A stretch of 64,000 bases of DNA, from contig NZ_JAOQNG010000010.1 of assembly GCF_025961225.1 (NCBI RefSeq), forward strand, positions 920,501 to 984,500. Reading direction: 5' to 3'. The notes beneath the pieces were generated by a model that was not told the DNA's origin, ran no database searches, and saw only the letters and a program-made list of their open reading frames with translations. Source of the DNA: Azospirillum canadense (GTDB taxonomy: Bacteria > Pseudomonadota > Alphaproteobacteria > Azospirillales > Azospirillaceae). The translations under genes were made by a program, and so were the position numbers. This document shows, piece after piece, positions 1 through 64,000 of this stretch; position 1 is the stretch's first letter; each line of letters begins with the position of its first letter.

Positions 1-345
1 AATATGGTGGTGCGCGGGCAGACTCTGCTCGGCCCCTGGGAACTGCTCCGCTTCGTGAAGGGGATCGAGGCGGCGCTCGGGCGGAGCGAAGGCGGCCTGC
101 GCTTCGGTCCCCGCCCTATCGACATCGACATCCTGCTCTACGGCGAACTCGTCATGTACGCACCGGAACTGGAGATCCCCCACCCGCGCATCGCGGAGCG
201 GGCCTTCGTGCTGTGCCCGTTGGCCGACATCGCGGCGGATCTGGTCCATCCGGCGCTCAGCCGCAGCATCGGGCAGTTGGAAGAGGCCGTGCCAGGCCGG
301 GATACGGTGGTGCCGGTGACCGGCATGATCGCGGAAGCGGTCTGA
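1..345 (+). CDS. folK: 2-amino-4-hydroxy-6-hydroxymethyldihydropteridine pyrophosphokinase, C-terminal part
   Basis: This enzyme moves pyrophosphate from ATP to 6-hydroxymethyl-7,8-dihydropterin in cytosolic folate synthesis. The reading frame is open from base 1, so the N-terminal part lies outside the window. What remains shows the FolK signature 'GPRPIDIDILLYG', which carries the paired acidic residues that bind magnesium. It is followed by 'EIPHPRIAERAFVLCPLADIA', typical of the end of the family. The frame ends at 343-345. The next gene downstream is a FolB-like protein, which suits a folate locus. The ATG at base 4 is internal, because the residues before it belong to the same domain. 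Confidence 0.93.
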   Translation, partial: NMVVRGQTLLGPWELLRFVKGIEAALGRSEGGLRFGPRPIDIDILLYGELVMYAPELEIPHPRIAERAFVLCPLADIAADLVHPALSRSIGQLEEAVPGRDTVVPVTGMIAEAV

Positions 346-374
346 TACCGGTAACCCGGGGCGCGCCCGCGCGC

Positions 375-407
375 CCTCCACACCCACCTCCACACCCACC
401 TCCACAC
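375..407. repeat. 12-bp tandem repeat, 2.75 copies
   Basis: The unit cctccacaccca occurs twice in full and once in part between folK and the folB-like gene. It is a simple pyrimidine/A-rich minisatellite with no visible gene in it. Confidence 0.8.
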
Positions 408-531
408 GATGGCAATCGCGGGCGCTTGCGCTATAGTGCCGTCGGCGTGGCGACGACACGGCCGCCTGGAGACTGCTTTTTTGGCCAACCACACTGATTC
501 CCGACGCGCCGACGCCGCTTGCGACGCGACG

Positions 532-879
532 ATGACCTACACCATCCTGCTTCGGGATTTCACGGCCACCGTGTCGCTCGCCGGCCGGCCGGACCGCACG
601 ACCGCGCGCATCAACCTGGAGCTGAAGGTCAGCCACCCCGGCCGCGACTTCCCGGACGACATCGCCGCCGTCATGTCCTATGAGGACATCGTCGAGGATC
701 TGCGCCGCCTGTGCGCGGAGGACGCGGTGCCCGGCCCCGATTACCTGGCCGACCGCGCGGCCGTCCTGTGCCTCGCCCACGCCAAGGTCCGCCGCGTCCG
801 CGTGGATGTGGAGCTGTCCTCCGCCCTGCCCGACATGACGGGATCCGGCGTGTCGATCACCCGCGAACAGGCGACTTGA
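532..879 (+). CDS. divergent dihydroneopterin aldolase-like protein (FolB family)
   Basis: The 115-residue product has FolB length and fold signature: 'INLEL' on the second strand, 'MSYEDIVEDL' with the conserved Tyr-50, and the 'VRRVRVDVEL' strand. FolB normally cleaves 7,8-dihydroneopterin in folate synthesis. Two residues important for that chemistry appear to be missing. By hand alignment with E. coli FolB, the Glu of the 'GVxxxE' loop is Pro-20, and the Lys near the C-terminus (SKP in E. coli) is Leu-95. The start is set at ATG 532, because the in-frame codons before it do not resemble FolB; TTG 481 is a possible alternative. It may be a non-catalytic or altered paralogue, with the real folB elsewhere. 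Confidence 0.72.
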   Translation: MTYTILLRDFTATVSLAGRPDRTTARINLELKVSHPGRDFPDDIAAVMSYEDIVEDLRRLCAEDAVPGPDYLADRAAVLCLAHAKVRRVRVDVELSSALPDMTGSGVSITREQAT

Positions 880-983
880 CCCGGCCGAAGCGACTCTTAA
901 GGAGCGCTTCCGGTGATGCAATCGGCGTAATCCTCAAGAAGGCATAGCCGAAGGGTGGTGCATTGAGGCATTTAGGCTGGATG

Positions 984-1008
984 GTCATCCGCCGTCCGGC
1001 GGAATGAC
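984..1008. repeat. imperfect inverted repeat
   Basis: GTCATCCGCCG and CGGCGGAATGAC form a hairpin with one bulge about 100 bases after the folB-like stop codon. There is no T tract, so it is not a standard terminator. It may protect the 3' end of the folate transcript. Confidence 0.4.
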
Positions 1009-1017
1009 ATGAAATTT

Positions 1018-1060
1018 CGCAATGCAGTATCATTGCGCAATTCTATTCTACGCGTATAAT
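1018..1060 (+). promoter_or_regulatory. sigma-70-type promoter with overlapping inverted repeat
   Basis: A -35 element TTGCGC (1033-1038) and a perfect TATAAT (1055-1060) lie 16 bases apart, upstream of the gene at 1103. A perfect inverted repeat, CGCAATG-cagtat-CATTGCG (1018-1037), overlaps the -35 element. A regulator bound there would block or position RNA polymerase. The AT-rich core stands out in this GC-rich sequence. Confidence 0.6.
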
Positions 1061-1102
1061 AAAATTGATCGGCGAAAACCAGCCGATGCCAGGGAGGAAA
1101 GC

Positions 1103-1261
1103 ATGGACCATCAGAAGGATCCGACGCTGTCGGAGATCCTGGACGAGCCCATCATCGTGGCCCTGATGAAGCGCGACGGCATCAGCCGTGAGTGCTTGAA
1201 CCAGCTCCTCGAACGCGTAAGGCGCAATCTGCGCGCCCGCGAAGAGCGGATGGCCGCCTGA
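1103..1261 (+). CDS. small conserved-looking protein of unknown function
   Basis: This 52-residue protein starts at ATG 1103, behind a good ribosome site (agggaggaaa), and 43 bases after a strong promoter. It is charged, mostly helical and soluble. The pattern 'DPTLSEILDEPIIVALMKRDG' followed by a basic helix recalls small Rhodospirillales proteins of unknown role. There is no membrane segment, cysteine cluster or DNA-binding motif that I can name. It stands alone, converging with the response regulator at 1331. The own promoter and inverted repeat suggest dedicated regulation. Confidence 0.65.
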   Translation: MDHQKDPTLSEILDEPIIVALMKRDGISRECLNQLLERVRRNLRAREERMAA

Positions 1262-1330
1262 CGGCAATCCCGACGGGACCGCGCCCGCAGCGCACACCGC
1301 ATCCCCACCATCAGAACCGGGGCTGGGCGT

Positions 1331-1699
1331 CTAAGCGCCCAGCACATCACGTACGGCGTCCATCACCTCAGCCGGGGTGAAGGGTTTGCGCAGGGTCTTC
1401 TGCGCGCCCAGCGCTTCGGCCACTGGAAGGACGTCGAGCGAGGCGCGCGCGCCGCCCCCGGAAATCGCGATGATCTTGATGTTGGGGTAGCTGCGCCGCA
1501 GTTCCATGATCGTCGCCAGCCCTTCCTGGTTCGGCATGAAGATGTCCGTGATCACGAGGTCGGCGGGCTTCCGGCGGAAGGCGTCGACGCCTTCGATCCC
1601 GTCGCGCGCGCCGACCGCCTCGTGTCCGCCGCGGGTCAGGGTGCGTAGAAGCATGGTGCGGACCATGTCGTCGTCGTCGATGATCAGCACGTTGGCCAT
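1331..1699 (-). CDS. single-domain response regulator (CheY-like)
   Basis: The 122-residue protein is one receiver domain with no output domain. It has the acidic pair in 'LIIDDDDMVR', the phospho-accepting Asp in 'DLVITDIFMPNQEG', and the conserved Lys in 'LRKPFTP'. It should therefore accept phosphate, unlike the degenerate receiver of the kinase gene just upstream. ATG 1699 is chosen because a GAGGAGG ribosome site precedes it and the domain begins at once. The hybrid kinase ends 37 bases upstream on the same strand, so the two are probably one transcript and a cognate pair. Confidence 0.93.
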   Translation of the reverse strand: MANVLIIDDDDMVRTMLLRTLTRGGHEAVGARDGIEGVDAFRRKPADLVITDIFMPNQEGLATIMELRRSYPNIKIIAISGGGARASLDVLPVAEALGAQKTLRKPFTPAEVMDAVRDVLGA

Positions 1700-1736
1700 G
1701 GCGGCGCGTCCTCCTCGTTGCTTGTGCTTGCTTCCA

Positions 1737-4169
1737 TCATGCCGACCGGGGACCCCGGCCCGTGGTGGTTTCCGCGTTCCGTCCGGCCTTCTGGGCCAAC
1801 CGCTCCTCCACAAGCTGGCGGGCCAGGGTCACGAACTGGTCCGGCACGACCGGCGTGCGCAGGATGCGCGTCACCCCCGCCGCTTCGACCGCCGCACCTT
1901 CCAGTTCGCTGTCGGGGCTGGTGCAGACCAGGATCGGGATGCCCGGCGACGCGGCCGCGAAAGCGCGCGCCAGGGTCAGCAGCCGCCAAGCCTGCCCGGC
2001 CGGACCCTGCTCCAGCACCACCAGATCGAACCGCTCCGGCGCGATGGTGAACAGGGCCAGCCCCCGCCGGCTGCCGGCGGACGCGACGACCTGGAATCCC
2101 TGCATCCGCAGCAACCGTCCGGCCATGCCCAGCATCGTGCGTTCGTCCCCGACCAGCAGGATGCGCCCGCGCCCGCGCTTGATGGCGCGAAGCCCCAGTT
2201 CCGGATCATGCCGCGGCAGGTAGATGGAAAAGCTCGATCCCTCACCGGGCGCGCTGACCACGTCGATCACGCCGCCGTGGTCCGCGACGATTCCGTGGAC
2301 CGCGGCAAGGCCGAGCCCCGTCCCCTTGTCCACCGCCTTGGTGGTGAAGAAGGGCTCGAAAATCCGCTCGATCAACGCCGCGTCCATGCCACAGCCGGTG
2401 TCGGACACCGTGAGGCAGAGGTAGCGGCCGGGATTCAGCCGGGCCCGCGCCAGCTCCTTCGGTGCCCCGACCGTGGCGTGCGCCAGCGTCACGACGATCA
2501 GCCGCGGCATACCGCCGCCCTTCGGGTCGTCGCCGATGGCGTCCACCGCGTTCTTGCACAGGTTCACCACCACTTGGTGGATCTGGGTCGGCGCGGCGAA
2601 CACCGCCATGTCGCCGTCGTCGCAGACGAAGCGGATGGTCACGTCGAGCGGAACGGTCGGGTGGATGAGGTGGAGCGCCTCCTCGACGATGCGCCGAAGG
2701 TCGACGACCTCGCGCCCGGCCTTTTCCTTGCGCGAGAAGGTCAGGAGCTGCTGGACCAGCCCCTTGGCGCGCTCGGCGGCGATGGTGACCTGGGCGACGT
2801 CGTCGCGGACCTCCGACCCTTCGGGCAGGCTGTCGAGCGCCAAGTGGCTGTATCCCAGGATCGCGGTCAGGATGTTGTTGAAGTCGTGGGCGATGCCGCC
2901 CGCCAGCACGCCGACCGCCTGCATCTTCTGGGCGCGGCGCATCTGCTCCTCCGCCTGCCGGCGCTCCGTCACGTCGTCGGCGGTCCCGATGATGTTGGTG
3001 ATCCGCCCGTCGGCCTCCCGGACCGGCGCGATGGTCACCGACGCCCAATACAGGCCGCCGTCGCTGCGGCGGGCGGGAAGCTCGCCCTGCCATGTCTCCC
3101 CGCCGGACAGGACGCGCCACATCTCCCGGAACTCGTCGGAGCCGGTTTCGGCGAAGCAGAGCGCAAAGCTTTCCAGGTCGTGGACCGCGGACGCCTCGCG
3201 CCCGGTCATCGCGGTGAAGCGGGCGTTGACGTAGGCCACCTTGCCCATGGCGTCAGTGATCACCACCGCCACCGGGCTCTGCGCGACGGCCAGCGACAGG
3301 GTGCGCAGGGTTTCCTCGGTGCTGCGTGCCTCCGTCACGTCGCGGGAGACGGCGGCAAGGCCGAGAAGCTCTCCCGACGGGCCGCGGTAGGGCGTCTTGA
3401 TGGTTTCCAGGAGTGCCTCGCGCCCATCCGGCAGCCGCACCGATTCGACAATGCGGCGGGGCACCCCGACCCGCAGCGCTTCCCGGTCATCGGCGCGGAA
3501 CGCCTGGGCGAGGTCGCGCGGGACGAGGTCGAAGTCGCTGTGTCCGACGATCTCCTCCTCGGACCGGCCGAGAAAGGCGGCGAAGGCGCGGTTGCAGCCG
3601 ACGAAGACGCTGTCCAGGTCCTTGAAGAAGATCAGGTCCGGTATGGAGTCGAGCATCGCCTGCAGGAGCGCGCGCTCCGCGCAGGGCATCGCGTGTTCCG
3701 GTTGGGCGTGTTCCGGTTGGGCGGTCTCCGGTAGGGCATCCGCCGGTTGGGGTGGGCCGCAGCCGCGCAGTCCGGTGATGTCGAAGGCGTGGCTGACAGC
3801 GCGCAGGCCGCCGTCCGGCTGCGGGTGCAGCACGGTGACGGTCTGCCACCACGACACCCGACCATCGCGGTCGACGACGCGGTGGTCAGCGTGCCGCGCG
3901 CGGTCGTGTCCGCACCGGCGTGCCCGCGCGATCTCCGTCAGGAAACAGTCGCGGTCGAGCGGATGGAGGAGCGCTTGAAGGCAGGGCTCGCTTTCTGCCG
4001 TCTCCCCCAGCATGCGGAGGACGGTGGGAGAGGCGGCGTCAATCCGACACCCTTCCCCCTCGCGCCACCGGATGACCAGCAGTGCGTCGTCCGACACCGG
4101 TAGGATCGCGTCCGCCACCACCCGTTGCACGCCCCAAGCGGAGAAATTGCCGGAGCCAAGTCTACCCAC
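1737..4169 (-). CDS. PAS-domain hybrid sensor histidine kinase with degenerate receiver domain
   Basis: The 810-residue protein has no clear membrane segment, so it is a cytosolic sensor. Three PAS-type regions (about 20-135, 165-285 and 288-405) precede a HisKA domain with His-428 in 'GGIAHDFNN'. The ATPase domain follows, with 'HQVVVNLCKNAVDA', 'DTGCGM' and 'GTGLGL'. The C-terminal receiver (about 668-785) is unusual: one pocket Asp is Gly-674, the phospho-acceptor is Glu-720 ('DLVVLEQ'), and the conserved Lys is Thr-772. It probably cannot be phosphorylated and may be locked in one state. Phosphate may go to the separate response regulator at 1331-1699. The start is a GTG without a strong ribosome site and is uncertain. 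Confidence 0.92.
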   Translation of the reverse strand: MGRLGSGNFSAWGVQRVVADAILPVSDDALLVIRWREGEGCRIDAASPTVLRMLGETAESEPCLQALLHPLDRDCFLTEIARARRCGHDRARHADHRVVDRDGRVSWWQTVTVLHPQPDGGLRAVSHAFDITGLRGCGPPQPADALPETAQPEHAQPEHAMPCAERALLQAMLDSIPDLIFFKDLDSVFVGCNRAFAAFLGRSEEEIVGHSDFDLVPRDLAQAFRADDREALRVGVPRRIVESVRLPDGREALLETIKTPYRGPSGELLGLAAVSRDVTEARSTEETLRTLSLAVAQSPVAVVITDAMGKVAYVNARFTAMTGREASAVHDLESFALCFAETGSDEFREMWRVLSGGETWQGELPARRSDGGLYWASVTIAPVREADGRITNIIGTADDVTERRQAEEQMRRAQKMQAVGVLAGGIAHDFNNILTAILGYSHLALDSLPEGSEVRDDVAQVTIAAERAKGLVQQLLTFSRKEKAGREVVDLRRIVEEALHLIHPTVPLDVTIRFVCDDGDMAVFAAPTQIHQVVVNLCKNAVDAIGDDPKGGGMPRLIVVTLAHATVGAPKELARARLNPGRYLCLTVSDTGCGMDAALIERIFEPFFTTKAVDKGTGLGLAAVHGIVADHGGVIDVVSAPGEGSSFSIYLPRHDPELGLRAIKRGRGRILLVGDERTMLGMAGRLLRMQGFQVVASAGSRRGLALFTIAPERFDLVVLEQGPAGQAWRLLTLARAFAAASPGIPILVCTSPDSELEGAAVEAAGVTRILRTPVVPDQFVTLARQLVEERLAQKAGRNAETTTGRGPRSA

Positions 4170-4268
4170 GCGCGAGGGCGATATGAAGCGCCGCCATGCC
4201 GAACGGGCCCATCCGGGAGGAATGACGCTTGGGCGGATTGTCGCAGGGGAGTGGCGCCTAACGCACCC

Positions 4269-4628
4269 TTACCGCACCGACACCACGCGGAACGGCCGCT
4301 GGATGCCATCATGCTCGGTGATGGAGATGTATTCGCCCTCCACCAGCGTGTGGCGGTCGAAGCGGAAGATCGGCTCGTCGTCGTCCGCGTCGTCCTCGTC
4401 ATAGTCGAACAGCCAGCCCTTGCCGCGATGGATCAGGTGGCCGGTCTGGTCGTCCTCGCCGCGCCAGAAGCGGTGGACGGTGCAGGCGGTCTTGTGCGTG
4501 CGCCATTCCTCGGGGTCGAGATGGCCGTCCGCGGTCAGCGGCGCGGTGAATTCATAACCGTGGTCGGCGCTTCCCTCCGGATGGTCGGCGGTGCGGGCCA
4601 GTTCGAGGCGGATTTTCTTGAGCGGCAC
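4269..4628 (-). CDS. conserved hypothetical protein, 119 residues
   Basis: I do not recognise a named family. The protein is soluble and rich in His, Trp and acidic residues. It includes the acidic run 'DYDEDDADDDEP' followed by 'IFRFDRHTLVEGEYISI', which reads like a small beta domain. The start is GTG 4628, chosen because a ggaggac ribosome site lies nine bases before it and upstream residues look non-coding. It lies 100 bases upstream of the hybrid kinase on the same strand and may be cotranscribed with it. Confidence 0.75.
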   Translation of the reverse strand: MPLKKIRLELARTADHPEGSADHGYEFTAPLTADGHLDPEEWRTHKTACTVHRFWRGEDDQTGHLIHRGKGWLFDYDEDDADDDEPIFRFDRHTLVEGEYISITEHDGIQRPFRVVSVR

Positions 4629-4803
4629 GGGCGTTGTCCTCCGGCAGAAACGGGGAGCGCGTCGCCCGCGCCCCCCGCGTTTTCCTCCCCATCCAACTTT
4701 CCGGGCGGCCCGGTTGTTCCGGCGCCTGCCCCTTCCCCGGCTGGTTTCCCCCCAAGCCGTTTCCCAAAAGGCCGTTTGCCGAACAGCGCCCCCTTGCCTC
4801 TTT

Positions 4804-5064
4804 TCAGAGCGCCGGATGATGCGCCACGAACCCATCCAGCACCACCACCAGCTGGTCGGCGTGTCGGGCCTGGCCGTGGCTGCGCGCGTTTTCGATGTCG
4901 TCGCGGATGATGCGGGCGATCCGGCGCGGGCCGTCGGCGGCGTGCACCAGGCAGCAGCCCAGCTCCACCGCAACCATTTCCGGCAGGTGCTCGTGTTCCG
5001 CGATGGCGTCGATCTCGTCTTCGGTCAGATCGCTCAGCGCGATGCAATCGTCGATCGTCAACAT
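4804..5064 (-). CDS. small conserved hypothetical protein, 86 residues
   Basis: The product begins 'MLTIDDCIALSDLTEDEIDA' and contains alpha-helical stretches, two adjacent Cys ('ELGCCLVHA') and the segment 'IARIIRDDIENARSHG'. The pattern is familiar from Rhodospirillales genomes, but I know of no assigned function. ATG 5064 follows the purine-rich ribosome site gggaaggga. It precedes the 119-residue unknown on the same strand with a gap of about 175 bases. Confidence 0.7.
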   Translation of the reverse strand: MLTIDDCIALSDLTEDEIDAIAEHEHLPEMVAVELGCCLVHAADGPRRIARIIRDDIENARSHGQARHADQLVVVLDGFVAHHPAL

Positions 5065-5233
5065 GGCGCGTTCCCTTCCCGATTGCCGGGCCGCCGTCGG
5101 ATACCGTCCGGCAGCGGCCCTGTGGTTGTTCACCACCGGCGTGGAGGGCGCATTCAGCAGACAGCGCCGCGCGTCGGGTTGACGTTCCCGCCCGACGATC
5201 CGACCGCGGCGATCGTCCCGGAGTCCGGCCCGG

Positions 5234-6100
5234 TCAGTGGGCCATCAGCACGGGCAGACCGGCGTGGTTCAGCACATAGCGGGTCACGCCACCCAGGATC
5301 ATTTCCCGCATCCGACTGTGCCCGTAGCCCCCCATGACGAGGAGGTCCGAGCCCAATTCCGCGGCCCTGTTGATGATGGTCTGGCCGACGGGTTCCGATC
5401 CCGGCTTCAATATAGTTAACTGAACGTTAACTCCGTGCCAAGCCAGATAATCGACCGTGCGACGACCCGCCGCAGCCTCCGTATGAGCGGTTTCGGCGGT
5501 CAGCACATGGACCGTGTCGGCGTTGCGGATGAAGGGCATCGCCCCGGCGATCGCGCGGGCGGATTCGGCGCTGCCGTTCCATGCGACAGTGATGGTCCGG
5601 CCGATTTCGTCCGGAAGATTGCCGGGCACCAGCAGCATCGGCCGGGCGGCGCCGAGAAGCGCCGTCTCGACCGTGGCGTAGGCTTGGGTGTCGGTGTCCA
5701 GCCGGCTGTGCGCGAAGACCAGAAGGTCGGCCAGCCGCCCTTCCAGCGGCACCACGTCCTCGATCCGGCCGACCACCTCGCGCCAGCGGGCGCTCGGGCC
5801 TTCGACGCCCGAGGGGACATCCCGCAACTCGATTTGGGCGTCCTGCACCACCGCGTCGAAGGTGCGGCGGGCGGTGCGCAGGTGGCTGTTCGCCTCCCCC
5901 TCCGCGGCGCGCATGATCTCTTCGACCATGGCGCCCGACATGCCTTCGCCGAGCATCGGGACGGCGTCCCGCGGGTCGAGCTTCACGAACAGCGCATCGA
6001 CGTGGGCGTCGAACGTCCGCGCGATCTGAATGGCGGCGTTCAGCGCCACCGGGTCGCTGTCGGTGCCGGCCAGCGGCACGAGAATCGTCTTCAGTGACAT
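5234..6100 (-). CDS. universal stress protein, tandem UspA domains
   Basis: The 288-residue cytosolic protein consists of two UspA-like domains. The N-terminal one begins 'MSLKTILVPLAGTD'. The second holds the ATP-binding pattern G-2X-G-9X-G(S/T) as 'GGYGHSRMREMILGG'. Tandem Usp proteins act in stress survival, often with ATP binding. ATG 6100 follows a strong gggggag ribosome site. The second domain contains a short AT-rich stretch (5411-5431) with two GTTAAC hexamers, which is out of character for the gene. No close partner gene is on the same strand. Confidence 0.93.
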   Translation of the reverse strand: MSLKTILVPLAGTDSDPVALNAAIQIARTFDAHVDALFVKLDPRDAVPMLGEGMSGAMVEEIMRAAEGEANSHLRTARRTFDAVVQDAQIELRDVPSGVEGPSARWREVVGRIEDVVPLEGRLADLLVFAHSRLDTDTQAYATVETALLGAARPMLLVPGNLPDEIGRTITVAWNGSAESARAIAGAMPFIRNADTVHVLTAETAHTEAAAGRRTVDYLAWHGVNVQLTILKPGSEPVGQTIINRAAELGSDLLVMGGYGHSRMREMILGGVTRYVLNHAGLPVLMAH

Positions 6101-6252
6101 GATCTCCCCCCGGGCCGTTTCCGCCGGCCCTTTATCGGACGGTGGTTCGGTGCGCCGCGTCCAGCGCCGCGCGTCCTTCGCCTGCGGGCGTCGAGGACTG
6201 TGCGTCGGCCATTGTACCGCATCGGACGGCGGCGCGCCCGTTCCACCTGGAA

Positions 6253-7818
6253 TTACGCCAGTCTTTCCCGCACGGCCGCAAGCGCGTCCGCCGCATCCCT
6301 GCCCGCGTCCACACGCAGCCAATCGATCGCGCCGACATCATAGGATTCCTGGCTTTTCGCCACCTCCGCCGTGGCGTCGGAGGCATCGCCGCGGCGAGAT
6401 GCCACACGCGCTACGCGCGTGTCCAAGGGCGCGTCCAGCCAGACGCCGTCGAATTTCAACCCGGAGTCCCGTGCCGCCGCGGCGATGGCCGCGCGCTCCT
6501 CCGGTCGGGCGTGGACCGCGTCCACCACCGCCGCGTGGCCGGCGGCGAGCACCCGCCGCGCCTTGTCCACCAGCATGGCGTAGACCCGGCGGGTGACCGC
6601 CGCGTCGTAGGCCTCCGCCGGCAACCGGTCGGTGTCCGCCGCCCCGAACAGCCGCTTGCGCAGCACGTCGGAGCGCAGCACCACCGCCCCCGGCATGGGC
6701 CCCAGCCACGGCGCAAGTCCCAGGGCGAGTCGCGTCTTTCCGGTCCCGCTCAGCCCACCGACGGCGACCAGTCGTGGCGGTGCCGGATCCAGGGCACGGA
6801 TGGCAAAATCCAGATAGCCGGCGGCCTCGCGCTCCAGTACGGCCGACGAGTCCTTGGCCGCCGCACCATCGTCGGCGCTCAGCTTGGCCGCCGCCGCGGC
6901 GACCTTCGCCCGCACGGCGGCGCGCATCGACAGGAACAGCGGCAAGAGCGCCAGTCCGTCTAGATCGCCGGTGGCGTCCAGCCAGCGGTTCAGTACGGCG
7001 TTGGCGTGGTTGCGCAGGCCGCGCTGCTCCAGGTCCATCACCAGGAACGCCAGGTCGTAGGCGATGTCGATGACCGCAAGGGACTCGTCGAACTCGATCC
7101 CGTCGAACAGGGTCGGCTGGCCGTCGAGAAGCACGATGTTGCGCAGGTGCAGATCGCCGTGTCCGTGGCGCACGAGACCGCTCGCCCGGCGCGCCTCCAT
7201 CAACGGCGCGAGGCGTTCCAGCGCGGAGGCCGACCGGGACGCGAGTTGCTCGACGTGCTCCGGCGGGAACAGGGCCGGGGTTTCGCGAAGCTCCCGCAGG
7301 TTTCCGTCGACGACCGCGCGCATGGCCTCGGCCCCGCCGCCGTCCGTGCGGCGCTCGGCCGCTTGGTGGAAGGTGGCCACCGCGTCGGCTAGGTCGCGCA
7401 TCAGGTCGTCGGTGAGCGCGCCGCGCTCGGCCATCCGCTCCAGGAGGGCATCGGCCGGGAAACGGCGCATGACGACGACCCAGTCCACCACTTGATCGGA
7501 AGGCACCGTGCCGCCTCCACCGAATGCCAGCCCATCCTCACGTCGCACCACCGGCTCGACGCCCAGATAAAGGGTCGGCGCCGTGCGGCGGTTGAGCGCC
7601 AATTCCGCCACGCAGGCGGCGTGCCGTCGCTCGACGGATGAGAAGTCCAGGTAGGGGTAGCGCACCGCGCGCTTCAGCTTGTAAGCCCGGTCGCCGGCCA
7701 GGAACACCATGGCCGCGTGCGTGTCCACACGCTCCACCGCCGCGCCGCCGTGACTGCGCGGGTCGCCGAGAAAGGCGGCCACCTCCCGCTGCACCGGATC
7801 GGACTGCGCGTGCTGCAT
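6253..7818 (-). CDS. fused APH-like kinase / P-loop ATPase (gluconokinase-like)
   Basis: The 521-residue protein joins two parts. The N-terminal part (about 1-320) resembles aminoglycoside/choline phosphotransferases, with the catalytic loop 'HGHGDLHLRNIVL' and the metal-binding 'FDGIEFD'. The C-terminal part (about 345-515) is a small P-loop kinase-like domain with Walker A 'GGLSGTGKT'. This fusion is widespread in proteobacteria and usually annotated as a bifunctional aminoglycoside phosphotransferase/ATP-binding protein; its substrate is unknown. There is no reason to infer antibiotic resistance from the APH fold alone. The ATG at 7818 has only a weak ribosome site. Confidence 0.88.
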   Translation of the reverse strand: MQHAQSDPVQREVAAFLGDPRSHGGAAVERVDTHAAMVFLAGDRAYKLKRAVRYPYLDFSSVERRHAACVAELALNRRTAPTLYLGVEPVVRREDGLAFGGGGTVPSDQVVDWVVVMRRFPADALLERMAERGALTDDLMRDLADAVATFHQAAERRTDGGGAEAMRAVVDGNLRELRETPALFPPEHVEQLASRSASALERLAPLMEARRASGLVRHGHGDLHLRNIVLLDGQPTLFDGIEFDESLAVIDIAYDLAFLVMDLEQRGLRNHANAVLNRWLDATGDLDGLALLPLFLSMRAAVRAKVAAAAAKLSADDGAAAKDSSAVLEREAAGYLDFAIRALDPAPPRLVAVGGLSGTGKTRLALGLAPWLGPMPGAVVLRSDVLRKRLFGAADTDRLPAEAYDAAVTRRVYAMLVDKARRVLAAGHAAVVDAVHARPEERAAIAAAARDSGLKFDGVWLDAPLDTRVARVASRRGDASDATAEVAKSQESYDVGAIDWLRVDAGRDAADALAAVRERLA

Positions 7819-8131
7819 GGCCGAAGTCTAGCACGGCCGGACCATCACGGGGCGGATCCGCCCGGTTCGCAGGCGCGTCCATGCGTCGCGGCCCGTGAAT
7901 CCATCGGTGCTAACCCCACTCCGCAATTGGGAGGGTGAAGGTGGCTGCACCTCCTCCATTGACGTGGGGGCATTGCGTAACGACATCAGGGAGTAGCACC
8001 GAAAGGCGCTTGCAAACGCGGAACGCGCGCCCGTAATGACACACCAGTGACAAGTTCGGGCGTGGTATGGTCCGACGGCTTTGGTTTCTGCGTTTTTGCT
8101 TGGGGCAACGCACAATCGGGAGTGTTCCGCC
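7819..8131. other. divergent intergenic region
   Basis: This 313-base stretch separates the APH-like gene from the outer-membrane barrel gene. I see no ORF, hairpin or convincing promoter. A TTGACG at 7959-7964 lacks a matching -10 element. It must hold promoters for both flanking genes. Confidence 0.6.
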
Positions 8132-8695
8132 GTGGGCAGGGTCTCCAAGGGTTTCCCTGTGATGGTCGTGGCCGTGGGCCTCGCGCTCGCCCTTCCGGCG
8201 CACGCCCAGGACACGTCCGCCGACCGCATTGGCAACTGGAAGATCGGCGCGCTGGCCTATGTGACCGGCGACGTACCCGACACCACGGTGTCCGACCTGC
8301 ACAGCAAGGTGCGCATCGGATCGTCCCTTCTGCCCAAGCTGGAACCCTACGCCGACATCCGGCCCTGGGTGTCGATGAGTTCCCCGTCGGTGGACGGCAG
8401 CCTGCACGGGATGGGTGGCGTGCTGATCGACGTGCCGCTGGGGTCCTTCGTGTTCACGCCGAGCATCGGCGCCGGCACCCTGCCGCGGGCCAACCGCGCG
8501 ACCCGCGAGACGGGCTCCACCATGGAGTTCCGCTCGCAACTCGAACTCGGCTACCAGTTCGAGAACAAGTCGCGCTTCAGCCTTGGCTACAGCCGAATCG
8601 ACAGCACCGGTTCGACCCCGGATTCGAACGCGTCGACCAACAACGTGTTCGGTCTCTACTACCGCCTGCCCTTCGGCGCACTGGCCGGACAGTGA
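8132..8695 (+). CDS. PagL-like outer-membrane beta-barrel, catalytic residues apparently lost
   Basis: A GTG start at 8132, behind cgggag, gives a clean signal peptide (hydrophobic 'VMVVAVGLALALPAHA', cut before Gln-26). The rest alternates like a small beta-barrel and ends in 'NNVFGLYYRLPFGALAGQ'. 'FVFTPSIGAG', 'MEFRSQLELGYQFEN' and 'FGLYYRLPF' match the lipid A 3-O-deacylase (PagL) family. In PagL the catalytic site is the HxSNA motif; the aligned stretch here is 'SRIDSTG', with Arg-155 for His and Asp-157 for Ser. It is probably not a deacylase and may be structural. The family call is by eye; the exact alignment of the motif is less sure. Confidence 0.55.
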   Translation: MGRVSKGFPVMVVAVGLALALPAHAQDTSADRIGNWKIGALAYVTGDVPDTTVSDLHSKVRIGSSLLPKLEPYADIRPWVSMSSPSVDGSLHGMGGVLIDVPLGSFVFTPSIGAGTLPRANRATRETGSTMEFRSQLELGYQFENKSRFSLGYSRIDSTGSTPDSNASTNNVFGLYYRLPFGALAGQ

Positions 8696-8803
8696 TCGCC
8701 AGCCAGAGCATTTTTGCAGCGCAACACAAGCGCCGCCGAATCACCACGCTGTTCATTTGTCGCGAAGGCTGAACAGCAGCCCTGAAAATTCTAGTCTTAA
8801 CCG

Positions 8804-8815
8804 GTTGTTAACAAC
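8804..8815. promoter_or_regulatory. 12-bp palindrome GTTGTTAACAAC, possible operator
   Basis: A perfect palindrome lies 44 bases before the FlaF-like gene in an otherwise AT-richer spacer. Its position suits a repressor or activator site for that gene. No matching -35/-10 pair is clear. Confidence 0.4.
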
Positions 8816-8859
8816 ACACCGATCTATTGGCCCTGGTACATCTGCCCGGGGATCCGACC

Positions 8860-9426
8860 ATGGCCAAGCGCAAGACCGCCACCGCGAAGACCACCACCGC
8901 GAAAACCGCGAACGCTGCCGACACCATCACGTCGCCCGAAACCGCCGAGACGATCGCCACCGACACCGGCGCCGAGATCGTCCTGCAGACCAACTTCACG
9001 ATGATCGAGCAGGACGCCGTCGCGTTGCTGCACGCCGCCAGCCTGCTGGTGGAAGCCGACACGCCGGAAAAGGCCAACGTCGCGCTCGACCACAACCTGC
9101 GCCTCTGGGTGGCCATCAAGACGGTCCTCCAGAACGAGGAGAACACGCTGGAGCCGGCGGTGAAGGCCAACCTGCGCAACTTGGCGCAGTATGTGTCCAC
9201 CACCACCATGGAAGCGACCAAGGGCTCCATCGAGGCGGCCAAGCTGGTATCGCTGTCGCGCATCAACATGCACATCGCGGAGGGACTGCTGCGCGGCCAG
9301 CAGAACCGCATGGTGCAGGAGCGCGCCTACGAGATCTGGGAGCGCGAGGGCCGGCCCGACGGTCGGGAGATGGACCACTGGCTGCGCGCCGAGACGGAAA
9401 TCGCGGAGATGCTGCAACAACGCTGA
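8860..9426 (+). CDS. FlaF-like protein fused to a DUF2934 tail
   Basis: The 188-residue protein starts at ATG 8860 with a Lys/Thr/Ala-rich low-complexity leader (about 1-45). The middle part (about 50-150) follows the flagellar regulator FlaF: 'ALDHNLRLWVAIKTVL', 'LRNLAQYVS', 'LSRINMHIAEGLL'. FlaF acts in alphaproteobacteria after hook assembly, in flagellin synthesis and secretion. The tail 'RAYEIWEREGRPDGREMDHW' is the short DUF2934 motif, usually found alone or on stress-type proteins. There are no flagellar genes nearby, so this may be a paralogue with a different role. Confidence 0.7.
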   Translation: MAKRKTATAKTTTAKTANAADTITSPETAETIATDTGAEIVLQTNFTMIEQDAVALLHAASLLVEADTPEKANVALDHNLRLWVAIKTVLQNEENTLEPAVKANLRNLAQYVSTTTMEATKGSIEAAKLVSLSRINMHIAEGLLRGQQNRMVQERAYEIWEREGRPDGREMDHWLRAETEIAEMLQQR

Positions 9427-9501
9427 TTGCTGCGGCCCGGCAAACGGGACTCCCGCAATCCGGCCATTCCGCCAGGGCATGACCGCCCGTGTCGCGACAC
9501 C

Positions 9502-9531
9502 GTGACGCGGGTGGTTTCGCTTTGGTAGCAT
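9502..9531 (+). promoter_or_regulatory. candidate promoter giving a leaderless mRNA
   Basis: GTGACG (9502-9507) and TAGCAT (9526-9531) lie 18 bases apart. A start point seven bases after the -10 would be the GTG start codon at 9538 itself. The absence of any ribosome site supports a leaderless transcript. Confidence 0.4.
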
Positions 9532-9537
9532 CGGGGT

Positions 9538-10485
9538 GTGTCCGCCTCATCCCTCTCCCCCGCCCGCACGCACACCCGCGTGGACAACACGCCGCTCGGC
9601 ATCACGATGATGCTGGGCTCGGTGTTCCTGTTCTCCATGATGAACGTGCTGATCAAGATCGGCACCGAGCGGTACCCCGTGCCCGAGGTGACTTTCTTTC
9701 GCAACGCGTTCGCCTTGTTTCCGGTCGCGCTGGCGATCACTCTGCAGCGTGGCTGGGGGACGGGGCTGCGCACCGACCGGCCGTGGGGGCATGTCTGGCG
9801 CTCCATCATCGGCCTGTCGTCGATGTCGCTGACCTTCTGGTCGTTCCATCTCATGCCGCTGGCCGACGCGGTGGCGCTGAACTTCTCCGCTCCACTGTTC
9901 CTGACCGCGCTGTCGGTTCCCTTCTTGGGAGAAAAGGTCGGCCTGCACCGCTGGAGCGCCGTGCTCGTCGGCTTCATCGGCGTGCTGATCATCGTGCGGC
10001 CGAGCGGGGAGATGCTGCTCCACCTCGGCGCGTTCGTCGGGTTGGGGGCGGCCTTCACGCAGTCCTTCGCGATGATCGCCATCCGGCAGCTCAGCGCGAC
10101 CGAGCCGCCCAACACCATTGTCTTCTACTTCACGCTGATCACCACGATCCTCACCGCCTTCGCTATGCCCTTCGTCTGGGTCACGCCGGCCAGCCTGCCG
10201 GACTTCGCCATCCTGGTGGGGACCGGGTTGCTGGGCGGCGGCGCGCAGCTGTTCATGACGCGGGCCTATTCCCTGGCCCCGGCGGCGGTGATCGCCCCCT
10301 TCAACTACGCCTCGCTGCTCTGGGCGGTGATCTTCGGCTGGCTGCTGTGGAACGACGTGCCGTCCTCGCACATGGCGCTCGGCGCCTCGGTGGTCGCGGC
10401 GAGCGGCCTCTACATCCTGCACCGGGAAACGCGCAAGCGCCGCCCTTTGACCCCGCCGTCCGCCGGGCCGGGCGGGGACGACTGA
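9538..10485 (+). CDS. EamA/DMT-family membrane transporter
   Basis: The 315-residue protein has about ten hydrophobic segments in two EamA repeats. Examples are 'GITMMLGSVFLFSMMNVLI' at the start and 'PFNYASLLWAVIFGWLLWND' near the end. Members export metabolites or amino acids across the inner membrane; the substrate is not predictable. The start is GTG 9538, with no ribosome site. The frame closes 13 bases before the next gene, so the DUF1624 gene may be cotranscribed. A second EamA protein is at 46862. Confidence 0.92.
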   Translation: MSASSLSPARTHTRVDNTPLGITMMLGSVFLFSMMNVLIKIGTERYPVPEVTFFRNAFALFPVALAITLQRGWGTGLRTDRPWGHVWRSIIGLSSMSLTFWSFHLMPLADAVALNFSAPLFLTALSVPFLGEKVGLHRWSAVLVGFIGVLIIVRPSGEMLLHLGAFVGLGAAFTQSFAMIAIRQLSATEPPNTIVFYFTLITTILTAFAMPFVWVTPASLPDFAILVGTGLLGGGAQLFMTRAYSLAPAAVIAPFNYASLLWAVIFGWLLWNDVPSSHMALGASVVAASGLYILHRETRKRRPLTPPSAGPGGDD

Positions 10486-10498
10486 GCCACCGCGGCGC

Positions 10499-11506
10499 AT
10501 GGCTGGGCGCATGGCCCCGGTGGACAGGCGGGCGCCAATGCGTCAGAAACGCGCCATGCCCCTGCTGCCCCCCACCATATCCAAGACTGGCGCCCACCGA
10601 CTCGGCGCCATCGACGTCGCGCGCGGGGTCGCGCTGCTCGCCATGGCGGTCTACCACGGCTCCTGGGACCTGACCTTCCTCGGTCTGGCGCAGTTCGACC
10701 TGCTGAACGACCCGCTGTGGCTGGCCGCGCGCACCCTGATCCTTGGCAGCTTCCTGCTTCTGGTCGGCGTCAGCCTCGTGCTGGCGACCGACCGCGGGCT
10801 CGACCCGCGCCGCTTTGGGCGCCGGCTCCTGCTGCTCGTACTCGCGGCGGCGGCGGTGTCGGCGGTGTCCTCCGCCATGTTCCCCGACAGCCCGATCTCC
10901 TTCGGCGTGCTCCACCACATCGCCGTGGCGAGTGTGCTGGGCTTGGCCTTTCTCCGCCTGCCCTGGCCGGTGACGCTGGCCCTTGGGGTGTCGGTGATCG
11001 CCGTCGGCAAGACCGTCGCGCTGCCGCTGTTCGACACCCCAGTGTTGCGCTGGGTCGGGCTGATGACCTTCGAGCCGGAGTCCAACGACTATGTGCCGCT
11101 GTTCCCCTGGTTCGGCGCGGTGCTGTTCGGGATCGCGCTGGGCCGCCTCTGGCGCCCACGGCCGGCGGGAGTGCCCCGGACGCGGGTCGGACGCGGCTTC
11201 GCCTGGGCGGGCCGGCACAGCCTCGCCATCTACCTGATCCATCAGCCGATGCTGTTCGGCGCTCTCTCGCTGGTGGCGCTGGGGATCGGCGTCGAGCCGC
11301 TGGACGTGCGCAACTTCATGGAATCCTGCACCGCCTCCTGTGGGAACAGCGGCATCGAGCCGGCGCAATGCACCGCCCGCTGCCGCTGCGTGACCGAGGG
11401 GCTGGGCCGGTCCGACCTGTGGACCGACTTCATCAACGACCGGCTGAACGCGCGCGCCCAGGCCCAGGTTGACACCATCATCCAGCGCTGCAGCGCGCCG
11501 AACTGA
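10499..11506 (+). CDS. DUF1624 (HGSNAT-like) integral membrane protein
   Basis: The protein opens with 'RLGAIDVARGVALLAMAVYH', the hallmark of the DUF1624/YeiB acyltransferase-like membrane family, followed by about eight membrane segments. 'RHSLAIYLIHQPMLFG' near residue 245 is the usual late motif. The family is related to heparan-alpha-glucosaminide N-acetyltransferase and is thought to move acyl groups across membranes. The tail adds a soluble Cys-rich piece with six Cys ('CTASCGNSGIEPAQCTARC' and one more near the end), perhaps disulfide-bonded in the periplasm. The start is uncertain: ATG 10499, 10538 or 10556 are in frame, and family similarity begins after the last. Confidence 0.88.
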   Translation: MAGRMAPVDRRAPMRQKRAMPLLPPTISKTGAHRLGAIDVARGVALLAMAVYHGSWDLTFLGLAQFDLLNDPLWLAARTLILGSFLLLVGVSLVLATDRGLDPRRFGRRLLLLVLAAAAVSAVSSAMFPDSPISFGVLHHIAVASVLGLAFLRLPWPVTLALGVSVIAVGKTVALPLFDTPVLRWVGLMTFEPESNDYVPLFPWFGAVLFGIALGRLWRPRPAGVPRTRVGRGFAWAGRHSLAIYLIHQPMLFGALSLVALGIGVEPLDVRNFMESCTASCGNSGIEPAQCTARCRCVTEGLGRSDLWTDFINDRLNARAQAQVDTIIQRCSAPN

Positions 11507-11510
11507 ACGG

Positions 11511-12521
11511 TTACGCCCGCCGCCGGCCCACCGTGTCGGCGACATAAGCGTCGCGAGTCCCCAGCGGCTTCTCGCCGGTCCCCTTCTCTTCGGTGGTGTC
11601 GCGGGCCGTCTGGTGCTCGATCTCCGCGTTCAGCTCGGCGCCCATCAGGATGACGTAGGACGTCAGGTTGAACCACAGAAGCAGCACGACGCCGGCCCCG
11701 ACCGACCCGTAGGTCTGGTTGTAGCTGCCGAAGTGGGAGACGTAGAGCGAGAACCCGACCGAGGCGAGGATCCACAGCATCGTCGCAATGGCAGACCCCC
11801 AGGTGACCCAGCGCCATTTCGGCTCTCGACGATCAGGGCCGTAGCGGTAAAGAACCGCCAGGACGAGCACGACCGCCACCGCCAGGATCGGCCATCGCGC
11901 CAAGCTGGCGACCCATCCAATGATGGTGTCCTGCAACCCTAGCAAGTTGATGACCGCCGGAACCGCCACGATCAGGCCCAGCGTGACGATCAGGAACAAC
12001 AGGGCGGCGATGGTCAGCCCCAGCGAGATCAGCGCCAGCCGGATGAAGCTGCGCCGCTCCTCCTCGCCGTAGGCGATGTTCAGCGCCGTGATCAGCGAGT
12101 TGGTGCCGCGCGACGCGCTCCACAGCGTCAGCACGAAGCCGAACAGGACGCCGAAGCCCAATCCCTGGCGGGGCGCGGTGGCGACGCTGTGCGCCTGGTC
12201 GCTCAACACCTTCAGCGCTTCCGGTGGCAGAAAGTCGGCCAGCTGGCTGATCTGCCGCTCCACGCCCGCCGGATCGAAGGCAAGGCCGTAAATCGACACC
12301 AGAGCCGCGATGGCCGGGAAGATCGCGAACAGGGCGTAATAGGCCACACCCGCTGCGACGATGGAGATGTTGTCCTTGCCCTGCTCCTCCCAGGTGCGCC
12401 AGAGGATGTCCTTCCAGCCGGCCTTCGGGATGTCCGACGGTTTGTCCGCGGACCGCCCGCGACCGTCTTCCATTTGCACCCGCGGGTATTTGTAGTGGTG
12501 ACGACGGCTCAGCCCCAGCAT
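11511..12521 (-). CDS. YihY/BrkB family inner-membrane protein
   Basis: The 336-residue protein has six hydrophobic segments after a polar N-terminus. It shows the family pattern 'AAGVAYYALFAIFPAIAALV', 'LWSASRGTNSLITALNIAYG' and 'GAGVVLLLWFNLTSYVILMGAELNAE'. YihY proteins are widespread with unknown transport function; the old label ribonuclease BN is wrong. ATG 12521 follows an AGGGGGG ribosome site and lies only 12 bases after the DUF3618 gene, so the two form an operon. The C-terminal tail is charged and cytosolic. Confidence 0.9.
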   Translation of the reverse strand: MLGLSRRHHYKYPRVQMEDGRGRSADKPSDIPKAGWKDILWRTWEEQGKDNISIVAAGVAYYALFAIFPAIAALVSIYGLAFDPAGVERQISQLADFLPPEALKVLSDQAHSVATAPRQGLGFGVLFGFVLTLWSASRGTNSLITALNIAYGEEERRSFIRLALISLGLTIAALLFLIVTLGLIVAVPAVINLLGLQDTIIGWVASLARWPILAVAVVLVLAVLYRYGPDRREPKWRWVTWGSAIATMLWILASVGFSLYVSHFGSYNQTYGSVGAGVVLLLWFNLTSYVILMGAELNAEIEHQTARDTTEEKGTGEKPLGTRDAYVADTVGRRRA

Positions 12522-12533
12522 CCGCCGCCCCCC

Positions 12534-13424
12534 TTACGCGACCGCTTCGCGCAGCGCACCGACGCGGTGGCGCACCGTCTCGATCTCGTGGAAATGGGCG
12601 CCGACCACGACGCGCAGCTGTTCCGGCAGATCGCCGTGCAGCCCGTCGCGGAACAGCCCCAGCACCCCCTCAACGCCACGCTCCAGCCCGGCGAGCACCG
12701 CCCCGCGAGAGCGGTTCCCGCCAAGCTCCCGATGCAGGTCGTCCCACACCGGGTGGACCGGCCCCTCCGCCATCGGCGCGCCGCCGCGGCGGCTGAGTTC
12801 GGCGTCGAGCGCCGCGGCGCTGCGGTCGAACTGCAAGGCGACCTGGGTCAGGCGCGGCGTCAGCCCCGGATCGTCGAGGATCAGGTCGGCCTGCCGGAAG
12901 CCGGTGGCCCCCTGCCGGCACGCGTCGATCAGGTCGGCAAGCAGGCTGCGGATGCTGTCGTCGTTCACCATTCCCGCGGGGCTGCCCAGCGGGGTCTTCT
13001 CCACCTCCGGCGTGCGCGAGACGTTCCAGGCGAGCCAGAGGGCGCCCGCCGCGATCACGGCCAGCGGCCAGGGGTTGGAGCGGATGGCACGGGCGACGCG
13101 CGTCGGGTTCCCCTCCACCACGTCGCGGACCACGTCGATCACCCCTCCGGACATCTGCCCGGGCGACAGGCGGAACTCGATCTCGTCCAGGACCGAATCC
13201 ATGCGGGCCCGGATGCCGTGGATGTCACGCTCGATATCGTCCGGCGAACGGCGCCCGCCGGAAACGCCTGTGGTGCCCGCGGTGCCGGGCTCGTCGGCAA
13301 CAACAACCTTGGATGGTGGGTGGGGTGGCGCCGGAGGAACGGTCCCGGACCTCGCGGCCCGGGCTTCGGCATCCTCCGCGGCGGTGCCACCTCGGTTGAC
13401 ATACGTGTCCGTGGCTCGGTTCAT
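12534..13424 (-). CDS. DUF3618 protein with PA2169-type four-helix domain
   Basis: The 296-residue protein has three parts. A disordered Pro/Ala-rich start precedes a DUF3618 segment ('SPDDIERDIHGIRARMDSVL') with one membrane helix ('PLAVIAAGALWLAWNV'). The C-terminal half (about 155-290) is a helical-bundle region like PA2169/DUF2383 ('DDSIRSLLADLIDACRQGATGF'). Such proteins occur with YihY and phage-shock or stress envelope genes, and the YihY gene follows by 12 bases. ATG 13424 has a gaggggag ribosome site. A role in membrane stress is inference from context. Confidence 0.75.
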   Translation of the reverse strand: MNRATDTYVNRGGTAAEDAEARAARSGTVPPAPPHPPSKVVVADEPGTAGTTGVSGGRRSPDDIERDIHGIRARMDSVLDEIEFRLSPGQMSGGVIDVVRDVVEGNPTRVARAIRSNPWPLAVIAAGALWLAWNVSRTPEVEKTPLGSPAGMVNDDSIRSLLADLIDACRQGATGFRQADLILDDPGLTPRLTQVALQFDRSAAALDAELSRRGGAPMAEGPVHPVWDDLHRELGGNRSRGAVLAGLERGVEGVLGLFRDGLHGDLPEQLRVVVGAHFHEIETVRHRVGALREAVA

Positions 13425-13534
13425 GCCGGCGACTCCCCTCTTGAGACTGCCGCCACAACACGTACGAAAGGCAGAAGGTTCCGGCGCGATCCAAGCTCGA
13501 TCCCGGCCGGAAAGACCCGGCCGGAAGGACCTAG

Positions 13535-14182
13535 TTACAAAGGTCCGGCCGCCGCTACGACCTCCAGGGTGCCCCGCCGGATCATGTCCAGCGCCACATA
13601 GACGATCACGGCCAAGCCGATGTAAGCAATCCAGTGGAACCGGTTGAGCAAACGCGCGATCACGCTGGCCGCGGCGCCCATCAGCCCGACGGAGAGCAGA
13701 AGGCCGAGCGCCAGGATGTAGGGATGCTCCCGCGCGGCGCCGGCCACCGCCAGCACGTTGTCGAGCGACATGGACACGTCGGCGACGACCACCTCCCACA
13801 CGGCGGTGCGCACCGGCTTGGTGCCGGCCTTCGGACCGGATGCGGTGTCCTCGCCGTTTTCTTCCGCGATCAGGGCGGCGGCCATGGCCTCCTCCCGCTG
13901 CCCGCGCAGTTCGCGGAACAACTTCCAGCACACCCACAGCAGCAGAAGGCCGCCCGCCAGCGTCAGCCCGATGACGTTCAGAAGATGGGTGGTGATCAGC
14001 GCGAAGATGATGCGCAGCACCACGGCGGCGGAGATGCCCCAGAAGATGACCTGGGCCCGTTTCTCACGCGCAACGCCGGCTGCCGCCATGCCAACGACGA
14101 TGGCGTTGTCGCCGGCCAGGACAAGGTCGATCAGGATCACCTGGCCGAGGGCGGCCAGCTGCGGAAGGTACGTCTCTAGCAC
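13535..14182 (-). CDS. TerC family integral membrane protein (probable metal exporter)
   Basis: The 215-residue protein has about seven membrane segments. The two inverted TerC repeats carry the paired acidic motifs 'LIDLVLAGDNAIVVG' and 'VADVSMSLDNVLAVAG'. Related proteins export manganese or assist metal loading of exported enzymes. It resembles the YjbE branch by length. It lies 110 bases upstream of the DUF3618 gene on the same strand and may be part of that envelope group. The leader (14183-14396) shows no clear manganese riboswitch. Confidence 0.9.
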   Translation of the reverse strand: MLETYLPQLAALGQVILIDLVLAGDNAIVVGMAAAGVAREKRAQVIFWGISAAVVLRIIFALITTHLLNVIGLTLAGGLLLLWVCWKLFRELRGQREEAMAAALIAEENGEDTASGPKAGTKPVRTAVWEVVVADVSMSLDNVLAVAGAAREHPYILALGLLLSVGLMGAAASVIARLLNRFHWIAYIGLAVIVYVALDMIRRGTLEVVAAAGPL

Positions 14183-14396
14183 GGCGTGCAGTCCTCAATC
14201 CGAACGTGTGGTTGCCTATACCGTCCGAGGTCCTCCGGCGCAAGCCCGCCGACCGTCAGGGGTGCACCGCGGCCGGAAATCCGCGGGGTTCCGAAGGTGC
14301 CCGTTCTCCCCCCAAAGGGTGCATGGGTACCGTGTTGCGCAGCTTGCGGTTTGCTGTAGGAATGGCGAAGAAAACAAGAAACCAAAGCGGACAACA

Positions 14397-14939
14397 ATGA
14401 AGATCGGCCTTGTTCGTCATTTCGAAGTCACCCTCGGCATCCCGAACCGGCAATGGATGACACCGGAACAGATCGCCCAATGGCTGACCGACTATGATGG
14501 GGCGGAAATCCGCCTGGGCCGGGTCGACCTGGGCGACATCCGCTGGACGCGGTGCATTTCCAGCGATTCCCCGCGCGCCTTGAAGACGGCGCAGGCGATC
14601 TATCCGGGCCCAATCGACAGCACGCCAATGCTGCGCGAACCGGCGCTGAGGCCCATCGCCCGCGCCAACATCCGCATGCCCTTCCCCTTCTGGACGATGA
14701 TGCTGCGGATCGCCTGGGCGACCTCGCACCGGTCGCAACGCGACGCCAAGACGGTGTTCCTCAACAACGTGAAGACCTTCGCCAACGAGATCCTGCCGAA
14801 CAGCGGCGAGAACACGCTGGTCGTCGGCCACGCCGGATTTATGATCTTCCTGCGCAAGGAACTGCTGCGCCAGGGGTTCAAAGGCCCGAAGTTCACCGTC
14901 CCCGAAAACGGGAAGCTCTACCTGTTCGAGAAGCCTTGA
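14397..14939 (+). CDS. histidine phosphatase family protein
   Basis: The 180-residue protein has the branch-1 histidine phosphatase layout. The catalytic His is in 'IGLVRHFEV' near residue 8, where Phe replaces the usual Gly of RHG. Arg is in 'CISSDSPRALKTAQ', and the second His is in 'TLVVGHAGFMI'. The substrate is unknown; relatives act on sugar phosphates or phosphoproteins. ATG 14397 is preceded by agcgga. The gene converges with the DUF2336 gene, with six bases between the stop codons. Confidence 0.85.
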   Translation: MKIGLVRHFEVTLGIPNRQWMTPEQIAQWLTDYDGAEIRLGRVDLGDIRWTRCISSDSPRALKTAQAIYPGPIDSTPMLREPALRPIARANIRMPFPFWTMMLRIAWATSHRSQRDAKTVFLNNVKTFANEILPNSGENTLVVGHAGFMIFLRKELLRQGFKGPKFTVPENGKLYLFEKP

Positions 14940-14945
14940 GCGCCC

Positions 14946-16106
14946 TCACGCCGCCTCGGCCACCATCAGGTCGCCGAGCTTGGCGAGCAGATAGTCGAGG
15001 TCTTCCGCCGCAAGGTCCTCGTACTGCGTCAGAATCCGCTCGATGACGCGGCGGCGGTGGCGTTCGATGTCGTGCGCCTCCCCGTCGTAGGGTGTTTCCT
15101 TCAGGACGTCGAGCGCGATCCGGCAGGCCGGCAAAAGTGCGGGCGGCAGCTTCGCCTTGTCGTAGATCGACTTCAGGCCGAGCCGCCCGGCGTCGTGGAT
15201 CAGCAGGCGCGCGTTGGTCAGCGGCACGTTGCCCATGTAGGACATCGCCGTCTCGAAGAAGGCCACGTCGCCGACGCACAGCGCCCGCACCAGCAGCGAC
15301 GAGGTCAGGCGCCCGGTCCGCGACAACTGGGCGACGAGCCGTTCCAGCGCGCCCTCGTCGTTCTCGCCGGAGAACAGGGACACGGTGGCGCGCTCGCGGC
15401 TTTGCAGGATCAGGTCGGCGGCGACCTTGGCCGGTAACTCGTGGTTGGTGACCAGATGCTGCCGCAGCGTCTCCGACACGACGGCGACCAGCCGCTCCGC
15501 GATGGTGATCGGCAGCTTCGTCCGGTGCACCAGCGGGTCGCCCACCGCCTCGCTTCCGGCGAAGCGGTCTATGACCCGGCCGAGGCTCTTCTCCCCCAAC
15601 TCCGCGCCGCTGTTGGCCACCAGTGCGGCCACCGCCCCTTCCGAGGCCGTTTCGATCAGTGCGTCGGCGACGCTGGCGGGCACGGCCGGGCGCTGGGCGA
15701 TGGCGGTGTGCTTGGCGTCGGTGCCCGTGCGGACGATCTCCACCAGATCCGCGTCGGTCAGCACCGTCGACACGCTGAGCACCGGGATCGCCACGGCCTC
15801 CACGTCGCGCGCCAGCGTCAGGGCGACGTCGCGCGGCAGCGACGGGCTGGCCTTCAGGTTTTCAGCCAGGGACTGGCGCACGCGGACGACGGCGTCGCGC
15901 GCCATCACGCGGATGATGTCCTCCGCCAGCTTGCGCTCGGCGTCGGACAGCGCGGCCCCGGTGAACTGCTGGGCGACCTTGACGGCCAGTTCCGACCGGC
16001 CATTGGGCGACGGGTCGGACAGCAGCCGGGCAACGTCTTCCTTGGTCAGCCGGTCGCCGGAAACTTGGCCGCCAATCGCTTGGCCGGCAGTCGGATGGTT
16101 GTTCAT
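14946..16106 (-). CDS. DUF2336 domain protein
   Basis: The 386-residue soluble protein is a chain of helices like HEAT repeats. It has the DUF2336 features 'LTKEDVARLLSDPSPNGRSELA', repeated 'AxxPxVPxxVADALIETASEGAVAALV' blocks and a basic tail 'ERHRRRVIERILTQYEDLAAED'. In alphaproteobacteria the family is common and mostly uncharacterised, often near signalling or motility genes. ATG 16106 is chosen because a purine-rich site (aaggac) precedes it and the family begins here. It stands alone on this strand. Confidence 0.8.
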   Translation of the reverse strand: MNNHPTAGQAIGGQVSGDRLTKEDVARLLSDPSPNGRSELAVKVAQQFTGAALSDAERKLAEDIIRVMARDAVVRVRQSLAENLKASPSLPRDVALTLARDVEAVAIPVLSVSTVLTDADLVEIVRTGTDAKHTAIAQRPAVPASVADALIETASEGAVAALVANSGAELGEKSLGRVIDRFAGSEAVGDPLVHRTKLPITIAERLVAVVSETLRQHLVTNHELPAKVAADLILQSRERATVSLFSGENDEGALERLVAQLSRTGRLTSSLLVRALCVGDVAFFETAMSYMGNVPLTNARLLIHDAGRLGLKSIYDKAKLPPALLPACRIALDVLKETPYDGEAHDIERHRRRVIERILTQYEDLAAEDLDYLLAKLGDLMVAEAA

Positions 16107-16240
16107 GGGTCCTTGACCCTTCCTGCCCCAGTCTTTCCCGTTGATCATTCGGGAGGACATCGTTTCAGGATATCATCCGACCAAAAGCGTTGAGTCTTTG
16201 TTAATGGCCTCGCCAACGCCGCCGAAACCCGTCCGTCTGT

Positions 16241-17002
16241 TTACGGCTCCACGAAGCGCGGGGGTTCCGGCAGGACGGAACGGCGGCGCCGGATGCCGCG
16301 CAGCGCCATCTCCACCGCGGCGGTCTGCTCGTCCACCGAAATCACGATCTGCGAGGCGACCTCCAGCTTGCGGTCCTCGTAGACGTAGCCGTCCGGGTGC
16401 CGGCCGGCCCAGTGGCGGATCGTCTCGTCGCGCTCCCGCAGCAGGGCCTCGATCTGCGGGCGGAACAGGCGCATCAGCGCGGTGATCCAGCGGTTGGCCG
16501 GCCAGGACGGCCGCGCGTGGTCCACCACGAATCCATCCAGCATGCGGATGACGTCCTCGGCTGCGTACCACGTCTCCCCGGTGACCCAGCGGTTGGTGGT
16601 GAACAGCCGCACCGGCTGTCCCGCCACGTCCATAGCGATCCCGACGAGGTGGGACAGCGCGTCGTTCTGGTTCTCCGGTTCCTCGTAATCGTCCAGCGGG
16701 GCCGGCGCGACGCCCGCCGGCATGCCGAGCGGCCGCAGGAAGGTGTGGAAATGCCCGTGCTCGCCGTCCGGCCGCTCCGTCTCCGGGTGGCAGTGGTAGT
16801 AATATTGGGCGTGGTATTCGGCGTCGTAGACGTCGCCCGGCGGGTAATGCCGCCATTCGTAGAGTGTGCCGTGGCCGCGCAGCAATTCGCCGACGACGGT
16901 GTCGCCGGTCTTGGTCAGGACGCGCTGGCAGGTCCTCAGCTCGCGCGCCGCCTCGGCCATCTCGTCGAGTTCTTCGCGGGAAAGCTCCGAAAGATCCATC
17001 AT
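16241..17002 (-). CDS. conserved hypothetical protein (probably DUF6969)
   Basis: The protein has a striking His/Tyr/Glu-rich centre: 'HYPPGDVYDAEYHAQYYYHCH' and 'EHGHFHTFLRPLG', which looks like a metal-binding or catalytic core. A later block is 'TTNRWVTGETWYAAEDVIRML'. I believe it matches DUF6969, found in alphaproteobacteria with no assigned role. The start at ATG 17002 is an estimate; the frame is open to ATG 17119, but the extra 39 residues look unlike the family. The Mla-like operon lies just upstream on the same strand, 154 bases away. Confidence 0.6.
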   Translation of the reverse strand: MMDLSELSREELDEMAEAARELRTCQRVLTKTGDTVVGELLRGHGTLYEWRHYPPGDVYDAEYHAQYYYHCHPETERPDGEHGHFHTFLRPLGMPAGVAPAPLDDYEEPENQNDALSHLVGIAMDVAGQPVRLFTTNRWVTGETWYAAEDVIRMLDGFVVDHARPSWPANRWITALMRLFRPQIEALLRERDETIRHWAGRHPDGYVYEDRKLEVASQIVISVDEQTAAVEMALRGIRRRRSVLPEPPRFVEP

Positions 17003-17156
17003 CGGATGGTCAGCCCCGTGATCCCTTGCCCAAGCCCTGCGGTTCCGTTCCGGCCCTCCGTAATCCGCCGCAGGCGGCCGATCCGAAATAACCACAATCC
17101 CGGAATCCTTGATCCCCATTAGGTATGAGGATTCGTATGCTTAGCAAGCGATTTCC

Positions 17157-17846
17157 TCAGCCGGTCCGACCACTTCCAGCCCGGTAGACGGCGTTGCCGT
17201 TGCGCAGCGCCCATTGGACCAGCCCGGCCTCCACAGTGCCCAGGGCCTCGTTGAAGGCGCTGATCACGTCCGGGAAGGTCCGGCCGTGCACGGGCACGAT
17301 CGCCTCGAAGGTTTCCCCCGCCTCGATCGTGCGGCGCGGCATACTGACCAGCTTGGCGGCGATGCGGACATGGACGCGGTCGGGGAAGGTCGCGTTGGCC
17401 GTCACGAACTCCGCCTGGAAATCGCGCAGGTCGGTCTTCAGCACGAAGTCGGCGCGCAGGCCCACGGTGTCGCGCCCGACTGCCACGATGCGCCCGCTGT
17501 TCTCGAAGGACTGGACGATCAGCCCCTGAAGCAGGTTCGGCACACGGTCCGCCCAGGACACGTCGGCGAAATAGTCGATCGCGGTGACACCGCGCGTGAC
17601 CGCGATCCGCGGCGTATCGATGCCAGCGCCGGCCACCGGGGTCTCGACCAAAAGCTGCCAGTCGGCGCGCGGCACACTCAGATCGGCCGGTCCGCTCGGC
17701 GTCAGGGTGTAGAGGTTGGGCGCAGTCGGGTCGAGCACCGCGCAGGCACCCAGCCACAGGGGCGCGCCCAGCAGGGCCGCCGCGAGCAGCGCCCGACGCG
17801 CCTTGCCGGTTGCCAGCCCGATTGCAGTGGTCCAACGCCCGCTCAT
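17157..17846 (-). CDS. ABC-type transport auxiliary lipoprotein (MCE system)
   Basis: The 229-residue protein has a basic start, a hydrophobic segment and a lipobox 'LGAC' with Cys-35. It then continues as the family of auxiliary lipoproteins for MCE transporters ('LYTLTPSGPADLSVPRADWQ', 'IDYFADVSWADRVPNLLQ'). Such proteins sit at the outer membrane and help lipid movement. Its start codon overlaps the mlaD-like stop by four bases, which ties it to the operon as its last gene. It is related to PqiC rather than MlaC. Confidence 0.88.
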   Translation of the reverse strand: MSGRWTTAIGLATGKARRALLAAALLGAPLWLGACAVLDPTAPNLYTLTPSGPADLSVPRADWQLLVETPVAGAGIDTPRIAVTRGVTAIDYFADVSWADRVPNLLQGLIVQSFENSGRIVAVGRDTVGLRADFVLKTDLRDFQAEFVTANATFPDRVHVRIAAKLVSMPRRTIEAGETFEAIVPVHGRTFPDVISAFNEALGTVEAGLVQWALRNGNAVYRAGSGRTG

Positions 17847-18802
17847 CGTCCGCGAATCTCCACGCCTTGCCGGGTCCCGCCGAACAGGAAGTTCGACGGG
17901 TCATTCTCGATCCGCGTGACCACGCGGGACAATTGCCCGGACAGGTCACGCAACTGGGTGATCAGCAGCGTCAATTCATACAGCCCGCTGCCCGTAAAGT
18001 CGCGCACCGCTTCGCGGTTTTCCCCGACCATCGCGTTCAACTGGGTGGATGTCTGCTTCAGCGACGTCGACAGGTCGTGCAGGTCGCCGGTCAGCGTCTT
18101 GGTGCTGCCCTCCACGGTCGCCAGCGTGCGCTGGGCCTGGGCCATGGTCTGGTTCAGCTGCGGCCCGACCGCCTCGAACCCCTGGAGCGTGCGGCCGGCC
18201 TGCTGCATGGTCGATTCCAGGCCGTTGCTGGCCTTCGCCAGTTCCGCCGTCAGCGTGCGCGTGCTTTGCAGGATGTCGGCGATGGCCGCCTGGTTTTGCG
18301 GGGTCAGCAGGTCGGCCATCCGGTTGGTCAGGTCGAGCGCGCGGTTCAGCAATTGCGGGGCGGCGTCCACGAACACCGTCAGCGACGATGGGCGTGACGG
18401 AATCACCGGAACGCCGCTGTCGTGCGCGGTGCGCAGCAGCTCGCTCAGCTCCGTTCCGCCGGAAATCTGGATGTAGGCGCCGCCGGTGATCCCCTGCACC
18501 TCCAGCGAGGCGATGGAGTCGGTCTTGATCGGCGTGCCTTCCTGCACCTCGATGGTCACGCGCACGCGGCTGACGTCGTTGGGGTCGAGCCGGATGTCGG
18601 TCACCGTGCCCACGGGGATGCCCCGGTAACGCACCGGGCTGCCTTCCTGCAAGCCGGTGACGGAGCCCGTGAAGTAGATGTAATAGGGCTGGCGGGTCTC
18701 CTCCAGCTGGACCTTGGCGACCCAGACCGTGAAGACGAACAGGCCGGCAAGGATGGCCAGCACGAAGCTGCCGACCAGGATGTAGCTGGCGCGGGTTTCC
18801 AT
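17843..18802 (-). CDS. mlaD: MlaD/MCE-domain lipid transport protein
   Basis: The 319-residue protein has one N-terminal membrane helix ('ILVGSFVLAILAGLFVFTVWVAKV') and a single MCE domain (about 40-120) with 'TGLQEGSPVRYRGIPVGTV'. A long helical region (about 150-290) follows, expected to form part of a periplasmic channel or bridge. MCE proteins bind phospholipid between the membranes. It is the third gene of a four-gene operon with ATPase, permease and lipoprotein. The longer helical tail differs from E. coli MlaD and resembles the single-MCE proteins of alphaproteobacteria. Confidence 0.92.
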   Translation of the reverse strand: METRASYILVGSFVLAILAGLFVFTVWVAKVQLEETRQPYYIYFTGSVTGLQEGSPVRYRGIPVGTVTDIRLDPNDVSRVRVTIEVQEGTPIKTDSIASLEVQGITGGAYIQISGGTELSELLRTAHDSGVPVIPSRPSSLTVFVDAAPQLLNRALDLTNRMADLLTPQNQAAIADILQSTRTLTAELAKASNGLESTMQQAGRTLQGFEAVGPQLNQTMAQAQRTLATVEGSTKTLTGDLHDLSTSLKQTSTQLNAMVGENREAVRDFTGSGLYELTLLITQLRDLSGQLSRVVTRIENDPSNFLFGGTRQGVEIRGR

Positions 18803-18811
18803 GGCGTTCGG

Positions 18812-19636
18812 TCAGGCCTCTGCATGGCGCGCGGCGCGGCCGCGCGGTCCGTGGAAATACTCGTGGATCCAGGGATGGGTGTCCTGGAGCAGCTCGTCCA
18901 GCGTGCCGACGCGGACTTTCTTGTCCACCAGCACAGCGATGCGGTCGCAGATGGACGTCAGGCTGTCCAGGTCGTGGGTGACCATGAAGACGGTCAACCC
19001 CAGGCTGCGCTGGAGGTTGTGGATCAGCTGGTCGAAAGCCGCCGCCCCGATGGGGTCGAGGCCGGCGGTCGGTTCGTCCAGGAACAGGATCTCCGGGTCG
19101 AGCGCCAGCGCGCGAGCCAGCCCGGCGCGCTTGATCATGCCGCCGGACAGTTCCGACGGGAACTTGGCCCCGGCGTTGGGCGGCAGGCCGGCCATACCGA
19201 TCTTGACCCGCGCGATCTCCGCCGCCAAGGCCAGCGGCAGGTCGGTGTGCTCCTTCAACGGCACCATGACGTTCTCCGCCACGGTCATGGAGCTGAACAG
19301 GGCGCCGTTCTGGAACAGCACCCCCGTCCGCGCCTGGAGCGCCACGCGCTCCGCCTCCGGCAGGCCGGCGGTGTCGCGGCCCAGCAGCTCGATCCGCCCC
19401 TCCGCCGGGTGCATCAGCCCCAGGATCTCCTTCAACAGGACGGACTTGCCGGTGCCGGATCCGCCGACGACGCCCAGCACCTCGCCCTTGCGCACGTCGA
19501 GGTCGAGCCCGTCATGGACCACCTGCGCCCCGAATCGGGTGACGAGCCCGTGCACGCGGATCACGGGCGGGGCGTGCGCGGTGCGGGCCGGCTCGGGAGG
19601 AGACTGGTCGGGCTGATGCTGGTCTTGCGGCGCCAC
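18812..19636 (-). CDS. mlaF: MlaF-type ABC transporter ATP-binding protein
   Basis: The 274-residue ATPase has Walker A 'GGSGTGKS', signature 'LSGGMIKRAGLARAL', Walker B 'EILFLDEPTAGLDPIG' and switch His in 'MVTHDLDSL'. These match the MlaF group and its 'KRA' signature variant. It powers lipid transport with the MlaE permease encoded just upstream. The start is GTG 19636, seven bases after the permease stop, behind gagg. A polar N-terminal extension of about 24 residues precedes the ATPase domain. Confidence 0.93.
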   Translation of the reverse strand: MAPQDQHQPDQSPPEPARTAHAPPVIRVHGLVTRFGAQVVHDGLDLDVRKGEVLGVVGGSGTGKSVLLKEILGLMHPAEGRIELLGRDTAGLPEAERVALQARTGVLFQNGALFSSMTVAENVMVPLKEHTDLPLALAAEIARVKIGMAGLPPNAGAKFPSELSGGMIKRAGLARALALDPEILFLDEPTAGLDPIGAAAFDQLIHNLQRSLGLTVFMVTHDLDSLTSICDRIAVLVDKKVRVGTLDELLQDTHPWIHEYFHGPRGRAARHAEA

Positions 19637-19642
19637 GGGACC

Positions 19643-20785
19643 TCACACCCTCAGGAAGGAGAACAGGATGGAGAAGACGGCGTCCAGCACGATGACCAGG
19701 AAGATCGACTCCACCACCGACTTGGTCGTCAACGTGCCGACGCTCTCCGCGCTGCCCGACACCTTCAGCCCCTCGTAGCAGCCGACCATGGCGATCACGA
19801 GCGCGAAGACCGGCGCCTTGACCAGTCCAACCAGGAAATGCGGCAGCGTGACGGCGCCGTGCAGCTGCCGGATGAACTGCCCAAAGGTGATGTCCAGCGT
19901 CGCGTAGCTCATCACCGCGCCGCCGAACAGGCCCATGATGTCGGCGTAGAAGGCCAGCAGCGGCAGGCTGATCATCAGGGCGAGCGCGCGCGGCACCACC
20001 AGCAGTTCGATCACATCAAGGCCCAGCGTGCTGATGGCGTCGACCTCCTGGTTCACCTTCATGGTGCCGATCTGCGCGGTGAAGGCGGAGCCGGAGCGGC
20101 CGGCGACGATGATCGAGGTCATCAGGATGCCGATCTCGCGCAGGATGGACACGCCCAGCAGGTTCACGACGAACAGCTCCGCTCCGAACCGGCGCAACTG
20201 GTCGGCCCCTTGGAAGGCCAGCACCACGCCGATCAGGAAGGACAGCAGCCCCAGGATCGGCAGCGCGTTCAGCCCGGTCTGCTCGATGTGGAACAGCACC
20301 GCGCGAATCCGCAGGCGCCGCGGGTTCAGGACCAGCCGCCCGAAGGTGACCGTGATCAGGCCGAGGAAGGACAGCAGCGCCAGCCCTTCGTGCACCGCGT
20401 GAATGGCCGTTCGCCCGGTGCGCTCCAGCATGTCCAGGATCGGGTGCTGCGGCGCCGGCGGCTCGGGCTGCGGTGGGCAGACCGCGCGCACGGCGTCGAA
20501 CAGGGCTGCGTGTTCCGGCCGGACGGCGGCCACGGTCACCGGGTGCCCGGCCGCCGTCAGGCGTTGCGCCAGCGCCGACAACAGGTAGGCGCCGACCGTG
20601 TCCAGCGCGTCGAGCCGCGACAGGTCGAGGCGGACCGCGGCGTTGCCGGCGCCGTCCAGCGCATAGGCCTCCAGCTCGCGCGCCATGCCGCCGGTGGCCC
20701 GCAGGTCCCACCGGCCGATCGCCGCCAGCGTCCAGCCGCCGTCCCCGTCGCGTGTCGGCTCCAAACGGGCCCCGTCGCGCGCCAT
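19643..20785 (-). CDS. mlaE: MlaE-type permease with N-terminal STAS-like domain
   Basis: The 380-residue protein joins a STAS-like region (about 10-105, with 'VRLDLSRLDALDTVGAYLL') to an MlaE permease domain with five or six membrane segments. The permease motifs are 'ILREIGILMTSIIVAGRSGSAF' and 'EVDAISTLGLDVIELLVVPR'. In E. coli the STAS protein is separate (MlaB); fusion is common in other proteobacteria. ATG 20785 is preferred over ATG 20800 because aggggaagg lies just before it. It is the first gene of the operon and diverges from apt. Confidence 0.92.
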   Translation of the reverse strand: MARDGARLEPTRDGDGGWTLAAIGRWDLRATGGMARELEAYALDGAGNAAVRLDLSRLDALDTVGAYLLSALAQRLTAAGHPVTVAAVRPEHAALFDAVRAVCPPQPEPPAPQHPILDMLERTGRTAIHAVHEGLALLSFLGLITVTFGRLVLNPRRLRIRAVLFHIEQTGLNALPILGLLSFLIGVVLAFQGADQLRRFGAELFVVNLLGVSILREIGILMTSIIVAGRSGSAFTAQIGTMKVNQEVDAISTLGLDVIELLVVPRALALMISLPLLAFYADIMGLFGGAVMSYATLDITFGQFIRQLHGAVTLPHFLVGLVKAPVFALVIAMVGCYEGLKVSGSAESVGTLTTKSVVESIFLVIVLDAVFSILFSFLRV

Positions 20786-20891
20786 CCTTCCCCTATCCAC
20801 CGTGGTGTACCCCGAAGGCGTCAGGGCGAACTTGGCCGCAAGACCCCGTGCCGGTCAACCATACCGCGGGATAGCGCGTCACGATGCCGGT

Positions 20892-20920
20892 TTGCACCGG
20901 GCGGACGGCGTCGATAGTAT
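20892..20920 (+). promoter_or_regulatory. sigma-70-type promoter of apt
   Basis: TTGCAC (20892-20897) and TAGTAT (20915-20920) are separated by the ideal 17 bases. The predicted start point is about 26 bases before the apt ATG. Confidence 0.55.
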
Positions 20921-20952
20921 GGCGCCGCTGTTGCACAGGAACCACGCCCCTC

Positions 20953-21480
20953 ATGTCGAACGCCATCAACCTCAAGGACCACATCCGCGGCATCGCCGAT
21001 TTCCCGAAGCCCGGAATCCTGTTCTACGACATCTCCCCGCTGCTCGCGCACGCCGAGGCGTGGAAGGAGGCGGTGAACCAGCTTGCCGAAGCGATCCGCC
21101 CGCACAAGCCCGATCTGCTGGTCGGCATCGAATCCCGCGGTTTCCTCATCGCCGCGCCGCTGGCTCTGGTGCTCGGCACCGGCTTCATCATGGTGCGCAA
21201 GCACGGCAAGCTGCCCGGCGACAAGGTGGCCCACTCCTACGACCTGGAATACGGCACCGACACCATCGAGGTGCAGGCCGACGCGGTGAAGCCCGGCCAG
21301 CGCATCGTCGTGCTGGACGATCTGCTCGCCACCGGCGGCACGATGGCCGCGGCGATCAAGCTGCTTCGCCAGGTCGGCGGCGACGTCCGGGCCGCGGCCT
21401 TCCTGGTCGAGCTGACCTTCCTGAACGGCCGCGACAAGCTCGACGTGCCCAGCGTCTCCCTGACCGCCTACGATTCGTAA
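20953..21480 (+). CDS. apt: adenine phosphoribosyltransferase
   Basis: The 175-residue enzyme makes AMP from adenine and PRPP in purine salvage. It has the start '[20 protein letters not shown]', the flexible-loop region '[14 protein letters not shown]' and the PRPP motif '[15 protein letters not shown]'. Length and order agree with family norms. ATG 20953 is preceded by an agga ribosome site and a promoter at 20892. It is a stand-alone housekeeping gene, divergent from the Mla operon. Confidence 0.96.
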
Positions 21481-21533
21481 ACAGCGCAACCTGCGCTGAT
21501 CACGCGGCGTCTTCGCCCAACATGAAGGCTCTT

Positions 21534-21548
21534 GCCCAATTGTTGGGC
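21534..21548. promoter_or_regulatory. inverted repeat GCCCAA-ttg-TTGGGC, possible activator site
   Basis: A perfect six-base inverted repeat with a three-base centre lies about 45 bases before the sigma-54 promoter. Enhancer-binding proteins of sigma-54 promoters often bind such repeats upstream, usually 70-200 bases from the start point. It is also only 54 bases after the apt stop, so a 3' hairpin of apt is the alternative. Confidence 0.35.
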
Positions 21549-21591
21549 GCCCCGGCCGGAGCCTATGACCGGCTTTCTCAGCGCGTAGGCG

Positions 21592-21606
21592 TGGCACGAA
21601 GATTGC
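21592..21606 (+). promoter_or_regulatory. sigma-54 (RpoN) -24/-12 promoter
   Basis: TGGCACG, four bases, then TTGC is an exact match to the RpoN consensus. It lies 37 bases before ATG 21644. The expected start point is near 21618, leaving a short leader with the ggaaggg ribosome site. This implies nitrogen-, motility- or carbon-status control by an enhancer-binding protein. Confidence 0.8.
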
Positions 21607-21643
21607 CTATGTGGATCGTCAACGTCGCTCGGAAGGGCGCAGC

Positions 21644-23305
21644 ATGACCCACATGGCTCCGGTGATTCTCGAACACCACCCGCTCCTGGCCGTCCGGCCG
21701 CCCGAGACCGTATCAATGCGGGCAAGGGACGGGGCCCGCCTCGACGCCGACGTCTACCGTCCCGACGCGCCCGGCTCCTGGCCGGTCTTGCTGGTCCGCG
21801 TCACCTGCGGGCGGCGCACCGCCCTGACCAGCCATTACGCCCACCCGCGATGGTACGCGGCGCGCGGCTATGTGGTGGCGGTGCAGGACGTGCGCGGCCG
21901 CGGCACCTCGGAAGGCCGCTTCCGCCCCTTCGAGACGGAGCGCGAGGACGGCGCCGACGCGGTCGCCTGGGCGGCGTCCCTGCCCGGATCGAACGGCACG
22001 GTCGGTATGTACGGTTGCGGCTACGCCGGCATGGCGCAGTGGCTTGCCCTGGCCGAGCGGCCGGACGCGTTGCGCGCGATGGTTCCGGCGCTGGCGGGGT
22101 GGGACGTCTTCACCGACTGGGCCTACGAGGGCGGCGCGTTCCGGCTCGCCGACGCCATGGGCTGGGCGCTGCGCTGCGCCACCGAGTCGGCCCGCCGGCT
22201 GGAAGACGGCGCCGCCTTCCGCGCCCTGCTGCAATCCACGCGCGACCTGCCGCTCGGCGACGAGATTCCCTCCCGGCCGAAGGTCCTGCGCGACTATGCG
22301 CGCCATTGCCATTACGACGACTGGCTGACCACGCCCGGCCCGGCGCCGAGCTGGGACGCCTTGTCGCCGCGTGACTCGCTGGCCGACGCTCCGGCGGACG
22401 TTCCGATCCTGCAGATCGGCGGTTGGTACGATCCACGGCTGAGCGGAACGCTCGACGCGCACGCGGCGCTGTCGGAACGATCGTCGGCGCCTGTCCGGCT
22501 GCTCGTCGGGCCGTGGGACGCCAACGGCGACGCGCCTTGGGCGGGGACGGAGGCGCCGTCCTTCGACAGCCTGCAACTCGCGTGGTTCGACCGCTTTTTG
22601 AAGGGAGAGTCCAACGGAGCGGAACGGGCCGGCCCCGTCCGGCTGTTCGACCTTCTGACACGGCGCTGGCGCGACCTGCCCGCGCTGCCCGCGCCCACCA
22701 CGCCGCTCCACCTCGTTAGCGACGGGCTGGCCTGCCGGCGCCAGGGCGGCGACCTTGGGGACGTCGCCCCGGAGGACGACTTCCTTGACGTGCTGGTGCA
22801 CGACCCGCGCGATCCCGTGCCGACGGTCGGTGGCCACGCGGTGCCGGACGCCGGCCCACGCGACCGCGCCACGGTGGACGCGCGCCCGGATGTGGCGACC
22901 TACACGACGGCGCCGGTCGCGGAGCCCCGGCTTCTCGCCGGCCGAGTCACGCTGGAGGTCTGGGTCGAGGCGGACTCCCCGTCCTTCGACGTCAGCGCCG
23001 TGCTGTCGGCGGTGCTTCCCGATGGCCGGGCCCTTCCCCTGGCCCAGGGGCACGCCCGCGTGGAGCCCGGCGACAACCAGCGCCCGCTGACGGTGACGTT
23101 GCGCGCCGTCTGCGCGACCTTGCCGGCGGGAGGCGCGCTGCGCCTCAGCCTCGCCGGGGCGAGCTACCCGGCCTATCCGGTCAACCCGGGTACGGGGGCG
23201 GAGCCGGGCGAAACGCGGCTGGTCGATGCACAGCCGATCACGCTGCTGATCCACGGCGGCGGCAACCGGCCGTCGCGTCTGCTGCTGCCTGTGGCGGAGG
23301 CCTGA
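21644..23305 (+). CDS. CocE/NonD-type hydrolase family protein lacking nucleophile and His
   Basis: The 553-residue protein has the layout of CocE/NonD alpha/beta hydrolases: an N-terminal domain with 'QDVRGRGTSEGRF' and a C-terminal jelly-roll ('YTTAPVAEPRLLAGRVTLEVW'). Relatives cleave cocaine esters, acyl-amino acids or X-Pro dipeptides. Active CocE proteins have GxSYxG; here the motif is 'MYGCGYAGM', with Gly-126 at the Ser position. The Asp is kept (Asp-263 in 'GGWYD'), but the His expected after 'GPW' is Ala-293. Two of three triad residues are therefore missing. ATG 21644 follows ggaaggg and a perfect sigma-54 promoter. A nearby Cys-125 could in principle serve, but this is speculation. 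Confidence 0.85.
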   Translation: MTHMAPVILEHHPLLAVRPPETVSMRARDGARLDADVYRPDAPGSWPVLLVRVTCGRRTALTSHYAHPRWYAARGYVVAVQDVRGRGTSEGRFRPFETEREDGADAVAWAASLPGSNGTVGMYGCGYAGMAQWLALAERPDALRAMVPALAGWDVFTDWAYEGGAFRLADAMGWALRCATESARRLEDGAAFRALLQSTRDLPLGDEIPSRPKVLRDYARHCHYDDWLTTPGPAPSWDALSPRDSLADAPADVPILQIGGWYDPRLSGTLDAHAALSERSSAPVRLLVGPWDANGDAPWAGTEAPSFDSLQLAWFDRFLKGESNGAERAGPVRLFDLLTRRWRDLPALPAPTTPLHLVSDGLACRRQGGDLGDVAPEDDFLDVLVHDPRDPVPTVGGHAVPDAGPRDRATVDARPDVATYTTAPVAEPRLLAGRVTLEVWVEADSPSFDVSAVLSAVLPDGRALPLAQGHARVEPGDNQRPLTVTLRAVCATLPAGGALRLSLAGASYPAYPVNPGTGAEPGETRLVDAQPITLLIHGGGNRPSRLLLPVAEA

Positions 23306-23314
23306 ACGGGACGG

Positions 23315-24073
23315 TCAGGCCTCCTCGGCGTCCTCCGCGGCCGGCGCCTTCGACACGCCAACCAGACAGACGTCCAGGCTGCGGTCCAGGAAGCGCATCA
23401 TCAGGTCGCGAAAGGGCGTCTTGTCGCCGACCGACCAGGCCCGCTCCACAAGCCCGCGGTACTGGTCCGCATCCTCGGCCCGCACCACCACCGGCGGGAA
23501 TCCCGCCCGGTTCAGGATGAGGTTGCAGAGAAGAAGGGCCGTCGCGGCGTTGCCTTCGAAGAAGGGTCGGACGCTCATCAGCCGGTGGTGTGCCTCGAAG
23601 GCGGACTCGGGACTAGGCTCCGTGCGGCGCAGCCAGCCGGACAGAGCCGACATCGACACGCGCACCTTCGCGGGGTCGGGCGACGCGCCGACGCTGCCGT
23701 CCTTCAGCGGCCCTTCGCGGTACCGGCCGGCGTCATCGTCGATGCCCTGGTAGAGCACGCCGTGGAAGGCGGCCACAGTCCGCTCCGTCACGACTCCGCC
23801 GGGCTGGTAGGACAGGCGGGCCATCAGTTCCAGCGCGGACCGGTGGTTCAGGACCAGACGCTGGGCCTCCGGCGGGCGATGGCGCAGCACCGTGCCGCGG
23901 TCGAGCACGGTGCGCACCTCGTCCGACGCCAGTTCACCGCCCTCGACCGCGTTGCAGGCCTTGGTCAGTTCCAGTTCGAACCAGTCCGCCAGATCGCGCA
24001 CGACCTCCGGCGGCAACGGCCTGGCGTCGTCCAAAGCCCGCTTTTTCTGTGTGATGTCGTCGAGCAGCGCCAT
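23315..24073 (-). CDS. Fic-fold protein with degenerate catalytic motif
   Basis: The 252-residue protein follows the Fic family through its length. It has an inhibitory-helix-like stretch 'TKACNAVEGGELASDEV' (37-53), the flap region 'GIDDDAGRYREG' and the core helix region. Active Fic enzymes attach AMP or another group through HPFxxGNGRxxR. Here the stretch is 'VRPFFEGNAATALLL': Arg-169 replaces the catalytic His, and the Gly and Arg of GNGR are Ala-176 and Ala-177. The second Arg is Leu-180. Transfer activity is therefore unlikely. It converges with the CocE-like gene, with stops about ten bases apart. Confidence 0.82.
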   Translation of the reverse strand: MALLDDITQKKRALDDARPLPPEVVRDLADWFELELTKACNAVEGGELASDEVRTVLDRGTVLRHRPPEAQRLVLNHRSALELMARLSYQPGGVVTERTVAAFHGVLYQGIDDDAGRYREGPLKDGSVGASPDPAKVRVSMSALSGWLRRTEPSPESAFEAHHRLMSVRPFFEGNAATALLLCNLILNRAGFPPVVVRAEDADQYRGLVERAWSVGDKTPFRDLMMRFLDRSLDVCLVGVSKAPAAEDAEEA

Positions 24074-24294
24074 ATGCCGGAACTCCGCAGATCCCTTTCA
24101 TGTAATAATGCGTGCCCGTCCCGCCGGAAAGAACATCCTTGTTTGGCGATCACAAAGGGCGCGCGCATCGCCGCACCCCCTCCCTGCGGTTTTTTGCCGC
24201 TTGAATCGGCGCCGTTGCCGGCTCTAGGATCCCGCGCAAAGTAAAAAGCGGCAACAATATTCACGCATTCCGGCCCATAGGGAGGATTGATGCC
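24074..24294. other. AT-richer divergent intergenic region
   Basis: These 221 bases separate the Fic-like gene and the first hemerythrin gene. I see only a ggagg ribosome site before ATG 24295, and no convincing promoter, repeat or small ORF. Confidence 0.5.
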
Positions 24295-24702
24295 ATGGAA
24301 AATGTCGCCTGGGATGAAAATATGAGCGTCGGAGTCGCCGTTCTTGACGACGACCATAAAAAGCTGATCGACATGTTCAACGGCCTCCTGAAAACGGGCA
24401 TCGCGGAAAAGGACCGCGAAAGCCTGTCCGGCCTGCTCGGCGGACTCAATGATTACACGAAAGTGCATTTCGCCCGCGAAGAAGATTTGATGGAACGCCA
24501 GAAATACCCGAACCTTGAGCAGCACCGGGCGGCGCACCGTTATTTCATCGACGAGGTGCAGAAGCTCTGCCAGGACAATGACGACAGCAACGAGATGATG
24601 CTGCGCATCGACCTGATCCTTTTGCTCAAGGAATGGCTGATCGAGCACATCCAGAACGTCGACGCCCAGTACACGCCTTTCATGGCGGACGCCGCCCACT
24701 GA
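24295..24702 (+). CDS. bacteriohemerythrin (oxygen-binding di-iron protein)
   Basis: The 135-residue protein is a single hemerythrin domain. The iron ligands are seen in 'DDDHKKLIDMFN', 'HFAREEDLM', 'HRAAHRYF' and 'LIEHIQNVDAQY'. It should bind O2 at a non-haem di-iron centre in the cytosol and may store, carry or sense oxygen. A strong terminator follows the stop. A second, different hemerythrin is at 35966. Azospirillum-type bacteria need low internal oxygen for nitrogen fixation, which offers a plausible role. Confidence 0.95.
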   Translation: MENVAWDENMSVGVAVLDDDHKKLIDMFNGLLKTGIAEKDRESLSGLLGGLNDYTKVHFAREEDLMERQKYPNLEQHRAAHRYFIDEVQKLCQDNDDSNEMMLRIDLILLLKEWLIEHIQNVDAQYTPFMADAAH

Positions 24703-24724
24703 CACGGCACGCCCGGTCGCATTG

Positions 24725-24763
24725 AAAAGGGCTCCCCTTCCGCGCGGGAAGAGGAGCCCTTTT
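24725..24763. terminator. bidirectional Rho-independent terminator
   Basis: AAAAGGGCTCC and GGAGCCCTTTT form a perfect stem, extended inside by CTTCC/GGAAG. The A and T runs lie on both sides, so it can end the hemerythrin transcript on + and the BON protein transcript on -. Confidence 0.88.
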
Positions 24764-24782
24764 CCTTATGGTCCCAAGCCGT

Positions 24783-26390
24783 TTAACGCGTCGTCGCGCG
24801 CGTCCCGCTCAGGTCACTGGTCGTCGTGGATCCCGCCGTCGTCCCCGACGTCGTGCCCGTGCCCCCCAGGGTGGATCCGGTCGTGGTGCCGGAAGACGTC
24901 CCCGCCCCGGCCATGGCGGACGCGCCGGCGGTGGTCGTGCTGCCGGTCCCGGTCAGGCCGCTTCCGGTCCCGCCATGCTGGCGGACGCGCAGGTTGTTCT
25001 GCACGTGACGCACTCCGGAGATCGACTCGACGATGTCCTCGGCCCGCCGTTTCGCCATGCGGTGATCGACGTCGCCGGACAGGGTTGCCTCTCCGTTCGA
25101 CACGGTGACGGTGATGTCCGACGCGTCGATGTAGGGGTCGTCGGTCAGACGGTCGTTGATGTCCTCTCGCACCCGGTCGTCGGACCGGTTGTAGCCACGC
25201 GGGCCACGGCCGTGATGTTGCCCGCCGCGTTGCGCGCGCATCTCGTCCTCGCGACGGCGGCGTTCCGCATCCTCGTCGCCGAACCAGGACGCGATCTCGT
25301 CACCGGCGCGCTCCCAGAAGCCGCGATCCTCGCGGTAATCGCGCCGGCCGCGGTCGCCGCTGTGGCCCCAGTCGCTGCTCCAACGCCGACTCGGGTCGCG
25401 GTCCTCGCCATAGCCATACTCGGAGCCCATGCCCCGGTAGCCGGCGAAGCCCCGGCCCTGGCCGTAGCCTTCCTCGCGATCCGACCAGGAGCGGCCGGAC
25501 GTGCCAATGCCATATTCGCCGCGCCCATAATCGCCACGTCCGTAATCGCTGCGTCCGTAATCCTGGCGGCTCTGGTCCGAACGGCCCCAATCGGAGCGGT
25601 TGCGGTCGGACCAGCGATTTTCCGAAGAGCCGTAATTGGATGGCCCATATTCCGAAGACCGGAAACCCGAAGAACCGGAATCCGACCGGCCCCAGTCGTT
25701 GCGGCTGCCGTAATTGCGGTTCACGCCCGCGCTTCCGATGCCGGAACCGCCCATCCCGGACCCGAACTGGCGGTCTCCAGAGTCGCGCCCCCCAAAATCA
25801 CGCCCTCCAAAATCACGGCCGCCATAGTCGCTTCCCATGCGGTCCTCGCGGGCGTAGCCGGCGCCGCCATAGCCGCCGAAGCTGCTTGATCCTTCCCGGC
25901 CGGCATAGCCGCCGTAATCCCGGCGCTGCTCGCTACGGTTCTGATCGCGGCCCCAATCCTGGTTCCGTCCCCAGTCCTGGTTGCCGCCGGTGTCCTGGCT
26001 GCGATAGGTCTCGCGCCCGCCCTGCCAGTCGGACCGGGACGAGCCGTAATCCGAACGCCCGGTTTCCGAACGCCCGGTTTCCGAACGCCCGTAGCCACTC
26101 CGGCTGTCATCGCGATTGTAGCCGCCCTGGCCCTGGCTGCCTTCGCCGTAGCCACCGCGCATCGATTCGCCGCGATTGTAATCACCACGGCCATAATCGC
26201 CCACATCGTAGGCGCCCCGTCCGTAATCCCCGCGCCCGTAACCTCGGCTTTCGTCGCGGTGGCTTTCGTTGCGGTCTTGGGACCCGGCGCTTCGGCCCTG
26301 CCCGCTCCAGTCGCGGTTTTCACCGCGCAAGCGATCGTCCTCACTCCAGGAGCGGCCCTCGTTCCTCCACCGATTTTCGTTCTGAGCCAT
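24783..26390 (-). CDS. BON-domain protein with long disordered Gly/Tyr/Arg/Asp/Ser-rich region
   Basis: The 535-residue protein begins with about 355 residues of low complexity. Repeats such as 'GYGRGDYGRG', 'GGRDFGGRDFGG' and 'SDYGRGDYGRGEYG' are spaced by Trp and Tyr. A short conserved module follows ('ERAGDEIASWFGDEDAERRR', about 358-382), then one BON domain (about 403-469, 'DDPYIDASDITVTVSNGEAT') and a Thr/Gly/Ser tail of 66 residues. There is no signal peptide, so it is cytosolic. BON domains bind lipids or surfaces and occur in stress proteins. The Tyr/Arg-rich repeats resemble sequences that form condensates in eukaryotic RNA-binding proteins. ATG 26390 is preferred. The EcfG-like promoter at 26459 suggests stress induction. 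Confidence 0.85.
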   Translation of the reverse strand: MAQNENRWRNEGRSWSEDDRLRGENRDWSGQGRSAGSQDRNESHRDESRGYGRGDYGRGAYDVGDYGRGDYNRGESMRGGYGEGSQGQGGYNRDDSRSGYGRSETGRSETGRSDYGSSRSDWQGGRETYRSQDTGGNQDWGRNQDWGRDQNRSEQRRDYGGYAGREGSSSFGGYGGAGYAREDRMGSDYGGRDFGGRDFGGRDSGDRQFGSGMGGSGIGSAGVNRNYGSRNDWGRSDSGSSGFRSSEYGPSNYGSSENRWSDRNRSDWGRSDQSRQDYGRSDYGRGDYGRGEYGIGTSGRSWSDREEGYGQGRGFAGYRGMGSEYGYGEDRDPSRRWSSDWGHSGDRGRRDYREDRGFWERAGDEIASWFGDEDAERRRREDEMRAQRGGQHHGRGPRGYNRSDDRVREDINDRLTDDPYIDASDITVTVSNGEATLSGDVDHRMAKRRAEDIVESISGVRHVQNNLRVRQHGGTGSGLTGTGSTTTAGASAMAGAGTSSGTTTGSTLGGTGTTSGTTAGSTTTSDLSGTRATTR

Positions 26391-26458
26391 GGTGCAAACG
26401 TCCCGTTTGTCGTTTCCCTGCCGTCCCACGGGCCGTCCCGCGAAATCGGCTTCTGGTC

Positions 26459-26484
26459 AACAGGGACCCGCCAAAAGACGTTCC
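26459..26484 (-). promoter_or_regulatory. EcfG-like general stress promoter (GGAAC-17-TGTT)
   Basis: On the minus strand GGAAC (26480-26484) and TGTT (26459-26462) are 17 bases apart, one base off the usual GGAAC-16/17-CGTT. It lies about 70 bases before the BON protein start. Confidence 0.5.
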
Positions 26485-26521
26485 CCCTTCAAAACGGCAC
26501 GCAAATTGCTATGGTAAGACC

Positions 26522-26572
26522 AGTCATCCACGCAGACTTCGGCCCCGGTTCATCGAACCGGGGCCTTTTTTT
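26522..26572 (+). ncRNA. candidate small RNA ending in a Rho-independent terminator
   Basis: The flanking genes are both on the minus strand, yet the spacer holds a perfect plus-strand terminator at 26541-26572: 11-base arms GGCCCCGGTTC/GAACCGGGGCC, a three-base loop and seven T. A weak promoter, TTCAAA (26488-26493) and TATGGT (26510-26515), precedes it. The RNA would be about 50 bases, transcribed away from the BON gene. The terminator is certain; the RNA and its start are inference. Confidence 0.45.
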
Positions 26573-26601
26573 GGGATGTCCGTGGCGGCCCGGGCGGCTG
26601 G

Positions 26602-27078
26602 TCAGGCCACGGCAAGCCAGCGGCGGATGGGGGAGCGGGACAGAGAGGAATTGCTGTAGGCCGGAAGATGGGTCACTTCGGCCCCGACCCAATCCGGCAG
26701 CGGAACGATCTGCTCGGGGTGCGAAAGCTCGATCTCCGCGATGACGAGCCCGGCGTTCTCGCCGCCGAACACATCCACTTCCCAGCAATGGCCGTGATGA
26801 TGGACGAGGTAGCGGGTCTTCTCAATCAGACCGGTGCCGCAGGCGGTGCGCAGCAGGCGCGCGGCATAATGTTCGGGAAGGGTGTATTCCAACTCGTCGC
26901 GGCACAGCCCGCGGCGGCGGCTCTTCATGGTCAGCGTGCCTACTGATCCGGCAAGACGGACGCGGACCGTGTGCTCCCCATCCGACGGCAGATAGCCCTG
27001 CACGATGCGGACACCATCCCGGCAGAGACGACGGATGTCCTTGCGGACCAGAAAGCGTCGTTCAATCTCGATGGCCAT
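26602..27078 (-). CDS. CYTH-domain protein (triphosphate tunnel metalloenzyme family)
   Basis: The 158-residue protein opens 'MAIEIERRFLV', the CYTH motif, with Arg in place of the usual Lys of ExExK. It keeps the tunnel strands: 'HTVRVRLAGSVGTLTMKSR', 'LIEKTRYLV', 'WEVDVFGGENAGLVIAEIEL'. Single-domain bacterial members hydrolyse inorganic triphosphate. ATG 27078 follows aaggcgag. It stands alone; the small RNA candidate lies beyond its 3' end. Confidence 0.88.
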   Translation of the reverse strand: MAIEIERRFLVRKDIRRLCRDGVRIVQGYLPSDGEHTVRVRLAGSVGTLTMKSRRRGLCRDELEYTLPEHYAARLLRTACGTGLIEKTRYLVHHHGHCWEVDVFGGENAGLVIAEIELSHPEQIVPLPDWVGAEVTHLPAYSNSSLSRSPIRRWLAVA

Positions 27079-27275
27079 GACACTCGCCTTTCGGCATAGC
27101 TGAGACGCGGGATCATAGGTCAACCGGCCAGAGACGACAAGGTCGCAAGCCGGGCATGACTCAATCGCCAGCCATGCGGTATTACCATTTCGTCACAGGC
27201 CCCGCAAGCGCACCCATGGCCGTGGGCTTGGCTCCGGAGTGGGAGTGGATGGCCGTTTTCGGGTAGAGTAATCCC

Positions 27276-27491
27276 ATGTCCCGTGATCCCACCCCATGGC
27301 TGATCCTGTTCGCGCTATACGGCGCGCCCCTCCTGCACATCCTGCTGTCGCCACGCGGCGGGTCCTGGCGCCCGCCTCCCGGGTCGCGTTGTCCCTTCGG
27401 GCCGCGCGTGGGATGGCTGGTGATGGTGCTGATCCTGGGGCCGATCGGCTGGCTGATGTTCGTCTTGCGCCGCACGCCGCGCCGGAGCTGA
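27276..27491 (+). CDS. small two-helix membrane protein
   Basis: The 71-residue protein has two clear hydrophobic segments ('WLILFALYGAPLLHILL' and 'WLVMVLILGPIGWLMFVL') around a Pro/Arg/Gly-rich loop. A basic tail follows. Codon use is typical for the genome. I know no named family; the second helix resembles the phospholipase D N-terminal membrane motif (GP-x-GW). There is little ribosome-site evidence. A large hairpin starts ten bases after the stop. Confidence 0.55.
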   Translation: MSRDPTPWLILFALYGAPLLHILLSPRGGSWRPPPGSRCPFGPRVGWLVMVLILGPIGWLMFVLRRTPRRS

Positions 27492-27497
27492 GAACAC

Positions 27498-27563
27498 AAA
27501 AGGCGGACCGCACCGGAGGCGCCGTTCCATCGACCTGAAACGGAGCCTCCGGTGCGTTCCGCC
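27498..27563 (-). terminator. large hairpin terminator, 25-base arms
   Basis: Arms 27502-27526 and 27539-27563 pair at 23 of 25 positions. On the minus strand TTTTG follows, so it can end transcripts of the small membrane genes at 27600 and 27792. On the plus strand it may protect the 3' end of the gene at 27276. Confidence 0.7.
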
Positions 27564-27599
27564 GGACACGTCCGGTGCCGGAACTGTCCTGGGCCGTCC

Positions 27600-27677
27600 T
27601 TACCGAAGGCCGAGGAAGGACAGGATCAGCAGAACGACGACGACAACGCCGATGATGTAGAAGATATTGGCCGGCAT
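27600..27677 (-). CDS. 25-residue single-helix membrane peptide
   Basis: The frame starts at ATG 27677, nine bases after a perfect GGAGGAG ribosome site, and encodes MPANIFYIIGVVVVVLLILS plus FLGLR. It is one transmembrane helix with a basic end. Similar tiny proteins occur next to DUF3309 genes in alphaproteobacteria, as here. Its size puts it below common gene-calling limits. The EcfG-like promoter upstream and the terminator downstream support expression. Confidence 0.75.
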   Translation of the reverse strand: MPANIFYIIGVVVVVLLILSFLGLR

Positions 27678-27749
27678 CCTTTGGTTCTCCTCCGTTGATG
27701 GCCCCGTCGGTGGGGCGGACCTTGCCGATCCCGTCGGCATCGCACCGGA

Positions 27750-27775
27750 AACCGTGCGGCGCCGCTCAAGGTTCC
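27750..27775 (-). promoter_or_regulatory. possible EcfG-like promoter (GGAAC-17-GGTT)
   Basis: On the minus strand GGAAC (27771-27775) and GGTT (27750-27753) are 17 bases apart, upstream of the 25-residue gene. GGTT differs from the consensus CGTT at one base. Confidence 0.35.
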
Positions 27776-27791
27776 GGCCTGTTTTTCGCGG

Positions 27792-27950
27792 TTAAATCCG
27801 TCCCATCAACAGCAGGACGATCAGGATGAGCAGCACCACACCGACAATGCCGCTCGGCCCATACCCCCAGGAACGGCTGTAGGGCCAAGCCGGCACCGCG
27901 CCCAAAAGCACCAGAATCAGAATGATCAGCAAGATGGTGCCAACGGTCAT
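27792..27950 (-). CDS. DUF3309 small membrane protein
   Basis: The 52-residue protein is the DUF3309 family: two short hydrophobic helices around 'PAWPYSRSWGYGPSG', ending 'LLLMGRI'. Members are very common in alphaproteobacteria, usually in many copies and stress-induced; function is unknown. ATG 27950 follows ggagga. An exact EcfG promoter match (27986) lies upstream, and the 25-residue gene follows at 115 bases. Confidence 0.9.
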   Translation of the reverse strand: MTVGTILLIILILVLLGAVPAWPYSRSWGYGPSGIVGVVLLILIVLLLMGRI

Positions 27951-28254
27951 GGCATCCTCCGAAGTGACGAACATTCGCACAGCAGAACGCGAACTCGACA
28001 GTTTTGTTCCTCTCCACTGCGTGTGCTTCCGGGCGACCCGTGAAAATTGGGCGAGCAAGAACATGCCTTTCGGATTAACGGGCTGGTTGCTCGCGGAGCG
28101 CTTGCGGCTTCGAATCAGCTCACCCTTCGGTGGCATCGGCCGAAAGGGTACAAAGGAGGGAAATTTGCGACATAAGGCATAGGCAATAAGTCATTAACCA
28201 ACTTCGCGGAATGTCGGCTCAAATTTTATCCAACAGCGCTCCGCGAGACCGACC
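27951..28254. other. divergent spacer between DUF3309 and ABC transporter genes
   Basis: The 304 bases hold the EcfG promoter at 27986-28010. The right half, toward the ABC gene, is AT-richer and includes 'aaattttatcc' but no clear promoter pair, ORF or hairpin. Confidence 0.55.
27986..28010 (-). promoter_or_regulatory. EcfG general stress promoter (GGAAC-16-CGTT)
   Basis: On the minus strand GGAAC (28006-28010), a 16-base spacer and CGTT (27986-27989) match the alphaproteobacterial EcfG consensus exactly. It is 36 bases before the DUF3309 start codon. Confidence 0.75.
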
Positions 28255-30024
28255 ATGGCTGCCACGCCGTCTTCAGCCGGACTGTTCTCCCTCTACACCC
28301 GCGTTTTTCGTGAAGCCAATCGCTTCCAGCCCCAGCTGGCGGGCCTGCTTCTGCTGGGCGTGCTCGGCACGCCGCTCGGGCTGCTGATGCCCTTGCCGGT
28401 CACCATCGCGGTGGACACGGTCATCGGCGGCAAGCCCCTGCCCGGCCCGGTGGCCGGTGCGGTGCCGGAGTGGCTGCAGGGGAATCCGATCGTCCTGGCG
28501 GTCGGGCTGGTGGTGATCGCGGCGCTGCTGACGCAGTTGCACGGGTTGGCCGACCGCATGCTGCGGGATTGGACCGGCCAGCGCATGGTCGCCGATTTCC
28601 GCGCCAAGCTGTTCCTGCACGCCCAGCGCCTCGCGCTCGTCCGGCACGACAGCAAGGGCATCTCCGACGCGCTGAACCGGATCGAGGACGACGCCAGCGC
28701 CATCCAATGGCAGATCAGCCACGTGCTGCTGCCCTTCGTCACGTCCGCCGCCTATTTCGCCGGCATGGTCTGGGTGACGGCGCTGATCAACGCGAAGCTG
28801 GCGATCGTCGCACTGGCTGTGTCCCCCTTGTTCGCCCTGCTGACCGCCCTGTCGCACCACCGGCTGCGTAGCCGCTGGGATGCCGTCTGCGAAAAGGACA
28901 GCGCGGCCAAGTCCGTGCTGCACGAGACACTGTCGGCCCTGCGCGTGGTCCGCGCCTTCGGCCAGGAGGAGCGGGAGGTCGCGCGCTTCGCCCAGCGCAC
29001 CGACGACCTGATCCGCAGCTTCATGCGCGCCGCGCTGGCGGAAAGCGGCCTGGGCTTCCTGGTGTCGATCCTGCTGGCCTCCGGAACGGCAGCGGTCCTG
29101 TGGATTGGCGTCACCGACGTGCAAGCCGGAGCCCTGACGGTGGGCGAACTTCTCCTGGCGCTCTCCTACCTCGCCCAGCTCTACCAACCGCTCCAGAACA
29201 TGGGCCACCAAGTCGCCGCCCAGCAGAAGCTGATGGCGAACCTCCGCCGCGCCTTCTCCCTGCTGGACGAGACGACCGACCCGGCGGAGCGCCCGCAGGC
29301 CAAGCCGATGCTGCGCGCCCGGGGCGACGTCGCCTTCTCCAACGTGTCTTTCGACCACGGCACCGGGCGTCCCATCGTGCAGGGCATGACCTTCGCCATC
29401 CCCGCCGGCAGCCGCGTCGGCATCGTGGGCAAGTCGGGCGCCGGCAAGTCCTCCCTGGTCGGGCTGCTGACCCGCCTCTACGACCCGCAGGCCGGCGCGG
29501 TCTATCTGGACGGCGAGGATCTGCGCGACCTGCGGCTCGCCGACCTGCGCCGCCAGTTCGCCATCGTCGGCCAGGACACCATCCTGTTTTCCACCACCGT
29601 GGCCGCGAACATCGCCTACGGCCGCCCCGACGCAACGATGAACGAGATCGTCGCCGCGGCGAAGGCCGCCGACGCCCATGACTTCATCATGCGTCTGCCC
29701 GCCGGCTACGACACGCCGGTGGGGGAGCGCGGCATGCGCTTTTCTGGCGGCGAGCGCCAGCGCATTGCGCTCGCCCGCGCCTTCCTGTGCGACGCGCCGA
29801 TCCTGATCTTGGACGAGCCGACCAGCGCCGTGGACCTGCGCACGGAGCAGGCGATCATGGACGGGGTTGAGCGGCTGATGGACGGCCGGACCACCTTCAT
29901 GATCACGCACCGCCTCGCCACGCTGCGCGATTGCGACATGCTGATCGAGATGGAGGCCGGGCGCATCACCAACATCACCACCGACGTGCGCCGTTGGGTT
30001 TCCGGAATGACCTTGGCCGCGTAA
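28255..30024 (+). CDS. ABC exporter half-transporter (fused permease and ATPase)
   Basis: The 589-residue protein has about six membrane helices (up to residue 320) and a C-terminal ATPase. The ATPase shows Walker A 'GIVGKSGAGKSSLVGL', Q-loop 'AIVGQDTILFS', signature 'MRFSGGERQRIALARAF', Walker B 'ILILDEPTSAVD' and 'MITHRLATL'. It should work as a homodimer exporting a lipid, peptide or glycan; the substrate is not evident. The ATG has a weak ribosome site. The secreted unknown at 30129 follows on the same strand. Confidence 0.93.
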   Translation: MAATPSSAGLFSLYTRVFREANRFQPQLAGLLLLGVLGTPLGLLMPLPVTIAVDTVIGGKPLPGPVAGAVPEWLQGNPIVLAVGLVVIAALLTQLHGLADRMLRDWTGQRMVADFRAKLFLHAQRLALVRHDSKGISDALNRIEDDASAIQWQISHVLLPFVTSAAYFAGMVWVTALINAKLAIVALAVSPLFALLTALSHHRLRSRWDAVCEKDSAAKSVLHETLSALRVVRAFGQEEREVARFAQRTDDLIRSFMRAALAESGLGFLVSILLASGTAAVLWIGVTDVQAGALTVGELLLALSYLAQLYQPLQNMGHQVAAQQKLMANLRRAFSLLDETTDPAERPQAKPMLRARGDVAFSNVSFDHGTGRPIVQGMTFAIPAGSRVGIVGKSGAGKSSLVGLLTRLYDPQAGAVYLDGEDLRDLRLADLRRQFAIVGQDTILFSTTVAANIAYGRPDATMNEIVAAAKAADAHDFIMRLPAGYDTPVGERGMRFSGGERQRIALARAFLCDAPILILDEPTSAVDLRTEQAIMDGVERLMDGRTTFMITHRLATLRDCDMLIEMEAGRITNITTDVRRWVSGMTLAA

Positions 30025-30128
30025 GGACGAATTGTCGGAAATTGTGATTTCGTTAACCAAGATGAAAGCCCGTTTCCGCTAACGTCCGCCCCTTCACGCA
30101 GGGCGTCTTGCCGAAGGGAGTCGCGCGG

Positions 30129-30824
30129 ATGGCACGCTGGATGGGCTTTCCTCTTCTGGGATTGGGGCTGTTGATCGGGCTGTCCGCCCCGGCACTGGCC
30201 GAAACGGCGGTACCTGCCTCGACGGCCCCGCCATCGGCCCTTCCCGTCGCCTGCGCGGGCGACGGATCCGCGCGGCGCTGCACCGCCTCGGCGGTCGAGG
30301 ACTTCGCGAACAACCGCGGCGGCCAGAGCGAACTCAGCCTCAACGCCGTCCGCGACGGGACCTGCACCACCCTCCACATCGTCTTCGACGGCCCCATCGC
30401 GCTCGACCAGCCGGTGACGCTGACCGTTGACGGCGCGCCGCCGCAGCGCTTCTACACGCCCGGCGCCCTTAGCGAACTGGCCCGTGCGCTCGACGATGGG
30501 AAACTCCCCGACGACGCGCCGCCGGAGTTCACGAGCTTTCTCCAGCAGGTGACCAGCGGTCGCGTGAAGGACTCCGACGCGGGTCCGGAGATGCTGACCC
30601 GCTTCGCCGCGGTCAAGGAGGCCCGCCGCGTGGGCCTGACCTGCGGGCCGATGGAACGCCTGCTGCCGCTGCTGCGGACCGGCCACACGGCACGGCTGGA
30701 ATTCCAGGTCGCCAACGGAACGGAGCAAAAAGTCTATCACTGGGTGCGGCTGGACAGCCGGGTGGTGACGTTGCGCGTCGATGACCTGCTGGCGTCGCTC
30801 GACCGGGCGATGCCTGGTTCCTGA
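30129..30824 (+). CDS. secreted/periplasmic protein of unknown function
   Basis: The 231-residue product has a clear signal peptide ('MARWMGFPLLGLGLLIGLSAPALA', shown in part; cleavage after Ala-24). The mature part has four Cys in two pairs ('CAGDGSARRC', then single ones in 'GTCTTL' and 'GLTCGP'), possibly two disulfides. A 'RFYTPGALSELARAL' block follows a short beta-rich stretch. I recognise no family. ATG 30129 follows aagggag. It may belong to the ABC transporter upstream, 105 bases away. Confidence 0.78.
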   Translation: MARWMGFPLLGLGLLIGLSAPALAETAVPASTAPPSALPVACAGDGSARRCTASAVEDFANNRGGQSELSLNAVRDGTCTTLHIVFDGPIALDQPVTLTVDGAPPQRFYTPGALSELARALDDGKLPDDAPPEFTSFLQQVTSGRVKDSDAGPEMLTRFAAVKEARRVGLTCGPMERLLPLLRTGHTARLEFQVANGTEQKVYHWVRLDSRVVTLRVDDLLASLDRAMPGS

Positions 30825-30907
30825 TTGGAGCCCATAAGCGGCCTCGCGAACGGACGGGGTCGCGATTCCGGCTTACCCGGAAGAGCGGATTGACATATCC
30901 TCGTATT

Positions 30908-30930
30908 CGCGACGGAAGTAAGCCGTCGCG
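30908..30930. repeat. perfect inverted repeat CGCGACGG / CCGTCGCG
   Basis: Eight-base arms with a seven-base loop lie just after a TTGACA hexamer (30890-30895), in the leader of the phosphatase gene. It may be a regulator site or an mRNA hairpin. Confidence 0.45.
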
Positions 30931-31014
30931 GAGGGATGGAGCGTGCCTGTCCGCATCCCCACCATAAGAACCGGCAAGATTTCGTTGGATCATAACGCAG
31001 GAGGAGTGCGTCGC

Positions 31015-31779
31015 GTGTTCGCCTTTGCGCGCAAACTGTGGTCGGACCCGGAACCCGTCGTGGCCGCGGTGCCGCGCGGTGTGCGTGTCTACGCGGTCGG
31101 CGACGTTCATGGCCGGTTCGATCTGCTGGAGCAGCTTCTGGGGCAGATCGAGCGCGACGCGGAAGCCGCGGCCGACCTCGTCAAATACGTTGTCTTCCTG
31201 GGCGACTATGTGGATCGCGGTCCGCAGTCGCGGCTGGTGATCGAGCGCTTGGCGGGCCCGCCCCTGCCCGGCTTCGGCGCCATTCACCTGCGCGGCAACC
31301 ACGAGGCCGCGATGCTGGACTTCCTGGCGGACGTCCAGGTCGGCGGCGCCTGGATCGCCTACGGCGGCAACGCCACCATGGCCAGCTACGGCGTCGTCCC
31401 ACCCGCCGAAGACGCCCCGCCGGAATTTTTGGAGGAGGCGCGTCAGCAGCTCCTCGCCGCACTGCCCGACCATCACCTCGCCTTTCTGAAGCGCCTGCGG
31501 AATTGCATCGCCATCGGCGACTATCTGTTCGTGCACGCGGGCATCAAGCCCGGCGTTCCTCTCGACCGCCAGACCGAATCGGACCTTCTGTGGATCCGGC
31601 GGGAGTTTCTGCACTCGACCGCCGACCATGGCAAGGTCGTGGTGCACGGCCACACCATCGCGGAGCAGCCGGAGGTGCGGTCGAACCGGATCGGGATCGA
31701 CACCGGCGCCTTCGCCACCAACCGGCTCACCGCCCTCGTCCTAGAAGGCACCGAGCGGCGCTTCCTCTGCACGGTGTAA
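31015..31779 (+). CDS. PP1-type metallophosphoesterase (serine/threonine phosphatase-like)
   Basis: The 254-residue enzyme has all metal-binding motifs of the family: 'VGDVHGRFDLL', 'LGDYVDRGP', 'LRGNHEAAM', 'FVHAGIKPG' and 'VVHGHTIAE'. Such bacterial phosphatases remove phosphate from proteins or small molecules. GTG 31015 is chosen because AGGAGGAG is correctly spaced and relatives begin 'FAFxRKL'. A GTG at 30943 also has a ribosome site and would add 24 residues. It is a single gene facing the unknown at 31786. Confidence 0.9.
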   Translation: MFAFARKLWSDPEPVVAAVPRGVRVYAVGDVHGRFDLLEQLLGQIERDAEAAADLVKYVVFLGDYVDRGPQSRLVIERLAGPPLPGFGAIHLRGNHEAAMLDFLADVQVGGAWIAYGGNATMASYGVVPPAEDAPPEFLEEARQQLLAALPDHHLAFLKRLRNCIAIGDYLFVHAGIKPGVPLDRQTESDLLWIRREFLHSTADHGKVVVHGHTIAEQPEVRSNRIGIDTGAFATNRLTALVLEGTERRFLCTV

Positions 31780-31785
31780 AAAGGG

Positions 31786-32232
31786 TCAGCCGAAACTGGA
31801 GGTCGGCGCCTCGGGCGCGGTCTGTGTCAGCAGCGTGGTCAGCCAGCGGAAGTCGTTGGACGCGCCGCCGGACTGCAAGGCGCTCTGCACCACCTGCATG
31901 GCCTCGTCCGCGTTGGACATCCGCGGGTCCGGCGTTTGGGCGTTCGCGTCCGACCCATCGTCGGCGGTGCTTTGGGCGAAGACGCTCACCGCGCCGATGC
32001 CAAGCCGATGCTGGACCGTGGACGACGTTCCGGTCGCCGCGGCCGCGACGTCTCCCAGCTCTGTCCCGCTGCCGCTCGAATCGCCGACACCGTTCAACTG
32101 CTCCAGCATCGCCGCGAATTGGCCGGCGAGTTCCCCCGCCTTCCGGGGCGCGCCCGTGCCTTTGCGCTCCAGAAGCTCTTCGGCCCGGATGCGCATCTGC
32201 TGGGAAGCATCGGCGTTTGCCAAGATCGACAT
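31786..32232 (-). CDS. hypothetical protein, 148 residues
   Basis: I do not recognise this gene. It begins 'MSILANADASQQMRIRAEEL', is soluble, low in aromatic residues and rich in Ala, Ser, Gly and Thr. A helical start is followed by a flexible middle. 'DEAMQVVQSALQSGGASNDF' near the end looks helical. The composition recalls small secretion- or flagellum-associated proteins, but no motif supports that. ATG 32232 has only an imperfect ribosome site. It ends seven bases after the phosphatase stop, on the opposite strand. Confidence 0.55.
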   Translation of the reverse strand: MSILANADASQQMRIRAEELLERKGTGAPRKAGELAGQFAAMLEQLNGVGDSSGSGTELGDVAAAATGTSSTVQHRLGIGAVSVFAQSTADDGSDANAQTPDPRMSNADEAMQVVQSALQSGGASNDFRWLTTLLTQTAPEAPTSSFG

Positions 32233-32421
32233 GGGACGGGAACCCTTGGAGCGTTCGGCAATCCTGGAAGGGTCAAGCAAACGCCGCGCCACCAACGCGC
32301 CGTGGAAAAACGGGGACTTCCCGGCGGGAGGCCGCCGTTACCCGGCAAAAATTGCCCTACGCCCCGGCAAAAACGGACCGGCGCGCAGGGAAAATTTTGA
32401 CGGGTGTGGGGTGGTGCTTCT

Positions 32422-32466
32422 CATACGGCCGGCGCATGAACAGTTCCATGATCGGCCGGCCGTATG
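32422..32466. repeat. inverted repeat CATACGGCCGG / CCGGCCGTATG
   Basis: Perfect 11-base arms around a 23-base centre. It is the first of three adjacent hairpins downstream of yajQ. Confidence 0.75.
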
Positions 32467-32475
32467 CCCCTTTCG

Positions 32476-32494
32476 CACATGGCTGCGCCATGTG
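32476..32494. repeat. inverted repeat CACATGGC-tgc-GCCATGTG
   Basis: Perfect eight-base arms with a three-base loop, the second of the three hairpins. Confidence 0.75.
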
Positions 32495-32508
32495 TTGTCG
32501 GGTTTGAA

Positions 32509-32545
32509 CCGAAGGCGTTTGATGGAAGCCATCAAACGCCTTCGG
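32509..32545 (-). terminator. 17-base perfect hairpin directly after yajQ
   Basis: CCGAAGGCGTTTGATGG, a three-base loop and its exact complement begin two bases past the yajQ stop codon. There is no T tract, so it may stop RNA decay or act with Rho rather than terminate alone. Confidence 0.6.
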
Positions 32546-32547
32546 CA

Positions 32548-33036
32548 TCAGTCCCGGAAGTTCACGTATTGCAGCGGCTGCTCGATCTTCAGGCCGCGGA
32601 CCACTTGGATGGCGTCCTGCAGGTCGTCGCGCTTCTTGCCGGTCACGCGCAGTTCATCGCCCTGGATGGAGACCTGGACCTTCATCTTGCTGTCCTTGAT
32701 CGCCTTGACGATCGTCTTGCCGAGGTCCTGGGCGATGCCCTGCTTCACGGTGATCACCTGGCGCAGGGCGTCGCCGGCCGCCCGCTCCGGCTGTTTGGAG
32801 AAGTCGAGCGCGCCGGCGTCCAGCTTGCGGCGGGTCACATAGACGCGCAGCAACTCCTGCATCTGCTGCAGCTTCGGGTCGTCGTCAGCCAGCAGCGTTA
32901 TGTCATTCTCCGTGCGCTCCACCGTGCAACGCGATCCCTTGAAATCGAAGCGCGTCTCGATCTCCCGGCGCATGCCGTTCAGCGCGTTGTCGATTTCGTG
33001 GATGTCGGTCTTGGACACAATGTCGAACGACGGCAT
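32548..33036 (-). CDS. yajQ: YajQ family nucleotide-binding protein
   Basis: The 162-residue protein has the standard YajQ sequence: 'MPSFDIVSKTDIHEIDNALN', 'RFDFKGSRCTVE', 'SKMKVQVSIQGDELRVTGKKRDDLQ' and the ending 'LQYVNFRD'. The two ferredoxin-like domains bind nucleotides; in Xanthomonas the relative binds cyclic di-GMP and acts with a transcription factor. Length is normal. A perfect hairpin follows its stop. The next gene upstream on this strand belongs to the proton-channel operon, 98 bases away. Confidence 0.95.
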   Translation of the reverse strand: MPSFDIVSKTDIHEIDNALNGMRREIETRFDFKGSRCTVERTENDITLLADDDPKLQQMQELLRVYVTRRKLDAGALDFSKQPERAAGDALRQVITVKQGIAQDLGKTIVKAIKDSKMKVQVSIQGDELRVTGKKRDDLQDAIQVVRGLKIEQPLQYVNFRD

Positions 33037-33134
33037 GACGCCCTCTTTCCTCCAGCGGACAAATTTGGCAGACCCTAGTCGAGCCGGCCCGCCACCTCAA
33101 GCCTCCGGTTGGCCGCGCGCGTCAGGTCGGCCCA

Positions 33135-33662
33135 TCACGTCGGCTGCCCGGGATGCTGGAACTCGATCCCGCCCGGTCCGCCGTTGCCGGGGCTGTTCTG
33201 GTAGGGCTTGTCGGGCATCTTCGGCTGCGGCAGCGCGTAGAATCGCGGCTCCCGGTCGTCCCACGACCGTTCGAAGGGCAGGCGCATCATCGGCTGCGTG
33301 CCGTTGCGCTGCGCCTCCTTCTGCGCCTCCTGGAGCTGTTCGGCCATGCGGCGGTCCCAGGGCAAGCGGTAGAGGTTCGGCGCGTGCTCCCACAGCAGGG
33401 TGAGGTAGATCGCCTCGTTCTCCACCAGTGTGGCGCTCAGCACCTTCGCCTCCTGGACGTGGGAACCCAGCCATTCCAGCGTGACCGGCTTCGCCCGGCC
33501 CAGCAGGGTCGCCGGGGCGGCATAGGCCGCCGGCAGCATCAGGGCGAACAATCCCAGGATGATCGCCCGCGCCATGCGGTTGCGCGCCCAGCGCAGCGCC
33601 GACAGCACCAGCAACAGCAGGACGATCGCGACAAAGCCGAATATGACGGTGAGGCTTTCCAT
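33135..33662 (-). CDS. two-helix membrane protein, third gene of ExbB/ExbD-like operon
   Basis: The 175-residue protein starts with two membrane helices ('VIFGFVAIVLLLLVLSALRW' and 'IILGLFALMLPAAYAAPATL'). A charged soluble part follows ('WEHAPNLYRLPWDRRMAEQL'), and the end is Pro/Gly-rich. I recognise no family. It lies 25 bases after the ExbD-like gene on the same strand, so it is probably an accessory part of that channel. The ribosome site is weak. Confidence 0.72.
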   Translation of the reverse strand: MESLTVIFGFVAIVLLLLVLSALRWARNRMARAIILGLFALMLPAAYAAPATLLGRAKPVTLEWLGSHVQEAKVLSATLVENEAIYLTLLWEHAPNLYRLPWDRRMAEQLQEAQKEAQRNGTQPMMRLPFERSWDDREPRFYALPQPKMPDKPYQNSPGNGGPGGIEFQHPGQPT

Positions 33663-33687
33663 GGGCGCACTCTCGAAAAAAGGCGGA

Positions 33688-34317
33688 TCAATTCTTTGCG
33701 GATCGAAGCGGCTTGAACACGGCGTTCAGGGATCCCGGCACCAGTTCGCCCTTTTCCGTCAGGTTGAAGCGGAAGGCCGTGACCTCCTCCCCTTCATGGT
33801 CCAGGCGGACGCGTGTGGCGGCGACGGTGGCGGCACCCGATTCGTTCTCCGTCTTCACGCGCGCGACGACCCGGACCCAGATGGGAAAGACATTCTCAAG
33901 ATTGCGGAACAGATGCACGTTGACCGTGTATTCGCCGGGAGGGATCCCCCGCGAATAGGAGGTTTCGAAATTGATTTCGGTCGGATCGGCGTAGGCGCCA
34001 AGGTCGTCGCGCAAAAGATTGAAGATCAGGCCCGATTTGTTGGAATAACCGACCGGCACGTCGCCCGGGGCCTGCACCCACAGGTCCACGTCGGTGCGCA
34101 GCTTGTCGTCCCAACGCGCCTCGATGATGACGTTGCCCGGCGGCTCCATTCCGGCTGCGGCGGAAGATGAGTTGTTCTGGTTGCCCTCCGTCTTCTTGGA
34201 TTCGTTGATGAAGGGCACCGCCAGCACGGCGCAGGCGACGAACCCGCAGAGCAGAAGCGTCAGCAGGTCGCGCGCGACGAGCACCCCGGTCTGGTCCTCG
34301 CCAAGGAAGTCGTTCAT
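33688..34317 (-). CDS. ExbD/MotB-like single-helix protein with DUF2135-like extracytoplasmic domain
   Basis: The 209-residue protein has a short cytosolic start and one membrane helix ('VLVARDLLTLLLCGFVACAV', 13-32). Asp-17 near its start is where ExbD, TolR and MotB carry the proton-binding Asp. The periplasmic part (about 60-205) is a beta-sandwich-like domain with 'ARWDDKLRTDVDLWVQAPGD' and 'PGEYTVNVHLF', similar in pattern to DUF2135/YfaP proteins. There is no TolR-like or OmpA-like peptidoglycan domain. Its start overlaps the stop of the ExbB-like gene by four bases. The pair should form a 5:2-type ion channel with an unusual output domain. Confidence 0.72.
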   Translation of the reverse strand: MNDFLGEDQTGVLVARDLLTLLLCGFVACAVLAVPFINESKKTEGNQNNSSSAAAGMEPPGNVIIEARWDDKLRTDVDLWVQAPGDVPVGYSNKSGLIFNLLRDDLGAYADPTEINFETSYSRGIPPGEYTVNVHLFRNLENVFPIWVRVVARVKTENESGAATVAATRVRLDHEGEEVTAFRFNLTEKGELVPGSLNAVFKPLRSAKN

Positions 34318-34979
34318 GGAGTGGCCTCGCCGCTCAGCGCGTTGTAGGCGGCGGCCTGCTGGGCCGCGAAGGACACGCCCTCGTTGGACGGGGACATGGT
34401 CGGGGACACCCGGCGCCGCGCGTGCGCCTGGTCCATGATCAGCGCGCAGAGCGAGGCGGTGGCCCCGCGCAGCAGTTGCAGGTTGCAGGTGGTCCAGAGG
34501 CAGAGCGCGCCGCCCAGCATCGTCGCGTAGATCGCCACACCCAGGCCGCTCGCCAGCGTGGTGACCATGGCGCCGGCTGACGAGGCGTTGCCGACCATGT
34601 CCGGCGTGATGTTGGCCGCGAATAGGCTGAAGCCCCAGGCGGTGCCGATCAGGCCCAGCATGCCCAGAGCGTTGGCAATGTGCTGAAGGTGCGAAATCCG
34701 CGAGAACATCCGGATTTCCAGCGCGCGCTCGCTTTCCACTGTGGACATGCGTCCGCCGCCGGACTTGGCGCGGTCAAGCTCCCCGCCGATCTTCCAGACG
34801 CGGTAGGCGGACATGACCAGGCCGATCAAGAAGGTCGTGGCGATGACCGCGGTCGCGACCGCGATCGGCCCCGTCAGAACGCGGTCGAGCCAGCCCTGGA
34901 TGTACAGGACCAGCACGAAGACCAGGGCGGTCAGGTTGAACGCGGTGAATTTTGCCTTGAGCAGCCACTGTTCTTCCAT
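34314..34979 (-). CDS. MotA/TolQ/ExbB-like proton channel subunit
   Basis: The 221-residue protein has two N-terminal membrane helices ('TALVFVLVLYIQGWL', 'IATTFLIGLVMSAYRVW'). A short loop and the MotA/ExbB core follow: 'LGMLGLIGTAWGFSLFAANI' and 'MVTTLASGLGVAIYATMLGG'. These are the two helices that line the ion path in this family. ATG 34979 follows AGGAGG. It is the first gene of a three-gene operon. It is shorter than MotA and lacks its large cytosolic domain, so it should not be a flagellar stator. Confidence 0.85.
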   Translation of the reverse strand: MEEQWLLKAKFTAFNLTALVFVLVLYIQGWLDRVLTGPIAVATAVIATTFLIGLVMSAYRVWKIGGELDRAKSGGGRMSTVESERALEIRMFSRISHLQHIANALGMLGLIGTAWGFSLFAANITPDMVGNASSAGAMVTTLASGLGVAIYATMLGGALCLWTTCNLQLLRGATASLCALIMDQAHARRRVSPTMSPSNEGVSFAAQQAAAYNALSGEATP

Positions 34980-35299
34980 ATGCCTGCCTCCTATGGGTTA
35001 TCGAAAAGACTCCGTGCGCCAAGCGGACGGCCAAGCGGGCGGAGAGGGGTCGGCGGCGTGGCGGGGTGTGATCGGAATGGAAGATCCCGGCTGTATCGAG
35101 CCGGCGGCCGCCAAGGGAAAGGATCGCGCGGTTGTGGAAATCCGGCCTGCGCGGCGGCACAGACCCGTCGGGTCGGCGGGTTGCGGCGGTCGGTCGGGCA
35201 CGCTCTCGCCTGCACAACAATAGGCGGTACAACCATCGGCGCACCTTCGCCGGCATTGCGCGATGACGGAGCCATCCAGGATTCATCCGTCAACCAATG

Positions 35300-35324
35300 A
35301 ACCCCGGCCCCGGTCAAGAGTTCC
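35300..35324 (-). promoter_or_regulatory. possible EcfG-like promoter facing the ExbB/ExbD-like operon
   Basis: GGAAC (35320-35324) and GGTT (35300-35303) are 16 bases apart on the minus strand. The first gene starts 320 bases away, a long leader that lowers confidence. Confidence 0.3.
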
Positions 35325-35356
35325 CGACGCGTGTTCCCGGCTACGGGCTTTGTCAC

Positions 35357-35381
35357 GGAACTTTCGGACATCCCCCTGGTT
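35357..35381 (+). promoter_or_regulatory. EcfG-like promoter of the CBS gene
   Basis: GGAAC (35357-35361), 16 bases, GGTT (35378-35381), about 100 bases before ATG 35484. One base differs from the consensus. Confidence 0.45.
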
Positions 35382-35483
35382 GAGCGGGAATCGGCGCGCC
35401 GGTGCCGGGAGGCTGCCGCCGAAACCCGGCGAAGCCCGGGCCGGCGGTATGATCCTCATCATCCAAGCAGGAGGGAGAGCATC

Positions 35484-35915
35484 ATGCAGATCCGGGAGAT
35501 CATGACCCGGCAGGTCGAGCTTGTGAAACCCGACACACCCCTTCAGGAAGCCGCGCGGATGATGCGCGACGCCAACATCGGCTTCCTGCCGGTGGGCGAG
35601 AACGACCGTCTGGTCGGCACGTTGACCGACCGCGACATCGCCGTCCGCGCGGTCGCGGAGGGAAAGGACGTGAAAACCGCCAAGGTGGCCGACGCCATGA
35701 CGGCCAGCCTCGCCTTCGCCTTCGACGACCAGGACAGCAGCGAGGCCGCCCAGATCATGGCGGAAAAGCAAATCCGCCGGCTGCCGATCCTGAACCGCGA
35801 CAAGCGGTTGGTCGGCGTGGTGGCGCTGGGCGATCTCGCCACCAAGACCGGTGACGACGACGTGGTCGGACAGACGGTCCAGGACGTCAGCGAGCCCACG
35901 AAGGGCAAGCGCTGA
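35484..35915 (+). CDS. CBS-domain protein (tandem CBS pair)
   Basis: The 143-residue protein is one Bateman module. Two CBS repeats are seen: 'MTRQVELVKPDTPLQEAARM' with 'LVGTLTDRDIAVRAV', then 'DSSEAAQIMAEKQIRRLPIL' with 'LVGVVALGDLA'. Such stand-alone proteins bind adenine nucleotides and tune partner proteins; in alphaproteobacteria many are stress-induced. ATG 35484 follows AGGAGGGAG. An EcfG-like promoter and a strong terminator flank it. Confidence 0.93.
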   Translation: MQIREIMTRQVELVKPDTPLQEAARMMRDANIGFLPVGENDRLVGTLTDRDIAVRAVAEGKDVKTAKVADAMTASLAFAFDDQDSSEAAQIMAEKQIRRLPILNRDKRLVGVVALGDLATKTGDDDVVGQTVQDVSEPTKGKR

Positions 35916-35921
35916 TCCAGG

Positions 35922-35952
35922 AAGCCCCTTTTCCCAAATGGGAAAGGGGCTT
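35922..35952. terminator. terminator between CBS and hemerythrin genes
   Basis: AAGCCCCTTTTCCC and GGGAAAGGGGCTT form a stem with a short loop, seven bases after the CBS stop. T and A runs on both sides let it serve both converging genes. Confidence 0.8.
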
Positions 35953-35965
35953 TCCCTTCAGGCCC

Positions 35966-36376
35966 TCACTTGATTCCCTTGCCGTTCAGGAAGGGACCGT
36001 ACTTCTTGTCGGTGCCCTGGATGTGTTTGACCAGCCAGTTCTTGAGGAAGTTCATCACCTCCATGCTGAGCGTGGCCGTGGCGCCGGAATGGTATTTCTG
36101 CTGGACGTCCAGCACCTGCTTGGCCAGGGCATCATGCTCCGCCTTGTGGGCGGCGAGATCCGGGTAGCCGTGCTGCTGGAAATAGCGTTCCTCGTTCGCG
36201 AAGTGGGTCTTCGTGTAGGCGATCAGCCCATCGAGGATCTTGCCCAGCGCGTCCTTGCCCCGGCCACCCTGCACGGCGTCGAACAGCTCGTTGACCATGG
36301 CGACGAGCTTCTTGTGCTCGTTGTCGAACTGCGTCACCCCGACGCTCAGTTTGTCGTTCCACTCCATCAGCGGCAT
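35966..36376 (-). CDS. bacteriohemerythrin, second copy
   Basis: The 136-residue protein is a complete hemerythrin domain with ligands in 'DNEHKKLVAMVN', 'HFANEERYF', 'HKAEHDAL' and 'LVKHIQGTDKKYGPF'. It differs clearly from the copy at 24295, so this is an old duplication or separate acquisition rather than a recent repeat. It should bind O2 in the cytosol. ATG 36376 follows ggaaggg. It ends at the shared terminator with the CBS gene. Confidence 0.95.
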   Translation of the reverse strand: MPLMEWNDKLSVGVTQFDNEHKKLVAMVNELFDAVQGGRGKDALGKILDGLIAYTKTHFANEERYFQQHGYPDLAAHKAEHDALAKQVLDVQQKYHSGATATLSMEVMNFLKNWLVKHIQGTDKKYGPFLNGKGIK

Positions 36377-36548
36377 CGCGTTTCCCTTCCTCGTGACGAG
36401 ACGGACGTTTCCCCCGGCGGGATAAGACCCCGTTTTGAGAAATGGTAATCACTTCCGGCGGATGATTCAACGGGTGGTAGGCGTGTTTGGTTATTTCACA
36501 CGGCATATGGACGGCGCCCACCGTGTCTTTCTCCCCGCCACATGACCC

Positions 36549-36574
36549 GGAACTTTTCCGGACCGCCGCTTGTT
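36549..36574 (+). promoter_or_regulatory. EcfG-like promoter of the DUF3072 gene (GGAAC-17-TGTT)
   Basis: GGAAC (36549-36553) and TGTT (36571-36574) are 17 bases apart, 34 bases before ATG 36608. The same TGTTGACC sequence occurs at the matching place before the BON gene. Confidence 0.5.
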
Positions 36575-36607
36575 GACCCATCGTTTTTCGCAGAATAGGA
36601 ACATATC

Positions 36608-36883
36608 ATGAACACGAAACATCCCAACTCCGGTCATCCCGCCAACGCGCGCGATGACCGGAGCCACACCGCCGAAAACCCGAAGACCGGCGACGACCAT
36701 TCCAACCGCGACAAGAACCCGGACGACTGGACCACCGGCGACGAGCCAATGACCGGTGCACAGGCCTCCTACCTGAAGACGCTCAGCGAGGAGGCCGGCG
36801 AGTCCTTCGACGGCGACCTCACCAAGGCGGAGGCGTCGAAGCGAATCGACGCGCTCCAGGAAAAGACAGGCCGCGGGACCTGA
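36608..36883 (+). CDS. DUF3072 family small protein
   Basis: The 91-residue protein has a disordered, His/Asn/Asp-rich first half. It ends with the DUF3072 motif 'MTGAQASYLKTLSEEAGESF' and 'LTKAEASKRIDALQEKTGRG'. The motif resembles a SAP-like helix pair of unknown role. The family is common in alphaproteobacteria and often stress-linked. ATG 36608 follows agga and an EcfG-like promoter. Its last 115 bases overlap the GNAT gene on the other strand. Confidence 0.88.
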   Translation: MNTKHPNSGHPANARDDRSHTAENPKTGDDHSNRDKNPDDWTTGDEPMTGAQASYLKTLSEEAGESFDGDLTKAEASKRIDALQEKTGRGT

Positions 36884-37935
36884 CCTCCGGCCACCGCGTC
36901 CGGGAGTCTTGCGCACACGGGATCCTCCGCCAGCGCGTAGGCCAGCAGCGTTCGGCCAAAGTCGGTGGCCATGCGGATGCGGCCCGGTTCAGGCGTCGAA
37001 GAGCCCGGAAGGTCGCCCCGGTACTGAAGGCGCAGCAGGTCGCCTTCGTCCGACTCGGGGAACACCCCGGCGAAGGCGAAGCCCAGCGCCTCCAGCCGCC
37101 CGGCCATCATCTGGGTGGCCGGGTCGGCGAGCGGCAGGTCCAGGAAGACCGCTTCCGCCCGCCGCAGCACCGCCTCACGCAGCCGCGTCCGCACCACCTC
37201 GACCAAGTCCAGCCCGCTCGACGCCACGCGGATCATCGCCGCACCGAAATCGGGCAGGACCTTCAAGCGGATGTCCGCATGGACCGGCAGGCCCGCCAAA
37301 GCCCCGACGCGGGCCATGGCGATGCGGCGGTCCAACCCGGCGTGCCGGTAGATGCGCTCCACCATGGCCCAATGGGCCAGTGGGACGTGGACGGTGCGCG
37401 ACGGTTCCGGGTTCAGGCGGATGTAGAAGAGCACGGCCGCCTGCCGCTGGGCGCCGGCACTATCGCCAGCGCCGCCAAAATCGGTGAAGGTCCGCTTCGC
37501 CGGGATGTAGCCGAGCATCACGCCCGTCTCCCGCGCGCCCATGGCGATGTTGGCCTTCTGCGAATGATCGTGGATGGTCACCGCCTCGCCATAGAGCCCA
37601 AGAAGCCCCTCCCGCCTCGCCTGGGCGAAAGCCACCTCTTTCAAGCGCTTGAACAGGCCGCCGCCGCGGTGCGCCGGGTCGACGATGCCCATGGTGACTT
37701 CCGCGATGCGGCTCGCCCGGTGCTCCCGCATCACGCCCTGATGCGCGACGATCTCCCCGTCCGGCGTGACGGCCACGACGGACCGCAGCCGCCTGCCGGC
37801 CAGCAGCTTTTGAACCTCGTCCGGCTCATAGACGAACGGCTTGTAGGTGTCCCCGTACACCCGCTGCATGCAGCGGGCAAAGGCCGGAGCGTCGTCCGCG
37901 ACCATGGGACGGATGGCAACCATATCGGGGCACAT
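36769..37935 (-). CDS. GNAT-type acetyltransferase
   Basis: The 388-residue protein has an N-terminal GNAT domain. 'EVTMGIVDPAHRGGGLFKRL' is the acetyl-CoA site (RxxGxG/A type). A longer second half includes 'LDLPLADPATQMMAGRLEALGF', like a second, degenerate GNAT fold. The substrate is unknown. ATG 37935 follows aaggagag. The last 39 or so residues are read from the antisense strand of the DUF3072 gene and look like a random extension. An older, shorter stop may have been lost. Confidence 0.8.
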   Translation of the reverse strand: MCPDMVAIRPMVADDAPAFARCMQRVYGDTYKPFVYEPDEVQKLLAGRRLRSVVAVTPDGEIVAHQGVMREHRASRIAEVTMGIVDPAHRGGGLFKRLKEVAFAQARREGLLGLYGEAVTIHDHSQKANIAMGARETGVMLGYIPAKRTFTDFGGAGDSAGAQRQAAVLFYIRLNPEPSRTVHVPLAHWAMVERIYRHAGLDRRIAMARVGALAGLPVHADIRLKVLPDFGAAMIRVASSGLDLVEVVRTRLREAVLRRAEAVFLDLPLADPATQMMAGRLEALGFAFAGVFPESDEGDLLRLQYRGDLPGSSTPEPGRIRMATDFGRTLLAYALAEDPVCARLPDAVAGGQVPRPVFSWSASIRFDASALVRSPSKDSPASSLSVFR

Positions 37936-38218
37936 GCAGCACTCTCCTTAACGTCCGAGAGGCGCATACCGCGCGTCTGCACGAAAAAGGAGAATTTCAC
38001 TTCCGCTCACACGTCAACCCGGCAATCCGGAAATCAGCCGCGGCGAATACACCTACGACCCCCAGTGGCCGCAAGTTAGATAACTTTGCAACGTTTCGCC
38101 GTATAGATAAATTCAATGAAAGAAAATTTTTAGATGAAGACCGTTTATCATGAAGCACTCATAGCATACTTGAGTATTTTCACCCCGGGATTTCCCAACG
38201 AGGGCGAAGGGGGCGGCG
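37936..38218. other. AT-rich intergenic region
   Basis: These 283 bases include about 120 (38070-38190) much richer in A/T than their surroundings, with 'gaaaatttttagatg' and the dyad ATACT-tg-AGTAT. It precedes the GNAT gene and probably holds its promoter. No credible protein gene is visible. Confidence 0.5.
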
Positions 38219-38923
38219 TCAGGCCGCCGCGCCGTCGAGCCAGGCGCGCATCGCGCGGTTGGCTTCGTTCGCCAGTTCCGTGCGCTGGGGCACATCCTCG
38301 GCCAGGGCCGACGGGAACAGGGCGCGCACCTCCGGCGTGACCAACAGGTCGATGGCGACGACGATCCGCTCCCGGTCGGTAAAGTTCTCCACCTGGTGCG
38401 GGAAGCAGAAATCGCCCGTCCACGGCTGTCCCTCCGGATAGGCGGCGGACTCGTGCCCCAGCAGGGTCACCGCTCCGGCCGGCGCATGGATAGGGATCAG
38501 CATCCGGAAATGCTCCAGGTGGAGCGCCTGCGGTTCGGCGTGCCACGCGAGCGTGCCCTGGGGCGCTTGGCGAAGCAGGTCGCATCCCCAGGCCACCCAG
38601 CCCGGCCGATCCAGCAGCGCGCGCAAGCTGGACATGAAGTCCAGCGCCGGCCGCGGCGTCCCCTTGAGGCCGCTGGACGACCCCTCCCGCGGATGGTGCA
38701 GAAGGGCGATGCTCGTCCACCCCTCCCCGACGCCGTTCTGGTAATGGCCGCGCTCGTCCTGTGGAAGTGCCGCATCCAGCGCGGCGAACTCCGCCTGGAG
38801 CGCCGCCGCGTCCAACCTCAGGTCGGCGGGCGCGTGCAGGGTGAGGCCGCTGCCGACGGTGATCCGCTGCCAGGGGTGTGCCAAGTTGTCGGCTTCCGGG
38901 GTTTGCAGAACCGCTTGCTCCAT
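38219..38923 (-). CDS. aspartyl/asparaginyl beta-hydroxylase-like protein
   Basis: The 234-residue soluble protein resembles 2-oxoglutarate/Fe(II) Asp/Asn hydroxylases in its second half: 'EHFRMLIPIHAPAGAVTLLG', then 'FCFPHQVENFTDRERI' with the expected His and Arg and the closing 'VVAIDLL'. In my alignment the first iron-ligand His of 'RxHxGL' is Leu. Either the alignment is off or the protein is inactive. ATG 38923 is chosen because the family begins there. It lies after the dpp operon terminator and 283 bases from the GNAT gene. Confidence 0.5.
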   Translation of the reverse strand: MEQAVLQTPEADNLAHPWQRITVGSGLTLHAPADLRLDAAALQAEFAALDAALPQDERGHYQNGVGEGWTSIALLHHPREGSSSGLKGTPRPALDFMSSLRALLDRPGWVAWGCDLLRQAPQGTLAWHAEPQALHLEHFRMLIPIHAPAGAVTLLGHESAAYPEGQPWTGDFCFPHQVENFTDRERIVVAIDLLVTPEVRALFPSALAEDVPQRTELANEANRAMRAWLDGAAA

Positions 38924-39027
38924 GATGCCGACACCTTTTCCCGCAATGATCGATGCCCCTTTATCGCGATTTCCCTCCGTGCGTGCAAACGAATCGGCGC
39001 GGGCAGAGACGTCCGGGCAAAGGCCAT

Positions 39028-39065
39028 GAAAAAAAGCCGGGCCGCGCTTGCGCACGGCCCGGCTT
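39028..39065 (-). terminator. Rho-independent terminator of the dpp operon
   Basis: AAGCCGGGCCG and CGGCCCGGCTT form an 11-base stem, followed on the minus strand by seven T. It begins 28 bases after the dppF stop. Confidence 0.93.
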
Positions 39066-39092
39066 CATCGTCCGTCGGAAGACCGGGGCGGC

Positions 39093-40100
39093 TTACACCG
39101 CCATATCCTCGGCGTAGTGGCAGGCGACCAGCCGCTCGTCCACCGGACGGAGCGCCGGCACGTCGGTCGCGCAGTTCTCCCGCGCGTAGGGGCAGCGCTT
39201 GTGGAAGGGGCAGCCGGGCGGCGGGTTCAGCGGCGACGGCAACTCGCCCTTCGGCACCACCCGCTCCGCCCGCAGGGCCGGGTTCACGCGCGGCGTGGCG
39301 GCCAGCAGGATGCGGGTGTAGGGGTGGCGCGGCCGGTTGAAGACCACGTCCTTCGGACCATGCTCCACTGGACGGCCCAGATACATGACCATGATGGCAT
39401 CGGCGATGTGCCGCACCACGCTGAGGTCGTGGGAGATGAACAGGTAGGCGAGGTTCAGCTCCTCCTGCAAATCCATCATCAGGTTCAGCACCTGCGCCTG
39501 GATCGACACGTCGAGCGCCGACACCGGCTCGTCCGCCACGACCACGCGCGGGTTCAGCATCAGCGCGCGGGCGATGGCGATGCGCTGGCGCTGCCCGCCG
39601 GAGAACATATGCGGGTAGCGGTCGACTTGGTCCGGCCGCAGACCGACCTTGGCCATCATGGCGATGGCCCGTTCGCGCCGCGCCTGCTTGCCGAGGTCGG
39701 TGTTGATGACCAGCGGCTCCGTCAGGATGGAACCCACCGTCTTGCGCGGGTTCAGAGAGCCGTAGGGGTTCTGGAACACCATCTGGACGGTGCGCCGCAG
39801 CTCCTTCATCTCCGCCGCGGTGCGCCCGACCACGTCGCGACCGTCGTAGAGCAGCTGGCCCGACGACGGCGGCTCGATCATGGTGACGGAGCGCGCCAGC
39901 GTGGACTTGCCGCAGCCAGACTCGCCGACGATCGCCAGGGTCTTGCCGGCCTCCAGCTGGAACGACACGCCGTCCAGCGCCTTTACGGTGGCCGCCGGCT
40001 TGAAGGCGCCGCGCTTGACCGAATAGTGCTTGCGCAGGTGGATGGCTTCCAGAACGACCGGGCCGGTCGTCGGCAGGGTTTCGGTGAGGGTGTCGGTCAT
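39093..40100 (-). CDS. dppF: dipeptide/oligopeptide ABC transporter ATP-binding protein
   Basis: The 335-residue ATPase has Walker A '[12 protein letters not shown]', signature '[15 protein letters not shown]', Walker B '[14 protein letters not shown]' and the C-terminal '[15 protein letters not shown]' Cys motif. That motif is typical of peptide-importer ATPases and can hold an iron-sulfur cluster. The substrate type follows from the operon. Its ATG overlaps the dppD stop by four bases, which suggests coupled translation. It is the last gene before a strong terminator. Confidence 0.93.
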
Positions 40101-41101
40101 CGCACAGCCTCCTCGACGCCCAGAGGTGCGCCGGGACCGGAATTGGACAGCGGGTAGAAGCAGCGCGCCTTGCCGGAATCGACGTCGAACAGGGCCGGCC
40201 GCTCGATGCGGCAGCGCTCCGTGGCGAAGCCGCAGCGCGGGTTGAACAGGCAGCCCTGCGGCCGGTCGCCGATGCCCGGCACCATGCCGGGGATGGTCGG
40301 CAGCCGCCGCTTGCCAAGCGCCCGCTCCGGCAACGCGTCGAGCAGCGCGCCGGTGTAGGGGTGGCGCGGCGCGTTGAACAGCGCGCTGACGGGCCGCGTC
40401 TCCGCGACCTGGCCGGCGTACATCACCACGACGCGCTGCGCGGTCTCCGCCACCACGCCCATGTCGTGGGTGATCAGCATCAGCGCCATGCCCCACTCCT
40501 TCTGGAGGCGGACCAGCAGGTCGAGGATCTGCTTCTGGATGGTCACGTCCAGCGCGGTCGTCGGTTCGTCGGCGACCAGCAGGCGCGGGTTGCAGGCGAT
40601 GGCGATGGCGATCATCACGCGCTGGTTCATGCCGCCGGAGAGCTGGTGCGGGAAGGCCGACAGGCGGCTTTCCGGGGCCGGGATGCCGACCTGCTCCAGC
40701 AGTTCGATGGCACGGTTGCGCAACGCCCGGCCGGACAGCCCCTCATGCACCTTCAGCGTCTCCATGATCTGGAAGCCGACGGTGAAGCAGGGGTTCAGGC
40801 TGGTCATGGGCTCCTGGAAGACCATGGCGATGTCCTTGCCGGTGAGCTTGCGGCGCTGCGACGCGCTCATGGCCAGCAGGTCCTTGCCGCCGAAGCTCAT
40901 CCGGTCGGCGACGACCTTACCGTTGGAGCCCAAGAGGCCCATGACGGCCAGCGAGGTCACCGACTTGCCGGAGCCGGACTCGCCGACGATGCCCACCACT
41001 TCGCCTTCGTCCACGGTGAGGTCGATGCCGTCGACGGCGCGGAAAGTGCCGGCGCGGGTGGTGAACTCGACGGACAGGTTCTTGATGTCGAGAAGAGGCA
41101 T
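40097..41101 (-). CDS. dppD: dipeptide/oligopeptide ABC transporter ATP-binding protein
   Basis: The 334-residue ATPase has Walker A '[13 protein letters not shown]', '[12 protein letters not shown]', signature '[16 protein letters not shown]', Walker B '[14 protein letters not shown]' and the tail '[15 protein letters not shown]'. It pairs with DppF as the heterodimeric motor of the importer. It lies 15 bases after dppC. The four-Cys tail matches the oligopeptide/dipeptide branch. Confidence 0.93.
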
Positions 41102-41116
41102 GATGACCCTGCGGGT

Positions 41117-42031
41117 TCAGCGTTTCAGCTTGGGATCGAGGGCGTCGCGAAGCCCGTCACCCAGCAGGTTGAAGGCCAGCACGGTCACCAGGATGGCCAC
41201 GCCCGGCCAGGTCACGACCCAGGGAGCGCGCTGGAGGAACTGCAGCGAGGAGGCCAGCATGGTGCCCCACTCCGGCGTCGGCGGCTGCGCGCCGAGGCCG
41301 AGGAAGCCCAGCGCCGCGGCGTCGAGGATCGCCGTGGAGAAGCCCAGCGTTGCCTGCACGATCAGCGGCGCCAGGCAGTTCGGCAGCACGACGATCAGCA
41401 TCAGCCGCAGCGGCCCGGCGCCCGCGACGCGGGAAGCGACCACATAGTCCTTCCCCGTCTCCGCCATCACCGCGGCGCGGGTCAGGCGGGCGTAGTGCGG
41501 GATCACCACGATGGACACGGCCAGCATGGCGTTGACCAGCCCCGGCCCGAGGATGGCGGCGACCACCACGGCGAGCAGCAGGCTGGGCAGCGCCAGCAGG
41601 ATGTCCATCAGGCGCATGGTCAGCACGTCGACCATCCCGCCGAAGAATCCCGCGACCAGACCCAGCGCCAGCCCGATGGCCAGCGACAGCGTCACGACGA
41701 TCAGGCCGATCATCATCGACAGGCGGGCGCCGTAGATCAGGCGGGACAGCATGTCGCGCCCGATGTCGTCGGTGCCCAGGATGAAGCGCCAGTTCCCCGC
41801 CTCCTGCCAGACCGGCGGGACCAGGATGGCGTCGCGGTACTGGATGTTCGGGTCGTGCGGCACGACCAGCGGGGCGAACAGCGCCAGCAGCGCGATGACC
41901 AGGATCACCGTCAGGCCGATCATGGCGCCGGTGTTCTGCCGGAAATGGTACCAGAACTCGACCAGCGGGTGCGGCGGCTGGGAGGTCGGAACCGTGGCGG
42001 CGATCGCCGTGGCTTGGACTTCGCTCGTCAT
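41117..42031 (-). CDS. dppC: dipeptide ABC transporter permease
   Basis: The 304-residue permease has an Ala/Pro-rich start, six membrane segments and the periplasmic loop 'FILGTDDIGRDMLSRLIYGA', which is the signature of DppC/OppC. The cytosolic coupling motif is 'VVASRVAGAGPLRLMLIVVLP'. It forms the channel with DppB, nine bases upstream. Residue order is standard throughout. Confidence 0.94.
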   Translation of the reverse strand: MTSEVQATAIAATVPTSQPPHPLVEFWYHFRQNTGAMIGLTVILVIALLALFAPLVVPHDPNIQYRDAILVPPVWQEAGNWRFILGTDDIGRDMLSRLIYGARLSMMIGLIVVTLSLAIGLALGLVAGFFGGMVDVLTMRLMDILLALPSLLLAVVVAAILGPGLVNAMLAVSIVVIPHYARLTRAAVMAETGKDYVVASRVAGAGPLRLMLIVVLPNCLAPLIVQATLGFSTAILDAAALGFLGLGAQPPTPEWGTMLASSLQFLQRAPWVVTWPGVAILVTVLAFNLLGDGLRDALDPKLKR

Positions 42032-42040
42032 GTCGTCACC

Positions 42041-43051
42041 TCACCGCGAATGGCGGATGCGGGGGTTGAGGACTCCGTAGAGGAGGTCCACCAACAGGTT
42101 CACGGCCATCACCGTGGAGGCGATCAGCAGCACCCCGCCCTGGAGCGCCGGATAGTCGCGCCGGTTGATGCTCTCGATCAGCCACTTGCCCACGCCCGGC
42201 CAGGAAAAGATCGTCTCCGTAAGGATGGCGCCGCCGAGCAGCGTGCCGACCTGAAGGCCGATGACGGTGACCACAGGGATCAGCGCGTTGCGCAGCGCGT
42301 GCAGACCGATCACCCGCTTGCCGGCCAGCCCCTTGGCCTTCGCCGTGCGGATGTAGTCCTCGCCCAGCACCTCCAGCATGGCAGAGCGCGTCATGCGCGC
42401 CACGACGGCCAGCGGCACGGTGCCCAGCACGACCATCGGCAGGATCAGGTGGTGCAGCGCCGACCAGAAGGCGCCGTACTCCCCGGCCAGCAGCGTGTCG
42501 ATCAACATGAAGCCGGTCACCGGCTCCACATAGTACAGCAGGTCGAGGCGGCCCGAGACCGGAGTCCAGCCGAGCCCGACCGAGAAGAACAGGATCAGCA
42601 GCAGGCCCCACCAGAAGATCGGCATCGAATAGCCGGTCAGGCTGATGCCCATCACGCCGTGGTCGAAGATCGACCCGCGCTTCACCGCCGCGATGATGCC
42701 GGCCGGCAGGCCGACCACGGTGGCGAACAGCATGGCGAGCGCGGCCAATTCGATGGTCGCCGGGAACAGCGTCAGGAATTCGTCGAGCACCGGGTTGCGC
42801 GTCACCAGCGACAGGCCCAGGTCGCCGGACAGGACGCCGCCGATGTAGTCCAGGAACTGGTGCCAGAGCGACTGGTCAAGGCCCAGCTCGTGGCGCAACT
42901 GTTCCAGCCGTTCCGGCGGAATGCCACGCTCGCCCACGCGGACCTCGATGGGGTCGCCGGGGACAAGGCGGATCAAAAGAAAGGTCAGGAAGGTGACGCC
43001 GAGAAAGGTCGGAATCACCAGGCTCACCCGCGTCAGGATGAAGCGTAGCAT
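42041..43051 (-). CDS. dppB: dipeptide ABC transporter permease
   Basis: The 336-residue permease has the DppB features: the N-terminal 'ILTRVSLVIPTFLGVTFLTF', 'LIRLVPGDPI', and six membrane segments. The EAA-type motif is 'YIRTAKAKGLAGKRVIGLHA'. It lies 126 bases after dppA; that gap carries two hairpins. The next gene (dppC) begins nine bases after its stop. Confidence 0.94.
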   Translation of the reverse strand: MLRFILTRVSLVIPTFLGVTFLTFLLIRLVPGDPIEVRVGERGIPPERLEQLRHELGLDQSLWHQFLDYIGGVLSGDLGLSLVTRNPVLDEFLTLFPATIELAALAMLFATVVGLPAGIIAAVKRGSIFDHGVMGISLTGYSMPIFWWGLLLILFFSVGLGWTPVSGRLDLLYYVEPVTGFMLIDTLLAGEYGAFWSALHHLILPMVVLGTVPLAVVARMTRSAMLEVLGEDYIRTAKAKGLAGKRVIGLHALRNALIPVVTVIGLQVGTLLGGAILTETIFSWPGVGKWLIESINRRDYPALQGGVLLIASTVMAVNLLVDLLYGVLNPRIRHSR

Positions 43052-43080
43052 CGGATGGTCACCGGGCTCGAAACGAAAGC

Positions 43081-43147
43081 AAGGGGGCCGCTGCCCCCTT
43101 GTCCCTTGCTTACCAAAAGGGAAGCCGGGGGTTTAACGCCCCGGCTT
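43081..43147. repeat. two intercistronic hairpins between dppA and dppB
   Basis: AAGGGGGC-cgct-GCCCCCTT (43081-43100) and AAGCCGGGG with CCCCGGCTT (43122-43147). Such structures often protect the upstream dppA mRNA or cut read-through, so that the binding protein is made in excess. Confidence 0.75.
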
Positions 43148-43177
43148 ACGCTTTGTAAAGCTGTTTGCTGCGCAGAC

Positions 43178-44779
43178 TTATTGTTTCAAGTCCACGCCGT
43201 AGAAGCGATGGATACCAAACGCCTCCACTCTGTAATCGACCACATTCTTGCTCACGGCCATGTGAACGACGGAGTGGGCGACCGGGAACCAGGGCGCCTC
43301 TTCCTTGAAGATCACCTGGGCCTGCTCGTACAGCTTGGTGCGGGCGGCGATGTCGGTGGTCCGCTTGGCCTGCACCGTCAGGTCGTCGAACTCCTTGTTG
43401 CACCACTTGGCGACGTTGGAGCCGCCAATGCGCGCGGATTCGCAGCCGAGCAGCACGTTCAGGAAGTTGTCCGGATCGCCGTTGTCGCCGGTCCAGCCCA
43501 TCATGCCCATCAGATGCTCGCCGGCCTGCAGACGCTTGCGGTATTCACCCCATTCGTACTGCACGACCTTGGCCTTGACGCCGACCTTGGCGAGGTCGGC
43601 CTGCATCATCTCCGCCATGCGCTTGGCGTTCGGGTTGTAGGGGCGTTGCACCGGCATGGCCCACAGGTCGGTCTCGAAGCCGTCCGGGTAGCCGGCCTCG
43701 GCCAGCAGCTTCTTCGCGCGCTCCGGATCGAAGGGGTAGTCCTCGATGTCCTTGTTGTACGACCACATGGTCGGCGGAATCGGGTTCTTCGCCGGGACGC
43801 CGGCGCCCTGGTAGACCGCGTCGACGATGGCCTTCTTGTCGATGGCCATGTTCAGGGCGCGACGCACGCGGACGTCGTCGAAGGGCTTCTTGGTGGTGTT
43901 GAAGGCCAGGTAGCCGACGTTCAGGCCTTCCTGCTCCATAAGGGTGATGGAGGTGTCCTTCTTCATCGTCTCCAGGTCGGCCGGGTTCGGGTACGGCACG
44001 ATGTTGCACTCGCCCGCCTTCAGCTTGGCGTAGCGCACCGCGGCGTCCGGCGTGATGGCGAAGACGAGGTTGTCGATCGGCGCCTTGCCGCCCCAGAACT
44101 GGTCGAAGGCCTTGTAGCGGATGACCGCGTCCTTCTGGTAGGCGACGAACTGGAACGGGCCGGTGCCGACGGGCACCTGGTCCATCTTGTCGATCTGGTT
44201 CTTCTTCTGCAGGAACTCGGCGTATTCGGCCGACTGGATCGGCGCGAAGGGCATCGCCAGGTTGGCGAGGAAGGGCGCCTCGACCTTGTTCAGGACGAAC
44301 TTGACCGTGTAGTCGTCCACCTTGTCGATCGACTTCAGCAACGTCGGCATGGCCATGTCGTTGAAGTAGTCGTAGGCGCCGCCGGACACCTTGTGGAAGG
44401 GATGGTCATTCTTCCACTGGCGGTTGAAGGACCACAGCACGTCGTCGGCGTTGGCGTCGCGGGTCGGCTTGAAGTCGCCGGTGCTGTGCCACTTGGCACC
44501 CTTGCGCAGGTGGAAGGTGTAGGTCAGGCCGTCGTCCGAGATCTCCCAGGATTCGGCGAGGCCCGGCACGACCTTGGTGCCGCCGCGCTCGAATTCCACA
44601 AGGTTGTTGTAGACCGGCAGCGACACGTCGAAGCTCGTCCCGGTGGTGTTGACCATCGGGTTGAAGTTTTCGGGGCTGCCTTCGGAGCAGTAGACGAGGG
44701 TCTTCGCCGCCTGTGCCGGTGCCGCAAGCGCCAGCGCGGCGGCAACGCCGAGCCCGGCTCCCAGCAGAATACGCTTCAT
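43178..44779 (-). CDS. dppA: periplasmic dipeptide-binding protein
   Basis: The 533-residue protein has a signal peptide ending 'AAPAQA' and the family-5 solute-binding layout: 'LVYCSEGSPENFNPMVNTTG', 'FDVSLPVYNNLVEF', 'LTYTFHLRKGAKWHSTGDFK'. Cys in 'VYCSEGSP' and 'LGCESARI' match DppA of E. coli, which binds dipeptides and haem. Length agrees with DppA (about 535). ATG 44779 follows gggagg. It is the first gene of dppABCDF. Confidence 0.95.
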   Translation of the reverse strand: MKRILLGAGLGVAAALALAAPAQAAKTLVYCSEGSPENFNPMVNTTGTSFDVSLPVYNNLVEFERGGTKVVPGLAESWEISDDGLTYTFHLRKGAKWHSTGDFKPTRDANADDVLWSFNRQWKNDHPFHKVSGGAYDYFNDMAMPTLLKSIDKVDDYTVKFVLNKVEAPFLANLAMPFAPIQSAEYAEFLQKKNQIDKMDQVPVGTGPFQFVAYQKDAVIRYKAFDQFWGGKAPIDNLVFAITPDAAVRYAKLKAGECNIVPYPNPADLETMKKDTSITLMEQEGLNVGYLAFNTTKKPFDDVRVRRALNMAIDKKAIVDAVYQGAGVPAKNPIPPTMWSYNKDIEDYPFDPERAKKLLAEAGYPDGFETDLWAMPVQRPYNPNAKRMAEMMQADLAKVGVKAKVVQYEWGEYRKRLQAGEHLMGMMGWTGDNGDPDNFLNVLLGCESARIGGSNVAKWCNKEFDDLTVQAKRTTDIAARTKLYEQAQVIFKEEAPWFPVAHSVVHMAVSKNVVDYRVEAFGIHRFYGVDLKQ

Positions 44780-44851
44780 TCTTATAAGCCTCCCGCATTC
44801 GGACAGTGGGGGCCGCCGGTATACCCGGCCGACCCTGTGGAATCCCGGTTC

Positions 44852-44880
44852 ATTTGGCGCGCGGCCGGATTTTCTGTCAA
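44852..44880 (-). promoter_or_regulatory. possible sigma-70 promoter of the dpp operon
   Basis: A perfect TTGACA on the minus strand (44875-44880) is 17 bases from CCAAAT (44852-44857). The -10 is poor, so this is tentative. Confidence 0.35.
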
Positions 44881-45020
44881 CACGCTACCCAACCCTTGTC
44901 CCGTCCTTGCACCACGCCGTAAAGCGCGGGCGATCGGACGGCGGACGACACCGCCGCAGCCGGGACTGCCGTACACCGTATAGTACCAGGAAAGCGCGGG
45001 ATTCTGGCCTTTCCATGACA

Positions 45021-45048
45021 AAAGGCACACCTGTTGCGGCGTGCCTTT
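45021..45048 (-). terminator. terminator of the methyltransferase gene
   Basis: AAAGGCAC and GTGCCTTT form the stem; on the minus strand four T follow. It lies 110 bases after the methyltransferase stop. Confidence 0.6.
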
Positions 45049-45158
45049 CTTCACATGATCGTTACTTGCCCGAAAAGGTACGTTTCGGAAAGCAAATCAC
45101 GTCGACCGAGGCGGCGGCGGGGCCGTCGGCTACAGCCGTCCGGTCATACCACTGCGAA

Positions 45159-45935
<777 letters not shown>

Positions 45936-45991
45936 GGGCTGGCGTCCTCTTGGGCGGGTTCGTTGTCGGTGCAGCATCCGCCACCCTTTAC

Positions 45992-46024
45992 CCTGGTACA
46001 AGGCGAGCAGTTATCCTGGTATAA
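45992..46024. promoter_or_regulatory. divergent operator: two direct repeats CCTGGTAYAA
   Basis: CCTGGTACAA (45992-46001) and CCTGGTATAA (46015-46024) are 23 bases apart, about two helix turns. The second overlaps a TATAAT (46020-46025) for the regulator gene. Binding by the regulator would control both directions. Confidence 0.6.
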
Positions 46025-46035
46025 TTCCTGCTACC

Positions 46036-46842
46036 ATGCTCCCCTCCGTCGAACACCGCCGCCTGCTCGGCGCCTTCCTGCGCACCCACCGCGAGCGGCT
46101 GACCCCGGCCGAGGCCGGCGTCCATGGCGGCTCCGCCCGGCGGCGCACGCCCGGCCTGCGGCGGGAGGAGGTGGCCCACCTCTGCGGCCTCAGCCCGACT
46201 TGGTACACCTGGCTGGAACAGGGGCGGGACGTCTCCGTCTCCCCCACCGCGCTCGCCCGCATCGCCGAGGGCCTGCACCTGACGGCGGCGGAGCGCGCCT
46301 ACCTCTTCGAACTGGCCCGCAAGCGCGACCCGAAATCGGACGCGGGCGCCGCGGGCGACCGGCCGCCCGCTCCGCTGCTCGCCGCCCTGGACGCCATCGC
46401 CGCTCCGGCCTACCTGCTCGACCGGCTGTGGAACGCCCGCGCCTGGAACGCGGGGGCGGAGCGGCTCTTCACCGGGTGGCTCGGCGGGACGGGACGCAAC
46501 CAGCTGCGCTACGTCTTCCTGGACCCGTCCGCACGGACCTTCATCTGCGATTGGGAAAACCGCGCCCGCCGCCTGCTGGCGGAGTTCCGCGCCGACACCG
46601 CCCGGCGGAGCGACGACGCCGACGTCGCCGCTCTGGTGCAGGAACTGCGCGGCGCCAGCCCCGCCTTCGCCCGCATGTGGGATGACCACGGCGTTCTGGA
46701 CCGCGAAGGCGGCGTCCGGTCCTTCAGCCATCCGCTGGAGGGATTGCTGGTCTACGAACAAGTGACGTTGAACCCCACGGGGCGCAGCGACTACAAGCTG
46801 GTGATGCTCCTGGGGCCGACGGCGGCCGAGGAAGCCCCGTGA
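46036..46842 (+). CDS. helix-turn-helix regulator with MmyB-like ligand domain
   Basis: The 268-residue protein has an XRE-type HTH at the N-terminus ('LGAFLRTHRERLTPAEAGVH', 'RRTPGLRREEVAHLCGLSPT', 'YTWLEQGRDV'). A MmyB-like ligand-binding domain (about 100-260) follows, with 'PAYLLDRLWNARAWNAGAERL' and 'NPTGRSDYKLVMLLG'. Relatives bind lipids or methylenomycin-type signals and control neighbouring enzymes. ATG 46036 lies just after the operator repeats, which suggests autoregulation. The EamA gene follows by 19 bases. Confidence 0.9.
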   Translation: MLPSVEHRRLLGAFLRTHRERLTPAEAGVHGGSARRRTPGLRREEVAHLCGLSPTWYTWLEQGRDVSVSPTALARIAEGLHLTAAERAYLFELARKRDPKSDAGAAGDRPPAPLLAALDAIAAPAYLLDRLWNARAWNAGAERLFTGWLGGTGRNQLRYVFLDPSARTFICDWENRARRLLAEFRADTARRSDDADVAALVQELRGASPAFARMWDDHGVLDREGGVRSFSHPLEGLLVYEQVTLNPTGRSDYKLVMLLGPTAAEEAP

Positions 46843-46861
46843 CCGCCACCCCGGACCCTCC

Positions 46862-47824
46862 ATGCCCAAGGCTTCGCCCAACGCCGCGATCGCGGCCTAC
46901 AGCTTCTATTTCCTAAGCTCAGCCTTCTTCGCGTCGAACATCGTGTTCGGGCGGGCGGCAGCGCATGTCGTGCCGCCGGCCGGGCTGGCCTTCTGGCGCT
47001 GGGTGATCGCCTTCCTGATCATCCTTCCCTTCGCGGCGCGCGGCCTGCTGACCCACCGCCACGCGCTGTTCGCCTCGTGGAAGCGGCTTCTGGTCATGGG
47101 CGTCCTTGGGCAGGTGATCTGCGGCGCCGGCCTCTATGTGGCGCTGGAGTACACCAGCGCGACCAACGCCGGGCTGATTTACGCGACCAGCCCGGTGATG
47201 ATCCTGCTGATCACCGCCCTGTGGCTCGGCGAGGCCGTCACGCTGCGCCAATCCACCGGGATCCTGCTCGCCATGGCCGGGGTGCTCGTCATCCTGACGC
47301 GCGGCGATCCGGAGGTGCTGCTGCATCTCTCCTTCAACATCGGCGACCTGATGATGGTCGGCGTGGCGGCGGCCTGGGCGGTCTACACCGTGCTGGCCCG
47401 CCAGTCGAAAAGCTCGCTGCCGGTGGTGACCAGTTTTGCCGCCAACGCCTTCGCGGGCATCGTCGCGCTGGCCCCCTTCTGCCTGTGGGAGACGGTGGCC
47501 CTGCACCCCGCGCCGATGACCCTGGACACGGTGGCCCGCATCGCCGGGCTGGCGCTGTTCGCGTCGGTCCTGGCCTTCATCACCTACCAGAAGACCATTC
47601 TGCTGATGGGCCCGGCGCGGGGCGGCACGTCGCTCTACGTCATGCCGCTGTGGACCGCGCTCGCCGCCTGGGCGCTGCTCGGCGAGGAGTTGCACCTCTT
47701 CCACCTCGCCGGGGTGGCGCTGGTCCTGCCCGGCCTGCTGCTGGCGACCCTGCCGCCGCGCAGCGGCAGCAGGGCAGCCCAGCCGGAAAAGTCCGCCCCC
47801 ATCACCCGATCATCGGCAGCGTGA
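46862..47824 (+). CDS. EamA/DMT-family transporter
   Basis: The 320-residue protein has ten predicted membrane segments in two repeats. Examples are '[20 protein letters not shown]' in the first and '[20 protein letters not shown]' in the second. It probably exports a metabolite; with the MmyB-type regulator 19 bases upstream it may be part of its regulon. The last 23 bases overlap the hutU 3' end on the other strand. Confidence 0.92.
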
Positions 47825-49487
47825 GCCCCTGCTCGCGGGCGCAGTCCTTGGCGATATCGTAGCCCGCGTCGGCGTGACGCATGACGCCGGTAGCCGGGTC
47901 GTTGGTCAGCACCCGCTCCAGCCGCTTGGCCGCGGCCGGGGTGCCGTCGGCGACGATCACCATGCCCGCGTGCTGGCTGTAGCCCATGCCGACGCCGCCT
48001 CCGTGGTGCAGCGACACCCAGGTGGCGCCGGACGCGCAGTTCAGCAGCGCGTTCAGCAGCGGCCAGTCGGAGACGGCGTCGGACCCGTCGATCATCCCCT
48101 CCGTCTCACGGTTCGGGCTGGCGACGGAGCCGCTGTCCAGATGGTCGCGGCCGATGACGACGGGCGCCTGCAGCTCGCCCTTCGCCACCATTTCGTTGAA
48201 AGCGAGGCCCAGCCGAGCGCGGTCGCCCAGGCCCACCCAGCAGATGCGGGCCGGCAGGCCCTGGAAACGGATGCGCTCCCGCGCCATGTCGAGCCAGTTG
48301 TGCAGGTGCGGGTTGTCGGGGATCAGCTCCTTCACCTTGGCGTCGGTGCGGTAGATGTCCTCCGGGTCACCGGACAGGGCGGCCCAGCGGAAGGGGCCGA
48401 TGCCGCGGCAGAACAGCGGCCGGATGTAGGCCGGCACGAAGCCAGGAAAGGCGAAGGCGTCCGCCACCCCCTCGTCCTTGGCCATCTGACGGATGTTGTT
48501 GCCATAGTCGAGCGTCGGCACGCCCATGGCGTGGAAGTCCAGCATCGCCCGCACATGGGCGGCCATGGACTGCTTGGCCGCGGCGACCACCGCGCCGGGA
48601 TCGCTGCGCCGGCGGCTCTCCGCCTCCTCCAGCGTCCAGCCAGCGGGCAGGTAGCCGTTCAGAGGGTCGTGCGCGCTGGTCTGGTCGGTCACCGCGTCCG
48701 GCCGGAAGCGCGGGTCGGCCTTGGCGCGGCGCACCAGTTCCGGGAACACCTCCGCCGCGTTGCCGAGCAGACCGACCGACACCGGAGTGCCCTTCGCCTG
48801 CGCCTCCCAGATCAGCGCCATGGCCTCGTCGAGCGTGGTGGCGGAGCGGTCCAGGTACTTGGTCTCCAGCCGCCGCTCGATGCTGCGGGCGGAGCATTCC
48901 ACGGCCAGCATGGAGGCCCCGGCCATGGTCGCGGCCAGCGGCTGCGCCCCGCCCATGCCGCCCAGGCCGCCGGTCAGGATCCAGCGCCCCTTCAGGTCGC
49001 CGCCGTAGTGCCGCCGCCCGACCTCCGCGAAGGTCTCGTAGGTGCCCTGCACGATCCCCTGGCTGCCGATGTAGATCCAGGACCCCGCGGTCATCTGGCC
49101 GTACATCATCAGCCCCTTGGCATCCAGCTCCCGGAAATGGTCCCAGGTCGCCCAGGCGGGCACGAGGTTGGAGTTGGCGATCAGCACCCGCGGCGCGTCG
49201 GCGTGGGTGCGGAAGACGCCCACCGGCTTGCCCGACTGGACCAGCAGAGTCTGGTCCTCCTCCAGCGTCTTCAGCGCGGCGACGATGGCGTCGAAGCAAT
49301 CCCAATTCCGCGCGGCGCGCCCGATGCCGCCATAGACCACCAGCTCGTCGGGATTCTCCGCCACGTCTGGGTCGAGATTGTTCATCAGCATGCGCAATGG
49401 CGCTTCGGTCAGCCAGGACTTCGCGGACAGCTCGGTCCCGTGCGGCGCGCGGATCACGCGGCGGTTTGCAGACGGGGTATCGGACAT
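47802..49487 (-). CDS. hutU: urocanate hydratase
   Basis: The 561-residue enzyme turns urocanate into imidazolone propionate, the second step of histidine breakdown, with NAD+ as a tightly bound cofactor. Motifs include '[20 protein letters not shown]', '[13 protein letters not shown]', '[20 protein letters not shown]' and '[15 protein letters not shown]'. Length is normal. ATG 49487 follows agggaagag. It belongs with hutI (50236), but a toxin-antitoxin pair lies between them. hutH and hutG are not in the window. Confidence 0.97.
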
Positions 49488-49543
49488 GATGCTCTTCCCT
49501 CGTTGGATTTTATTTTTGGTACGGCGTTCAAACCGGGATGTTT

Positions 49544-49945
49544 TCATCCCCCAGCATCACCGTAAGACTGGCCCAAGGGGTGTTCCGCGTGTGTGTGCAG
49601 GCGCTTGTCGAGCGTGACGAGCCTCTCGCCGTGGCGTTCAGCCAAGGCCAGATAGAGGCAGTCGTAAACCGAATGATTGAGCATCCGGGCGATGGAGAAT
49701 GCCCGCAACGCCAAAGGCGCAGCCGGTTCCAGGGAAACGACCCGCGGCAGCTGCTCCAATCCGGCTTCCGCTTGCGCATCCTGAACATGCCCGGCGCGCG
49801 CCAGTTTCCAGAGCGCGTTGGCAACTTCCGCAACGAAGAAATCGGGGGCAAGCAGCGTCCCCGGGACATTCATCAGCGCCTGCGCGGACGGCGTCCAATC
49901 ATCAACCGCGTACCAACGGACCGCCACGCTTGCATCGACGATCAT
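49544..49945 (-). CDS. PIN-domain toxin (VapC family)
   Basis: The 133-residue protein is a PIN nuclease with the acidic residues Asp-4 ('[12 protein letters not shown]'), Glu-40 ('[10 protein letters not shown]'), Asp-95 ('[12 protein letters not shown]') and Asp-113 ('LVTLDKRL'). VapC toxins cut RNA, often initiator tRNA. It overlaps the antitoxin stop by four bases, the typical order. The residues needed for activity are all present. It is inserted between hutU and hutI. Confidence 0.92.
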
Positions 49946-50190
49946 CGGTCGCGGTCCTCGCGGATAAGATCGGTCATATCCACGCCGCGAACGGGCGGCG
50001 ACATGGAGGAGATCTCCCGCATTCGCCGCAACAGGGCTTCGCGTCGGCCGCGCTCCTCCTGTGATCGTGACAACGCATCAGCGATCAAGAACTTTGCCTC
50101 TTCCTCGGGCGTGCGTCCGGTGCTGGACGCCAGCGCCCGCAGGCGATCGAGCGTGTCCTCTTCGATGTTCTCCAGAACGATCTTGCCCAT
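49942..50190 (-). CDS. ribbon-helix-helix antitoxin (VapB/FitA-like)
   Basis: The 82-residue protein starts with a ribbon-helix-helix pattern ('MGKIVLENIEEDTLDRLRAL') like FitA and related antitoxins. It then has a charged helix ending in a toxin-binding tail ('[16 protein letters not shown]'). It should neutralise the PIN toxin and repress the pair. The ATG follows ggagg. It lies 45 bases after hutI on the same strand, so it may be cotranscribed with hutI. Confidence 0.88.
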   Translation of the reverse strand: MGKIVLENIEEDTLDRLRALASSTGRTPEEEAKFLIADALSRSQEERGRREALLRRMREISSMSPPVRGVDMTDLIREDRDR

Positions 50191-50235
50191 CGCACCCTCC
50201 TGCCGCGGCCAGTCTACGCGATCCCTATCAGGCCG

Positions 50236-51474
50236 TCATCCCACCCCGCCCCGCACCAGCCGCCCCTCCTTGACCACCGCCGCGCAGGGGTTGGCGCCCA
50301 GCCAGTAGCACAGCTCCGCCGGGTCGGCGATGTCCCACACGGCGAGGTCGGCGGCCTTGCCGGCCTCCAGCGTCCCGTGCGTCGCGCCCATGCCCAGGGC
50401 CTTGGCGGCGTTCTGCGTCACCCCGGCCAGCGCCTCCTGCGGGGTCAGGCGGAACAGCGTACAGGCCATGTTGAGCATGAGCAGGAGCGACACCGCCGGC
50501 GACGTGCCGGGGTTGCAGTCGGTGGACACCGCCATGGGCACGCCGTGCCGCCGGAACAGGTCGATGGGCGGCAGCTTGGTCTCGCGCAGCATGTAGAAGG
50601 CGCCCGGAAGCAGCATCGCCACCGTGCCCGCGGCGGCCATGGCGCCCACCGCCTCCTCCCCCGTGTGCTCCACATGGTCGGCCGACAGCGCGCCGTAGCG
50701 CGCGGCCAGCGTTGCACCACCCCCAGTGGAGCCGCCATCCGACAGCTGGTCGGCGTGCAGCTTCACCGGCAGCCCCAGGCGCCGCGCCGTGTCGAAGACA
50801 CGCGCGGTCTGTTCCGGCGAGAAGGCGATCCGCTCGCAGAAGGCGTCCACCGCATCGACCAGCCCTTCCCCGGCGAGCGTCGGCAGGATGGTGTCGCAAA
50901 CCAGCCCGACGTAGTCGTCGGGCCGCCCGGCATACTCCGGCGGCAGGGCATGGGCGGCGAGGCACGTCGTCCGCACCGTCACCGGGTACCGCTCCCCCAG
51001 CGCCCGCGCGGCGCGCAGCATCGCCCGCTCCGTCGGAAGGTCCAGGCCATAGCCGGACTTGATCTCCACCACCGTGACGCCTTCGGCCAGCAGACGCTCC
51101 AGCCGCACCGCGGCGCTCGCGACCAGGGCGTCCTCGTCCGCGGCGCGCGTCGCGGCGACGGTGGACACGATGCCGCCGCCGGCGCGGGCGATCTCTTCGT
51201 AGGAGGCCCCTTCCAGCCGCATCTCGAACTCGCGCGCGCGGTTGCCGCCGAAGACCAGATGCGTGTGCGCGTCGATCAGCCCAGGGGTGACCCAGCGCCC
51301 GCCCAAGTCGTGCTGCTCCGCAGCCTGTCCCGGCGGCAGCTCCGAACGCGGGCCGATCCAGGCGATCCGGCCGTCCTTCACGGCCACCGCGGCGTCGCGG
51401 ACGGCGCCCGCCGGACCCACCGTCGTCGCCATTGTCGCCGCATGCCCGTTGAACCACAGGCTGTCCCAGTCCAT
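50236..51474 (-). CDS. hutI: imidazolonepropionase
   Basis: The 412-residue amidohydrolase opens the imidazolone ring in histidine breakdown, giving formiminoglutamate. It shows the metal motif '[16 protein letters not shown]', '[11 protein letters not shown]', '[12 protein letters not shown]' and '[12 protein letters not shown]'. ATG 51474 is chosen because GGGGAGGGG lies five bases before it; ATG 51492 is an alternative. It diverges from the HpnK-like gene. hutU continues the pathway beyond the toxin-antitoxin pair. Confidence 0.96.
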
Positions 51475-51546
51475 TGTCCCCTCCCCGGCCATTTGAATGC
51501 GGCCATGCGCCACTCTAGCGAAACCCAGAACCGCCCGCACCGTCCC

Positions 51547-52416
51547 ATGACGTCTGACCAAGCCCCCCACCCTGTCCTGCTCTGCGCCGACGACTACGGC
51601 CTGTCGCCGGGCGTGAACGAGGCCATTCGTGACCTGATCGCTGCCGGGCGGCTGACCGCCACCTCGGTTATGACGCTGTGCCCCTATTGGGCGGAGGGTG
51701 CCGCACCGCTGAAGGCGCTGTCCGACCGGGCCGATATGGGAGCCGACGTGGGGCTGCATTTCACCCTGACCGACCAGCCGCCGCTCGGCCCCATGCCCAA
51801 GCTTGCGCCGGAGGGCACGCTGCCGCCGCTCGGCCGCCTGATGCGGCTGGCCTACACCGGCGGCCTCGACGCCGCGGAGATCCGGGACGAGTTGGCCCGG
51901 CAGATCACAGCCTTCACGGCCGCCTGGGGCGGGCCGCCAGCCTACATCGACGGCCACCAGCACATCCACCAGTTGCCCACCGTCCGCAACGCCGTGGCCG
52001 ACGCGCTCGCCACCCTGCCCGGCACTTATGTGCGCCTGTGCGGGGAGCCCCCCGCCGACATCCTGCGCCGGGGCGTCGCCGTGCCCAAGACGCTGCTGAT
52101 CGGCGGCCTTGGCGGTGGCTTGGCGCGGATCGCCCGCGCGCGCGGGATTCCGGCAAACGACAGCTTCCGCGGTGTCTACGACTTCTCCGGGCGGATTCCC
52201 TTCGGGGCGCTGATGGAGCGGTTCCTCGACCGGCCGGGTCGGCGCACGCTGGTCATGGTCCACCCCGGCATCCCGGATGCGGCCTTGCGCCGCGCCGACC
52301 CACTGGTGGACCAGCGAAAAGTCGAATACGACTACCTGAAAGGCCCTGAATTCGCGGCCCTCCTGAACGATCATCGCATCCGGCTTGCGCGCTTCGCCGA
52401 ACTCGCAACTGTTTGA
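51547..52416 (+). CDS. ChbG/HpnK-type carbohydrate deacetylase (YdjC family)
   Basis: The 289-residue protein has the YdjC-fold metal motif '[17 protein letters not shown]', '[14 protein letters not shown]' and '[12 protein letters not shown]', with the conserved acidic and His residues. Members remove acetyl groups from chito-oligosaccharides or from hopanoid-type lipids (HpnK). ATG 51547 is used; ATG 51505 is in frame, and neither has a good ribosome site. The glycosyltransferase at 52573 and the GtrA gene nearby suggest work on an envelope glycolipid. Confidence 0.85.
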
Positions 52417-52466
52417 CGCAACGCAACAAATGCACGGTGCAGTGCGGTAGCCTTTGACCCGGCGCG

Positions 52467-52491
52467 GACAATTCTATACCTAAGAATTGTC
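52467..52491. promoter_or_regulatory. perfect inverted repeat GACAATTCT-N7-AGAATTGTC, likely operator
   Basis: Nine-base arms around seven bases overlap a TATACC that would be a -10 element; TTGACC (52454-52459) is the matching -35, although the spacing of 15 is short. It lies 82 bases before the glycosyltransferase gene and is AT-rich against its background. Confidence 0.55.
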
Positions 52492-52572
52492 ACAGGCGGC
52501 GCCCCGTCGATTGAACTGATCCGGCGGGTGTCACCTCCGCGTGGCGGGGCGGCTGCTGGATTTCACCGACGC

Positions 52573-54255
52573 ATGACTCAGCATCTACCGTACGACCAGC
52601 GGTACCCCCTTGCCGCCCTCGGTGCGGTGGAACGAGAAGCCGCGCGGAAGAAGCCCGTTTGGGACCAGCTCGCCCGGACGCTTCTCTTCTGCCTCGCCGT
52701 CATCGCTGCGCTGACCTTTCGCGATTACGGCATCAGCACCGACGAAGAGGTGCAGCACATCTACGGCCAAAAGCTGCTGCTCTTCTACGCCAGCGGCTTC
52801 CAGGACTGGTCGGCCTTCCAGTTCAAGGACCTGTATCTCTACGGCGGGCTGTTCGACCTCGTGGTCGCCCTGCTCGTCCCCGTCTCGCCTTTCGAAGAGT
52901 ACGAAACCCGGCACCTGCTGTGCGCCATCGTCGGGGTGATCGGCATCGCCGGGACTTGGCGGCTCGGCCGCTTGCTCGGTGGCGCGCGGGCGGGGTTCCT
53001 CGCCGCCGTGATGCTGGCGCTGTCGGGCGCTTATTACGGGGCGATGTTCAACAACACCAAGGACGTGCCCTTTGCCGCGGGCATGGTGTGGACCGTCTAT
53101 TTCGGCACGCGCATGGCCCTTCAATTCCCAAAGCCGCGCACCGCGGCGGTGCTGAAGTTCGGGCTGGCGCTCGGGCTCGCGCTGGGCATCCGGGTCGCGG
53201 CGATCCTCGCCGGGATCTATCTCGCGGCGGCGGCCGGCCTTTACCTCGTCATGGTGATGCGCCGGGCGGGCTGGCGCGCGGCGCTGGCGGACGCCGGCAC
53301 GATCGCCGTCCGCTCCCTGCCCGCTTTGCCGGTCGCCTATGGACTGATGGCGGTCTTCTGGCCGTGGGGCGTGTTCGAGCCGCTGAATCCCTTCCGGGCG
53401 CTGTTCACCTTCTCCAGCTTCCAGCACCTCCAGTTCTCCCTGCAGACGCTGTTCTTCGGGGAGATGGTGCCGGCCGTCAACGCCCCGTGCCTGTACCTGC
53501 CGGTCTACCTGCTGATCAAGCTGCCGGAGACGGTGGTGGTCGGCACCGCGCTGGCCGTGCTGTCCGGCTCGCACTGGGCTTGGCGGACGCTGCGCCGTGG
53601 CGGCAGCTGGGGTCCGGCGGTGCGCCACGCGGTCACCGCCCTGGCCGCCTTCCTGCCCATCGCCATGGTCATGGCGACCCGGCCGACCGTCTACAACGGC
53701 ATCCGCCACTTCCTGTTCGTGGCGCCGCCGCTGGTCGTGCTGGCGGCGGTCGCCTTCGACCGCGTCTGGAGCGCCGCCGAAGCCCGCGGCGAGCTGGCTG
53801 GGCGGGTTGTCGCCCTGGCGCTGGCGGCGACCGCGACCGTGCAGGCCTGGTCGCTCGGCACGCTGCACCCGAACCAGTATGTCTACTACAACCAGTTCGT
53901 CGGCGGCTTGAAGGGCGCCGACGGCCGGTTCGAGCTGGATTACTGGGGCAACTCCCTGCACGAGGCGACCAAGGAGCTGATCGCCTTCGTCGAGCGGGAG
54001 AACGACGGGAAGTCGCCGCCGCGCACCTACACCCTGACGGTCTGCGGCAACCCGCTGGCGGTCCGCTACGACCTGCCGCCCTGGCTGAGGCTGGTCAACG
54101 GGATCGAGCCGGACTGGCGCCGCGCCGACTTCTTCCTGGCCTTCACGCAGAGCCGCCGCTGCCCGTCGCTGCTCGACGGCCGGCCGATCATCGAAATCGG
54201 CGTGGACGGCGTGCCCCTGTCCATCGTCAAGGATCGCCGCCGCGTCGAAGAGTAG
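52573..54255 (+). CDS. ArnT/PMT-like polytopic glycosyltransferase
   Basis: The 560-residue protein has about eleven membrane helices after a short cytosolic start. An acidic periplasmic loop 'DYGISTDEEVQHIYGQKLL' lies early, as in ArnT/PMT-type (GT39/GT83) transferases that use polyprenyl-phosphate sugars. The C-terminal soluble part includes 'DYWGNSLHEATKELIAFVER'. It should add a sugar to a lipid or protein on the periplasmic face. The operator at 52467 suggests regulation. Substrate unknown. Confidence 0.82.
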   Translation: MTQHLPYDQRYPLAALGAVEREAARKKPVWDQLARTLLFCLAVIAALTFRDYGISTDEEVQHIYGQKLLLFYASGFQDWSAFQFKDLYLYGGLFDLVVALLVPVSPFEEYETRHLLCAIVGVIGIAGTWRLGRLLGGARAGFLAAVMLALSGAYYGAMFNNTKDVPFAAGMVWTVYFGTRMALQFPKPRTAAVLKFGLALGLALGIRVAAILAGIYLAAAAGLYLVMVMRRAGWRAALADAGTIAVRSLPALPVAYGLMAVFWPWGVFEPLNPFRALFTFSSFQHLQFSLQTLFFGEMVPAVNAPCLYLPVYLLIKLPETVVVGTALAVLSGSHWAWRTLRRGGSWGPAVRHAVTALAAFLPIAMVMATRPTVYNGIRHFLFVAPPLVVLAAVAFDRVWSAAEARGELAGRVVALALAATATVQAWSLGTLHPNQYVYYNQFVGGLKGADGRFELDYWGNSLHEATKELIAFVERENDGKSPPRTYTLTVCGNPLAVRYDLPPWLRLVNGIEPDWRRADFFLAFTQSRRCPSLLDGRPIIEIGVDGVPLSIVKDRRRVEE

Positions 54256-54435
54256 CGCGACGCACCGCCCCACATCCGAAGGTTATAGGCCGACTGCGGC
54301 GACTTGACGCGTTCGGCGTGCCGTCCGTACGCTCTTCCAAGCATTGTTGCGGCAAGGGACGGCATCTCCGTCAAAAACGGAGCCCAACAACGACCGCTCC
54401 CGCGCAACCGACAGGGTCATGCGAAAGGGAGAGGC

Positions 54436-55230
54436 ATGGGATTTCATGATGTGGGGACGCCGAACGGCCGTCCCACCACACCGCCACAGGGTGCGCCGGA
54501 CTGGGTCGACTTCTGGAATCGTCCGAACGCCATCTACGCCAACCGCCGCAATTTGGAAGCGCATTTCGCCTGTTTGCAGCGCGACCTCGACGCCTACCTG
54601 CCGGCCGGTGGGACCGTGCTCGACTTCGGCTGCGGCGACGCCCTGGCGGCGGAGGCCATGGCGGAGCGCTGTGGCACGCTGTACCTGTACGACGCCGCGC
54701 CGGCGGTGCGTGACCGCCTCGCCGCCCGCTTCCCGGATCATCCGCGGATCAAGGTGCTGACCGACGCCGACCTCGCGGCTCTGCCCGCGGGCAGCGTCGA
54801 CCTCGTCCTCGCCGTGTCGGTGCTCCAGTACATTCCCCGGGCGGATGCCGGCGACGTCCTGCGCCGCTGGCGCGGCCTGCTGAGTGGAAAGGGCCGGATC
54901 CTGATCGCCGACGTGGTCGACCCGCGCACGCCGATGCTGCGCGACGTCGCAAGCCAGCTCGCCATGGCCCGCCGGAACGGCTTCCTCATGGCGGCGCTGT
55001 TCGGGATCGGGCGGCTGGCGCTGTCCGACTACCGCCGCGTCCGGCGCGAGGCCGGATTCTCCGCCTACACGCCGGAGGAGATGGGCGACCTCCTCGCCGA
55101 GGCCGGGCTTCACGCAGCGCCACTGCCGCACAACGTCGGGCCGACGCCGCACCGCCGCTCCTTCCTGGCGCGGCCAGCAGCCCAACCAGCCGCTCAGGCC
55201 GCGGAGGATCCGGCGCCGAACGTCCAGTAG
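54436..55230 (+). CDS. class I SAM-dependent methyltransferase
   Basis: The 264-residue protein has the SAM motif 'TVLDFGCGDALAAEAMAERC' and 'DLVLAVSVLQYIPRADAGDV'. The substrate is unknown; the 'WVDFWNRPNAIYANRRNLEAH' start is reminiscent of lipid- or sugar-acting methyltransferases. ATG 54436 follows gggagagg. It lies 180 bases after the glycosyltransferase on the same strand. Its end overlaps the GtrA gene by 37 bases on the other strand. Confidence 0.88.
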   Translation: MGFHDVGTPNGRPTTPPQGAPDWVDFWNRPNAIYANRRNLEAHFACLQRDLDAYLPAGGTVLDFGCGDALAAEAMAERCGTLYLYDAAPAVRDRLAARFPDHPRIKVLTDADLAALPAGSVDLVLAVSVLQYIPRADAGDVLRRWRGLLSGKGRILIADVVDPRTPMLRDVASQLAMARRNGFLMAALFGIGRLALSDYRRVRREAGFSAYTPEEMGDLLAEAGLHAAPLPHNVGPTPHRRSFLARPAAQPAAQAAEDPAPNVQ

Positions 55231-55595
55231 CGGTTGGCGCCGAAGCTCCAGACCATCACCAGCGCGGTCGCGGTCACCTGCGCCAACAGGTAGTGCAGGC
55301 CAACACGCTCGGCCAGAACCCACATGATGGCGCTGTTCAGGCACAGGCCCACCGTCGCGACGGCCAGGAACTTCGCGGCGGTGGGCAGGTGGTCCTGTTC
55401 GCTGCGGAAGACGTGCCCGTAGTTCAGCCAATAGCTGATCACGCCGCCGACGATGAAGCCAGCGGCCGACGCCAGGACCGGGGGAGTCGCCAGCAACTCG
55501 GCCAGCACGACCAGCACGCCGTAATGGCCCACGGCGGCGGCGCAGCCGACCATGGCGAACAGAACGAACTGGATCAGCGGGTGATGCCGGCCCAC
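55194..55595 (-). CDS. GtrA family membrane protein
   Basis: The 133-residue protein has four membrane helices in GtrA order: 'IQFVLFAMVGCAAAVGHYGV', 'AAGFIVGGVISYWLNYGHVF', 'GLCLNSAIMWVLAERVG' and 'TALVMVWSFGANRYWTFG'. GtrA proteins flip undecaprenyl-phosphate sugars across the inner membrane. That would supply the ArnT-like transferase at 52573. It is cotranscribed with or just follows the CoA ligase (30 bases). Confidence 0.9.
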   Translation of the reverse strand: MGRHHPLIQFVLFAMVGCAAAVGHYGVLVVLAELLATPPVLASAAGFIVGGVISYWLNYGHVFRSEQDHLPTAAKFLAVATVGLCLNSAIMWVLAERVGLHYLLAQVTATALVMVWSFGANRYWTFGAGSSAA

Positions 55596-55625
55596 AAGAA
55601 TCCGCCGGTCACGCCCCGCCCCTTA

Positions 55626-57278
55626 TCAATCCCCGTCATCCACCCACTCGCGCTGGCGCAGCTTGTAGCGCTGGATCTTGCCGGTTTCCGTCCGCGGCAG
55701 ATGGTCCAGGAACTCTACGGCCCGCGGGTACTTGTAGGGGGCGATGCGATCCTTGACGTAGCATTGCAGCACCTCCGCCAGATCGTCACTCGGGCGGACG
55801 CCGTCCCGCGGGACGACGAAGGCCTTGGGGATGGTGCCGCGCAACGGGTCCGGGGCGGCGATGACCGCGCACTCCTCCACCGCGTCGTGGCGGAGCAGCA
55901 CGTCCTCCACCTCCAGGCCGGAGATTTTGTAGCCGGCCGACACGATCAGGTCGTCGGTGCGGGCGTGGTACCAGAAATAGCCGTCCTCATCCATGTGGAA
56001 GGCGTCGCCGGTCAGGTTCCAGCCGCGCTGGACATAGCCTTCCTGCCGCGGGTCGTCCAGGTAGATGCAGCCGGTCGGTCCGCGCACGGCGAGGCGCCCG
56101 ACGTGGCCGGGCGGAAGCGGGGTCAGCGTCTCGTCCACCACGCAGGCCTCGTAGCCCGGCACGACCTTGCCCGTCGCCCCCGGCCGCACGTCGCCGGGCC
56201 GGGCGTGGAGCACGGCGTTCAGCAACTCCGTGGTGCCGAAGCTGTCCAGGATCTCGATCCCGGTGAGGGCCTTCCACCCCTCCAGCGTGGTGGCGGGCAG
56301 CGGCTCCCCGGCCGAGACGCAGGCGCGCAGGTTCCGCAAGCCTTCGACCGCCGATTGGTCGGCCTCCAACTGGGCGGTCATGGCACGGTAGACGGTCGGA
56401 ACGGTGAACATCACCGTCGCCTTGTGCCGGAGTGCGGCGTCCAGCAGCCGCTCCGGCGTGCCACGGTCCAGCAGGACCACCGAGGCGCCGGCCCGCAGCG
56501 GGAACAGCAGCATCCCGCCCTGCCCATAGGCGAAGGCCAGCGACGGCGTGCCGCAGAACACATCGTCCGGCGTCGTGTGCAAGATCGACTGCGGCGACAG
56601 GTCGGCAACGGCCAGCAGGTCGCGGTGGTAGTGGGCGGTCGCCTTCGGCTTGCCGGTCGTGCCCGACGTGAAGGCGATCAGCGCGACGTCGTCGCCGGCG
56701 GTGTCGGCCGCGGTGAAGACCGGCTCGGTCCGCGCGATGCGCTCCTCAAGGTCGCCGCCGTTGAAGGTCAGGACCGGTAGGCCGTTCGGGACGGCCTCGT
56801 TGGCGTAGGCTGCGCGGGCGTGGACAAGTTCCCCAAGGAAACGGACGTCGCAGAGCGCCAGATTGACTGACGCGCGGTCGAGGATGGCTTCCAGTTCCGG
56901 CGCCCGCAGCAGGGGCATCGTCGGAACCACCACGCCGCCGGCCTTCAGCACGGCGAGCCAGCAGGCCGCAAGCATCGGCGTGTTGGTGCCCCGCACCAGC
57001 ACCCGGTTGCCGGGGACGAGGCCGAAGTCCTCCACCATCACCCGCGCGATGCGGTCGACCGTGTCGCGGAAATGGCCGTAGCTCCACACCGTGTCGGTGC
57101 CGATCACGCAGGGGCGCGCATCCCAGCCCCGCTCCCGCCAGACGTCCAGCAAGGCCACCGCCGCGTTCAGCCGGTCGGGATAGGTGAGTTCCGGTCTGTT
57201 GAAATCGAATTCGGGAAGTTGCTCCCGTGAGGGCAGGCGGTCGCGGGTGAAGGTGTCGATGTGACCGGACCTGACCAT
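55626..57278 (-). CDS. aryl/acyl-CoA ligase (benzoate- or 2-aminobenzoate-CoA ligase-like)
   Basis: The 550-residue enzyme is an adenylate-forming ligase: P-loop 'ALIAFTSGTTGKPKATAHYH', 'DSFGTTELLNAVLHARPG', and the C-terminal catalytic Lys motif 'PRTETGKIQRYKLRQ'. 'AHYHRDLLAVADLSPQSIL' is typical of benzoate and 2-aminobenzoate CoA ligases. It should activate a carboxylic acid with ATP and CoA; the substrate cannot be fixed by eye. ATG 57278 follows a purine-rich site (gggaaat). No other aromatic-degradation gene is in the window. Confidence 0.88.
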   Translation of the reverse strand: MVRSGHIDTFTRDRLPSREQLPEFDFNRPELTYPDRLNAAVALLDVWRERGWDARPCVIGTDTVWSYGHFRDTVDRIARVMVEDFGLVPGNRVLVRGTNTPMLAACWLAVLKAGGVVVPTMPLLRAPELEAILDRASVNLALCDVRFLGELVHARAAYANEAVPNGLPVLTFNGGDLEERIARTEPVFTAADTAGDDVALIAFTSGTTGKPKATAHYHRDLLAVADLSPQSILHTTPDDVFCGTPSLAFAYGQGGMLLFPLRAGASVVLLDRGTPERLLDAALRHKATVMFTVPTVYRAMTAQLEADQSAVEGLRNLRACVSAGEPLPATTLEGWKALTGIEILDSFGTTELLNAVLHARPGDVRPGATGKVVPGYEACVVDETLTPLPPGHVGRLAVRGPTGCIYLDDPRQEGYVQRGWNLTGDAFHMDEDGYFWYHARTDDLIVSAGYKISGLEVEDVLLRHDAVEECAVIAAPDPLRGTIPKAFVVPRDGVRPSDDLAEVLQCYVKDRIAPYKYPRAVEFLDHLPRTETGKIQRYKLRQREWVDDGD

Positions 57279-57639
57279 GCCCTATTTCCCTCCCCCGCAC
57301 GCCGCAAACAGCGATCCCGGGAGCCCCGCCGGCGCCTGCACCCGGCGACGAAGCCAATTGATTTCATGGGCGGTACCGTGTCCCGGCCCAACGATCCACA
57401 CGTCCCCGATCGGCCCGGACGCACGCCCGGCGCCCGCGGTGGCGGAACCCTTCATGGTCTGTCTCCACTCCCGGTGGGAGGCATCCGCAGACACGGTGCC
57501 CCCTCTTCGTATGAAAACTTACTGTAGTGCGGGACTCGGCCTTTGAGCCATGCAAGGAATGAATGGTGGATGCACAAGCAATAAGCATTTGCGCGAGGCA
57601 TGGGCGAGTACCGACCCACAAGCGCAACGTTCGAACGCA
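57279..57639. other. gene-free spacer upstream of the CoA ligase
   Basis: These 361 bases lie between two minus-strand genes. They show no credible ORF, and I find no clear promoter pair or terminator hairpin. The left part should contain the ligase promoter. Confidence 0.55.
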
Positions 57640-58173
57640 TCACCCCGCGCTGAGGTACAGGTCGATCTCGCCCTGCTCCATGACATGGGCGGTTCCGTGG
57701 ATGATTCCGTTGGCGATCTGGATGATCCGGTGAATCATCGCCACCGAGGTCCGGCAATCGGCCCGCAGCTTGTCCTCCGCCCCCTCGTCGATGTCGGCGC
57801 TGATGCGGGACAGGGTGTGGCCGATGACCTGATGGGCCTGGGCGATCGTGTCCTCGAAGGGCCGCTTGAACTTGGCCGGAACATGGCCGTAGGCCTCGAT
57901 GGCAAGCTCCTTGTCGGAAAAGCCGCTGTCGCGAAAATGCTCCTGATAGCTCTTCGGCTGCCAGATCCGGCACTCCTCCAGCATGTCGGGCATGTCCGGG
58001 ACCATCTCGATCAGCATCACGATTTCGTTGAAGTGATTGAGGTAATCCGTCGCCAGAAGGGTCTTGTCCGAAATGTTGGTGCCATTGACGCGCTCGCGCC
58101 ACGCCTGAAAATCGGCCAATTCGTCCGGCTGAATGCCGTCGAAGACGGACGGGGCGGGATCTGGGTCTGCCAT
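57640..58173 (-). CDS. conserved hypothetical protein, 177 residues
   Basis: I do not know a named family. The protein is soluble and mainly helical, with a well-ordered sequence unlike random frames: 'DYLNHFNEIVMLIEMVPDMP', 'WQPKSYQEHFRDSGFSDKEL' and 'MIHRIIQIANGIIHGTAHVM'. It is rich in Met, His and acidic residues in helical spacing. A metal- or ligand-binding helical bundle is possible but not shown. It is 669 bases from phyR, in divergent orientation. Confidence 0.72.
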   Translation of the reverse strand: MADPDPAPSVFDGIQPDELADFQAWRERVNGTNISDKTLLATDYLNHFNEIVMLIEMVPDMPDMLEECRIWQPKSYQEHFRDSGFSDKELAIEAYGHVPAKFKRPFEDTIAQAHQVIGHTLSRISADIDEGAEDKLRADCRTSVAMIHRIIQIANGIIHGTAHVMEQGEIDLYLSAG

Positions 58174-58842
58174 ACGCGGTTCCAGGGCGGTGCGGGGGTG
58201 TGGACGGCGACGGCTCTCACACCGCCGACGCGCGACACCCGGAAGCAGTCAGTAATACCCCTGAAATCGGTGCGCAAGTCCGCGAACGCAATTCGCCCCT
58301 CGCTTGTGATAAAAAAATACCGCCGCTGCGATCCCGGATCGGGTGCAGCCGGCGGCATCAGGGACTGGCGGTTCAGGGAGGAATCACACCATTGCCCCGA
58401 TGAACACCTCGATTTCCCGTTTGGTTCCCGGCCCCATCGCATTCACGTCATGCAGGAACCGAAGGGACGCCGGAAAAAAAATCGCGCCGCCACCGGGACC
58501 GGTGACAGCGCGGACAGTCTTGGGAACACTCGCCATAAACCCCATCGCGATCTCTCGGCGGGGGAGATTCCAGAGAATGGACCGAGTCTTTCCCAAGCGT
58601 TAAGGACAACAGAGGTCACAGCGCCGACGCGATCGGATGGAGAATCGCCCCTCCCCAATCAGCGACAAGACGTACCTCGATGCAGCTATCACCAATATCC
58701 CTTTAGAACTCACTCCTGATATAGCGCAGTTCGCGCCATATGTACGTAACGTCGTGAAGGCCCGAGTCCCAGCACGAACACATCCTGAAGAATCGCGGCG
58801 GTGTCCACCGAACCGCTCTGCCAAGAAGGTACGGGGAGAGTC
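58174..58842. other. 669-base gene-free region upstream of phyR
   Basis: No ORF here has credible start, codon use or similarity. I searched by eye for a NepR-like or sigma factor gene on both strands and saw none. The right part (58680-58760) is AT-richer and may hold the phyR promoter, but no GGAAC-CGTT pair is visible. It may hide a small RNA. Confidence 0.5.
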
Positions 58843-59643
58843 ATGGATCAAAACACCCGCCACCTCATGGAGCATTTGCCCTACCTGCGCCGCTACGCTC
58901 GTGCCCTGACCGGCACCTCGGTGCAGGGCGATGCCCTGGTGACGCGCACCCTGGAATGGTTTCTGGAGAGTCCGACGGGCGGGGCCGCCATGGACCTGTC
59001 GCGCGGGTCGCTGTACCGCCACCTCAACCAACTGCAGGACAGCGCCGGGCCGAAGGAACGCGCACCCGCCACGCCGCACCCGGTGGAAGCCGCGCTGCAC
59101 AGCCTGGACGAGATGGACCGCCGGCTCTACCTGCTGGTCAACCTGGAGGACCTGCCGGTCGCCGACGCCGCGTCGGTGCTGGGCATTCCGCCGGAAGAGG
59201 CGGTTGAACGCCTCAACCACGCGCGGGAGAGCGTGCGCGCCAGTCTGGCCGCCGTGATCCTGATCGTCGAGGACGACGCGATCATTGCCTTTGATCTGGC
59301 GGAGACGGTGCGCGGCATGGGCCACACGGTGTGCGGCAACGCCGCCACCATGGACGAGGCGCTGACGCTGGCCGCGAAGCACACGCCGACACTCGCCCTG
59401 ATGGACATCCGACTGGCCGAAGGCGACAACGGCATCGAGGTGGCGCGGGAACTGCGCCGGCAGCGTTTCCTGCCGGTGATCTTCGTGACCGCCTTCCCGA
59501 ACGAGCTGTCCAAGCGCGGGCTGGAGCATCTGGGCCCGGTCATCCCCAAGCCCTTCAACCGCGAGCAGATCGAGCAGGCGATCACCCGCGCCGTCTTCAC
59601 CCCCCACCCGGAGGAGGTGGCCATCGCCGGCAAGCCGCACTGA
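58843..59643 (+). CDS. phyR: PhyR-type general stress response regulator
   Basis: The 266-residue protein has a sigma-factor-like N-terminal half (about 1-135, 'HLPYLRRYARALTGTSVQGD', 'VADAASVLGIPPEEAVERLN') and a receiver domain with Asp-144/145, phospho-Asp-188 ('LALMDIRLAEGDNG'), Thr-216 and Lys-236 ('PKPFN'). In alphaproteobacteria phosphorylated PhyR binds the anti-sigma factor NepR and frees the sigma factor EcfG. ATG 58843 follows ggggagag. nepR, ecfG and a cognate kinase are not next to it, which is unusual. EcfG-like promoters elsewhere in the window fit this role. Confidence 0.95.
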   Translation: MDQNTRHLMEHLPYLRRYARALTGTSVQGDALVTRTLEWFLESPTGGAAMDLSRGSLYRHLNQLQDSAGPKERAPATPHPVEAALHSLDEMDRRLYLLVNLEDLPVADAASVLGIPPEEAVERLNHARESVRASLAAVILIVEDDAIIAFDLAETVRGMGHTVCGNAATMDEALTLAAKHTPTLALMDIRLAEGDNGIEVARELRRQRFLPVIFVTAFPNELSKRGLEHLGPVIPKPFNREQIEQAITRAVFTPHPEEVAIAGKPH

Positions 59644-59687
59644 TCGCGGTCGAACCGGCCTCTCCCCCCGACCTTACGTGACGACGC

Positions 59688-60554
59688 CTACTTGAATACG
59701 ACGGTCTTGCTGCCGTTCAGCAGGACGCGATGCTCGACGTGGTACCGCACGGCCCGGGCCAGCACGACGTTCTCGATGTCCCGCCCGATGGCCACCAGGT
59801 CGTCGGGCGTCATCGTGTGGTCCACGCGCTCCGCCTCCTGCTCGATGATCGGCCCCTCGTCGAGGTTCGACGTCACGTAGTGGGCCGTGGCGCCGATCAG
59901 CTTGACGCCGCGGGTGAAGGCCTGGTGATAGGGCTTGGCGCCCTTGAAGCTCGGCAGGAAGGAATGGTGGATGTTGATCACCCGCCCCGCCATGCGCTCG
60001 CACAGCGCCGGCGACAGCACCTGCATGTAGCGGGCGAGCACCACCAGGTCGATCTTCTCTTCCTCCGCGATCTCCAGCAGCTTGGCCTCCTGCTGGGCCT
60101 TGCTCTCGCCGGTCACCGGAAGATAGTGGAACGGGATGTTGTGCCAGGCCGCGAGTTGGTAGAAATCGCGGTGGTTGGACACGATCGCCGGAATCTCGAT
60201 CGGCAGGTAGCCGTTGTGGTACCGGTAGAGCAGGTCGTTCAGGCAATGGCCGAACTTCGACACCATGATCATCACGCGCTGGCGCCGACGGGCGTCGTGC
60301 AGCTTCCACGTCATGGAGAAGCGCTGCGCCACCTGTTCGGCGAAGGCGGCCTCGACCTCGGCCTGCGACGGCCCGCTGGGCGTCGCCGCGAAATGGATGC
60401 GCAGGAAGAACAGCCCCGACGTGCGGTCGCCAAACTGGGCGCTGTCGATGATGTTGCACGACCGTTCCGCGAGGAAGCCGGCCACCGCGAAGACGATGCC
60501 CACCGTGTCGGGGCAGGAGATCGTCAGGATGTATTCGGAACCGGGTTCGGACAT
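59688..60554 (-). CDS. purU: formyltetrahydrofolate deformylase
   Basis: The 288-residue enzyme releases formate from 10-formyltetrahydrofolate, balancing one-carbon units. An N-terminal ACT domain (about 8-80, 'LTISCPDTVGIVFAVAGFLA') senses amino acids. The catalytic domain has 'ARYMQVLSPALCERM', 'VINIHHSFLPSFKGAKPYHQ' and 'IGATAHYVTSNLDEGPII', with the conserved His and Asp. ATG 60554 is set where ACT similarity begins. Length is normal. Purine salvage (apt) is far away. Confidence 0.96.
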   Translation of the reverse strand: MSEPGSEYILTISCPDTVGIVFAVAGFLAERSCNIIDSAQFGDRTSGLFFLRIHFAATPSGPSQAEVEAAFAEQVAQRFSMTWKLHDARRRQRVMIMVSKFGHCLNDLLYRYHNGYLPIEIPAIVSNHRDFYQLAAWHNIPFHYLPVTGESKAQQEAKLLEIAEEEKIDLVVLARYMQVLSPALCERMAGRVINIHHSFLPSFKGAKPYHQAFTRGVKLIGATAHYVTSNLDEGPIIEQEAERVDHTMTPDDLVAIGRDIENVVLARAVRYHVEHRVLLNGSKTVVFK

Positions 60555-60743
60555 GCGCGCCTGCCGTTGAAGAAATCCGCGGGCCGGGCCATGGGCCGGA
60601 CCACCTCCTGGACGACTCCGTAGCATGAACCTCCCGGGGATGCACCCCACAACAATGGGCGCACCCGTTGCCTGCGGCGCGGGTCGCAGCTTTTGGTAAA
60701 GGATTCCATGGCACACTGGCCGTCTCGACCGCGGGAGGTGGCC

Positions 60744-61130
60744 ATGGGCATGGGCGGCAAGATCATCGGCGAATACGCCAAAGGCAAGGTGGACAAGCTC
60801 CTGACGCCGGAGGCCGCGGAGAACACCTCGCGCCACCGCATCATGCATTTCCTGGAAACCATGGAAGCCGCCGTGCTGGAGGCGAACTGCGAGGTCATCG
60901 GCCGGGAAATTCCGCACCTGAACCAGGAATCTTTTCTACGGATGGCCGTCCGCGTGGCCGAGCTGCGGGCCGACTACATCCGCGCCGGCATGAAGGTCGC
61001 GGAGGCGCGCCACCCCAACACCGCCGCCATCGACGATCTGGCGCGCGTCCGCCGGGCCTATGAGGAGGTGCTGGCCGTCTTCGAAGCGGCTGAGCGGGTC
61101 ATCGAACGCGGCTACGTGAAGTTGTCCTGA
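60744..61130 (+). CDS. hypothetical helical protein, 128 residues
   Basis: I recognise no family. The protein starts 'MGMGGKIIGEYAKGKVDKLL' and continues with amphipathic helices ('HRIMHFLETMEAAVLEANCE', 'SFLRMAVRVAELRADYIRAG'). It is probably a soluble helical bundle or coiled-coil protein. ATG 60744 is preferred over ATG 60708 because GGGAGG lies five bases upstream. It stands divergent from purU by 190 bases. Confidence 0.68.
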   Translation: MGMGGKIIGEYAKGKVDKLLTPEAAENTSRHRIMHFLETMEAAVLEANCEVIGREIPHLNQESFLRMAVRVAELRADYIRAGMKVAEARHPNTAAIDDLARVRRAYEEVLAVFEAAERVIERGYVKLS

Positions 61131-61171
61131 TTCTCACCCAGTCTTCGCTGCAGCGCAAAATGCGGCAAAGC

Positions 61172-61203
61172 AAAACCCCTTCCCCGCCAAAGCGAAGAAG
61201 GGG
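61172..61203 (-). terminator. terminator of the 55-residue gene
   Basis: CCCCTTC (61176-61182) and GAAGGGG (61197-61203) form the stem; on the minus strand four T follow. It lies 79 bases after the small gene's stop. Confidence 0.55.
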
Positions 61204-61281
61204 CCCAGGAGTGTCGGTTGTCTGGTTCGGCGCCACATCGATTGGGCCGATTCATCAGACGCGTCAGCTTTCCGCGGTCGG

Positions 61282-61449
61282 TCATACGTCGCGGAAGTGC
61301 TCCAGTTCCCGGCTCAGATTCGTCGCCTGCTGCTTGAGAGCAACAAGCCGTCCCACGTCGGGGGACGGGCGCTGCTCTTCCTTTTCAAGCTCGCCTTCGA
61401 CCTCGCGCTGCTCCTGCCGGATGATGTTGAACAAGGCTTTTCTCAACAT
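61282..61449 (-). CDS. 55-residue charged helical protein
   Basis: ATG 61449 follows GGGAGG. The frame encodes a highly charged single helix with 'NIIRQEQREVEGELEKEEQ' and 'GRLVALKQQATNLSRELEHF', ending at 61282. The last part resembles the DUF465/YdcH small coiled-coil family, but I would not assign it. Its own promoter (-35 TTGAAG, -10 TAAAAT), its ribosome site and the terminator downstream make it a real gene despite its size. Confidence 0.72.
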   Translation of the reverse strand: MLRKALFNIIRQEQREVEGELEKEEQRPSPDVGRLVALKQQATNLSRELEHFRDV

Positions 61450-61750
61450 CGCCACCTCCCGAGCTTATTGCTAAAATTTTAGCGCTTTCGGAGACTATCT
61501 TCAAGCAATGGGTTCGAAGAGTCGAATCCTCATCCGGCGATGTACCAGCGTATGAATATGTTCCGGGGACATTTGGCGGGGTTACCACCACCGACCTTGA
61601 CAACACTTTGTCGCAACATCATTGGTTAACGCGGGCTTGACGCTGGCGCCCGCCCTTCGCCGCCGCCCCGTCCGCGTCGGCGGTTTTGGCCGCCTCGACG
61701 ACGATGGGACGCCGGATCCAGGCGGCCGGCCGGGATGGGTGTTGGGGCGC
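61450..61750. other. divergent region between the 55-residue gene and the amidase
   Basis: These 301 bases hold the small gene's promoter (61476-61504). For the amidase, TTGACA (61597-61602) lacks a good -10. No additional ORF looks real. Confidence 0.55.
61470..61504 (-). promoter_or_regulatory. sigma-70 promoter with perfect 14-base palindrome
   Basis: On the minus strand TTGAAG (61499-61504), 17 bases, TAAAAT (61476-61481). The -10 lies inside GCTAAAATTTTAGC (61470-61483), a perfect AT-rich palindrome that a repressor could use. Confidence 0.65.
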
Positions 61751-62554
61751 ATGGACCGCAGACGTTTTCTTCAGCTTTCCTTGACCGTACCGCTCGCCGG
61801 CGCCGCCGGACTGGTACCCTCCCCGTTGCTGGCCACGGGCGCTAAGGCCACGGCCCGCCCGGCGCCGCGGACGCGCATGATCGTGCTCGACCCCGGCCAC
61901 GGCGGCGTCGATCCCGGCGCCATCGGGACCCGCGGCACCCAGGAGAAGGAGGTCACGCTGGACATTGCGCGCGAGGTCGCGCGGCTGCTGTCCGGCCAGC
62001 ACAGGTTGGGCGCGACGCTCACCCGATCCGACGACCGGTTCCTGGAATTGCAGGAGCGCGTCGACCTCGCGCGCGAAGCACGGGCCGACCTGTTCGTCTC
62101 CATCCACGCCGACAGCGCCCCGAACCGGGAGGCGCGCGGCCTGTCCGCCTATACCCTGTCGGAGAAGGGCTCCGACGCCTTCGCCGCCTCGCTGGCCCAG
62201 CGCGAGAACGCTGTCGACCGGCTGGGCGGGGTCGATTTCAAGGCGCAGAAGCGGGTGGTCAAGGACATCCTGCTCGACCTGACCGCGCGGCACACGAAGC
62301 ACGCGTCGCTGGTGGCCCGCCAGTCCATCGTGAAGGGGGCCGGAAAGGAACTGCGCCTGCTCGACAACCCGATGCGCGCCGCGAACTTCGCCGTGCTGAA
62401 GGCACCTGAGATTCCTTCCGTCCTCATTGAGACCGGATTCCTATCGAACAAGCTCGACGAGGCGATCCTGCGCGACTCCAAGGCGCGGCGTACCGTCGCA
62501 CGCGTTCTGGCGCGCGAAATCGCCTCTCTCGTCACGCGCACACCCTTCGCCTGA
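61751..62554 (+). CDS. N-acetylmuramoyl-L-alanine amidase (AmiC type), Tat-exported
   Basis: The 267-residue enzyme cleaves the stem peptide from peptidoglycan, as in daughter-cell separation. 'MDRRRFLQLSLTVPLAGAAG' is a twin-arginine signal. The Amidase_3 domain has the zinc ligands in 'IVLDPGHGGVDPGAIG', 'QEKEVTLD' and 'LFVSIHADSA', and the catalytic Glu in 'VLIETGFLSN'. ATG 61751 is chosen because the twin-arginine motif begins there. It lacks an AMIN domain. The BON lipoprotein follows on the same strand, 166 bases away. Confidence 0.94.
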   Translation: MDRRRFLQLSLTVPLAGAAGLVPSPLLATGAKATARPAPRTRMIVLDPGHGGVDPGAIGTRGTQEKEVTLDIAREVARLLSGQHRLGATLTRSDDRFLELQERVDLAREARADLFVSIHADSAPNREARGLSAYTLSEKGSDAFAASLAQRENAVDRLGGVDFKAQKRVVKDILLDLTARHTKHASLVARQSIVKGAGKELRLLDNPMRAANFAVLKAPEIPSVLIETGFLSNKLDEAILRDSKARRTVARVLAREIASLVTRTPFA

Positions 62555-62720
62555 AGCGCCCCGCCTTCGCGCCTGCGGCGAGTGCAACATTCGTGCATCA
62601 CCTTGGAACAAAAAGACGATGACGCACACCACTCCCAAGATTCCCCATTGTCAACGCGCCTGCGGCATGACTTTTTCCGGCCGCCCGCCATCGCTGCGGG
62701 CCGGGGATCGGAGGCAGAGC

Positions 62721-63317
62721 GTGTCGGGGTTTGGCCGCCTTTGGGCGCTGGTTGGAATGGCCGCCGGAATGGCCGCCGTGGCGGGTCTCGCCTCCGGTTG
62801 CGCGCCCTTGCTGCTGGGCGCCGCCGGGGGGACGGCGGCCGTCGCGTCGACGGAGCACCGCGGACTGTCCGGCTTCGCGTCGGACACCGAAATCCAGGCC
62901 GAGATCAACCACCTGTGGTTTCAGAACTCGCTCGAACTGATGCGCCGCGTCGACATGACCGTATCCGACGGCCGCGTCCTGCTAACCGGCCGGGCCGCCG
63001 ACGCGCAGATGCGCCTGGACGCCGTCCGGCTCGCTTGGCAGGCCAAGGGCGTGCAGGAAGTGATCAACGAGATCCAGGTGGACAACGACTCCGGGCTGAT
63101 GGACAGCGCGCGCGACACCTGGATTTCGACCCAGCTGCGGACGAAGCTCACCTTCGATTCGCGTATCCATAGCCAGAATTACAGCATCGATACCGTCAAC
63201 GGCGTTGTCTATCTGATGGGTCTGGCCGACAGCCAGGACGAGTTGAACCGCGCCGTCGACCACGCCCGTGCGCTTCCCAACGTCCAGCGCGTCGTCAACT
63301 ACGTCCGCGTCCTCTAG
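62721..63317 (+). CDS. BON-domain lipoprotein
   Basis: GTG 62721 follows GGAGG and gives a short lipoprotein signal ending 'VAGLASGC', so Cys-27 would be lipid-modified. Two BON domains follow (about 45-115 and 125-195): 'ASDTEIQAEINHLWFQNSL' and 'WISTQLRTKLTFDSRIHSQN'. Such proteins (OsmY, YraP/DolP type) bind anionic phospholipids at the outer membrane and aid envelope stability. ATG 62619 would give a longer, less likely start. The partly overlapping function with the BON protein at 24783 is only in the domain. Confidence 0.88.
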   Translation: MSGFGRLWALVGMAAGMAAVAGLASGCAPLLLGAAGGTAAVASTEHRGLSGFASDTEIQAEINHLWFQNSLELMRRVDMTVSDGRVLLTGRAADAQMRLDAVRLAWQAKGVQEVINEIQVDNDSGLMDSARDTWISTQLRTKLTFDSRIHSQNYSIDTVNGVVYLMGLADSQDELNRAVDHARALPNVQRVVNYVRVL

Positions 63318-63340
63318 CGCTCCAAGGTCACCGCACCGCC

Positions 63341-64000
63341 ATGGCCCTCCTGCCTGCCCGCCCATCAAGCTGGGTCCGCCGCACCGCCGCCGCCTTCGCC
63401 ACGACTCTGTTCCTGGCCGTGGCGGCGCTTTCCGTGGTGGCGGGAGGAGCCCGCCCGGCGGCGGCCCAACAGCCGCCGCTGCAGGAGCAGGGACCGGCGA
63501 ACCGCCTGTTCGTCCAGGCCATGCAGATGATCCGGCAGGCCGACAACACCTACGACATCGCCGAGGAAAGCCGCCTGCTGAAGGAGGCCGACAAGCTCCT
63601 CAACGAGATCGTGGTGAAGTACCCGGACAGCGCGCTGGCGGTGCAGTTGGTCACCAACCAGTTCGTCGGCGACTTCGACTTCTACGAGTTCCGCGGCCGC
63701 ATCCGCGCGCTGGTCTGCAACGAGCCGATGACCTCGCTCTGCTTCCTGCACCGGATCGGGGAGATGCTGCCGCCGGTGGAGACGCCGATCAGCGCGGCCC
63801 GCTGGGACTGGCTGTCGCTCGCCGTCGCCTACAACACCATCGGCGACAACGCCCGCGCCCGGGAAATCATCGCCCCCTTCGTCAGCGCGGTGCGCCGCGG
63901 GGCCGCCGCCGACGGCAACGGGCAGGACCTGTTCGTGGCCCGCGCCCTGGCGCTGATGGGTCAGACCCAGCTTGCGCTCGACATCACCCGGCAGATTCCG
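63341..64000 (+). CDS. secreted protein, possibly TPR-like, truncated by the window end
   Basis: The frame runs to base 64000 with no stop, giving 220 residues. A signal peptide ('ATTLFLAVAALSVVAGGARP', cut near 'AAA|QQ') is followed by helical repeats: 'SRLLKEADKLLNEIVVKYPD', 'WLSLAVAYNTIGDNARAREI' and 'FVARALALMGQTQLALDITR'. The pattern resembles tetratricopeptide-type helices. Two Cys occur ('LVCNEPMTSLCFL'). It starts 23 bases after the BON lipoprotein and may be cotranscribed. The rest of the gene is needed to name it. Confidence 0.75.
   Translation, partial: MALLPARPSSWVRRTAAAFATTLFLAVAALSVVAGGARPAAAQQPPLQEQGPANRLFVQAMQMIRQADNTYDIAEESRLLKEADKLLNEIVVKYPDSALAVQLVTNQFVGDFDFYEFRGRIRALVCNEPMTSLCFLHRIGEMLPPVETPISAARWDWLSLAVAYNTIGDNARAREIIAPFVSAVRRGAAADGNGQDLFVARALALMGQTQLALDITRQIP

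Follow-up and report, generated by a model that had tools for sequence, protein, structure and literature searches.

A compact operon on the minus strand of an Azospirillum-type genome, made up of three genes that we call B, D and C (Table 1), raises the question of what a pore subunit of the MotA/TolQ/ExbB kind may be driving when its partner carries a predicted beta-sandwich head and a third membrane protein is encoded beside it. The operon lies in the window, by which we mean the whole 64,000-nucleotide stretch of DNA that was analysed. The answer that we favour, with a probability of roughly 0.6, is a 5:2-type motor that has an output head of its own plus a third subunit; it would act on the cell envelope, at a target that is unknown, and there are no experimental data on it.

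B, D and C are conserved genes, and not chance open reading frames. The stop of B overlaps the start of D by 4 bases (34314–34317), and 25 bases separate D from C. Among the 80 best of 246 loci from named genomes, retrieved with a D profile, all three genes are present in 78, and the order B-D-C on one strand is kept in 77, with B-C-D in one. Two loci are incomplete: the contig of one (L149) starts at the N-terminal end of D, and in the genome of the other (L106) C sits on a separate contig. A further set of 21 divergent loci gave D and B in 20 each and C in 15, using profiles that were partly built from that same set. The trio occurs in 12 of 25 genomes of the same genus, seven with two copies, and the loci found with the D profile are spread across several proteobacterial groups. 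An earlier reading of the window, made from its sequence only, had taken the three genes as one unit, which the overlap, the short gap and the shared order support; failure of the trio to stay together in related genomes would have refuted it, and the trio is conserved well beyond the Rhodospirillales.

Table 1. Positions of the B-D-C operon and its parts in the window.
Feature	Position	Strand	Description or basis
Gene B	34314..34979	-	221 aa; subunit of the MotA/TolQ/ExbB superfamily; channel ring predicted to be pentameric
B pore helix 1, about residues 104-121, with T113	34617..34670	-	Family-alignment hydropathy; profile alignment to TolQ
B pore helix 2, about residues 142-164, with T153	34488..34556	-	Hydropathy
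Gene D	33688..34317	-	209 aa; axle subunit: single membrane helix and periplasmic beta-sandwich (predicted)
D membrane helix, modelled residues 10-45, with Asp-17 (codon 34267-34269)	34183..34290	-	Model, hydropathy
D linker, module boundary where identity to sister lineages jumps	34111..34183	-	Sliding identity; conflicting trees
D periplasmic domain, residues 60-209	33691..34140	-	DUF2135-like (sequence), TerD-like (predicted fold)
Gene C	33135..33662	-	175 aa; two helices in the membrane, a small domain predicted to be OB-like and a tail rich in proline
C soluble domain, residues 67-147	33222..33464	-	Weakly OB-like (predicted)

On the evidence of its sequence, B belongs to the MotA/TolQ/ExbB proton channel superfamily, for which we looked for a PF01618 (MotA_ExbB) match and for two pore helices with conserved threonines; B has both. 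PF01618 is matched by all 56 aligned B members (55 of the 79 B loci plus window B) at E up to 0.1. Window B itself scores 21.1 bits in the protein scan (E 2.7e-4), below the cut-off of 22.9, and 23.1 bits, above it, in a whole-genome scan. Compared with solved structures, the B profile has its best match in MotA (E 4.7e-6), and also matches 8vvn, deposited as a "MotA/TolQ/ExbB proton channel domain-containing protein" (E 0.013), TolQ (E 0.041) and, weakly, PomA, ExbB and ZorA (E 0.12–0.8, the last value being that of ZorA). T113 is present in 78 of 78 covering loci and T153 in 79 of 79, and by our reading of the profile alignment the pore threonines line up with those of TolQ, T113 with the threonine of FGTVWG. 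Hydropathy of the family alignment gives four membrane segments, the two pore helices among them; in window B alone the first pore helix falls below the threshold used. B had been described as ExbB-like with two pore helices: the helices stand in the family alignment, where the four-segment layout is nearer to MotA than to the three segments of ExbB. Because the window genome has, in addition, one tolQ, one exbB and two motA genes above NCBIfam cut-offs, B is not simply the TolQ, ExbB or MotA of this genome.

A single membrane helix with an invariant Asp is what defines the axle proteins ExbD, TolR and MotB, and D has both. Model and hydropathy agree on the one helix that had been read from the sequence, and Asp-17 is found in 79 of 79 covering loci. 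An ExbD/TolR- or OmpA-like periplasmic domain, in contrast, was not recognized, neither being among the eight Pfam families that 64 D members match at E up to 1. Folds of the TolR/MotB or OmpA type are likewise absent among the Foldseek and VIA matches listed for D, an absence that excludes nothing. The possibility that D is an ordinary TolR or MotB, which would have undone the sequence-only reading, is thus not supported: there is no such Pfam match, and the model fits best to TerD and calcium-binding beta-sandwiches. The DUF2135-type head proposed in that reading is only partly upheld. Pfam support is weak: at E up to 1, DUF2135 (PF09906) is reached by 24 of the 64 D members, with 0.0018 as the lowest E, and not by window D. 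The reverse search did better, bringing the D profile to a pair of VIT-DUF2135 proteins (E 1.9e-9 and 4.4e-4).

The resemblance of the D head to the TerD family, known for tellurite resistance and calcium binding, comes from the predicted model and from a second look with VIA only. There the TerD structure 3ibz comes out on top at Z 10.7 (rmsd 4.6, 143 aligned), whereas the highest-placed DUF4425 row reaches 6.7; further TerD structures follow at Z 9.0 (2qz7; rmsd 3.8, 132 aligned) and Z 7.9 (2kxt; rmsd 4.2, 138 aligned), and the rows between them partly carry other titles. The best Foldseek match is a Ca-bound protein, 2lge (E 8.6e-4), and the 50 best Foldseek rows include no TerD chain. In our reading, a DxD motif and an acidic loop follow each other in similar order in D and TerD. 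Nine residues of the head, D76, D78, R103, D104, D105, G107, D111, N116 and E118, are invariant in all 80 loci, and the pLDDT of the model is lowest (72) precisely at residues 101–110 of the acidic loop. Sequence homology with TerD was considered and rejected, as HHalign profile-profile comparison found nothing against either 8 or 64 TerD sequences; we therefore retain only a resemblance of predicted fold. PF02342 (TerD) has no match in the window genome.

Model and hydropathy also agree with the earlier description of C as a two-helix protein with a soluble tail. An OB-like fold of the soluble domain is only weakly suggested by the model (pLDDT 78, pTM 0.56): VIA aligns it with eIF5A (Z 6.2, rmsd 3.5, 71 residues), the best Foldseek E is only 0.067, and, at E up to 1, 25 of 64 C members match DUF4131, the lowest E being 5.4e-4.

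The position of C in the operon invites comparison with ExbBD-TonB and TolQRA, which share with the trio a pore subunit with matching threonines, a one-helix partner with an invariant Asp and a third operon gene. It could be that C, not D, is the force transducer of a Ton- or Tol-like energiser, reaching with its proline-rich C-terminal stretch toward an outer-membrane partner, while D only gates the motor. That C directly follows D in 77 of the 80 loci fits this idea, as does a putative lipoprotein gene after C in part of the family. This DUF3108-like gene comes after C in seven of the 21 divergent loci, and also in L208–L210; its model was built from three of those seven loci and its lipobox was read by eye. 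A search of 33 genomes that carry D detected it in just 6, it was not detected in the window genome, and it lies beside none of the 80 named loci. It is a possible partner in some distant relatives. The third subunits of the Ton and Tol systems, however, are expected to have one helix and a conserved motor-docking His, as has been described for TolA/TonB and one vWA transducer family (PMC12204202). In C there are two helices, and His is not conserved, nowhere in the first 60 positions being shared by more than 6 of 64 members. The tail of C is short, and the TonB/TolA C-terminal domain is not among the fold matches listed for it, although this last point excludes nothing. B with four membrane segments instead of three, a D head without an ExbD/TolR match and the lack of a conserved TolB, Pal or receptor gene beside the trio set it further apart from these systems, and we regard C as an unlikely transducer of this kind.

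That no such gene is conserved was seen on clustering the open reading frames of the 80 loci, pooled by close relationship into 51 groups, with names read from sequence. Besides the trio, this gave two clusters of shadow open reading frames on the opposite strand, in 49 and 16 groups. ABC-type ATPases occur near the trio in 17 of the 51 groups, at varying distance; all other clusters are confined to eight groups or fewer, and there is no consistently conserved neighbour. Window neighbours scanned with Pfam include no flagellar and no gliding or T9SS genes. Promoters and terminators gave nothing exceeding chance, and a search of plasmids for annotated relatives gave only seven Azospirillum records, several of them without any annotation, with no annotated gene at this place.

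A MotA/MotB-type core is also found in ZorAB. ZorA carries a long tail, whereas B, with its 221 residues, has none. An anti-phage role of the Zorya type could draw on the 5:2 core of Zorya (PMC11890865) and on the very weak match of the B profile to ZorA, but is hardly to be entertained. Neither the trio nor ten neighbours match a Zorya component model in PADLOC, by which such a system would be recognized. At E up to 1, PADLOC gives nothing for D or C, and for B it reaches only E 0.027, to the candidate model PDC-M63B. Of the ten neighbours, an incomplete set from which a CBS-domain gene was left out, seven match nothing, and three ABC-type proteins match the ATPase parts of models, which we read as cross-matches. 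The trio, moreover, keeps to a steady chromosomal slot. The absence of flagellar and known defence genes noted from the sequence therefore holds for the former within the Pfam scan, and for the latter on these ten neighbours only, with the three ATPase cross-matches.

The two halves of the trio appear to have had different histories. Compared with the loci that occupy this chromosomal slot in sister lineages, the window shows only 34–51% identity in the pore half (B and the D helix), as against 71–92% in the periplasmic domain of D and in C. Between the window and L107, identity is 34% for B, 47% for D residues 1–45, 92% for D residues 59–209 and 88% for C; between L107 and L108 the corresponding values are 84, 95, 91 and 89%. 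This boundary between pore and output modules is a property of the sequences themselves. The output-half tree joins L099 with L107 (support 99; 97/95 in an 18-taxon analysis), a grouping rejected by the pore data (p-AU 5e-63), while the 18-taxon output data do not reject a grouping of the window clade with L106 (p-AU 0.083). The clades for these AU tests were named after the trees had been seen. From the contrast in identity and the conflicting trees of the two halves, it appears that the motor core has been exchanged as a cassette at the same slot. Both pore types have left traces in strain TSO22-1: in its native slot, an intact C stands beside a B remnant that is 73% identical over 55 residues to L107-type B, and elsewhere there is a window-type B-D pair without C, the B of which is 65% identical to window B.

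Alternatively, nothing was exchanged, and B and the D helix have changed at a very high rate within the A. brasilense/A. rugosum lineage. The 60-taxon pore tree is compatible with this, placing that lineage beside the L107–L111 clade with UFBoot 85 and a branch length of 1.29 substitutions per site, and in the 18-taxon mixture-model tree its attachment among L110 and the others is unresolved. Nor do synonymous sites help: they are near saturation, and a third-position test for recombination therefore cannot separate replacement from very fast divergence. Fast evolution is nonetheless doubtful, though not to be dismissed, in view of the conflict over L099 and L107 and of the two pore types in TSO22-1; exchange of the core remains the reading that we prefer.

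As we picture the motor, B, D and C would join in a single complex of the inner membrane, of the same kind as ExbBD/TolQR/MotAB, in which a ring of B (five copies by analogy) surrounds two D helices, a stoichiometry that is inferred. Protons, assumed here in place of sodium, would cross by way of Asp-17 of D, around which T113 and T153 of B would stand, and would turn the D dimer against the B ring. Rotation is inferred, as is the force from proton flow that the sequence-only reading had supposed. Motion would be passed on by the DUF2135/TerD-type head of D, the folds of which are predicted and the membrane orientation inferred; its invariant acidic loop probably binds a metal such as calcium, again by inference. 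C may act on the output side, docking the head or relaying its motion, although this role, too, is inferred. Most likely the whole would serve to transmit force within the cell envelope, as Tol-Pal does; the putative lipoprotein in part of the family offers a link to the envelope. The same parts could instead make up a proton channel or sensor without mechanical output, in which metal binding by the D head, together with C, gates ion flow and reports the state of the envelope. Invariance of the acidic loop in all 80 loci, fold matches that include a Ca-bound protein and TerD, and the lack of a conserved partner gene at most loci are all consistent with this. On the other hand, the known relatives are considered motors (PMC9389320), and the Asp and both Thr positions are retained, which makes a mere channel or sensor improbable to us.

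The motor that we favour does not coincide with any of the other systems compared. MotAB and PomAB stators share with B the four-segment pore layout, and MotA is its best match among solved structures; B, however, has only a short cytoplasmic part (about residues 60–100), D has no OmpA-like match, and no flagellar genes are among the Pfam-scanned neighbours. GldM has beta-rich periplasmic domains, in which it resembles D. GldLM and AglRQS are proton-driven motors with non-flagellar roles (PMC9389320), but the trio has no gliding or T9SS genes among its Pfam-scanned neighbours. TolQ-like motors of unknown function carry, as D does, an output domain directly on the pore-inserted Asp helix; this is a vWA fold and not a DUF2135/TerD-type sandwich, the motors are predominantly heterologous pairs, and no C-like subunit is described for them in section 8 of that account (PMC12204202).

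A literature search, limited to open-licence PMC papers, found among the papers listed no description of a B-D-C operon and no report of a D-type output domain in such motors. Motor relatives of unknown function with many structural variants have been described (PMC12505986), and further PMF-driven motors are said to await discovery (PMC12204202). More tentatively, and at somewhat short of even odds, the trio may represent a new class of proton-driven envelope motor, with a calcium-binding, TerD-type axle head and two exchangeable cassettes (B with the D helix, and the D head with C), the pore cassette having been swapped in Azospirillum while the output stayed nearly the same. Known 5:2 motors are few. 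What is new here is a pore half that is divergent and an output half that is conserved at the same slot, in effect a natural chimera. Such an exchange within the slot would locate the point at which motor and load separate to within tens of residues, and the question of how rotation is coupled to different loads would therefore become testable, in a harmless soil bacterium, by module swaps.

Three minus-strand open reading frames, which the sequence-only reading had taken for an ExbB/ExbD-like operon with an unusual output domain, were confirmed at the positions it proposed within the window (G000:C10:920501-984500; genome size 9.73 Mb). None of their products (B, D and C; see table) received a convincing name or a match over a curated cut-off in the protein scan against Pfam, NCBIfam, PADLOC and PHROGs. 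B was a near miss for PF01618 in that scan (21.1 bits, cut-off 22.9) and passed the cut-off in the genome scan (23.1 bits). The closest relative of the window genome in the first scan was G020. Of 41 related genomes, 15 had a match to B, 15 to D and 14 to C. The trio is present in 12 of the 25 same-genus genomes (window genome counted), and seven hold a second copy, some 23-26 kb off in six and on a separate contig in the seventh. D was matched in 37 of 289 genomes sampled from the class, while its profile matched 20 of 398 phylum genomes, 16 after removal of G448 and G463 (large VIT-DUF2135 proteins), G351 (a different protein) and G487 (helix region only). NZ_CP012915.1 (L071) and six other Azospirillum replicons each contain D twice, and the PLSDB tables annotate no gene there.

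The best 80 of 246 relatives, retained from the named-genome scan, include Azospirillum, Skermanella, Tistrella, Mesorhizobium, Geminicoccus, Thiobacillus, Granulosicoccaceae and others, with some MAGs of doubtful label. Of these 80 loci, 78 contain the complete trio and 77 have it in the order B-D-C, with overlaps of B and D in 72 and of D and C in 54 of the 77 (start codons were chosen by script). Around these best 80 of 246 loci, no other family recurs in more than eight of 51 groups, save shadow ORFs and ABC-type ATPases (17/51). The genes adjoining the four-gene version at L068 resemble, by sequence, mreB, mreC, mreD, a penicillin-binding protein gene and rodA.

Features and their coordinates
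Feature	Location	Positions	Strand	Remark
B	window	34314-34979	minus	221 aa; MotA/TolQ/ExbB-superfamily subunit
D	window	33688-34317	minus	209 aa; proposed axle, one helix with presumed periplasmic head
C	window	33135-33662	minus	175 aa; two-helix protein
Shift in DNA identity	window	near 34111-34183		at D linker
Trio-near protein	window	31786-32295		zero Pfam matches at E up to 1
Trio-near protein	window	30108-30824		zero Pfam matches at E up to 1
MotA_ExbB-type protein	window genome, G000:C1:1155531-1155782 (locus L185)	922-2127	minus	401 aa; no NCBIfam match at E 0.001
B-D fusion remnant	Azospirillum sp. TSO22-1, L070	7320-7583		87 aa, before intact C; complete B-D pair on another contig
Trio in order B-C-D	L170	8692-10633		not B-D-C
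Lipoprotein-type genes	L235	1946-4812	minus	three DUF3108-like genes in tandem behind trio
Four-gene version	L068	2401-11201		small AT-rich alphaproteobacterial genome; adjoins mre-, penicillin-binding-protein- and rodA-like genes

All 56 aligned B members match MotA_ExbB. Against solved structures, the B profile matches MotA (8gqy, E 4.7e-6), 8vvn (E 0.013) and TolQ (E 0.041), and more weakly PomA, ExbB and ZorA. G109, G112, T113, G116 and G145 are invariant in the 78 loci covering them, as is T153 in 79 of 79; in our reading of the profile alignment, T113 and T153 align with the TolQ pore threonines. Averaged over the family, B shows four hydrophobic segments, which points to a MotA-type arrangement, although in the window B alone the first pore helix falls below the hydropathy threshold. 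Over NCBIfam cut-offs, the window genome also has tolQ and exbB, once each, and motA twice; below them are one TolQ/ExbB-like and one PomA-like gene, and there is one further unnamed member, of 401 aa (table).

D has a single helix, with D17 in all 79 loci covering that position. Its head is modelled at a block pLDDT of 83 to 96 nearly throughout, except at residues 101-110 in the acidic loop (72) and at the C-terminal end (75). As far as its sequence goes, the head appears linked to DUF2135, which is weakly matched by 24 of 64 D members; in the reverse search, D's profile picks up VIT-DUF2135 proteins at their C-terminal domain. In a second look with VIA, the head resembled TerD-titled structures (3ibz, Z 10.7; 2qz7, 9.0; 2kxt, 7.9), interspersed with 2qng (unknown function protein SAV2460, 9.4), 9a6r (8.4) and 7jtk (8.2); DUF4425 followed below the TerD-titled structures, from Z 6.7 downward. 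The best Foldseek match was the calcium-bound protein 2lge (E 8.6e-4), with no TerD among the best 50, and HHalign did not confirm a sequence link to TerD. All 80 loci, and a more divergent set as well (n=25), keep D76, D78, R103, D104, D105, G107, D111, N116 and E118 unchanged; a metal site is our inference.

C is modelled as two helices and a small domain (pLDDT 78, pTM 0.56), whose weak fold matches look mostly OB-like (Foldseek E at least 0.067; eIF5A at Z 6.2 by VIA). DUF4131, which we take to be the ComEC N-terminal region, is weakly matched by 25 of 64 C members (best E 5.4e-4). Among 21 divergent-relative loci (B and D each found in 20 and C in 15; D, where aligned, 28-32% identical to the window D), a putative lipoprotein gene lies directly behind C in seven. 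Two of the 21 come from a single genome, this set also supplied part of the sequences behind the profiles, and the lipoprotein model was built from three of its seven loci. The lipobox Cys, recognised by eye, is invariant in the seven. All six lipoproteins scanned match DUF3108_like (E 1.4e-6 to 0.12), two reaching or exceeding its cut-off of 27 bits (28.8, 27.0). In another part of the phylum, loci L208-L210 carry this lipoprotein too (E 1.6e-40 to 1.8e-28), along with B, D and a C that has diverged (E 1e-5 to 0.0027). In a search of 33 genomes selected for carrying D, the gene was found in six and not in the window genome.

The trio occupies one chromosomal slot across the compared loci. In the window, L098 and L108, the trio stands between YajQ and a group of hemerythrin, CBS-domain and oppF-like genes; the flanks comprise oppF, hemerythrin and YajQ in L099, L102, L105 and L107, oppF, CBS and YajQ in L070, oppF and YajQ in L109, YajQ only in L111, and CBS only in L110, where oppF is located elsewhere. 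The hemerythrin name and the YajQ domain DUF520 come from Pfam; the others are presumed assignments from sequence. Within this slot, the window differs from its sister lineages L107-L111 far more in the pore half (B, 34-39% identity; D 1-45, 44-51%) than in the output half (D 59-209, 83-92%; C, 71-91%), whereas L107 and L108 are alike throughout (84, 95, 91 and 89%, respectively). The pore-half tree sets the window and L107 2.36 apart, against 0.12 in the output-half tree. The output tree groups L099 with L107 (support 99; 97/95 in a careful 18-taxon tree), a grouping that the pore data reject (p-AU 5e-63), although this test clade was named only after the output tree was seen. Output data reject an L107-L111 clade (p 0.004) and do not reject the window clade (p 0.083). 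In strain TSO22-1 (L069, L070, L106), the native slot holds an intact C behind the fusion, the first part of which shares 73% identity with L107-type B across 55 residues, and the B-D pair on the other contig is window-type and lacks C. We read these patterns as exchange of B and D's helix as a unit. Fast divergence in place still stands as a rival, with a UFBoot of 85 in the pore tree on its side, and synonymous sites are unable to decide between the two.

By analogy with ExbBD, TolQR, MotAB and GldLM, as treated in PMC9389320 and PMC12505986, B and D should work as a ring-and-axle motor driven by ions. Placing a head on the axle is not new as a general idea, since TolQ-like motors whose pore helix bears another kind of head (vWA) have been published (PMC12204202); the D-type head and C were not found reported in the open-licence literature searched. 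Neither the scanned neighbours nor the anatomy of C lend support to a defence, flagellar or Ton role. The observation and interpretation of the sequence-only reading hold, refined by a probable four-segment B, the DUF2135/TerD-like head, the fourth gene of some relatives and the inferred module exchange. Motor output would be D's own head together with C, and the most likely use of the trio is force transduction in the envelope.
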